Source: Thiomicrorhabdus sp.
Lineage (GTDB): Bacteria > Pseudomonadota > Gammaproteobacteria > Thiomicrospirales > Thiomicrospiraceae
Direction of reading: 5' to 3'
Length of the DNA stretch: 32,080 bases
NCBI GenBank assembly: GCA_021648625.1
Contig: JAKISK010000013.1
Span: forward strand, 1 to 32,080
In this document: positions 1 through 32,080 of the stretch, in pieces
How the letters are laid out: each line of letters opens with the position of its first letter
How positions within the stretch are numbered: position 1 is the first letter of the stretch
The notes under the pieces: generated by a model
Database searches by the model: none
What the model was told of the DNA's origin: nothing
The model's input: only the letters and a program-made list of their open reading frames with translations
Program-made: the position numbers and the translations under genes

Positions 1-347
1 GTATTTTAGGGGAAGTCACCAAAGAGTTTGCAGATATTTTACGACTAGCTGACCATATTTACATGGAAGAACTTGAAGCATGGGATTTGTACGATAAAAC
101 GTCTCAAGCATTTGCCGTGTTCTTGCCTGTTAAATCTGTGGGCGTGGTGGGCGATGCACGTCGTTACGATTACGTGGTGGCACTGCGTGCCGTAGAGACC
201 ATCGATTTTATGACCGCACGTTGGGCGCATCTACCGTATGATTTTTTAGAACATGTTTCAGGTAGAATCATTAATGAAATTCCACGAATTTCGCGAGTAA
301 CCTACGATATTTCGAGCAAACCGCCTGCGACCATTGAGTGGGAATAG
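1..347 (+). CDS. guaA: GMP synthase (glutamine-hydrolysing), C-terminal fragment
   Basis: The open frame enters from before base 1 (codons in phase with base 3) and ends at TAG 345-347. The visible 114 or so residues are the C-terminal dimerisation domain of GuaA, which converts XMP, ATP and glutamine to GMP in the cytoplasm. Recognisable family segments are '[17 protein letters not shown]', '[17 protein letters not shown]' and the invariant ending 'PPATIEWE', so the C-terminus is complete. The start and the amidotransferase and ATP-pyrophosphatase domains lie outside the window. The ORF-track start at 63 is an internal Met and not a real start. A strong terminator follows immediately. Confidence 0.96.
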
Positions 348-352
348 TGTTC

Positions 353-382
353 AAAAGGCTTTCATTACGAAAGCCTTTTTTT
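353..382 (+). terminator. Rho-independent terminator after guaA
   Basis: Ten-bp stem AAAAGGCTTT (353-362) / AAAGCCTTTT (370-379), loop CATTACG, with the T-run continuing to 382. It starts six bases after the guaA stop. Confidence 0.9.
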
Positions 383-412
383 GTTGCAACAAGTGAATTT
401 AAGTAATCTGAC

Positions 413-943
413 GTGAAAGAGATAAAAATTTCTCCCCCCCCTACATTAACCGATTCTGAAATAGACGAATATTGGATGCAGCACGCTTATACGCTTGCCG
501 ATAAAGCCGCCCAACAAGGCGAAGTGCCTGTGGGCGCCGTATTGGTGCTAGACAATCAACTGATTGCAGAAGGCTGGAACCGTTCCATTCAAAATAATGA
601 CCCCACCGCACATGCCGAAATTATGGCGTTAAAGAGGGGGGGGGATAAAATTGGAAATTATCGCTTGATAGACACAACGCTGTATGTCACTTTAGAGCCT
701 TGCCCTATGTGCGCGGGGGCGATGGTTCATGCGCGTGTCAAACGCTTGGTTTATGGCGCGTTAGATTTAAAAACCGGTGCGGCAGGTTCTGTTTTTAACC
801 TTGTAAATAACAACAAATTAAACCATCAACTCGACATTCATTCAGGTGTCTTAGCACAACCGTGCAGTGAACAAATAAGTGCATTTTTTAAAGCACGCCG
901 TCAAATGCATAAGCGTCATAAAAAACAGTCTAAAAACATCTAA
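413..943 (+). CDS. tadA: tRNA-specific adenosine deaminase TadA
   Basis: Zinc-dependent deaminase that converts adenosine-34 of tRNA-Arg(ACG) to inosine; cytoplasmic and normally essential. The 176-residue protein has the CDA-fold motif 'TAHAEIMAL' (zinc ligand H67, proton shuttle E69) and 'PCPMC' (C97, C100), plus the TadA-type stretches 'EVPVGAVLV' and 'GNYRLIDTTLYVTLEP'. The GTG start at 413 puts 'EYWMQHAYTLAD' where E. coli TadA has its N-terminal helix; no better start is seen. The gene contains two G/C homopolymers, C8 at 434-441 (encoding a Pro-Pro-Pro run at residues 8-10) and G9 at 636-644, both in frame here. It sits between the guaA terminator and cheD and appears to be monocistronic. 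Confidence 0.95.
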   Translation: MKEIKISPPPTLTDSEIDEYWMQHAYTLADKAAQQGEVPVGAVLVLDNQLIAEGWNRSIQNNDPTAHAEIMALKRGGDKIGNYRLIDTTLYVTLEPCPMCAGAMVHARVKRLVYGALDLKTGAAGSVFNLVNNNKLNHQLDIHSGVLAQPCSEQISAFFKARRQMHKRHKKQSKNI

Positions 944-1050
944 ATCCGTAACTTCAATGTGAACAGTAGGGTAAATGCTTATTGCCTCATGTTTGAAACA
1001 GTGCGAATATAGCTTGGTTAAAAAAACCTGTTTAAGGCAAAAAAAAAATT

Positions 1051-1626
1051 ATGCAAATAAGCGTTGACCCTGCCGAAGGCATTACCACCATAAAAATTTT
1101 ACCGGGCGAGTTTTACGTTTCTCAAAAAAATGAACGCATTGAGACCATATTAGGTTCCTGCATCTCAGCTTGCGTAAGAGACCCTGTGGCTGGTGTGGGG
1201 GGCATGAATCATTTTATGCTTCCCGTCAATAAAAACACGCGGGATGCGCAAGAGCTGTCCGATGCCAATCGATACGGCAACTTTGCAATGGAAAATCTTG
1301 TAAATACCTTATTATCAAAGGGTGCTAAACGAGAGCGGCTGGAGTTTAAATTGTTTGGTGGCGGCCGTATTATGAGCTCCATGACAAACATTGGTTGGTA
1401 TAACATTGGGTTTGCGTTTGACTATATTTATACCGAAGGCTTTAAAATTGTATCGCAAGATATTGGCGATATTTACCCGCGAAAGGTCTTGTATTACCCT
1501 TTAAGCGGGCGGGTGCGAGTGAGGCGTTTAAATGCAATGCATAATGAATCGCTTGTCGAACAAGAAAATACTTATATTAATAAAATTGAATCGAAGCCTG
1601 TTGGAGGCGACGTCGAACTTTTTTAA
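1051..1626 (+). CDS. cheD: Chemoreceptor glutamine deamidase CheD
   Basis: CheD deamidates selected glutamines in methyl-accepting chemotaxis proteins and in some bacteria also serves CheC phosphatases. The 191-residue protein has the family core 'TILGSCISACVRDP' with presumed nucleophile C37, followed 17 residues later by H54 in 'GGMNHFMLP', the CheD Cys/His spacing. 'LEFKLFGGGRIM' is also typical. ATG 1051 is preceded by AAGG (1034-1037) with an unusually long spacer containing ten consecutive A residues (1039-1048). Two bases separate its stop from the first cheA ATG, so the two are co-transcribed. The C-terminal tail beyond 'VRVRRLN' is not conserved to my knowledge. Confidence 0.93.
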   Translation: MQISVDPAEGITTIKILPGEFYVSQKNERIETILGSCISACVRDPVAGVGGMNHFMLPVNKNTRDAQELSDANRYGNFAMENLVNTLLSKGAKRERLEFKLFGGGRIMSSMTNIGWYNIGFAFDYIYTEGFKIVSQDIGDIYPRKVLYYPLSGRVRVRRLNAMHNESLVEQENTYINKIESKPVGGDVELF

Positions 1627-1637
1627 GGATGAATGCT

Positions 1638-3719
1638 ATGGATATGATGGAAACTTTTCGCCAAACTTACCTTGAAGAGAGCTTTGAAGGCTTGGATTTG
1701 ATGGAAACAGGCTTGTTAAATCTGCCAGAAGGTGTTCCCGATAATGAAAAAATTAATGAAATATTTCGTGCCGCACACTCCATAAAAGGCGGGAGTGGCA
1801 CGTTTGGGTTTAGCGAAATTGCAGGGTTTACCCACGTACTAGAAACGCTACTGGATGAGATGCGTGATGGTCGCCGTGAAGTGACGCAAGAGTCCACGGA
1901 TGCCATGTTGGCGGCGGTCGATATATTAAGAGACATGCTCACCAAACTGCAAAATCATGAGCCGATTGATGAAGTGCGTGCCGCAGAAGTTCAAAATCAA
2001 ATGGAAGTTATTTTAGGCAGTGCAGAAGCCGAAGGGGGGGGAGAAAATTCTGAAGAGGTGGTGGTTGCAACGGGCGGAGAATGGGCGATTCAAATATTGC
2101 CTGAAAAAGAGCTACTGCAAACAGGAAATGAGCCGCTTCGTATTTTTCGTGAACTTGAAACCTTGGGTGAATTAAGCGTTAAGGTCGACTTAGACGCTTT
2201 ACCAGACCTAGCCACGTTTGACCCCGAATCGTTATACATTAAATGGGAATTAACCCTGTCTGGCGATTCGGTTACAGAAGATGCCATTAAAGAAGTGTTT
2301 GAATGGATTGATGGCGATGGCGCTGAAATTATTATTACCGCACCTGCTGTGGCAAAAAAGCCCGTAGTGGAAACCGTGCCTGATCCGATCAAGGATGAGG
2401 ATAAACCGCCTGAAAAAACGGCAATAAAAGCAAAAGAAGCACCTAAAAAAGCAAAAAAATCGGCCGCCCAACCTGCCGCTAAAGCAGCCCCAAAACAAGA
2501 AGGGTCTATTCGTGTTGATCTGAGTAAAATAGATCAAATGGTAAACCTAGTGGGCGAGCTGGTTATTACCCAATCCATGTTGAGTCAGTTTGGTGAATAC
2601 GCCGAAGAAGCCAGCGATAATAATGCCGAAGGGGACTTTAGTTGGGTGGATAAACTCAAAGAAGGATTAATGCATTTAGAACGTCACACCCGAGAGTTGC
2701 AAGAGAGTGTGATGAACATCCGAATGCTCCCCGTGAGTTTTGCCTTTAACCGTATGCCCAGAATCGTGCATGATGTGAGCCAAAAACTAGGCAAAGAGAT
2801 AGACCTAGTAATGGAAGGCGAAGGCACCGAGCTAGATAAAACCATGTTGGAACAACTTACCGATCCATTGGTGCATATCGTACGAAACTCAATCGATCAT
2901 GGAATTGAAATACCTGATGTCCGTATTGCAGCGGGCAAGCCCGCCATGGGAACCGTAAAAATGGCCGCCTTTCATCAGGGAGGTAATATCATGATTCAAA
3001 TTACCGATGATGGCGCAGGCATTGATCATGAAGTGATTGAAGCCAAAGCCATTGAAAAAGGCGTAATTGAAGAAGATCATAATTTAACCCAAGATGAAAT
3101 TATTAACTTAATCTTTAATGCAGGGTTTTCAACCGCCGATGTTGTGAGTGATATATCGGGTCGTGGGGTAGGCATGGACGTAGTGCGCCGTAATATTAAA
3201 GGCTTAGGTGGCTCGGTAGATGTTAAAACCAAGTTAGGGGAAGGCAGTGTTTTCACGATCAGCTTACCACTCACGCTTGCCATTTTGGACGGCCAGTTGT
3301 GTACCGTTGGCAGTCAAACCTTTGTATTCCCACTGTTGTCTATTATTGAATCCATTCAGGTCGATCAGTCTTTAGTAAAAGGAATTGCGGGAGAAAGTGA
3401 ACTGTATAAATTACGAGACAGCTACATTCCTGTTATTCGACTGCATGAAAAATTGGGTGTGGAAGATTCCAAAAAAGAGTTATCCGATGGCCTATTAGTG
3501 GTCGTTGAATCCTCTGGACAGCGAGCAGGGATTTTTGTAGACGACCTACTGGGTCAACAACAAGTTGTCATTAAAAGTTTAGAGAATAACTTTATGAAAA
3601 TTGCAGGCGTGGCAGGCGCGACGATATTAGGTGATGGATCGGTTTCGCTTATTTTAGATGTGATGGACACGGTTTCAAACCATAAAGCACCCGCACCTGC
3701 TTCGTTAAATGTTGCTTAA
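1638..3719 (+). CDS. cheA: Chemotaxis histidine kinase CheA
   Basis: Autophosphorylating kinase of the chemotaxis array; receives receptor signals through its CheW-like domain and phosphorylates CheY/CheB. Domains in order: N-terminal Hpt with 'AAHSIKGGSGTFGF' (phospho-acceptor H47), a middle domain around 'LLQTGNEPLRIFRELETLGE', an Ala/Lys/Pro-rich linker, the dimerisation domain, the HATPase with N-box 'HIVRNSIDHG' (N417), G1 'DDGAGID' and G2 'GRGVGMD' (near 508), and a C-terminal CheW-like regulatory domain. I prefer ATG 1638 over the track's 1629, because AAGGA (1625-1629) lies 8 bases before 1638 but abuts 1629; this gives 693 aa. A G8 run (2034-2041) lies in the linker after the Hpt domain. 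The only neighbours are cheD and a CheZ-like gene; no cheW, cheY or receptor is in the window. Confidence 0.96.
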   Translation: MDMMETFRQTYLEESFEGLDLMETGLLNLPEGVPDNEKINEIFRAAHSIKGGSGTFGFSEIAGFTHVLETLLDEMRDGRREVTQESTDAMLAAVDILRDMLTKLQNHEPIDEVRAAEVQNQMEVILGSAEAEGGGENSEEVVVATGGEWAIQILPEKELLQTGNEPLRIFRELETLGELSVKVDLDALPDLATFDPESLYIKWELTLSGDSVTEDAIKEVFEWIDGDGAEIIITAPAVAKKPVVETVPDPIKDEDKPPEKTAIKAKEAPKKAKKSAAQPAAKAAPKQEGSIRVDLSKIDQMVNLVGELVITQSMLSQFGEYAEEASDNNAEGDFSWVDKLKEGLMHLERHTRELQESVMNIRMLPVSFAFNRMPRIVHDVSQKLGKEIDLVMEGEGTELDKTMLEQLTDPLVHIVRNSIDHGIEIPDVRIAAGKPAMGTVKMAAFHQGGNIMIQITDDGAGIDHEVIEAKAIEKGVIEEDHNLTQDEIINLIFNAGFSTADVVSDISGRGVGMDVVRRNIKGLGGSVDVKTKLGEGSVFTISLPLTLAILDGQLCTVGSQTFVFPLLSIIESIQVDQSLVKGIAGESELYKLRDSYIPVIRLHEKLGVEDSKKELSDGLLVVVESSGQRAGIFVDDLLGQQQVVIKSLENNFMKIAGVAGATILGDGSVSLILDVMDTVSNHKAPAPASLNVA

Positions 3720-3739
3720 ATTTATAGGACAGTAAAATA

Positions 3740-4321
3740 ATGGCCAGTCATGAGTTAGCCTTAGGGGCTAAAGAAGTTCAAGAAACCATTTTGATGTTAA
3801 ATTTATCCGTTGCTCAAATTGAGTTATCGATTTCAGATGGTGATAATTCAGTCAATACCTTGATTGATTCGTTTGCATTTATGTCTGAGCACATTCAGCA
3901 AATTCAAGCCAGCAGTCAACAGATTGCAGACTTGGCAAACGATGAAAGTGAAGGGGGTATAAATGAACAACAATCACGGTTAATTAACGAAGCCTCAGAG
4001 CTTTCAGCCAAAATGCAACAAGCCGTGATTGCCTTTCAATTTTACGACAAATTAAGTCAACGTTTAGAGCACGTCTCTCGCGGGTTATCGGCGCTGGCAG
4101 AGATTGTCTCACATGAAATGCACGTTAAAGACGAAGCGCAATGGGAGCGTTTTAAAGCCACCGTTCGCAAAGGCACCACCATGCGAGAAGAGGAAGAACT
4201 CTTTGAATTAATCTTTGACATGAACATGCCCGTTAATGAAGCCATTGCCGTCATGAAAGAGCGCATGCGAGAACGAATGAATGAAGAAGATAATGCGGAT
4301 GATGATATTGATTTCTTTTAA
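3740..4321 (+). CDS. CheZ-like CheY-P phosphatase (divergent), putative
   Basis: A 193-residue, mostly helical protein twenty bases downstream of cheA, with AGGA upstream of ATG 3740. Two features point to CheZ. First, 'AFQFYDKLSQRLEHV' contains D103-x-x-x-Q107, the Asp/Gln spacing of the CheZ active site (E. coli D143/Q147 in a DLTGQ context). Second, the acidic C-terminal tail 'NADDDIDFF' recalls the CheZ tail that binds CheY. Overall length is close to CheZ (about 214 aa). The rest is not recognisably similar, so this is inference from motif, size and context. The expected role is dephosphorylation of CheY-P, completing a CheD-CheA-phosphatase operon. An alternative is an uncharacterised four-helix chemotaxis adaptor. 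The operon ends just downstream at a strong terminator. Confidence 0.6.
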   Translation: MASHELALGAKEVQETILMLNLSVAQIELSISDGDNSVNTLIDSFAFMSEHIQQIQASSQQIADLANDESEGGINEQQSRLINEASELSAKMQQAVIAFQFYDKLSQRLEHVSRGLSALAEIVSHEMHVKDEAQWERFKATVRKGTTMREEEELFELIFDMNMPVNEAIAVMKERMRERMNEEDNADDDIDFF

Positions 4322-4346
4322 TCATTGATTTACGTTTTTAACGAAT

Positions 4347-4377
4347 AAAAAAGCACAGAAATTTCTGTGCTTTTTTT
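4347..4377 (+). terminator. Rho-independent terminator after the che operon
   Basis: Perfect palindrome built on AAGCACAGAAATTTCTGTGCTT, flanked by A6 and T7, giving a U-tract on either strand. It lies 26 bases after the cheZ-like stop and upstream of the htpG promoter. Confidence 0.92.
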
Positions 4378-4387
4378 GTTTTAAAGC

Positions 4388-4414
4388 CTTGAAAAAAAAA
4401 GGCTAACCCCTATT
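4388..4414 (+). promoter_or_regulatory. Sigma-32 (RpoH) type promoter of htpG
   Basis: CTTGAAA (4388-4394), 12-nt spacer, CCCCTATT (4407-4414). This is close to the heat-shock consensus CTTGAAA-N(11-16)-CCCCATNT and sits about 47 bases upstream of the htpG ATG, as expected for a chaperone gene. The -35 element overlaps a small hairpin AGCCTT/AAGGCT (4385-4404). Confidence 0.8.
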
Positions 4415-4460
4415 GAGTAGGCAGTTAATAATTTTAATTTTTCAAAATGGAGAATCCCTG

Positions 4461-6359
4461 ATGAGTACAACAGAAACCCATGCGTTTCAAACCGAAGTGA
4501 ATCAACTGTTAAAATTAATGATTCATGCGCTCTATTCAAACAAAGAAATATTTTTGCGTGAGTTAGTTTCTAATGCGTCTGATGCATTGGATAAATTACG
4601 TTTTGAAGCCGTGTCTAATGATGCGTTAACCGAAGGTGAAGAAGAACTTTACATTCAGGTTGAGTTTGACAAAGAGGGCGGTACGGTCACGATCTCAGAT
4701 AACGGTATTGGGATGACACGCGATGAAGTCATTGCCAATATTGGAACCATTGCAAATTCAGGAACCAAAAAGTTTTTAGAGAATATGACGGGCGACCAAG
4801 CCAAAGATTCACATTTGATTGGTCAGTTTGGAGTAGGGTTTTATTCCTCCTTTATTGTTGCAGACGAAGTGACCCTCATTACTCGTAAAGCGGGTAGCCC
4901 TGTTGGTGAAGCCACTAAATGGATCTCTCAAGGTGAAGGCGAGTTTACGTTAGAAACCGTAGAAAAAACGCAAAAAGGAACCGAAATCACGTTGCATATC
5001 AAAGAAGATATGAGCGAATTTTTAGAAGAAGCGCGTTTAAAAAACATCATTACCACCTATTCTGATCACATTAGCTTTCCAATCAAAATGCCCGCCTCAG
5101 AGTGGGACGAAGAAGCCAAAGAGCAAAAACCAATCGGTAAGTTTGAGCAGGTTAACAAAGCCACGGCACTTTGGACACAATCCAAGTCGGATTTAAGTGA
5201 AGAAGATTATAAAAACTTTTATCAAACCCTAACGCATGATTTTGAAGAGCCAATGGTGCATTTGCATAACAAGGTAGAAGGAACGCTGGAATACACCTCT
5301 TTACTGTATATTCCTAAAAAAGCCCCGTTTGATTTGTACGAGCGTGATCGTCGTTACGGCCTAAAACTGTATGTAAAACGTGTCTTCATTATGGACGATA
5401 CCGAACAGCTAATGCCCTCTTACTTACGCTTTATTAAAGGGGTGATTGATTCAGCAGATTTACCGTTGAATGTATCGCGTGAAATTTTGCAGAGCAATAA
5501 AGTCGTCGATAAAATTCGTTCCGCCTCCGTTAAACGTATTTTAACGGCACTTACCAAAATGGCAAACAACAAAGATGACCAAGAAAACTACAATCTTTTT
5601 TGGGATCAGTTTGGTCAAGTTATGAAAGAAGGGCTGGTTGAAGATTTTGCCAACAAAGACAAAATCGCCAAACTGGTTCGTTTTGCCTCAACGCACGATG
5701 AAAGCACGCAAGAGCAACGTGTATCGTTTGAGCAGTACGTTGACCGCATGAAAGCGGATCAAGAAAGCATTTATTACATTGTTGCGGATACTCATGCCGC
5801 CGCAAAAGGCAGCCCGCATCTTGAAATGTTTCGTAAAAAAGGCATTGAAGTTATTTTGTTGTCCGATCGTATTGATGAGTGGCTTGTCTCTCACTTAACT
5901 GACTTTGAAGGCAAAGCACTTAAATCCATCACCTCTGCGGATTTAAAAGAGTTTGAAGACGAGGCCGAAAAAGACCTGTCCGAAGATGAAAAGAAAACCC
6001 GTGATGATTTAGTCGGTCGCATTAAAAGTGCCATTGAAGAGTCCGTTTCCGATGTACGCATGACCACTCGTTTAACCGATTCACCCGCGTGTGTGGTGAG
6101 TGCCGAAGGCGATATGTCCGCGCACATGGTTCGCATGATGGAGCAAATGGGACAATCCATTCCAAAACAAAAACCCGTTTTAGAGCTAAACCCAGACCAT
6201 GCACTGGTTAAAAAGCTAGAAAATATTAAAGACGATAAAAAGCTAAAAGAGTGGTCATTGTTCTTGTTAGAGCAAGCGAAATTGGCCGAAGGCGATACCT
6301 TAGAAAACCCAGCGGACTTTATTAAGCGTATGAACGCGTTATTAAGCGAAGCACTTTAA
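4461..6359 (+). CDS. htpG: Molecular chaperone HtpG (Hsp90)
   Basis: Cytosolic ATP-dependent Hsp90 chaperone. From ATG 4461 the protein has 632 residues, against about 624 in E. coli. The N-terminal GHKL ATPase carries '[14 protein letters not shown]' (residues 36-48), 'DNGIGMT' (80-86) and '[11 protein letters not shown]' (121-131); the middle domain has '[10 protein letters not shown]'. I moved the start from the track's TTG 4413 to ATG 4461 because '[13 protein letters not shown]' is the typical HtpG beginning, GGAG sits 8 bases before it, and 4413 lies inside the -10 element of the heat-shock promoter. The gene is monocistronic; its probable terminator (6551-6590) is separated from the stop by a MITE-like insertion. 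Confidence 0.97.
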
Positions 6360-6365
6360 TACTAT

Positions 6366-6524
6366 GAGACCTTTGCACGAAAGGATGTACGGATAAAAAA
6401 GGCTAAAATATACCTGATTTTCGTTGAAAACCTTGTGAATAGCTAGCTATTCCCTGTGGTTCCCGCCTCAATCAGACATATTTTATCACTTTTTTCTCTC
6501 GCACCCCTCACGTGCAAAGGTCTC
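6366..6524. mobile_element. MITE-like element, 159 bp, with terminal inverted repeats
   Basis: Begins GAGACCTTTGCACG and ends CGTGCAAAGGTCTC, a perfect 14-bp inverted repeat, extendable by a further T/A pair. The element is flanked by the direct repeat ACTAT (6361-6365 and 6525-6529), or by CTA if the extra pair is counted as element. It has no coding capacity. The interior contains a perfect 16-bp palindrome GAATAGCTAGCTATTC (6437-6452). It begins six bases after the htpG stop and ends 26 bases before the terminator. The size, ends and duplication fit a non-autonomous transposable element mobilised by a DDE transposase, possibly IS5-like; the family assignment is a guess. Confidence 0.75.
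6437..6452. repeat. Perfect 16-bp palindrome inside the MITE
   Basis: GAATAGCTAGCTATTC is its own reverse complement. It lies near the middle of the MITE-like element and could form a small hairpin in either transcript. Confidence 0.8.
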
Positions 6525-6550
6525 ACTATAAAAAATAGTTTTTAAAATTT

Positions 6551-6590
6551 AAAACCCCAAATAACCAAGTAAGGTTATTTGGGGTTTTTT
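6551..6590 (+). terminator. Bidirectional Rho-independent terminator
   Basis: Stem AAAACCCCAAATAACC (6551-6566) / GGTTATTTGGGGTTTT (6573-6588), loop AAGTAA, T-run at the end. Probably the original htpG terminator, now separated from the gene by the MITE. Confidence 0.93.
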
Positions 6591-6681
6591 CGTTTTAGAG
6601 CAACGCGTTACATCAAAATGTGGCACAATAGCGCCCATTCAGTCCCCCTAATAATAATTATAATTGAGCAGGAAAAATATT

Positions 6682-8286
6682 TTGATTTCAACCGCAAACA
6701 TTACCATGCAATTTGGTGAAAAACCCCTTTTTGAAAACATCTCTGTTAAATTTGGAGAAGGCAAACGTTACGGCCTAATTGGCGCTAATGGGTGTGGAAA
6801 ATCAACCTTTATGAAAATACTAGGGGGCGATTTAGAACAAACCAATGGCGTGGTGAGCATTGATGAAAACGTGCGCGTAGGTAAGTTAAAGCAAGATCAA
6901 TTTGCTTACGAAGAATACAGTGTAATCGACACCGTAATCATGGGTCAAGAAGAGCTGTGGGAAGTAAAGCGTGAGCGTGACCGTATTTACAGCTTACCCG
7001 CCATGAGCGAAACCGAAGGCATGTTGGTCGCAGACCTAGAAATACAATTTGGTGAAATGGACGGTTACACCGCCGAATCGCGTGCGGGAGAGCTATTACT
7101 TGGCCTAGAAATTCCTGTCGAACAGCATTTTGGACCCATGAGTGAAGTGGCACCCGGTTGGAAATTACGCGTGCTATTAGCGCAAGCACTGTTTGCAGAT
7201 CCCGATATTTTACTGCTCGATGAGCCAACCAACAACTTAGACATGAACACCATCCGTTGGTTAGAAAACGTGCTAAATGAACGCAAAAGCACCATGATCA
7301 TTATCTCGCATGATCGTCACTTCCTAAACAGCGTGTGTACCCACATGGCCGATTTAGACTATGGTGAACTGCGTGTTTACCCAGGAAACTACGATCAATA
7401 CATGACCGCTGCCGCCATGATTCAAGATCAACTACACTCCGATAACGCCAAAAAACAAACCCAAATTAATGATCTCAAAAGCTTTGTAAGCCGTTTTTCG
7501 GCCAATGCCTCCAAAGCAAAACAGGCCACGTCAAGAGCCAAATTGCTGGATAAAATAGAGCTAACCGAAATCAAAGCCTCCAGTCGAGTCAATCCCTTTA
7601 TACGTTTTGAGCAAGACAAAAAACTATTTCGTACCGCATTAGAAATCAAAAAACTCAACAAAACCTATTCGGACAACGAAGGGGACAACAACGAAGTGCT
7701 TAACAACCTAGAGCTAATGCTAGAAGTAAAAGAACGTTTAGCCGTGATAGGTCCCAACGGAGTTGGTAAAACCACCTTACTTAAATGTTTAATGGGCGAG
7801 ACAGAACTCACCTCGGGAACCATTAAATGGTCCGAAAATGTAAAGTTAGGCTATTACGCACAAGATCACGCCAGCGATTTTGAAGAAGATATGAGCTTAA
7901 TGGACTGGATGGGGCAGTGGAAGCAAAAAGGCGATGACGAACAATCCCTTCGTGCCGTGCTAGGGCGTTTATTATTCTCACAAAAAGACATCGATAAATC
8001 CGTTAAAGTTCTGTCAGGGGGCGAACAAGGGCGCATGTTATTTGGTAAGTTAATGCTGCAAAAACCAAATATTCTCATCATGGATGAACCCACCAATCAC
8101 CTAGACATGGAATCCATCGAATCGCTTAACCAAGCAATGATTGATTTTCCAGGCACCATTATCTTTGTTTCACACGATAGAGAGTTTGTATCATCCCTAG
8201 CAACACGCTTATTGGTACTAAACGACAACGATTACTTTGATTTTAGAGGTGATTATGAGTCCTATTTGTCTACATTAATTAATTGA
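6682..8286 (+). CDS. ybiT: ABC-F translation factor YbiT
   Basis: Soluble tandem-ATPase ABC-F protein; family members bind the ribosomal E site and regulate translation. At 534 residues it aligns along its whole length with my memory of E. coli YbiT, for example '[19 protein letters not shown]' and '[18 protein letters not shown]'. Nucleotide-binding domain 1 has Walker A 'GANGCGKST' (from residue 34) and '[11 protein letters not shown]' (about 178-188); domain 2 has 'GPNGVGKTT' (from 357), '[13 protein letters not shown]' and '[11 protein letters not shown]'. The start chosen is TTG 6682, with AGGA (6670-6673) 8 bases upstream and the N-terminus beginning like E. coli YbiT; the track start 6664 precedes the Shine-Dalgarno sequence. 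There are no transmembrane segments. It converges on the metallopeptidase gene. Confidence 0.93.
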
Positions 8287-8322
8287 TTATGATCGTTCTA
8301 CGATAGAGCAAATTGATTGCGA

Positions 8323-8353
8323 GGGGGGGGGATAAATTTTATCCCCCCCCCCC
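8323..8353. repeat. G9 / C11 inverted repeat hairpin
   Basis: Nine G (8323-8331), ATAAATTTTAT, then eleven C (8343-8353). GGGGGGGGGATAAA pairs with TTTATCCCCCCCCC, a stem of 13-14 bp with almost no loop. It lies between the convergent ybiT and metallopeptidase genes. It could act as a bidirectional transcription barrier, but no long T-run follows on either strand. Confidence 0.8.
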
Positions 8354-8429
8354 ATATCACCACAAAAAAAGACTGTTTTTAGTTTGAAAAGTTTGTTTAA
8401 GGGGGAGCGTCTCTGTTTTCTGTTTTTCC

Positions 8430-8444
8430 TAACGCCTAAATTAT
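8430..8444. repeat. attC-like repeat copy 1 (3' side of the metallopeptidase gene)
   Basis: TAACGCCTAAATTAT on the + strand; on the coding (-) strand it reads 'CGCATAATTTAGGCGTTAGG', which resembles the L'-R' end of integron attC sites (compare GCTTAACTCAAGCGTTAGA). It begins about 10 bases beyond the stop codon. No clear R'' partner was found. Confidence 0.35.
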
Positions 8445-8454
8445 GCGACTTAAT

Positions 8455-9183
8455 TTACACCTTAGTTTTTAAGCTAAAGACACTACTAAATTCTTTACCC
8501 TGCCGTACTTTTGACAACATGGAATACAACTCTTTAGCTGGATATGTAGCCAATATTTCTTGAACTGCGGCCTTTGCTGAACGGTAATTTTTAAGATTTT
8601 CTTCTTTGCTACTCGTCCAAAACTCACTCGGACTATTAAGTGTTTTTACCCTATTGATCTCTTGTTGGCTGAATAACTTATAATCAACCTTATAGTGATC
8701 TCGCAGGTCAACCTGCATTGCGATACCTTCATCAAACCAAGTTGGGATCTTGGTTTGGTAAGTCCAGTAACCTAATATTTCCCTCATTTGTGCATGCATT
8801 AATTCATGCGCAAATAAACTAACATTAATTTTTTGATGGTTAATAACGATATAATTTTTCCAAGGTGCGTTAAAAGCCTTACCTGGAAAATTTCCCAGCC
8901 CAAACTTTTTAGCATTATCTGGTGTTCCAGTTATAACGATTGTTGGCATAGCGGTAAAAGAACCATATTTATTTCTAATTCTCTCTTTTGATTCACTGAG
9001 TAAAATAAGTATTTTTTCAGATTCATTTTTTTCAAGATTTGAGTCTATATAAATATTTTCTGAGACATTATTAAAGTCTGAGTTTTCTATTGTTGAAAGC
9101 CAAAACACATGTGAATAAGCAAATGTTGCACCTGCAAATACAATAGCGACAAACCCAATTACGATTATAGCCAGTTTTTTCAT
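8455..9183 (-). CDS. Membrane-anchored HExxH zinc metallopeptidase, hypothetical
   Basis: A 242-residue protein with an N-terminal hydrophobic segment ('LAIIVIGFVAIVFAGATFAY') after MKK, so it is probably exported and anchored, or secreted. The catalytic signature is 'HELMH' (126-130 from the chosen start), followed 22 residues later by 'WFDEGIA' with the likely third zinc ligand E152, the gluzincin arrangement of 'peptidase MA-like' domains. I took ATG 9183 because AGGAGG lies 6-7 bases upstream; the track start at 9207 adds 8 residues ahead of that Shine-Dalgarno. The substrate is unknown. The gene is isolated, convergent with ybiT, and bracketed by near-identical 15-bp repeats 35-45 bases before its start and about 10 bases after its stop, which suggests a mobile cassette. 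A link to the adjacent exopolysaccharide locus is possible but unsupported. Confidence 0.75.
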   Translation of the reverse strand: MKKLAIIVIGFVAIVFAGATFAYSHVFWLSTIENSDFNNVSENIYIDSNLEKNESEKILILLSESKERIRNKYGSFTAMPTIVITGTPDNAKKFGLGNFPGKAFNAPWKNYIVINHQKINVSLFAHELMHAQMREILGYWTYQTKIPTWFDEGIAMQVDLRDHYKVDYKLFSQQEINRVKTLNSPSEFWTSSKEENLKNYRSAKAAVQEILATYPAKELYSMLSKVRQGKEFSSVFSLKTKV

Positions 9184-9222
9184 CTGAAACCTCCTGAGTA
9201 GTCTCATTCCTATTTTTACGCA

Positions 9223-9237
9223 TAACGCCTTAATTAT
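9223..9237. repeat. attC-like repeat copy 2 (5' side of the metallopeptidase gene)
   Basis: TAACGCCTTAATTAT, 14/15 identical to 8430-8444 and in the same orientation. On the - strand it reads 'ATAATTAAGGCGTTATGC', similar to an attC R' end, and the peptidase start lies about 40 bases downstream. The adjoining bases 9238-9264 can fold only imperfectly against it. The rest of 9184-9344 holds no convincing ORF. Confidence 0.35.
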
Positions 9238-9352
9238 AAAGCTTTTTCTTCAGGCCATAATTCTATTTCCCTCTGTTCTCCAAATGCCTGATTTGCAGTT
9301 AAATATGTTAACTTGTTGTTTCCAATATTTTTAATACCATGGAGTGTCAACA

Positions 9353-10204
9353 CTATTTCGTACCTAGATTATTTTCAATTTGAGCAATTTTATTTAACCT
9401 AAGCTGCTCGAACTCTATTGGTGATAAATACTCATTTGTACTATGAGGTCTATCGTGGTTGTAATAGCCGATATACTCACTTACGACACGCTTCATATGA
9501 TCGGCTTCTATTAAGCGTTTAAGTTGATAAATAACTTCTGTTTTCAATGTTTTAAAGAAGCTTTCTATCACGGCATTGTCCCAACAGTTCCCGCGACGAC
9601 TCATGCTTTGTTTCAGTCCCCAAGAATTTAGCAGTGTACGGTAGTCATTACTAATAAATTGACTCCCTTGGTCTGTATGTACCATTAAACCTTTCGGTGG
9701 ATTTCGACTCCATAAGGCTCGCTTAAGCGCGGTTTCCGTAAGTTCTGAGCGCATATTGTTTTCAAGTGACCAACCTACGACCTTGCGTGAATAAAGGTCT
9801 ATGTAGCAAGCAAGGTAAAGCTTTCCTTGTGTTGTTTTGATCTCGGTGATGTCTCCGACCCACACTTGATTGGGGTAGCTTACCTCAAACTCTCTATTAA
9901 GCAGGTTAGGTTGAATTCTTGAACTATTTGCTGGGGCAGTGCTTCCTTTTTTAAACTTGCGTTGTGTTTTTACGATTAATTCGAGTGTTTTCATTATGTA
10001 ACCAATCTTACGACGACTGAGAACAATCTTTTTTTTGTTGAAAAGGTGGTGCTTTATTTGACGTGTACCTCCGTTTCTTTTCAGTGCGTAGAACGCATCT
10101 TCAACTAGCTTATTGGTTTTTTGCTGTTGGGCTTCTTGTTTGGTTTTATTGAGTTTTGTCCAACTAAAATAGCTACTTTTTTGAAGTTCTAAAACGTGAA
10201 GCAT
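9353..10204 (-). CDS. IS3-family transposase OrfB (DDE integrase core)
   Basis: A 283-residue rve-type transposase. The DDE residues are visible in 'VGDITEIK', 'VHTDQGSQF' and 'NAVIESFFKTLKTE', with 'GNCWDNA' between them and the HTH_21-like N-terminal part 'GGTRQIKHHLFNKKK' typical of OrfB. The reading frame is actually open up to 10297, giving an N-terminal stretch '...KYAWIASHLEEYSLNV' ahead of ATG 10204, as in other IS3 OrfB proteins made by -1 frameshifting from orfA. The frame is intact, but without orfA's DNA-binding N-terminus it is unlikely to mobilise its own copy. Confidence 0.92.
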   Translation of the reverse strand: MLHVLELQKSSYFSWTKLNKTKQEAQQQKTNKLVEDAFYALKRNGGTRQIKHHLFNKKKIVLSRRKIGYIMKTLELIVKTQRKFKKGSTAPANSSRIQPNLLNREFEVSYPNQVWVGDITEIKTTQGKLYLACYIDLYSRKVVGWSLENNMRSELTETALKRALWSRNPPKGLMVHTDQGSQFISNDYRTLLNSWGLKQSMSRRGNCWDNAVIESFFKTLKTEVIYQLKRLIEADHMKRVVSEYIGYYNHDRPHSTNEYLSPIEFEQLRLNKIAQIENNLGTK

Positions 10205-10251
10205 GACGTTTAAACTGTATTCTTCGAGATGGCTGGCTATCCAAGCGTATT

Positions 10252-10347
10252 TCAGTTCTCGAGACTCGCGAAATACGCTGTTGCCTTTTTTAGGATGTCA
10301 CGTTCCATTTTGGTTTGTTTTAGTTCCGTTTTTAAGCATAAACTACA
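10252..10347 (-). pseudogene. IS3 orfA remnant (C-terminal part) with frameshift signal
   Basis: This frame reads '...LKTELKQTKMERDILKKATAYFASLEN' then TGA, the classic OrfA C-terminus. It contains A_AAA_AAG (10291-10285) in the right phase for -1 frameshifting into the orfB frame. The N-terminal two thirds (helix-turn-helix) are absent; the remnant begins directly after, and in frame with, the TAA of the preceding kinase-like gene. Confidence 0.8.
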
Positions 10348-11679
10348 TTACTTGTATCTTGATGACATATGTTTACTTATTACTCTCAAACATTCATTTA
10401 TAGGCACTTCTTCAGACTGATCAATATCAATCCAAAACACATTCGGCTTACTATCACAAAATAGCTTTAAGTTATTATTAACTTGAGCTTCGGTTTCTTT
10501 TAGTGTCATCTTAAGGTTCCTATTACAAATTACTTCTGGATTTTCTCCCAAACATATAACTAAATCAGGCTCTGGTATAAAAAATTGCGCTAATTTAATT
10601 ATCCACACGGGTAACTTGATGCGTTCTCTTTTGGAGCCAGTGAGATAGTCATAAAAATATGTATCAAACACCCAAATACATGATTTCTTTACTTTTTTAG
10701 GGTAAACTTTAATCCAATAACCGACTATATAATCAACTAAATAGTAGAGGAATAACATCATTGAAACAATAAAGCTCGATTTTTTTTGTGTATCGAGGGG
10801 GCTACTAGATCGTCTGTTTTTTTTATTACTCCATAATGTGGCTATACTTGGTATTAGATTAGGACGAGAGTGCTCATAATATAATTCGTTATGTGATGCT
10901 TCGTTGAGAACCTCCATTACCTTATTTATAACTGTCGTTTTACGTGTGCCATCAGCACCAAGAAAAGCTATCGTATAGCCAGGAGGGGAAAAGAAGCGGT
11001 AAGCTTTGAATAGCTTTAACTTTAAGTTTAACACCTTGGTTTTGAAGTGTTTAGTAAGTTGTTTTTGACCTAGTATTGCTAGCTTTGTTATAATTTTTGG
11101 ACTGTAATTACTTTGAAGCGCTTCCGATAGGTCGTCCAAAAAATCAACTGAGTATATTTTAGAAAGTTCCTGTCTATATAAATATTTATTTTTGCCCCAA
11201 GCTATTTTAGCTGGCTCAAAATATTTCAGTTGTATTTTCTTATTATTTAGAGCTTCTTTTAAAAATGCAATTAAATTTGAATCCTCATCATTTGCAACCT
11301 TTATACCATTGTGTGTATGAACTCTTGATAAAAGAAAATCAACTGGGAACATGGAGCTACTTTTATACGGTAATATTGATTCATGAACATCTATTTGCAA
11401 TGCATACCAGCAAGCAGCGTTAAAACCTGTAACGCAAATCCTAGGAGATAATTGCCCGTATCGTATAATAATTTCCCCTTCCGTTCTTTGCAAGACTCTA
11501 TATAAAGCTTTATAGAACCTATTAATGTCCTTGCTTTTCACAAGAATATCTAAATCACTTCCCCCTAATGAAGTTGGCAAAGTATCGTAATTTCTAAGAA
11601 CACAATACTGTATTTGTTGAGCGTTTAACTCAGTGAAAAAGGGCACAAGAAAAATCTTGTTATCGACTAAACTAGACAA
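10348..11679 (-). CDS. Nucleotidyltransferase-kinase fusion protein, paralogue 1 (degenerate P-loop)
   Basis: A 443-residue protein of unknown function. The N-terminal half resembles the uncharacterised nucleotidyltransferase fold, with an intact 'GGSDLDILV' (39-47). The C-terminal half resembles thymidylate-kinase-type P-loop kinases and is paralogous to 15408-16742. However, the Walker A reads GADGTRKTT (241-249): Arg246 replaces the invariant glycine (CGT, one base from GGT). The family 'FDRYYHD' motif reads 'FDTYFYD', losing the DR arginine. So the nucleotidyltransferase part looks competent and the kinase part compromised. The start is TTG 11679 with AAGGA 7 bases upstream. It is the last gene of the operon, 116 bases after the APH-like kinase, and its stop abuts the truncated IS; comparison with the paralogue suggests the C-terminus is nearly complete. 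Confidence 0.8.
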   Translation of the reverse strand: MSSLVDNKIFLVPFFTELNAQQIQYCVLRNYDTLPTSLGGSDLDILVKSKDINRFYKALYRVLQRTEGEIIIRYGQLSPRICVTGFNAACWYALQIDVHESILPYKSSSMFPVDFLLSRVHTHNGIKVANDEDSNLIAFLKEALNNKKIQLKYFEPAKIAWGKNKYLYRQELSKIYSVDFLDDLSEALQSNYSPKIITKLAILGQKQLTKHFKTKVLNLKLKLFKAYRFFSPPGYTIAFLGADGTRKTTVINKVMEVLNEASHNELYYEHSRPNLIPSIATLWSNKKNRRSSSPLDTQKKSSFIVSMMLFLYYLVDYIVGYWIKVYPKKVKKSCIWVFDTYFYDYLTGSKRERIKLPVWIIKLAQFFIPEPDLVICLGENPEVICNRNLKMTLKETEAQVNNNLKLFCDSKPNVFWIDIDQSEEVPINECLRVISKHMSSRYK

Positions 11680-11795
11680 TGCAGGTTCCTTTAATGTTTT
11701 AGCTTAAAAGTATCTAGGCAATAAATTATTATCACATTTTACCTACAAAACTAATTCTGCTCAGATATATAAATGGCGAACTTTTTTATATTGAA

Positions 11796-12890
11796 TCAAA
11801 TCAATGCAAAATTTTCATCAGATATTGCTATATTGATTACTGTAATTTTAGTGTGATAATCATCAAAATCAACACTACCCTCTTTATGACAAATAAAGAT
11901 CGATTTTAACAAATATATAACAATCATTATTTTTTTTTGAGACTCTGAAAATTTATTTAAATTTTTTACCTGATATTCCATATCAAACTGTCGAATAAGG
12001 CTCATATAAATATCCAAGTGAGTTTTTCGATTAACTAAACTCTCAACTTGATAAACAAAATGCAATACATCCATCCAAACCAAGCCAGAAAGATCTGCAT
12101 GCTCCCAGTCAAAAACAAAAAGCTCTCCACCTTGTTTTTTTCGAATATTCCATGGAGCAAAATCCCCATGCTCAATGGCTTGCATGATCGGAAAATTTTC
12201 AATTGACCCTAATGATTGATACACCCTGTCAATAACCTTCATCAGTCGTTGATCGCTCACAACAAGCTTCAAGTTCAACATCAATGACTCAATAGTATCC
12301 CAAAAACTTGTAACCTCATTTTTTACCAACGAATCAAGATAATGTAAGTGCGCTAAAGACAACAATTCCCCTGAACTTTTATTGGAGCCTACAGACTGTA
12401 TTGAATATGACATTTTCGGATTTTCAAACGTCCCTGAGGACAGTATTTGTGGAAAGTCACCGGCAACATTTTGACTCATAAGCACCTTAAGTACTTCAAC
12501 TTCATGCTCAACAACCTTGCGCGCAGCTGGTAACAATGCAATTCGTGCATAAGATAGCTCATCACCTTCTAAATTCATTATTTTTAAGGTTGACTTACTT
12601 CTAGGACCCACATCAGAAACAAGTACTCCAACCACTTTAATATTAGAAAGCTCAAGACTCTTTAACACCTCATTTAAATGCGGGCATAAGCGATTAATAC
12701 AGTCAATCTTCTCTATATAATTAAATTTTGATAATAAAGGTAAAAATATATAGTTAAAAAACTTATATATATGCCCTAATAGTCTCGACGGATAATACAT
12801 CTGCAATGCAGAGCGCATTACTCTGCCATTTTCAGTAGGTAGCAACAAACGAATCGAGCCATTTTTTCGCCTTAATACTAAGTAATTCAA
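11796..12890 (-). CDS. APH-like phosphotransferase, exopolysaccharide locus
   Basis: A 364-residue protein whose C-terminal half carries the aminoglycoside-phosphotransferase/choline-kinase catalytic signature 'HGDFAPWN' (241-248; D243 as base, N248 as metal ligand) and 'FVFDWEHADLSG' (D261, the DFG-equivalent). Such small-molecule kinases phosphorylate hydroxyl groups of sugars or amino alcohols; the substrate here is unknown. The N-terminal 100 residues are not recognised. TTG 12890 overlaps the TGA of the upstream flippase gene (TTGA), indicating translational coupling. It is one of three kinase-like proteins at the distal end of the locus, which suggests a phosphorylated glycan or a phosphorylated carrier intermediate. 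That is inference. Confidence 0.75.
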   Translation of the reverse strand: MNYLVLRRKNGSIRLLLPTENGRVMRSALQMYYPSRLLGHIYKFFNYIFLPLLSKFNYIEKIDCINRLCPHLNEVLKSLELSNIKVVGVLVSDVGPRSKSTLKIMNLEGDELSYARIALLPAARKVVEHEVEVLKVLMSQNVAGDFPQILSSGTFENPKMSYSIQSVGSNKSSGELLSLAHLHYLDSLVKNEVTSFWDTIESLMLNLKLVVSDQRLMKVIDRVYQSLGSIENFPIMQAIEHGDFAPWNIRKKQGGELFVFDWEHADLSGLVWMDVLHFVYQVESLVNRKTHLDIYMSLIRQFDMEYQVKNLNKFSESQKKIMIVIYLLKSIFICHKEGSVDFDDYHTKITVINIAISDENFALI

Positions 12891-14161
12891 GAGTGAGCCC
12901 TCGCTAAATTCTTCTGTTTTATAAAAAGTACAATCAAACCTGCCACTACGCCTGAAATTAATGCCAGCATAATCCCCGCTTCATGTAAACTAGAAACTGT
13001 AACCATCGCTACCATAATAGAGACCAAAGCCCACCAAAAGCTGGATACTGCTAACGTAGCAACGCTTCCCAAAACCCTATAATAAAAAGAACCTATTCTA
13101 TACAAATACATAAATAGGTAATACACTCCTTGAAATATAATCAAATAGGCAAACACACGATATTCACTACCATAAAAGAAAACGATAAGCCATTCACTAA
13201 AAAAAACAAGAACGACAATAAATAACATAAGAGCCAATGTGCCTAATAACGCCATTTTCTTTAGGTATACAGTCATCTTTTTATAGCCATATTTTTCAAA
13301 TTTCAAGGATGTTTGAACAATAATCACATTATCCATCCATTGAAAAAAAACATTAATCGGGCCGAGTAAATTTTGAATCGCCTTAATAGCCGCAGCAGCT
13401 TGAGCACCAATCATTCCTGCTCCAACAAGAATAACCCCTGAGCCACCTAACCACTGTAGCTGCCAAGAATAAAGATAGTCACGATTAACTCTCCAATATT
13501 TGACTAACAACCTTCTCGAATATCCAAAATTAGGCCTTAGCCTAAGGAAATATATTGTCAGAACGGCCGTTAAAAAAAATGTAATAAAGTACACCATAAA
13601 AGCTCTTTCAACACTGAGTTGCTCATTCCAAAACAACACAAATAAACATACAAACTGTCCTCCGTAAGCCACTATGTCAATAATGAGTACCGCTCTTGGA
13701 TTAGAAGTTGCATAAAGGTACCGCCTTAACCAGTCTTGAATCATAAACCCAAATACCGTAACGCCTATAATTAGGTGCAAAGATCGTAAACTAAGCTCTT
13801 CTGAAAAATAACCAATCAAAAATGTAAAAAGATAAACCAATATACTGGCCGCTAAAGAAACCAATAATGCATAGCCAAAATAACCTCGCACCAAAAAACT
13901 TTTATATCTTATTCTCTCTACGGGAGGAAGAATGGACATCATTTGAGCAACAACTAAAGATTGTAGGAATGTATTTGCATATAACAGTAACGCTAAGCCT
14001 ACTACATATATACCAAAGTCTTCAATACCCAAACCTCTTGCTAATAAAATACCAATACAAAAATTAGATGCAGAGACAAGCCCTTGATCAAGTAAAGACC
14101 ATAACTTAGAATTTTTAGAGGGGAGGTTTAGTTTTTTCATTTTATTTTTAACAAGAATCAC
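12887..14161 (-). CDS. Wzx-type polysaccharide flippase
   Basis: A 424-residue polytopic membrane protein with about 12 hydrophobic segments. The beginning 'LWSLLDQGLVSASNFCIGILLARGLGIEDFGIYV' is characteristic of the MOP-superfamily oligosaccharide flippase domain. The expected role is moving the undecaprenyl-linked repeat unit across the inner membrane. The track start GTG 14161 overlaps the TGA of the upstream glycosyltransferase gene (GTGA); ATG 14140 (MKKLNLPSKN) is a reasonable alternative seven codons later. The overall arrangement, a glycosyltransferase followed by Wzx, is standard for Wzx/Wzy-type loci, but no Wzy is present in the window. Confidence 0.85.
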   Translation of the reverse strand: MILVKNKMKKLNLPSKNSKLWSLLDQGLVSASNFCIGILLARGLGIEDFGIYVVGLALLLYANTFLQSLVVAQMMSILPPVERIRYKSFLVRGYFGYALLVSLAASILVYLFTFLIGYFSEELSLRSLHLIIGVTVFGFMIQDWLRRYLYATSNPRAVLIIDIVAYGGQFVCLFVLFWNEQLSVERAFMVYFITFFLTAVLTIYFLRLRPNFGYSRRLLVKYWRVNRDYLYSWQLQWLGGSGVILVGAGMIGAQAAAAIKAIQNLLGPINVFFQWMDNVIIVQTSLKFEKYGYKKMTVYLKKMALLGTLALMLFIVVLVFFSEWLIVFFYGSEYRVFAYLIIFQGVYYLFMYLYRIGSFYYRVLGSVATLAVSSFWWALVSIMVAMVTVSSLHEAGIMLALISGVVAGLIVLFIKQKNLARAHS

Positions 14162-15402
14162 TTCGGACTATAATCACTCGGTTTATTCTGTTCACCAATC
14201 TTTTTTACTAACTTTGTCCAGGTATGCGTTTTAGCATGTTTTTGTACCCGTTTAGAGGCATCATTTAAAACAGTTATATTGCTATAATAAGCCATCGCAA
14301 CTTCTAAATCCTTAACCAGATCCGCTTCACTCTTATTAATAACGGAAACGTTACCTACCTCCCCGCTCCCCAAAATTTGACCTGGCCCTCCTATGTCTAA
14401 GCAGATTATTGGTAATCCATGAGACATGGCCTCAAGAACAACCATTCCACCAGAGTCATGTAAACTAGGAAATAGCAACACATCATGCGCCATATAAAAG
14501 TCATCTATCTGCTCTTTAGAAACCCAATCGATCCAAGTTAGTTTTTCCTCAATTTCTAAATCTATAGCAATTTGTTCCCATAATTTTTTAGCCTTACCTG
14601 TTCCGACCATGGTAAGTGTTGCATTTGGAAATTTATGACTATACTCTGAAAATGCCCTTAACCCCAGCCCCATGCCTTTCCATTCAAGAAAGCGCCCAAT
14701 AAATAAAAATTTAACCCCCTTATCTACATTAAATTTTTTAAGTTTAGAATCAGGTAATTCACTTTGGCTTAACGCAATAGCTAATTGAATTGATACTTTT
14801 TTATGAAATCGCTTAGGTATTAAATTTTTAGTTTGCTCAGAAGTAACAAAAACATGAGTGCTGCGTGAAAATATCAACCACATTCTTGGGTCTAGCTTTA
14901 TAAACAAATTTAAGAAGTCTCTAACTAAGTCTGCAAACCATTGCGACCAACTGTAATGCTTTCTGAGTCTAAATGGCACAGATTCTCCACCTGCAACAGG
15001 CCCAAAGAAAAAAGGTTTATTTAAAAAAATCAAATAGCTTGGCTGTCTTACACCTACAAATGTTATATGTTGTACATAGTCAATATCTATATTTTTTATT
15101 AATCGTTTAGCCACTCGGTAAATACCAAGTTGCCATAGCCCATAATACATCTGCACCCCAAAAGGTATCTTTTTAGCCTTCAAAAATGGGGTAGGCAGAT
15201 CATAATAGATAAAATGTACATTTTTAGTATTGGGAATGCTATCACGTGCCCCCTCTATAGCCGTTTTATTATTAGCTCTAGTTAGGACATGTAATTCATG
15301 ACCCAATTTAGCAAGCTCACAGACCCAGGCCCAACCCACACCTGGCTCGGAACCTTTGTTGGGTTCACAAGCATAGGCTGAAAGTAATATTGTTTGGGGC
15401 AC
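14158..15402 (-). CDS. Glycosyltransferase family 4 (GT-B)
   Basis: A 414-residue cytoplasmic GT-B enzyme. The N-terminal acceptor domain starts 'ILLSAYACEPNKGSEPGVGW', with the glycine-rich loop common in GT4 proteins. The C-terminal donor domain has 'FLFIGRFLEWKGMGLGLRAF' and 'LHDSGGMVVLEAMSHGLP', the variant of the E-x7-E donor-binding motif. It should transfer a sugar, possibly GDP-fucose or GDP-mannose derived given the neighbours, onto the lipid-linked intermediate; specificity cannot be read from sequence. GTG 15402 is supported by AGGAG, 8 bases upstream, inside the 3' end of the preceding gene. It is the only recognisable glycosyltransferase in the locus. Confidence 0.88.
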   Translation of the reverse strand: MPQTILLSAYACEPNKGSEPGVGWAWVCELAKLGHELHVLTRANNKTAIEGARDSIPNTKNVHFIYYDLPTPFLKAKKIPFGVQMYYGLWQLGIYRVAKRLIKNIDIDYVQHITFVGVRQPSYLIFLNKPFFFGPVAGGESVPFRLRKHYSWSQWFADLVRDFLNLFIKLDPRMWLIFSRSTHVFVTSEQTKNLIPKRFHKKVSIQLAIALSQSELPDSKLKKFNVDKGVKFLFIGRFLEWKGMGLGLRAFSEYSHKFPNATLTMVGTGKAKKLWEQIAIDLEIEEKLTWIDWVSKEQIDDFYMAHDVLLFPSLHDSGGMVVLEAMSHGLPIICLDIGGPGQILGSGEVGNVSVINKSEADLVKDLEVAMAYYSNITVLNDASKRVQKHAKTHTWTKLVKKIGEQNKPSDYSPK

Positions 15403-15407
15403 TTCAA

Positions 15408-16742
15408 TTACTCCTTAATTTGCCGAAGAGCATTTCTTTCTAACTTTGACAAAAGTACAGACAACACTTGCTCACACGTTTTTTCTATTTCAACGTTTGT
15501 ATCAATAAGGTAAGCATTCTCTAAATTTCGAGGTAATGCCTCATATTTTTTCACCTGCTCTGTAGCAATGGAAAGTGACACCTCTCCTTTTCTCTCAACA
15601 AGTACCTGAGCAGGAGCTGTCAATACCAACCATATATCTGGCTTGGGTATAAACAACTCAAAAACTGACGTTAATCTAAAGCTATTAGGAAGCCTGTAAC
15701 GATAGGAATCTACTAACATATCATGATAATATCGATCAAATACGATCAACGTAGAAGACATTTTTTTAGGCCAAATAAACCGTAACCAACCGAACCAATA
15801 ATCTAAAGTAAAAAGGATTAATTTTAATACACCAAAGAAAAAAGATCTTGGTGACTGTGCATGAGGGTTTGCCACACTCGTACCTGCGTTAACCTTTCCA
15901 AAATGAGGGCGTAAATGGTAATATTGCGTTTTTCTAAATGCATCCCGAATACTATCCATCACAAAATCGATAATGGTCGACTTACCACTACCATCAGGGC
16001 CTAGAACTGCAATAACAAGCCCTGTTGGATTGAACGCTCTGCTCCATTTTCGTTGCATGTTTTTAACTTTGCTCCCCCAAGCATCCATCTTACTTTCCAT
16101 ATGGTTATGATTACAAGCATCTACCTGCAATACTCTAATGTTACTCTGAAACCAATTGAGGTTTCCTATCTGTATTGCTTTCTCCACATTCAGAGAGAGT
16201 TCCACACTAAATAACTCTTTCAAAGCCAATCGACATACGCTCTCATTCGATTCAAACAACAACTGAAAATATTCCAAGTGAGCGACATCAAAAGAGCTTT
16301 TAGCCAGTCTCTTTATTAAATAATATTTGAAATTGTCTTTTATACAGGGAACCCATAAACCATCAGAATTTTTAACTTTATTGTGTAAAACTTTTTTATT
16401 TTTTAACCATAACTGTCCATCTGTTCGGTAGTCATAGCATGCATCCAATGCAATACAGGCAAGCTCCATTCCAAACTGCATACCAAACACATAATATGTA
16501 GCAGATATTTCATAACGTAAAACCTGCAAGAGCCTTGCTCTCCTTAATGCATTTTTTTTCGAAAATAACAGCTCAAGTTTGCAAAAGTCAGCCTCTGAAA
16601 CCATAAAACCAACATCAGAATCAATTGTCTCAGGGTAGCCATTTACATTTCCTAAAAGCACATAGTCAATTTGATTTTTTTCAAGCTCATTACAAAACTC
16701 ATAAAACATTTCAATACATTTATTTTTTATACCCTGCGACAT
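15408..16742 (-). CDS. Nucleotidyltransferase-kinase fusion protein, paralogue 2 (degenerate NTase motif)
   Basis: A 444-residue paralogue of 10348-11679. The C-terminal kinase-like domain is canonical: Walker A 'GPDGSGKST' (248-256), 'FDRYYHDML' (335-343) resembling the dTMP-kinase DR(Y/H) motif, and 'PKPDIWLVLTAP', the strand-5 pattern of nucleoside monophosphate kinases. The N-terminal half keeps the general fold ('QIDYVLLGNVNGYPETIDSDVGFMV'), but the catalytic GSDxD reads DSDVG, losing the second Asp. So here the kinase looks active and the nucleotidyltransferase inactive, the reverse of paralogue 1. ATG 16742 has AAGGA upstream. The 86-base gap from epsI shows no terminator. The substrate is unknown; a role in nucleotide metabolism as a true dTMP kinase is unlikely given the context. 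Confidence 0.8.
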   Translation of the reverse strand: MSQGIKNKCIEMFYEFCNELEKNQIDYVLLGNVNGYPETIDSDVGFMVSEADFCKLELLFSKKNALRRARLLQVLRYEISATYYVFGMQFGMELACIALDACYDYRTDGQLWLKNKKVLHNKVKNSDGLWVPCIKDNFKYYLIKRLAKSSFDVAHLEYFQLLFESNESVCRLALKELFSVELSLNVEKAIQIGNLNWFQSNIRVLQVDACNHNHMESKMDAWGSKVKNMQRKWSRAFNPTGLVIAVLGPDGSGKSTIIDFVMDSIRDAFRKTQYYHLRPHFGKVNAGTSVANPHAQSPRSFFFGVLKLILFTLDYWFGWLRFIWPKKMSSTLIVFDRYYHDMLVDSYRYRLPNSFRLTSVFELFIPKPDIWLVLTAPAQVLVERKGEVSLSIATEQVKKYEALPRNLENAYLIDTNVEIEKTCEQVLSVLLSKLERNALRQIKE

Positions 16743-16828
16743 GCAATTCAGTGTCCTTTTAAAAGTTATTTAAGCTAAATATTCATGCTTTTTGTATAAA
16801 AAAGAGAATAAAAAAACTTCTTTATTAT

Positions 16829-17524
16829 TTACAACGCTACAGCTCTGCCAAAAACAAACTCTTTTTGCTTAACATCAAGTTGATTAAACAAGGCTTTAAT
16901 AAAATCATCCTGATTTTGATAAGCAAGCTCAACATCTTCTGTTATCGAAGAAACTCTAAATAGTAATCCATCAGGAATCTTCCCTGAAAAACCATATTTC
17001 AGTTGAATTAATTTTCTACTCACGCCAGGTAAAGTAACTTTATCTCCAATCACTATCCAATAAGTAATCGGCTCAACTCTCCCTGGTGCGGTGGCTAAAA
17101 GCCTGCGAACTAATAACGTTCTCTCTGCATCCAGCTTTATTTTTTCATCTCTAATATGAGTAATTTGAAACCCTTGAGCAGGATAACAAAACTCAGGACG
17201 ATGAACCTGATTTTGGTCACTACTTTGATCTGTCCCATAGGCTAAAGATAAAAAAACATCGTCACTGTTTTTATTCTTATAGTGCCTTTCCAGAATGTCT
17301 GAATAAATTTCATTTAAACTCTCTTCAACATCAGGTGCTTTAATTAAAGCCAGCTCTATTTTACTGGCCTTCCAATCACCTAGTTGTTTTGGAACAATGC
17401 TCTTTAATGATTCTTGGTTTTTTAAATTGGCCATATACTCAGTCGGCTTTAAATAATTTACGGTAAAGTATGAAAAAACCATCAAAATTGAAATTATTAT
17501 TACAGGCAGATTAAACATTTTCAT
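16829..17524 (-). CDS. epsI: Exosortase-associated protein EpsI
   Basis: A 231-residue EpsI-family protein: one N-terminal membrane segment ('LPVIIISILMVFSYFTVNYL') then a periplasmic domain. The hallmark is 'HRPEFCYPAQGF', the family's H-x-x-E-x-C-Y-P-x-x-G signature, followed by 'RRLLATAPGRVEPITYWIVIG'. EpsI accompanies or is fused to exosortases and is needed for exopolysaccharide production in methanolan-type loci; its biochemical role is unresolved. I chose ATG 17524, which has GAGG six bases upstream; the track GTG 17536 precedes that site. It overlaps the end of xrtB by 14 bases, so the two are translationally coupled. Confidence 0.88.
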   Translation of the reverse strand: MKMFNLPVIIISILMVFSYFTVNYLKPTEYMANLKNQESLKSIVPKQLGDWKASKIELALIKAPDVEESLNEIYSDILERHYKNKNSDDVFLSLAYGTDQSSDQNQVHRPEFCYPAQGFQITHIRDEKIKLDAERTLLVRRLLATAPGRVEPITYWIVIGDKVTLPGVSRKLIQLKYGFSGKIPDGLLFRVSSITEDVELAYQNQDDFIKALFNQLDVKQKEFVFGRAVAL

Positions 17525-18386
17525 TTTGACCCTCACTTTTTTTCATTTTTTTAGAAAGCCACCTTAAAAAAGTATCCGTAAAAATAATAAAGACCAAAGC
17601 AACAAAAAACAGTACAAAACCAGCAAAGTCATGTAAAAAACCTTGCCCAGCCTCATCGCCATAGTGAAAAGTAATTAATACCAAAACAATAACCCTTATC
17701 ACATTCGCAATAAAAGCGATTGGAACAATAAGAATGGCTAATGTTATATTTCTAAGTGCGGAAGTGCTTTTAATTAGATATAAATAAAGCAGTCCCATCG
17801 CTTCTAAAGAGATAATCGTGTGTACTCCAGCACATGCATCCGCTACCAACAATTTATAATAACCAATTTGTAATATCACGCCTGTTCGAGCGATTGGATA
17901 ATCAAAAAAATGAAGTATATTTTCAGATACATAGGAAACGGCTATTTTTAACGGTAACGTTATCATTGCTAAAACAGCGCCAGGAATAGGAACTAAAAAC
18001 AATAAAAATAAAATAGGGAACCATAATCTTTTTACACTAGAATATCCAAAAAAAGCTAGAAAAAATCCAAATAGTAAAAAAAACTGTGATAAAACGGCAA
18101 ACTCTAGTAGGCTTTGTGATTTTCCGATAATGTATAAAAATGCACTCATTAACATACATAAATAACCCATAACTTTACTAGATGATGTACTGTCATTAGG
18201 GTCTAAAGACTTCCAATTACTCCAAAATAAAAAAATAACGATTGCAAAAACAATTGGCCCATGTGCTTGTTCATCGGTTACCCATACTTCATTGAATAAT
18301 TGAGCATATATAGACCAATAAAGCAGTACAAAAGCAGCTAAAAAAGGGACAATAATTGAAAGTTTTGTTATTTCAACCGTATTCAT
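17511..18386 (-). CDS. xrtB: Exosortase (XrtB type)
   Basis: Polytopic inner-membrane cysteine protease/transpeptidase proposed to process PEP-CTERM sorting signals. About eight hydrophobic helices carry the exosortase catalytic set: Cys in 'VADACAGVHTI' (residue 185 from the chosen start), Arg in 'NVIRVIVLV' (231) and His in 'GFLHDFAGF' (252). The B type is inferred from a separate epsI and the epsDLEFG set rather than from subtype-specific residues. Start: ATG 18386 begins 'MNTVEITKLS' close to the first helix but has a poor Shine-Dalgarno; GTG 18428 and TTG 18419 are alternatives. No PEP-CTERM protein is present in this window. Confidence 0.85.
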   Translation of the reverse strand: MNTVEITKLSIIVPFLAAFVLLYWSIYAQLFNEVWVTDEQAHGPIVFAIVIFLFWSNWKSLDPNDSTSSSKVMGYLCMLMSAFLYIIGKSQSLLEFAVLSQFFLLFGFFLAFFGYSSVKRLWFPILFLLFLVPIPGAVLAMITLPLKIAVSYVSENILHFFDYPIARTGVILQIGYYKLLVADACAGVHTIISLEAMGLLYLYLIKSTSALRNITLAILIVPIAFIANVIRVIVLVLITFHYGDEAGQGFLHDFAGFVLFFVALVFIIFTDTFLRWLSKKMKKSEGQNENV

Positions 18387-18483
18387 TTTATTAAAAACTT
18401 TATTGTTTATTAAGTTCAAACCATCCACCCTTTTTTAACCAAACTCAAGCTTACATTTACGTATACCGTATTGCCGTTAAACA

Positions 18484-19887
18484 CTATTTTGAGCGTCCAT
18501 AAACATCTTCGATACGAACAATATCATCTTCACCCGTGTACTCGCCTACCTGCACTTCAATCATAACCAAATCTATTTTTCCTTGATTTTCTAAACGGTG
18601 TAGCTGACCCATTTGTATGTAAGTCGATTCATTAGGGCGTACTAAAAACTCTTTGGAATCAACGGTAACTGTTGCTGTACCAGAGACAACAATCCAGTGC
18701 TCATTACGGTGAAAATGTTTTTGTAAAGAGAGCTTATTACCAGGCTTAACCACAATACGCTTTACTTTATACTGCTCTGAAGCCTCTAAAACTTCATAGA
18801 TTCCCCATGGACGATGTGCTAAGCGATGAATCTCTGCCAATTCTGGAGCATTTTTTTTAATTTCAGCCACGACCTGCTTTACTTTTTGAGAGCTGGCTTT
18901 ACTTGAAATTAAAATGGCGTCTGAAGTATCTACAATTAATAAGTCATTGACATCAATTAACGCAATTTGACGCTCTCTTGTTACAAGTAAATTATTATTC
19001 GAATCAATACAAATAGGGGGGGGAGAATTTTCTAATCTTGATAAAACCGCATTATTGTCTTTTGCTTGCTTTACCTCTTCAAACAGTGCATCAAAGCTTC
19101 CTAAATCAGACCAACCTATATCACAAGGAACAACTTTCACTCGACTTGAGCGTTCCATGACCGCGTAATCAATGCTGTCTTCTGGAATAGCTTTCATTGC
19201 GGCTAAATCAATATGCCACTCTGAATCATTTTTATTTTTTGGCATCGCGCTTAAACATGCCTGATACATCTCTGGTGCATATTTTTTAAGCTCTTCAAGA
19301 AAGACACTGGCCTTAAAGCAGAACATTCCTGAATTCCAGTAATAATTTCCTTTATTAAGATAAGACTGTGCGGTTTCTAAATTGGGTTTTTCTTTAAATG
19401 AAAGAACCTCATGCCCTTTTGATTCAATGTAGCCAAAACCGACTTCTGGATACGTTGGTTTTATTCCAAAGGTCACTAGATTATTTTTTTCGGCTAATGC
19501 TTTGGCATTTAAAATGGCTTTCTCATACGCTTGTTGATCTTTTATTAAATGATCCGAGGTGGTTACCAGCACGAGTTCATCACCTTTACCGTCTGCCTCT
19601 ATAGCCAAACAAGCTAACGCAATAGCAGGTGCGGTGTTGCGCCCTACTGGCTCAAGCAAAAACTCTAAGGGGCGTGAAGCAACTTGCTCTAACTGGTCAA
19701 TGGCTAAAAAGTATTGTTCACGATTAGAGACAATAAATAACTGCTCGCAAACCGCTTGGTTACGCAACACGGTCTCTTGAAACAGTGAACGATCATTAAA
19801 TAATCGTACAAATTGTTTAGGGAGCATCGTGCGACTTAAGGGCCATAATCGAGTGCCAGAACCGCCACATAAAATAATATTGATCAT
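18484..19887 (-). CDS. manC: Mannose-1-phosphate guanylyltransferase / mannose-6-phosphate isomerase
   Basis: Bifunctional type II PMI-GMP (ManC/AlgA/CpsB), 467 residues, supplying GDP-mannose. The N-terminal nucleotidyltransferase has 'CGGSGTRLWPLSRTMLPKQF' and 'FKEKPNLETA'; the C-terminal cupin isomerase domain has 'HRPWGIYEVL' and 'GNKLSLQKHFHRNEHWIVVSG'. ATG 19887 (MINIILCGG) is chosen over the track start 19917 because it overlaps the TGA of gmm as ATGA and begins like other ManC proteins. A G8 run (19016-19023 on the + strand) encodes 'SPPPI' in the linker. It belongs to the gmd-fcl-gmm-manC block and works with the ManB homologue at 31936. Confidence 0.95.
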   Translation of the reverse strand: MINIILCGGSGTRLWPLSRTMLPKQFVRLFNDRSLFQETVLRNQAVCEQLFIVSNREQYFLAIDQLEQVASRPLEFLLEPVGRNTAPAIALACLAIEADGKGDELVLVTTSDHLIKDQQAYEKAILNAKALAEKNNLVTFGIKPTYPEVGFGYIESKGHEVLSFKEKPNLETAQSYLNKGNYYWNSGMFCFKASVFLEELKKYAPEMYQACLSAMPKNKNDSEWHIDLAAMKAIPEDSIDYAVMERSSRVKVVPCDIGWSDLGSFDALFEEVKQAKDNNAVLSRLENSPPPICIDSNNNLLVTRERQIALIDVNDLLIVDTSDAILISSKASSQKVKQVVAEIKKNAPELAEIHRLAHRPWGIYEVLEASEQYKVKRIVVKPGNKLSLQKHFHRNEHWIVVSGTATVTVDSKEFLVRPNESTYIQMGQLHRLENQGKIDLVMIEVQVGEYTGEDDIVRIEDVYGRSK

Positions 19888-20393
19888 TTCTTTTGTAAAC
19901 TCTCTTGCGCTAGCCATTTAACTAATTCAGGTAAAAAAACTTTACTGTATTCATGTACTGACTCATCCTTTTTCAGGGAATCCATCTCTAACCAACGGTA
20001 CCTTCCATGCTGTTGTTTTGGAAAACTGAGTTCACGACGTTCAGCCCTAAAAACGTGTGTCGCATTAATATAGTGTGTTGAAACATTCTGACTAAAAAAA
20101 CTATCACTATAAAAATGTTCGTATAAACCCAGTAGCGTTACTTGATTTAATCCCGTTAACATTAGACCTAGTTCACTTTTAGAGATACGCTGCAAAGCTT
20201 GATCTAAGGTTTCATTTTTATATACTCTGCCACCTGGCACAAACCAAACCCCTTTTGCGGGTGCATTTAACCGCTCACCCACCAAAACTTCATTTTGTTG
20301 ATTTAAAACTACTAAGTCCATTGCAAACAGAGGTGAGTTTTGCACCACCTGTTTAAAGCTACTTAAGGGTAAAGGGTTATTTTCGATAGTCAT
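19884..20393 (-). CDS. gmm: GDP-mannose mannosyl hydrolase (Nudix)
   Basis: A 169-residue Nudix enzyme that hydrolyses GDP-mannose, and possibly other GDP-hexoses, to GDP and the free sugar. The modified Nudix box '[24 protein letters not shown]' lacks some of the usual glutamates, exactly as in E. coli Gmm, and '[14 protein letters not shown]' and '[10 protein letters not shown]' are family segments. ATG 20393 overlaps fcl by 17 bases, and its TGA overlaps the manC ATG, so it is translationally coupled on both sides. The gmd-fcl-gmm-manC order matches the colanic-acid type fucose module. Confidence 0.92.
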
Positions 20394-21351
20394 TTTGATG
20401 CGCTAAAAACCAAGCATAGGTTTTCATTAACCCATCTTCTAAGCTTACATTCGCTTTCCAACCTAAACGCTCTAAACGAGAAACATTCATCAACTTTCTG
20501 GGGGCGCCATCAGGCTTTGAGGCATCAAATTCAATACGACCTTTAAAGCCAACCACTTTCGCAACGGTTTCGACTAACTCTCTAATGGTGCAATCTATGC
20601 CTGTACCTACATTAATATGCGAGAGCATGGATTGTGTTTCTTGCTGATAAATATCTTTCTCTAAATTCATAACAAAAATAGAGGCTTCTGCCATTTCATC
20701 AACGTATAAAAATTCACGCATTGGCTTACCTGATCCCCAAGCGGTCACAACAGAATCATTATTTAACTTTGCTTCATGAAAACGTCTTAATAGCGCGGGA
20801 ATCACATGGGAGTTTTCAGGATGAAAGTTATCATTTTCACCATACAGGTTTGTTGGCATCACACTTCGGTAATCTCTACCGTACTGACGGTTATAACTTT
20901 CACACAACTTAATTCCAGCTATTTTGGCAATGGCATAAGGTTCATTTGTTGGTTCAAGTTCTCCCGTTAAAAGAGCACTCTCCTTCATCGGCTGAGGGGC
21001 TTGCTTAGGGTAAATACAAGAGGAGCCTAAAAACAGGAGCTGTTGCACCCCATTTAGATGTGCAGAATGCACAATATTGGCTTCAATCATTAAGTTTTCA
21101 TAAATAAACTCAGCGGGGTATTCATTATTTGCATGAATGCCTCCTACTTTGGCCGCCGCAAGATATACTTGATCAATATTGTTTTTCTTAAAAAAATGAT
21201 TAACCACCTGCTGGTTTGTTAAGTCCAACTCTGAACGTGTTGCAGTGATGACCTGATTACCTGGTTCTTGAAGCAGTAATCGAACAATGGCTGATCCAAC
21301 CATTCCTTTATGGCCGGCTACAAAAATTGTTTTAGCTTGACTTGAAGACAT
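20377..21351 (-). CDS. fcl: GDP-L-fucose synthase
   Basis: A 324-residue extended short-chain dehydrogenase/reductase that epimerises and reduces GDP-4-keto-6-deoxy-mannose to GDP-L-fucose. Features: Rossmann motif '[12 protein letters not shown]' near the N-terminus, '[10 protein letters not shown]' with the catalytic Ser, the YxxxK of '[11 protein letters not shown]', and '[16 protein letters not shown]'. ATG 21351 follows the gmd stop by four bases with GGAG in the gap. The C-terminus 'HQNDYRK' overlaps the gmm start. It uses the product of the adjacent Gmd. Confidence 0.96.
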
Positions 21352-21355
21352 TTAC

Positions 21356-22477
21356 TTACTCCACGGCCACTGGAATATCATGACCGTGCTCTTTTAATAA
21401 CGCATGACGTTGTGCTATTTTTAAATCTTCAGAAACCATCTCTGAGCACATCTCTTGCACGGTAATTTCAGGTGTCCACCCCAGTTTTTGTTTTGCTTTT
21501 GAAGGGTCGCCCAATAGGGTTTCAACCTCCGCAGGGCGAAAATAACGTGGATCAATTTGCATAATCACATCGCCTACTTTTAAGGCTGGCGCTTTATCTC
21601 CGTCAATCGCGGTAATGGTTGCTGTTTCATCAATACCTTCGCCATTAAATGCTAATGTAATACCTAGTTCTTGAGCGGACCAAGCAATAAATTGACGCAC
21701 CGAATATTGAACCCCCGTCGCAATGACAAAATCATCGGCTACGTCTTGTTGCAACATCATCCATTGCATACGAACATAGTCTTTTGCATGTCCCCAATCA
21801 CGTAATGCATCAATATTCCCCATATACAAACAGGACTCTAGCCCTTGTGCAACATTGGCTAAACCACGGGTTATTTTTCGAGTAACAAAGGTTTCGCCCC
21901 GACGAGGCGATTCATGGTTGAATAAAATACCATTACAAGCGTACATTCCATAAGATTCACGATAGTTTACAACGATCCAATAAGCATACATTTTAGCTAC
22001 CGCATAGGGTGATCTAGGGTAAAAAGGCGTTGTCTCTTTTTGCGGTGTTTCTTGAACTTCGCCATACAGCTCTGATGTAGAGGCTTGGTAAAACTTTGTT
22101 TTCTTTTCTAAACCTAAAAGACGAATGGCTTCCAGTAACCTCAAGGTTCCTATAGCATCTACATCGGCCGTATACTCTGGCGATTCAAATGAAACCGCCA
22201 CATGCGATTGAGCTCCTAAGTTATACACTTCATCTGGCTGAACTTCTTGCAAAATTCGTGTTAGATTAGAGGAGTCGGTTAAATCACCATAATGTAAAAT
22301 GAAGTTTTTATTATCGACATGAGGATCTTGGTATATGTGATCCACTCTCTGTGTATTAAATGAAGAGGCACGACGTTTAATTCCATGTACTTCATAGCCT
22401 TTTTCTAATAAAAACTCTGCCAAATATGAGCCATCTTGACCTGTTACGCCTGTTATTAATGCAACTTTATTAGACAC
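21356..22477 (-). CDS. gmd: GDP-mannose 4,6-dehydratase
   Basis: Converts GDP-D-mannose to GDP-4-keto-6-deoxy-D-mannose. From GTG 22477 the protein has 373 residues, the same as E. coli Gmd, and begins (M)[23 protein letters not shown] with the GxxGxxG NADP motif. Others: '[18 protein letters not shown]', '[11 protein letters not shown]' with catalytic Thr/Ser-Glu, YxxxK in '[11 protein letters not shown]', and '[16 protein letters not shown]'. The track start 22513 adds 12 residues that no homologue I know has; AAGGTG sits at a good distance before GTG 22477. It is the first gene of the fucose module, 82 bases after epsG. Confidence 0.96.
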
Positions 22478-22545
22478 CACACCACACCTTATACTAAAAA
22501 TAAAACTCACCAAACATGACCAAAGCCTTATTCAGCATTCAATTT

Positions 22546-22573
22546 AAAAAATCTATCTCTCAACGCTTCGCGT
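22546..22573 (-). terminator. Possible weak terminator/attenuator between epsG and gmd
   Basis: On the - strand AACGC-GAA-GCGTT overlaps the epsG stop, with a T6 run about 12 bases later. The stem is only 5 bp and the T-run is distant, so it may at most reduce readthrough between the epsDLEFG and gmd-fcl-gmm-manC blocks. Confidence 0.25.
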
Positions 22574-23420
22574 TATTCAAAACAACACCAACAGGCTCCG
22601 CACCCGCAACGCTGATTTGTTGTTTTGCAAGTTCTACGTCTGCAATTTTTGCCTCATTTTTATTCACAACTAACAATACCCCTTTTGTTACAGCTGCCAT
22701 TGACTGTGCATCGGAGCTTTCAAGAATAGCCGGGGTATCGATAATAATAATGTCATAACGCTCTTCTAGAGCGCCGATTAAGTTACCAAATCGTGCATGA
22801 CCTAGCAATTCTAAAGGGTTTGGAGGAATGGTACCTGAAGATAGCAACGATAAATTCTCAATTTTAGGGATCACTTGAATTGCATCCAGCCCTGCTCGTT
22901 TAACCAAGACATCTGATAGCCCAATTCTGCCTGCAGTGTAAAACATTTTTTGCTGCGTAGGTGTTCGCATATCAGCATCCACTAATAAGGTGTTTTGCCC
23001 TAGCTGAGCAAAAAGAACGGCTAAATTAGCGGCAATGTAACTTGTGCCCTGCTGAGCGGTAGGTGCGGTAATCACTAATGATTTGTTTTCGGTAAACCAG
23101 CGAAGTGACAATTGACTTCTTAAAGCTCTAAGGGCTTCAATTTCTTTTCCGTAAATGTAAAAAGCGCTAATCACACTTGGGTCAATGGAATCATCTCCCA
23201 CGGTCAAGCAAGAGTAATCAAATTGCCTTGATACCACTTGCATAATATCTTCTTCAGTAATAAGCCCTAACTGAACTGCGGCATCACCAAAGCGTAAACC
23301 TTGCTCTTGTTGTGTTTTTACAATTAAGTCGGCATCTTGCGGTTTTAACTTTCCAGCCTCTAATAGTAAGTGGCCGATGGTGCGTTTATTTGGGCTGGTT
23401 TCAATCAGTTGATTTTCCAC
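22560..23420 (-). CDS. epsG: EpsG-family chain-length determinant tyrosine kinase, atypical P-loop
   Basis: A 286-residue cytoplasmic partner of the Wzz-like EpsF. The N-terminal 70 residues ('IGHLLLEAGKLKPQDADLIVK...GLITEEDI') form the small domain seen in EpsG and at the start of GspE/MshE-type ATPases. The BY-kinase core has Walker A' 'TLLVDADMR' (144-152) and Walker B 'YDIIIIDTPA' (222-231). The Walker A segment, however, reads 'TAPTAQQGTS', without the first glycine or the Lys/Arg of the usual GEG(K/R)S. There is no C-terminal tyrosine cluster. ATP binding may therefore be weak or lost, leaving a structural role with EpsF. The C-terminus 'GVVLNNAKR' is complete. Confidence 0.85.
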   Translation of the reverse strand: MENQLIETSPNKRTIGHLLLEAGKLKPQDADLIVKTQQEQGLRFGDAAVQLGLITEEDIMQVVSRQFDYSCLTVGDDSIDPSVISAFYIYGKEIEALRALRSQLSLRWFTENKSLVITAPTAQQGTSYIAANLAVLFAQLGQNTLLVDADMRTPTQQKMFYTAGRIGLSDVLVKRAGLDAIQVIPKIENLSLLSSGTIPPNPLELLGHARFGNLIGALEERYDIIIIDTPAILESSDAQSMAAVTKGVLLVVNKNEAKIADVELAKQQISVAGAEPVGVVLNNAKR

Positions 23421-23435
23421 GTTAACTCCTAGAAT

Positions 23436-24830
23436 TTATGTTGATTTACGGCTTGGCGCCATCAATCGTTTTGTGGAAGGTTTCGAAAAAGGGATTTCGC
23501 CCAATACAGGAAGGCCAACTCCCTGCACAACATCATATTCTGTTCGTACTCGCCGGTTCAACAACTCAGCCAATAGGGCAATGGCAATGGCTAAAATTGA
23601 CCCTAAAAATACCGATAAAATAACATTAACCACTACATTTGGCTTGCTAGGCTTAATAGGAGGAACAGCAACATTAAGAACGGATACGTCACTTTCTTGA
23701 GACGCACCTTCTAAGGCTACCTGGCTCAAGCGCTGTGTTGCAAGGCTTAAAATTTGCTGCGCGTCTAACACATCACGTGTAAAAATATCTAGCATGTTAC
23801 GATTGTCATTAATGCCCAATAACACTTGCTTTTGCACTTCAATCGCACTTTCAAGCTCAGCTATTTTTTTCTGAGCGATGGCTACATCACTTCTAATTCG
23901 ATCTTTTGCAAAGCGAAACTCCGATGCTAACTTGCGACTTAAACTGCGTACTTCAGATCTTGCCGCGCGATATTCAGGATGTTGATCACTTAAACGCTCT
24001 GCTAACTCAGAAAGCTTTACCTCTGAACGTGCAAGAGACACTTTAAGATCTCTAATAATAGGATCCGCTAAAACAGCACTGTCTAACTTATTTACCCCCC
24101 CCTTTAACACCGCTTCTTGTCTTGATTTTTGATGGAGAAACTCTGACTGTGCAATCACCAACTGCTGAGAAAGCTGAGATAATCGTGCCGTTTCAACGTC
24201 CATTCGCTTATCTGCAGAAACAATCCCTTTTTCTCTTTGATAGTCAGACAGCCGCTTCTGCGCGACAATCAAATCAAAACGCATCTTTTCAACCTGAGCC
24301 TTAAACCACTCTGAAGCCCTCTTAGAGGGCTCAATTTTTAATTGCAAGTTCGTTTCAATATAAGCCTCAGCAAAAGCATTTGCAAAAGTGGCCGCGGAGT
24401 CTGGGTTATTCGATTCATACCCTAAAGTGATCACACTACTTTCACGAGAGGGTACAACATTAAGACTCCGTAATAACAAGCCCGCAAGCCAATTACGAAC
24501 ATCCCCCTTTCCCTCCGTTGCCTCATAAAATGAGTCAAGCACGTCTGGGTTGGTATAAAGCTCTAATTTATCCACCACTTTTAATGCCACATTTTGACTG
24601 CTAATAATGTCGACCTGCGTGGCTAAATACCCTGGAATCAACTGGCTAGGGGCACTATAGCCTGTAATAGGGTCAACACCTTTATAATTTATAACCAAGG
24701 CCGTACTGCTTTCATAGGTCTTAGGCAATACAAGGCTAATAACGACTGCTGAAATAACCGTAACCAATAAAGCAAAAAGAGCTATTTTTTTTCTTGCCTT
24801 CAATACAATCAAAAACTGGTAAAAACTCAT
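23436..24830 (-). CDS. epsF: Exopolysaccharide chain-length determinant EpsF (Wzz-like)
   Basis: A 464-residue polysaccharide copolymerase: N-terminal transmembrane helix ('IALFALLVTVISAVVISLVL'), a long periplasmic coiled-coil region rich in Glu, Arg and Gln (about 180-360), and a C-terminal transmembrane helix ('VVVNVILSVFLGSILAIAIALL') preceded by the proline-rich 'AVPPIKPSKPN' typical of Wzz/PCP proteins. It controls chain length in the inner membrane and pairs with EpsG. A C8 run (24095-24102, + strand) encodes 'KGGV'. AAGGG upstream supports ATG 24830. It lies 12 bases after epsE and 15 before epsG. Confidence 0.9.
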   Translation of the reverse strand: MSFYQFLIVLKARKKIALFALLVTVISAVVISLVLPKTYESSTALVINYKGVDPITGYSAPSQLIPGYLATQVDIISSQNVALKVVDKLELYTNPDVLDSFYEATEGKGDVRNWLAGLLLRSLNVVPSRESSVITLGYESNNPDSAATFANAFAEAYIETNLQLKIEPSKRASEWFKAQVEKMRFDLIVAQKRLSDYQREKGIVSADKRMDVETARLSQLSQQLVIAQSEFLHQKSRQEAVLKGGVNKLDSAVLADPIIRDLKVSLARSEVKLSELAERLSDQHPEYRAARSEVRSLSRKLASEFRFAKDRIRSDVAIAQKKIAELESAIEVQKQVLLGINDNRNMLDIFTRDVLDAQQILSLATQRLSQVALEGASQESDVSVLNVAVPPIKPSKPNVVVNVILSVFLGSILAIAIALLAELLNRRVRTEYDVVQGVGLPVLGEIPFSKPSTKRLMAPSRKST

Positions 24831-24842
24831 TCTATTTAACCC

Positions 24843-25634
24843 TTAAAATAATCGTTCTTGAATAACAATAACATCATCGGCCAAAATTTCCGATGACAGA
24901 GAAGCACTCAGTTTAACTAGCTTACCCTCTTCATTTCGACGATCAATTTCAATCCCTCGAACCGTTCCTCTAGCAGAAATACCGCCACCCGCAGATATTG
25001 ATTGTGCCACTGTCATCCCTAGCTTGTAGCGATACACACCTGGACGATTAGCTTCACCAAACACATAAAAAACAGGTGCCTCTGGAACGTAAACAATATC
25101 ACCTGCTATCATTTTTATATTACTTCGCTTGACAACATCTACACTGGATTTAAGATAAAGTTGATCAATATTCACAGAAAATCGCTTAGGTGGATTCTCC
25201 GACATCCGAAGAATTGTTATCACACTAGAACCTTTTGCCGATACCCCGCCTGAAAGCGCAATAAAGTCAAACAGTGATTTCGCTCCTGATTCAATCGAGT
25301 ATTTACCTGGTTTCATAACCTGCCCCAAAACTGAGACCTGCTGACCGCTGGATTGCAACACAATAACGTTCACTTGTGCCTGCTTCAAAAACCCTTCTGC
25401 AACCAATCGACTAGCAATCAACTGCTCTGTTTCTGGCGCACTCAAACCCCCAACCTTAACCTCTCCAATCAAAGGAAAGCTTAACATTCCAGAAGCCGAT
25501 ATCTTTGCCTCTGTCATCAAGTCTGGATTGCCATAGACTGACACACGAACCATATCGCCGTCATCCAGCACACTATCAACCGCAAACACCGCCGTTGAAA
25601 AGAATAAAAACAACGCAACAATCAATTTTTTCAT
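24843..25634 (-). CDS. epsE: Polysaccharide export protein EpsE (Wza-like)
   Basis: A 263-residue periplasmic/outer-membrane export protein. A signal peptide 'MKKLIVALFLFFSTAVFA' is followed by a Poly_export domain ('DGDMVRVSVYGNPDLMTEAKI...FPLIGEVKVGGL') and two SLBB domains ('SVLGQVMKPGKYSI' and 'FYVFGEANRPGVYRY'). There is no lipobox cysteine, unlike E. coli Wza, and no obvious C-terminal outer-membrane helix, so an additional pore is expected; EpsL next door is the candidate. It sits 43 bases after epsL and 12 before epsF. Confidence 0.92.
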   Translation of the reverse strand: MKKLIVALFLFFSTAVFAVDSVLDDGDMVRVSVYGNPDLMTEAKISASGMLSFPLIGEVKVGGLSAPETEQLIASRLVAEGFLKQAQVNVIVLQSSGQQVSVLGQVMKPGKYSIESGAKSLFDFIALSGGVSAKGSSVITILRMSENPPKRFSVNIDQLYLKSSVDVVKRSNIKMIAGDIVYVPEAPVFYVFGEANRPGVYRYKLGMTVAQSISAGGGISARGTVRGIEIDRRNEEGKLVKLSASLSSEILADDVIVIQERLF

Positions 25635-25677
25635 AATACACTTCTTCTTGTTTTGAAAGAGAACAAACCCATCTCAT

Positions 25678-26919
25678 TTAAAATTTAACGTTAACGCCCA
25701 GAACAATGGATTGCGACTGATAATCTCTTAACCGTTGCGTAGAGTCTCTTAGACTTTGACTAAGCCTCAATGAAATATCTAGCATTCGATAGGGCTGGTA
25801 AGTTACCCCAGCAACAATCCAATCATAACGCTCTTTAAATCCGCTGTCTGACCCAACATAATCCCTAGTTTCATGCTTAAGCTGACCATTAAAAGAGACT
25901 TTTTCAGACAGCCGCCAAGCACCGCTCAATGCATAACCGGTATTTTCACTAAACGTTGAGTCTACATTATTACTGGACACCAAATGACGGTATAAACTTA
26001 CATCCAACATAGTTTTTGCGGTAGGGAGCCATGCGTAAGCAATTTCAGTATTAAACCCATCATTATCCCACTTAGAAAGCGTTGGATGCGTTCGCGCATT
26101 CCAACCAATATCCGCCGACAATTTACTTTTAACTGTTACCTGCCAAACCACATTTAACAACAAAGAATTTTGCTGATATTCATTATCAATAACACTTGAT
26201 GACGTTAATTCTCGCCTAGGATATTCGCCGTCTTCACGCTGCCACGTCATACCCACTCGATTACCCGCGTGCGTAATGTAATTCCAGAAAAGTGCTTTCT
26301 TAACGCTTTTTCGATTGCTTGCTTGCAATACCTGCAACTCATAGCTTAAATCGTAGTCAGACAGCTTAACACCCATCTCCCAGTCTGGTGCATAGCGCCA
26401 TTTAGCAAGAAAATTAAGGGTTTGTTGGTCTTTTTTACTTGAAGTCTGCGCATTGGTATTCGAAAAATCACTAAGCGTTTGTTTTTGACTCCAACCCAAC
26501 TGCCCCGTCAAATAACTGCCAAACAACCAATTCCACTTAAGACTTAAGTCCTGACCCGTGTAATCCAAGTTTGAATTATTTTCAAACCGATTATCCGTAA
26601 TTGAAAAATCCGCCAGTATTTTCTGACGGCTCAATTCCCAATCAACAGCAAGCCCTGCTTTGGCTTGATAAATCGTATCATCCTTACTAATGGACGAAGC
26701 ACTCGTATTATCATCCGAATCCAAACGATATAAATTATCATCCTTTACTACGCTAAAATCTACATAAGGGGTCAACTCTCCCTCTGCATTTACAGCGGGG
26801 CTAACGATACCAGAAACCAAGAGAAAAAATAGAACACTTAGTTGACGCACATCAATTAAGTTGCGCTTACTGCAACCTCTACAGTATTTATTTTGAATCT
26901 GGGGCAAATTGTCCAACAT
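25678..26919 (-). CDS. epsL: Outer-membrane beta-barrel exopolysaccharide protein EpsL
   Basis: A 413-residue protein with a hydrophobic signal segment ('LSVLFFLLVSGIVSPAVNA') and then an almost wholly beta-strand pattern: many alternating, aromatic-rich strands and a C-terminus 'SQSIVLGVNVKF' ending in Phe, the usual outer-membrane-protein ending. It fits the EpsL family of XrtB loci, thought to help export polymer across the outer membrane. ATG 26919 has GAGG six bases upstream and lies inside the epsD 3' end, but it gives a 28-residue n-region before the signal core; an internal GTG at 26850 could be an alternative start. Sequence identity to known EpsL cannot be judged here. Confidence 0.8.
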   Translation of the reverse strand: MLDNLPQIQNKYCRGCSKRNLIDVRQLSVLFFLLVSGIVSPAVNAEGELTPYVDFSVVKDDNLYRLDSDDNTSASSISKDDTIYQAKAGLAVDWELSRQKILADFSITDNRFENNSNLDYTGQDLSLKWNWLFGSYLTGQLGWSQKQTLSDFSNTNAQTSSKKDQQTLNFLAKWRYAPDWEMGVKLSDYDLSYELQVLQASNRKSVKKALFWNYITHAGNRVGMTWQREDGEYPRRELTSSSVIDNEYQQNSLLLNVVWQVTVKSKLSADIGWNARTHPTLSKWDNDGFNTEIAYAWLPTAKTMLDVSLYRHLVSSNNVDSTFSENTGYALSGAWRLSEKVSFNGQLKHETRDYVGSDSGFKERYDWIVAGVTYQPYRMLDISLRLSQSLRDSTQRLRDYQSQSIVLGVNVKF

Positions 26920-27733
26920 ACTCCACCTCAGCGGTCTCTTTTAATGAATCAACCAGCTTTTTAGAAGCCTTCTTACGAGCCTCCAACAACAACTGTCCTG
27001 CAATCGCCCCCTTAGCCTCTTCCAAAGTAACCGACTGATCTAAAAGCCTATGCAACTCCACCACCAACAGACCGTCGGTCATTTTTAAATAGCCAACATC
27101 ACCTGCCTGCAGCGCACTCAAAAAATGAAGGACTGGGCCAGCAATCTTCCCTTCTGCTTTAGCCTCGCTCATTCTTTTATATTTAATATCCTTTTGCTCC
27201 AACAAGGCCACAACCTGCTTAATCGTGTGCCCCTGCTTTACTTGCTCAATCAATTGCTCAACCTGTTCATCGCCCGCTGAAATGGCCAGCTTCGTAAATA
27301 CATACATTTTTCGTTCCGCAAACAACTCTGGAGAATCATCATAAAACCGCTGCACCTGCTCGTCCGTGGGCTTAGCGACCGACTCCAGTGCTCTTTGCAC
27401 ATAACGCTCAATTAATACCTTATTTTTCGCCTCTTCTAGCGCACTCAGCACCGCTGGCTCACGGTCTATTTTTACACCTTTAGCCGCCTGCAACACCAGT
27501 GTCTTTTCAACCAAATTATCCAACGCTTTCTTCTCAAGATCCCCTCTAGAGTACTCACCTTCTGGCGCTCTAACACGAGACAACAACTGATTAAGCTGGT
27601 GAATGGTTACCTCTTCACCATTCACCTTCGCAACCACCTGCGTATTTTCCGCAGACTCTGACTCCTCACCACCGCAACCAGAAAGCAAGCCGATTACTGA
27701 AAAAAAGATACCGTAACAAATAAACTTTAACAT
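26888..27733 (-). CDS. epsD: Peptidyl-prolyl cis-trans isomerase EpsD, lipoprotein
   Basis: A 281-residue periplasmic foldase-like protein of the EpsD family. The N-terminus is a lipoprotein signal with lipobox 'LLSGC'. A SurA-N-like helical segment follows ('VAKVNGEEVTIHQLNQLLSRV', 'LDNLVEKTLVLQAA'), then a PpiC-type rotamase region around 'RKMYVFTKLAIS...LLVVELHRLLDQ'. It may help EpsE/EpsL fold. ATG 27733 is preferred over the track TTG 27748, since GAGG lies between them nine bases before the ATG. It is the first gene of the - strand operon, with a likely extended -10 promoter about 120 bases upstream. Confidence 0.88.
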   Translation of the reverse strand: MLKFICYGIFFSVIGLLSGCGGEESESAENTQVVAKVNGEEVTIHQLNQLLSRVRAPEGEYSRGDLEKKALDNLVEKTLVLQAAKGVKIDREPAVLSALEEAKNKVLIERYVQRALESVAKPTDEQVQRFYDDSPELFAERKMYVFTKLAISAGDEQVEQLIEQVKQGHTIKQVVALLEQKDIKYKRMSEAKAEGKIAGPVLHFLSALQAGDVGYLKMTDGLLVVELHRLLDQSVTLEEAKGAIAGQLLLEARKKASKKLVDSLKETAEVEYVGQFAPDSK

Positions 27734-27813
27734 AAACAACAACCTCAATTATTTCAACTAACCGAACAATACCGCATTAGTGAACGTAAAAAACAAAATA
27801 ACGCCACTTTACC

Positions 27814-27846
27814 ACACACTAAAAAAGACACACTATCAAAAAAGAC
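27814..27846. repeat. Two overlapping direct repeats in the epsD leader
   Basis: ACACACT-AAAAAAGAC (27814-27829) and ACACACT-ATC-AAAAAAGAC (27828-27846) are identical apart from a 3-base insertion. They lie between the putative epsD promoter and the start codon and could bind a regulator or influence the leader RNA. Confidence 0.5.
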
Positions 27847-27860
27847 GCACAACCTAAGCA

Positions 27861-27869
27861 ATTATATCA
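27861..27869 (-). promoter_or_regulatory. Putative extended -10 promoter of the eps operon
   Basis: The - strand reads TGATATAAT, an exact extended -10 element, about 130 bases upstream of epsD ATG 27733. No good -35 is seen at the expected distance, as is common for extended -10 promoters. Confidence 0.45.
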
Positions 27870-27880
27870 AGTTTGCACAT

Positions 27881-27961
27881 AAAAAAAGCCAGAGCTACCC
27901 AGCTTAGCACCCATAAAAGAACCAAGCAATAGGCAAGCCCTAGCTTTTCAAAAATCTGGCT
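27881..27961 (-). terminator. Possible terminator of tRNA-Asn
   Basis: Downstream of the tRNA the - strand reads TCTGGCT then T7 (27893-27881). AGCCAGA at the tRNA 3' end (27961-27955) could pair with it across a large loop, or the smaller internal AGC-rich segment could form the stem. The T-run is clear, the stem assignment is not. Confidence 0.35.
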
Positions 27962-28032
27962 CCCGATGCTGGACTCGAACCAGCGACATACGGATTAACA
28001 GTCCGGCGTTCTACCAACTGAACTAATCGGGA
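27957..28032 (-). tRNA. tRNA-Asn (anticodon GTT)
   Basis: 76-nt cloverleaf on the - strand beginning TCCCGATTAGTTCAGT. The acceptor arm TCCCGAT pairs with ATCGGGA, followed by discriminator G and an encoded CCA. The anticodon arm is GGACTGTTAATCC with GTT, and the T loop has GGTTCGAGTCC. It sits alone between the divergent epsD and galU genes. Confidence 0.97.
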
Positions 28033-28069
28033 TTGAAAAACATCAAATAAACCATTCGATATGGGGCGT

Positions 28070-28097
28070 ATTATAGGGCGTTTTTTTTTAGTCGCAA
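28070..28097 (-). promoter_or_regulatory. Sigma-70 promoter of tRNA-Asn
   Basis: The - strand shows TTGCGA (28097-28092), a 16-bp spacer with an A9 tract, and a perfect TATAAT (28075-28070), followed by the GC-rich discriminator ACGCCCC. GC-rich discriminators are typical of stringently controlled stable-RNA promoters. The element lies about 38 bases upstream of the tRNA. Confidence 0.8.
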
Positions 28098-28134
28098 GTA
28101 TTTTTTAACTTTTTTATTTAAAAACAGTTTCTTT

Positions 28135-28164
28135 TTGCGTTTCCTAAAAAATCACCCTTATAAT
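28135..28164 (+). promoter_or_regulatory. Putative sigma-70 promoter of the galU operon
   Basis: TTGCGT (28135-28140), 18-bp spacer, TATAAT (28159-28164), about 67 bases upstream of the galU ATG. It is the best match on the + strand in this divergent intergenic region; the remaining bases of 28098-28230 show nothing else clear. Confidence 0.5.
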
Positions 28165-28230
28165 TACGCATTGTCGATCATTTGTACTAAAATACCCTCA
28201 ATTTTAAAATAACCAAAACAGGACCACGCC

Positions 28231-29112
28231 ATGAAAAAAGTTGTAATCCCCGTTGCTGGCTTAGGCACTCGATTTTTACCCGCAACCAAAGCCATTCCCA
28301 AAGAGATGATTACCTTAGTGGATCAACCGCTGATTCAGTACGTGGTACAAGAAGCAGTGAGTGCGGGCTTTACCGACATTATCTTGGTGACTCACTCAAG
28401 TAAGCAAGCCATTGAAAACCACTTTGACCATAACTTTGAATTAGAGGTGAGCTTAGCGCGTAAAAACAAGGTTGCTCTCATAGAAAAGCTTAAGGCAATT
28501 ATCCCCCCCCATATTAACATCATCTCCGTTCGCCAACCCGAACCACTTGGACTAGGCCATGCCGTGCTGTGTGCCGCCCCGGTCATTGGCGATGAGCACT
28601 TTGCGGTGATTTTACCCGATGTCATCTTAAACACTGGTTCAAACGACCTAAAACAGATGGTCACGGCATTCACAAAAAGCGATCAAAGCCAAATCATGGT
28701 TGAAAAAGTACCGAAAAACGAGGTAGACAAATATGGCATTGCCGATTGTGGCGGTGAAGCACTTGAACCCACGGATTCAAAACCCATGAAAGGCGTTGTT
28801 GAAAAGCCGTCACCCAAAAACGCTCCATCTAATTTATCGGTCACAGGGCGATATGTGCTAGACAACAGTGTACTTAACTTACTTAAAACCACCCCCAAAG
28901 GCGCAGGTAATGAGATTCAACTCACCGATGCCATTGCAGAGCTGATTGAAAGCAAGGGCGTTCAAGCCTACTGTTTAGAGGGTAAAAGCTATGACTGCGG
29001 TGATAAACTAGGATACATGAAAGCCTCTGTGCAATTTGCTGCGAATCATCCTGAGCTTGGAAAAGAGTTTTCCCGCTGGTTACAAACGTTTAAGACCGAA
29101 CTGACAAAATGA
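28231..29112 (+). CDS. galU: UTP-glucose-1-phosphate uridylyltransferase
   Basis: A 293-residue cytoplasmic enzyme making UDP-glucose from UTP and glucose-1-P. The N-terminal 'VIPVAGLGTRFLPATKAIPKEM' is the nucleotide-binding signature; 'QPEPLGLGHAVLCAAP', 'FAVILPDV' and 'GRYVLD' are further GalU motifs. ATG 28231 has AGGA 8-10 bases upstream. A C8 run at 28503-28510 encodes 'IIPPH' in frame. Its TGA overlaps the pgi ATG (ATGA), starting the galU-pgi-ugd-like-manB operon. It provides UDP-glucose for exopolysaccharide and lipopolysaccharide synthesis. Confidence 0.96.
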   Translation: MKKVVIPVAGLGTRFLPATKAIPKEMITLVDQPLIQYVVQEAVSAGFTDIILVTHSSKQAIENHFDHNFELEVSLARKNKVALIEKLKAIIPPHINIISVRQPEPLGLGHAVLCAAPVIGDEHFAVILPDVILNTGSNDLKQMVTAFTKSDQSQIMVEKVPKNEVDKYGIADCGGEALEPTDSKPMKGVVEKPSPKNAPSNLSVTGRYVLDNSVLNLLKTTPKGAGNEIQLTDAIAELIESKGVQAYCLEGKSYDCGDKLGYMKASVQFAANHPELGKEFSRWLQTFKTELTK

Positions 29113-30686
29113 TTCATACCCACGCGTACGCCATGTTACAACCGCTTGCAGAATCTATGAAGGCGCAACACCTTAAGGAACTTTTTGCTCAAGATTCTGA
29201 GCGCTTTAAACCATTCCATCTTGAAAAAGAGGGGTTACTCTTTGACTTTTCAAAACAAAAAATCAACACAGAGATCATTGACGAACTGCTCAACCTTGCC
29301 ACTGAACAGCAACTAGACACGTGGATTGAACGATTGTTTAACGGCGATAAAATTAATCACACCGAAAACCGTGCCGCTTGGCACACGGCTTTACGAGATG
29401 TTAGCTCGCCAAATCCTGAGGTAGCCAAACAGTGGCGCAAGATGGAATCACTGGTGAATCAAGTTCACCAAAAACAGTTTAGGGGCTACTCAGGAAAACC
29501 CATTTTAGACATCATTAACATTGGTGTAGGAGGAAGTGATCTAGGCCCTCTTATGGTGACGCACGCGCTTGATAAAGACAAACATGAACATGCACCTGAT
29601 GTCCATTTTGTCTCAACGCTAGACGCTCAACAGCTTCATAAGCTACTCAAGCGCTTAGACCCTGCCACAACATTATTTGTTGTCGCCTCTAAATCATTTG
29701 CCACCATTGACACGCTCTCGCTTGCCGACACAGCTAAAGAATGGATAGAGGCGCACGCTCCAAACCAAGAGGTCGTCATGAATCATTTTGTCGGCATCTC
29801 TACTAACCCGACTAAAATGTCCAAATGGGGAATTCTTCTTAGACATCAGTTGATTTTTTGGGAATGGGTAGGAGGTCGATTTTCATTATGGTCCACCATT
29901 GGCTTTAGCATCGCACTAAGGTTGGGAATGCAAGGATATAACGACATGCTGGCGGGCGCGCACGCCATGGATCAACACTTTAAGCAAACACCTTTTAAGC
30001 AAAACATTCCGGTACTGTTGGGATTAATTGGCGTATGGAATACCAATTTCTTAAACCTATCTGCTCAGGCGATCTTACCTTACGACTCCCGTTTAAAGTA
30101 CTTTGCCAGCTACTTAGAACAGCTCGAAATGGAGAGCAACGGCAAACGCACCAAGCGAGATGGAACGGCTATCACTTATCGAACCTGCCCTATTTTATGG
30201 GGAGAGGTGGGTCCCAATGCACAGCACGCTTTTTATCAACTGTTGCACCAAGGGACAGAGCGCGTGATGTCTGATTTTATTCTTTTTTCACAAGGCGTAT
30301 CTCAACCAGACCGAGACCGAGACCGAGAAAATTATCACCATAATCTAAACATTGCCAACTGTTTAGCACAGAGCCGAGCCATGATGTCAGGAGATGCCAA
30401 TGAAGACCTGCATAAAGATTACCCTGGCGATCAAGTGTCCAATACGTTACTGTTAAAAAAACTGGATGCCTACCATTTAGGGATGCTGGTCGCCTTGTAC
30501 GAACATAAGGTATTTGTGCAGTCGGTTATTTGGGACATTAACCCCTTTGATCAATGGGGGGTGGAGCTTGGTAAAAAACTGGCCGTCGATATTTTCGAAC
30601 ACATTAAAGCGCAATCTGTCGATGATCTAGACAGCTCCACCGCCAACCTTCTAAAAAATATTTGGAAACAACGCCATGAAAATTAA
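29109..30686 (+). CDS. pgi: Glucose-6-phosphate isomerase
   Basis: Interconverts glucose-6-P and fructose-6-P, linking gluconeogenesis with the UDP-glucose and GDP-mannose branches encoded nearby. The 525-residue protein (E. coli 549) has 'ENRAAWHTALR', 'IGVGGSDLGPLMV', 'ASKSFATIDTL', 'MESNGKRTKRDG', and 'GEVGPNAQHAFYQLLHQGT', in which the family's GEPGTNGQHSF is slightly altered but the catalytic Glu and His remain. It is coupled to galU by an ATGA overlap and overlaps the next gene by 11 bases. A threefold CCGAGA repeat (30311-30328) encodes Asp-Arg repeats in a surface-like stretch. Confidence 0.96.
   Translation: MIHTHAYAMLQPLAESMKAQHLKELFAQDSERFKPFHLEKEGLLFDFSKQKINTEIIDELLNLATEQQLDTWIERLFNGDKINHTENRAAWHTALRDVSSPNPEVAKQWRKMESLVNQVHQKQFRGYSGKPILDIINIGVGGSDLGPLMVTHALDKDKHEHAPDVHFVSTLDAQQLHKLLKRLDPATTLFVVASKSFATIDTLSLADTAKEWIEAHAPNQEVVMNHFVGISTNPTKMSKWGILLRHQLIFWEWVGGRFSLWSTIGFSIALRLGMQGYNDMLAGAHAMDQHFKQTPFKQNIPVLLGLIGVWNTNFLNLSAQAILPYDSRLKYFASYLEQLEMESNGKRTKRDGTAITYRTCPILWGEVGPNAQHAFYQLLHQGTERVMSDFILFSQGVSQPDRDRDRENYHHNLNIANCLAQSRAMMSGDANEDLHKDYPGDQVSNTLLLKKLDAYHLGMLVALYEHKVFVQSVIWDINPFDQWGVELGKKLAVDIFEHIKAQSVDDLDSSTANLLKNIWKQRHEN
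30311..30328 (+). repeat. CCGAGA hexanucleotide repeat x3 in pgi
   Basis: Three perfect tandem copies of CCGAGA, encoding an Asp-Arg alternation (DRDRDRE). Copy-number changes would keep the reading frame. Confidence 0.85.
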
Positions 30687-31920
30687 TGTATTTGGTGACA
30701 ACATCAGTGCGTTAGTCTGCGCAGGCTGTTTAGCTGAGACGGGCAACCACGTTGTTCTTGTGGGGCATCGAGACAATGAGCATTCTGAACCAAACTTAAC
30801 CAAACTATTAGACACTCAAATCGATGCTGGACGGCTAAATATTTCAAGCGCATTTGATATTGAGACCGAATACCAAATTATCTCCTTTGATCCCGAACAA
30901 TGCGAAGAGGGCAAGCGTATCGCACTTTCCTTGTCAAAAGGGCACAACCCAGATCGTTGCATCATTATTCGCTCCAACTTTACGATGGGCACCACCAAAA
31001 CCATTGAAAAACTGGCTAAAACTCCCTGTATTGTAAACCCCGATTTTGCCTCAGAAGGACGAGCTATTCAGGACTTTCGGCGCCCAGACCGTATTATTAT
31101 TGGTCACCGAACGCCTGAAACGCTTACCCAGTTTAAACGCCTATTTGCCCCCTTTAATCGCAATCAAAATGTAATGATTGAAATGTCACCTGAATCGGCC
31201 GAGCTGACTAAATATGCCACTAATGCGATGCTTGCCACACGAATTTCACTCATGAACGAACTGGCAGAGGCATCCGAATCGTTAGGGGCCGACATTGAAG
31301 AGGTTCGCCAAGGCATTGGCGCGGATCAACGTATAGGAACCTCTTACCTTTACGCAGGAATCGGCTTTGGCGGTACTCATTTTGCCAAAGACCTTTACCG
31401 CATTCACAATCTCATTAATCCTTCTGGTTCCAAAGAGGGATTACTTGATGCTGTGATTCGCATCAACGATCAACAAAAAGAGGCGCTATTTCGCAAGGCT
31501 TGGCAACACTTTGATTGCCATCTTGAAGACAAAATCATTACACTGTGGGGCATTAGCTACAAACCCAACTCCACCTCCATTGAAGGTGCTCCCAGCTTAG
31601 AACTGATTAAGGCCTTCTTAAACCAAGGTTCAATCTTACAAATTTTTGACCCCATGCTGGATGCTGATTTTACAATGTGGATGCGAGAAAACCTCTCTTT
31701 AGAGCAACAAAAAAGAGTGCACATTGCAACCGATATGTATGAAGCCACACAAAATTCCGATGCCTTATGTTTGGTTACCGAATGGCAAGCCTTTTTATCG
31801 CTCGATTTAGAGCAACTTAAAGCCAAGATGAGAACCCCACTGATTTTAGACGGTCGCAACCTCTACGATAAAACATGGCTCAATGACAACCAATTTACTT
31901 ATTACGGCATTGGCCGATAA
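30676..31920 (+). CDS. UDP-glucose 6-dehydrogenase-like protein lacking catalytic Cys
   Basis: A 414-residue protein with UDP-glucose/GDP-mannose dehydrogenase architecture: N-terminal Rossmann domain, central dimerisation helix with conserved Lys/Asn ('ELTKYATNAMLATRISLMNELAE', K179, N183), and C-terminal UDP-binding domain. Key positions deviate. The Rossmann GxGxxG, usually like GTGYVG, reads 'GDNISA' (7-12). The active-site GFGGSCFPKD reads 'GFGGTHFAKD' (230-239), placing His235 where the thiohemiacetal-forming Cys belongs. 'FKPxTDDxREAPS' reads 'YKPNSTSIEGAPS'. The frame is intact, and translation is coupled to pgi by an 11-base overlap. It is either a pseudo-enzyme with a structural or regulatory role, or a dehydrogenase with different chemistry. 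Calling it plain Ugd would be misleading. Confidence 0.85.
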   Translation: MKINVFGDNISALVCAGCLAETGNHVVLVGHRDNEHSEPNLTKLLDTQIDAGRLNISSAFDIETEYQIISFDPEQCEEGKRIALSLSKGHNPDRCIIIRSNFTMGTTKTIEKLAKTPCIVNPDFASEGRAIQDFRRPDRIIIGHRTPETLTQFKRLFAPFNRNQNVMIEMSPESAELTKYATNAMLATRISLMNELAEASESLGADIEEVRQGIGADQRIGTSYLYAGIGFGGTHFAKDLYRIHNLINPSGSKEGLLDAVIRINDQQKEALFRKAWQHFDCHLEDKIITLWGISYKPNSTSIEGAPSLELIKAFLNQGSILQIFDPMLDADFTMWMRENLSLEQQKRVHIATDMYEATQNSDALCLVTEWQAFLSLDLEQLKAKMRTPLILDGRNLYDKTWLNDNQFTYYGIGR

Positions 31921-31935
31921 CACGGAAACAACCGC

Positions 31936-32080
31936 ATGACACACAACTTAACCGCCTTTAAAGCCTACGATATCCGTGGAAAAGTCCCTGAGCAACTCAA
32001 CGAAGCACTCGCTTATCAAATTGGCCGAGCTTACGCCAGTGAACTCAATCCCAAACAGGTGGTGATTGGCTACGACATTC
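31936..32080 (+). CDS. manB: Phosphomannomutase/phosphoglucomutase, N-terminal fragment
   Basis: ATG 31936, 15 bases after the ugd-like stop; the frame runs off the window after 48 codons. The N-terminus '[18 protein letters not shown]...[12 protein letters not shown]' is the start of the alpha-D-phosphohexomutase family and matches CpsG/ManB-type phosphomannomutases; AlgC-type bifunctional enzymes share the same start. The phosphoserine loop lies beyond the window. It would convert mannose-6-P to mannose-1-P for ManC (18484-19887), and perhaps glucose-6-P to glucose-1-P for GalU. Confidence 0.88.

Follow-up and report, generated by a model that had tools for sequence, protein, structure and literature searches.

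The window, a 32,080-nucleotide stretch of a Thiomicrorhabdus sp. contig, holds two copies of a protein that joins a nucleotidyltransferase (NTase)-like half to a thymidylate kinase (TMK)-like half (NTK) inside a bacterial slime-polysaccharide gene cluster. In one copy, P0001, the kinase half is selectively released from constraint while the NTase half is still constrained; the other, P0002, retains an intact kinase site and has a glycine in place of one NTase aspartate. These complementary losses suggest that the two copies share the work of one protein. The cluster is laid out as follows:

9353-10345, minus strand: IS3-type transposase orfB with an orfA remnant, the latter starting ~12 bp past the P0001 stop
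10348-11679, minus strand: P0001, NTK of 443 aa; NTase site intact, kinase site degenerate
11796-12890, minus strand: P0003, APH-like phosphotransferase with HGDFAPWN and DWE motifs (from alignment); cognate partner of P0002
12887-14161, minus strand: oligosaccharide flippase-like protein; homologues in loci L014-L016 are fused to the APH partner
14158-15402, minus strand: GT4 glycosyltransferase of the ACEPNKGSEPGVGW type (PF00534, E 4e-27); recurrent module partner
15408-16742, minus strand: P0002, NTK of 444 aa; kinase site intact, D45G in the NTase half
16829-17536, minus strand: EpsI, B-type exosortase-associated protein (NF045609, 249.8 bits; cut-off 220)
17511-18428, minus strand: exosortase B (XrtB; TIGR03113, 335.7 bits; cut-off 275)

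The source assembly is fragmented (79.6% complete), and partial copies of the IS3 element occur at other places in the genome. P0001 starts at a TTG codon preceded by AAAGGA.

Active-site motifs of the two copies

Both open reading frames lie where a reading of the sequence alone had put them, with the motifs that it gave. The two proteins share 25% identity over ~400 aligned residues (E 2e-26). P0001 reads GGSDLDILV in the NTase half, with D42, D44 and D97 present as the DxD and third acidic residue, and lacks an intact P-loop and DR motif in the kinase half (GADGTRKTT, FDTYFYD). P0002 has both of the latter (GPDGSGKST, FDRYYHD), as that reading had also noted, and carries IDSDVGFMV in the NTase half, where the second aspartate is replaced (D45G) and D43, D100 and a nearby D41 are kept.

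Since the altered columns are near-invariant among 81 full-length homologues, these losses exceed free variation at the motif positions, which the alignment rules out. Using P0002 numbering, G253 is kept in 79 of the 81, R337 in 79, K385 in 80 and D345 in 77, with P0001 among the exceptions at each; D45 is retained in 75 of 77 homologues having a letter at that column, and the P0002 exception is common to one other protein, L087. The kinase half of P0001 thus carries four changes at near-invariant residues (G246R, R340T, D348G and K388N) and has also lost E390 (own numbering). As D348, K388 and E390 are lost in addition, its degeneration is firmer than first described. The codons of R246 in P0001 (CGT, positions 10942-10944 of the window) and G45 in P0002 (GGT, 16608-16610) are each one base off that of the family residue. 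Judged from these residues, the lost site in either protein may be catalytically dead.

Evolutionary rates of the two halves

We ran rate tests on non-motif sites only (motif columns removed), with 31 proteins as tips. The P0001 kinase half showed the largest rate excess of all 31 (LRT 18.9), followed by that of L089a, from the Flavobacterium luteum locus L089 (LRT 14.5). The NTase halves of these same two proteins both evolve slowly: relative-rate counts for P0001 and L089a were 34:16 and 35:18 in the kinase half and 3:3 and 5:10 in the NTase half. Preservation of the P0001 NTase alongside a decaying kinase, as proposed from the sequence, is thus borne out. For the P0002 NTase half, no significant domain-wide release was found (LRT 0.35). 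Of the complementary losses, that in P0001 therefore stands as a multi-residue change with rate release, and that in P0002 is a single-residue call—because D43, D100 and D41 remain—without significant release.

These data bear on two rival explanations. P0001 might be what remains of a second cassette, one that IS3 truncated and that no longer has its APH; its decay would have begun with the kinase half, D45G would be mild or neutral and P0002 would suffice by itself. Consistent with this, P0001 sits at the cassette end beside the orfA remnant, the cognate APH that directly follows P0001-type NTKs in L080, L066 and L081 is missing behind it, and the relatives L012-L016 do without a P0001-type gene. 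However, its NTase half is conserved as well as or better than that of the intact sister L080 (branch 0.245 vs 0.519), only its kinase half is fast, and all 443 codons are free of stops and frameshifts; we regard this explanation as rather unlikely. The position of P0001 at the cassette end, abutting the IS3 remnant, nevertheless counts against a division of labour between the two copies.

Alternatively, P0002 may still be bifunctional through metal binding by D43, D100 and D41, in which case P0001 would serve as one more NTase or as a regulatory pseudokinase and would not be a needed complement. As a counterpoint to pairing, D41 and D43 could serve as a shifted DxD; D41 is found in P0002, L012, L015, L016 and L033, and the lack of domain-wide release in the P0002 NTase half fits as well. 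Against it, D45 is kept almost throughout the homologues whether or not they have D41, and we consider a bifunctional P0002 improbable.

Origin of the pair and other degenerate copies

The suggestion that the activities were partitioned after a duplication did not hold: our tree places P0001 and P0002 in different, anciently diverged NTK subclades and rules out a recent duplication in situ. The cassette P0002-GT4-flippase-APH is collinear with L012-L016, where a P0001-type copy is absent. This cassette was inherited, and P0001 is an addition to it.

A second pair of intact and degenerate copies occurs in F. luteum. There, a kinase-dead NTK (7745-9085 of L089; GEQSSRKR and FDGYYYD, SDLD intact) adjoins an intact copy (9362-10672) in tandem. 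This pair arose independently of P0001 and P0002 and is not reciprocal, because the partner copy retains both sites. Co-occurrence of intact and degenerate copies, which the sequence-only reading had proposed as a check, is thus seen again; reciprocity is not a rule, given that L087 and L079 hold NTase-dead NTKs at one copy per genome and that L160 is dead in both halves. The former two rule out NTase loss as a mark of pairs, and the latter, a single copy fused to an acyltransferase, rules out that kinase loss occurs only in pairs. Single-copy loci with degeneration equal to that seen here are rare; as the motif positions do not vary freely either, neither observation that was to refute the sequence-only reading came about. 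In two-copy genomes with unlinked NTKs, the copies are intact.

L160, which has neither site intact and no second copy, shows that the scaffold can persist without activity or partner. The N-terminal half might be non-catalytic in most members, in which case NTK would be a scaffold positioning the kinase at assembly enzymes and the losses would be drift; retention of the acyltransferase fusion in L160 and the numerous NTK fusions to other enzymes agree with this. The DxD and third aspartate are, however, almost invariant over many phyla, which makes such a scaffold role very improbable.

Predicted folds and likeness to known families

AlphaFold models of P0001 and P0002 (pLDDT 92.9 and 95.2) both showed a TMK fold in the C half. 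Foldseek matched this half to TMK structures at E ~1e-7, with TM-scores on the target up to 0.77 (mostly 0.7-0.77 for the S. aureus and Aquifex enzymes), and the P-loop and DR(Y/H) motif are shared. Neither protein belongs to the dTMP kinases as a whole: PF02223 scores were 20 bits for P0001 and 27.9 for P0002, only the latter just passing the cut-off of 27, and TIGR00041 scores were 17.8 and 22.1, far below the cut-off of 83.25. True TMKs carry SSxAYQ after DRY; in NTK this stretch is DxLVDPxRYR, and NTK sits in polysaccharide loci. The matches listed by the structure search were TMKs and NadR only, since the C half dominates it. The NadR-type fusion of NMN adenylyltransferase and kinase (1lw7) does not share the domain arrangement (TM-scores 0.27/0.33, rmsd 15).

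The proposed identity of the kinase half thus held up in both fold and, for P0002, PF02223 profile, and the NTase half gave only weak PF14907 and DUF4269 matches. Weak PF14907 matches occurred in 3 of 24 members, none above cut-off, and the LicD profile PF04991 was absent among the families listed for these 24 at E 0.1. Pfam searches with free-standing versions of the NTase half gave no matches, and relatives of F. luteum yielded none to PF14907. Like NTP_transf_5 (PF14907) and LicD, NTK has a DxD and a third aspartate; the hG[GS] element of those families is replaced by LRN-like residues. LicD members act in capsule assembly using CDP conjugates (PMC11666461).

A wider NTK module in polysaccharide loci

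The APH-like neighbour, already noted from the sequence, proved to be a recurrent partner, adjoining NTK in 47 of 92 kinase-bearing ORFs and fused to it in 5; an unbiased search gave additional APH-NTK fusions. The module consists of NTK and this APH-like kinase (HGDFAPWN…DWE), often with GT4 (at 36 of 66 loci, it lies within 4 kb of the NTK gene) and flippase, in polysaccharide loci of Pseudomonadota, Bacteroidota, Nitrospirota, Verrucomicrobiota, Acidobacteriota, Cyanobacteriota, Bacillota and others. Further fusions involve GT4, flippase, an initiating sugar transferase and a hexapeptide transferase; the PF01943 match of the flippase is weak in its fused homologue. Our genome scan required an intact P-loop and is therefore biased against kinase-dead copies.

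The catalytic H, D, N, D and E of the APH partner are invariant in 85 homologues, matching the HxDxxxxN and DxE motifs of APH and choline kinase-like enzymes (PF01636, PF01633). Several partners pass PF01636 (L076, 42.4 bits; L025, 27.7) and P0003 itself scores 12.7, below the cut-off of 23.2. Differences from those families are the near-constant Trp in HGDFAPWN, the location in polysaccharide loci and the fusion to NTK, GT4 or flippase. In P0003, the ATP-binding Lys is Arg (K115R); this change is common to the flippase-APH fusions L014-L016, which rules out decay of P0003 on that ground.

The surrounding layout, Wza-Wzc-CpsD-XrtB-EpsI and then the cassette, follows methanolan-type exosortase loci, as in L012 and L014. 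XrtB-bearing genomes of the same family lack NTK, which makes the cassette accessory to the exosortase locus. We found no curated family covering the whole NTK protein, and literature searches on TMK-like proteins encoded at polysaccharide or exosortase loci gave nothing relevant, in line with the view that no system of this kind had been characterised. In those polymer loci whose annotation was seen, its genes are labelled 'hypothetical protein' and 'phosphotransferase'. The module is widespread in sugar-polymer assembly and, apparently, so far undescribed.

A possible division of labour

Jointly, P0001 and P0002 hold one complete set of active sites, and we therefore propose that they act in one phospho-modification complex, P0001 supplying the NTase and P0002 the kinase activity—a reading we find quite plausible, if somewhat short of probable. 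P0001, from another NTK subclade, would have been added behind the P0002-GT4-flippase-APH cassette, apparently without its own APH. With both copies present, its kinase half could have been freed to become a structural pseudokinase, its NTase half staying under selection, and P0002 would have retained its kinase while the second catalytic aspartate of its NTase half was lost. The two may pair physically. More tentatively, and doubtful as it stands, they could form an obligate heteromer, each contributing one active site and one dead domain, in an undescribed pathway of polysaccharide phospho-modification.

As for the chemistry that the module might perform, the APH would phosphorylate an alcohol or sugar hydroxyl, and the NTase-fold half would activate this phosphorylated group or pass it on, in the manner of LicD-type enzymes, which share the NTase fold and work from CDP conjugates. 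The TMK-like half may add a further phosphate or recycle the released nucleoside monophosphate, and these phosphate steps would precede flipping of the lipid-linked unit.

The many fusions of the module indicate that phosphate chemistry is coupled to chain assembly and flipping. Half-dead NTK copies are natural separation-of-function variants, which suggest what half of the fusion is dispensable alongside a partner and open the pathway to testing.

Two NTK proteins with losses in opposite halves

Both window genes for NTKs—proteins with an N-terminal nucleotidyltransferase-like (NTase) and a C-terminal thymidylate-kinase-like half—lie where the sequence-only reading had placed them, together with an APH-like phosphotransferase gene:

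10348-11679, minus strand: P0001, NTK, 443 aa
11796-12890, minus strand: P0003, APH-like phosphotransferase
15408-16742, minus strand: P0002, NTK, 444 aa

P0001 and P0002 are full-length homologues (25% identity, 401 aligned columns, E 2e-26). A profile search returned no curated family covering the entire protein; the Pfam match is confined to the thymidylate-kinase-like C half (PF02223, cut-off 27 bits), with P0002 barely above the cut-off (27.9) and P0001 at 20. The AlphaFold models are confident (pLDDT 92.9 for P0001, 95.2 for P0002), and their C halves resemble solved thymidylate kinases.

Searches of whole genomes and plasmids, plus a scan of genome contigs, supplied NTK homologues, of which 81, all full-length, were aligned. 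Rather than varying freely, the motif positions are near-constant (P0002 numbering): D43 and D45 each occur in 75 of the 77 homologues with letters there, G253 and R337 each in 79/81, D100, K254 and K385 each in 80/81, and D345 in 77/81. The same alignment bears out the motif readings proposed earlier, P0001 carrying G253R, R337T, D345G, K385N and E387K, and P0002, at these motif positions, D45G only, a single-base change. The losses thus lie in opposite halves, and between them the two NTKs retain a single intact site of each kind, kinase in P0002 and NTase in P0001.

Separate origins of the pair

The P0001 and P0002 clades are deeply separated: P0001 groups with a Bacteroidales protein with both sites intact (L080; 49% identity), P0002 with betaproteobacterial L012–L016 and L036 (39–44%). 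The window order exosortase B (XrtB)-EpsI-P0002-GT4-flippase-APH is closely matched in loci L014 and L015, the latter with Gmd and Fcl inserted, and its P0002-GT4-flippase-APH segment also in L016 and, more loosely, L012; the stretches read of these four loci held no P0001-type copy. L014–L016 encode flippase and APH as a single fused gene. Because P0003 has a Lys-to-Arg change in common with these loci, we regard it as the cognate partner of P0002. P0001 has no APH of its own in the window; in L080, L066 and L081, an APH directly follows the NTK. P0001 is, judging from these comparisons, a later addition behind the P0002-GT4-flippase-APH cassette. No NTK was found in 62 family relatives, several of which carry XrtB. 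Given the separate clades, the cassette inherited with P0002 and the NTK-less relatives, we reject duplication in place.

The cassette (10348-18428) is AT-rich (31–37% GC vs 41–46% in flanking housekeeping genes), which, together with the NTK-less relatives, makes horizontal acquisition likely. P0001 is abutted by an insertion element:

9353-10345: IS3-type element, orfA truncated

The orfA remnant starts ~12 bp past the P0001 stop codon. Four further contigs of the assembly (79.6% complete) carry partial copies of the element (76–98% identity), in one case at the contig start.

Release of one half

Branch lengths were fitted per half on one tree, motif columns excluded, and each of 31 tips was given an LRT for deviation from the common kinase/NTase ratio. 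P0001 deviated most (kinase half 4.0x expected length, LRT 18.9), and L089a, the other kinase-dead protein, ranked second in the kinase-excess direction (3.2x, LRT 14.5); the NTase halves of these two proteins evolve slowly. The P0001 kinase half is 36–48% identical to six outgroups vs 55–60% for its intact sister L080, with NTase halves about equal. As intact L066, L016 and L018 also deviate significantly, individual LRT values call for caution, and what counts is how the two kinase-dead proteins rank. That P0001 is a leftover in decay is a serious rival, albeit an improbable one: with its kinase half alone fast and its NTase half slow, uniform decay is ruled out.

Domain-wide release of the P0002 NTase half was not significant (LRT 0.35), and the case for its NTase loss depends on D45G alone. 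A still bifunctional P0002 is accordingly a serious rival too, slightly less probable again than decay of P0001.

Pairs and degenerate copies in other genomes

Flavobacterium luteum encodes a tandem NTK pair from different subclades inside a polysaccharide locus, and a gammaproteobacterial homologue is doubly degenerate:

L089, 7745-9085: L089a, kinase-dead NTK (GEQSSRKR, FDGYYYD), SDLDIIV intact
L089, 9362-10672: partner NTK, both halves intact
L160, 1027-2802, minus strand: 591-aa NTK homologue, hexapeptide-acyltransferase-like C-terminal part

Reciprocal degeneration, as seen in the motifs of P0001 and P0002, is no strict rule. L087 (DxD lost, NELGIMV) and L079 (A43 and A100) are NTase losses in the sole copy of their genomes, and L160, also single and fused to its acyltransferase-like domain, has lost both sites and is possibly a pure scaffold version. 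Zobellia (L057) has a fused and a free-standing kinase ~9 kb apart, both intact; Xylanibacter and one Burkholderiales genome each have two unlinked, intact copies.

The large scan demanded an intact P-loop and was therefore unusable for counting pairs against singles. Among ~40 kinase domains from P-loop-independent searches, only L160 is dead (our count). Dead kinases occur in 2/2 same-locus full-length pairs vs ~1/40 singles, a suggestive enrichment (~0.004 by Fisher's reasoning; ~0.05 without the pair that raised the question).

A wider module

Of 92 cases, 47 have an APH-like gene (motifs HGDFAPWN, DWE) no more than 100 bp from the NTK, another 15 have one within 3 kb, and in five the two are fused; eight further proteins (~740–820 aa) with APH preceding NTK came from an unbiased search of Flavobacteriaceae and Bacteroidota. 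The catalytic H, D, N, D and E of the APH-like partner are invariant (n = 85). In 36/66 loci, a GT4 bearing the ACEPN-GSEPGVGW signature is encoded no further than 4 kb from the NTK. Further neighbours are glycosyltransferases, Wzy-type proteins, flippases and GDP-fucose genes. Fusions connect many of these parts:

L085, 3-3533; L128, 1-2670, minus strand: NTK-APH-GT4, single proteins, ~1176-aa open frames
L084, L086: NTK-GT4
L060: APH-GT4
L014–L016: flippase-APH
L055, 1-1932; L079, 6738-8957: NTK-initiating sugar transferase (PF02397, Bac_transf), the L079 NTase motif also degenerate
L024: NTK-hexapeptide transferase

The kinase half is a free-standing gene (~200 aa) in L057, L059, L064, L069, L074 and L083; all of these loci except L057 also yielded a free-standing NTase-like gene (~350 aa).

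Open-access text yielded no paper on the NTK/APH-like/GT4/flippase combination. The nearest analogy for the NTase half—in likeness, not membership—is with LicD-type proteins of the NTase superfamily, whose substrates in capsule assembly are CDP conjugates (PMC11666461). On the best reading, the NTK module would make a phosphate-linked group or attach it to a lipid-linked polymer unit. The likeliest explanation, which we hold tentatively, is that P0001 and P0002, each putatively dead at one site, would pair in a joint complex with this presumed chemistry.
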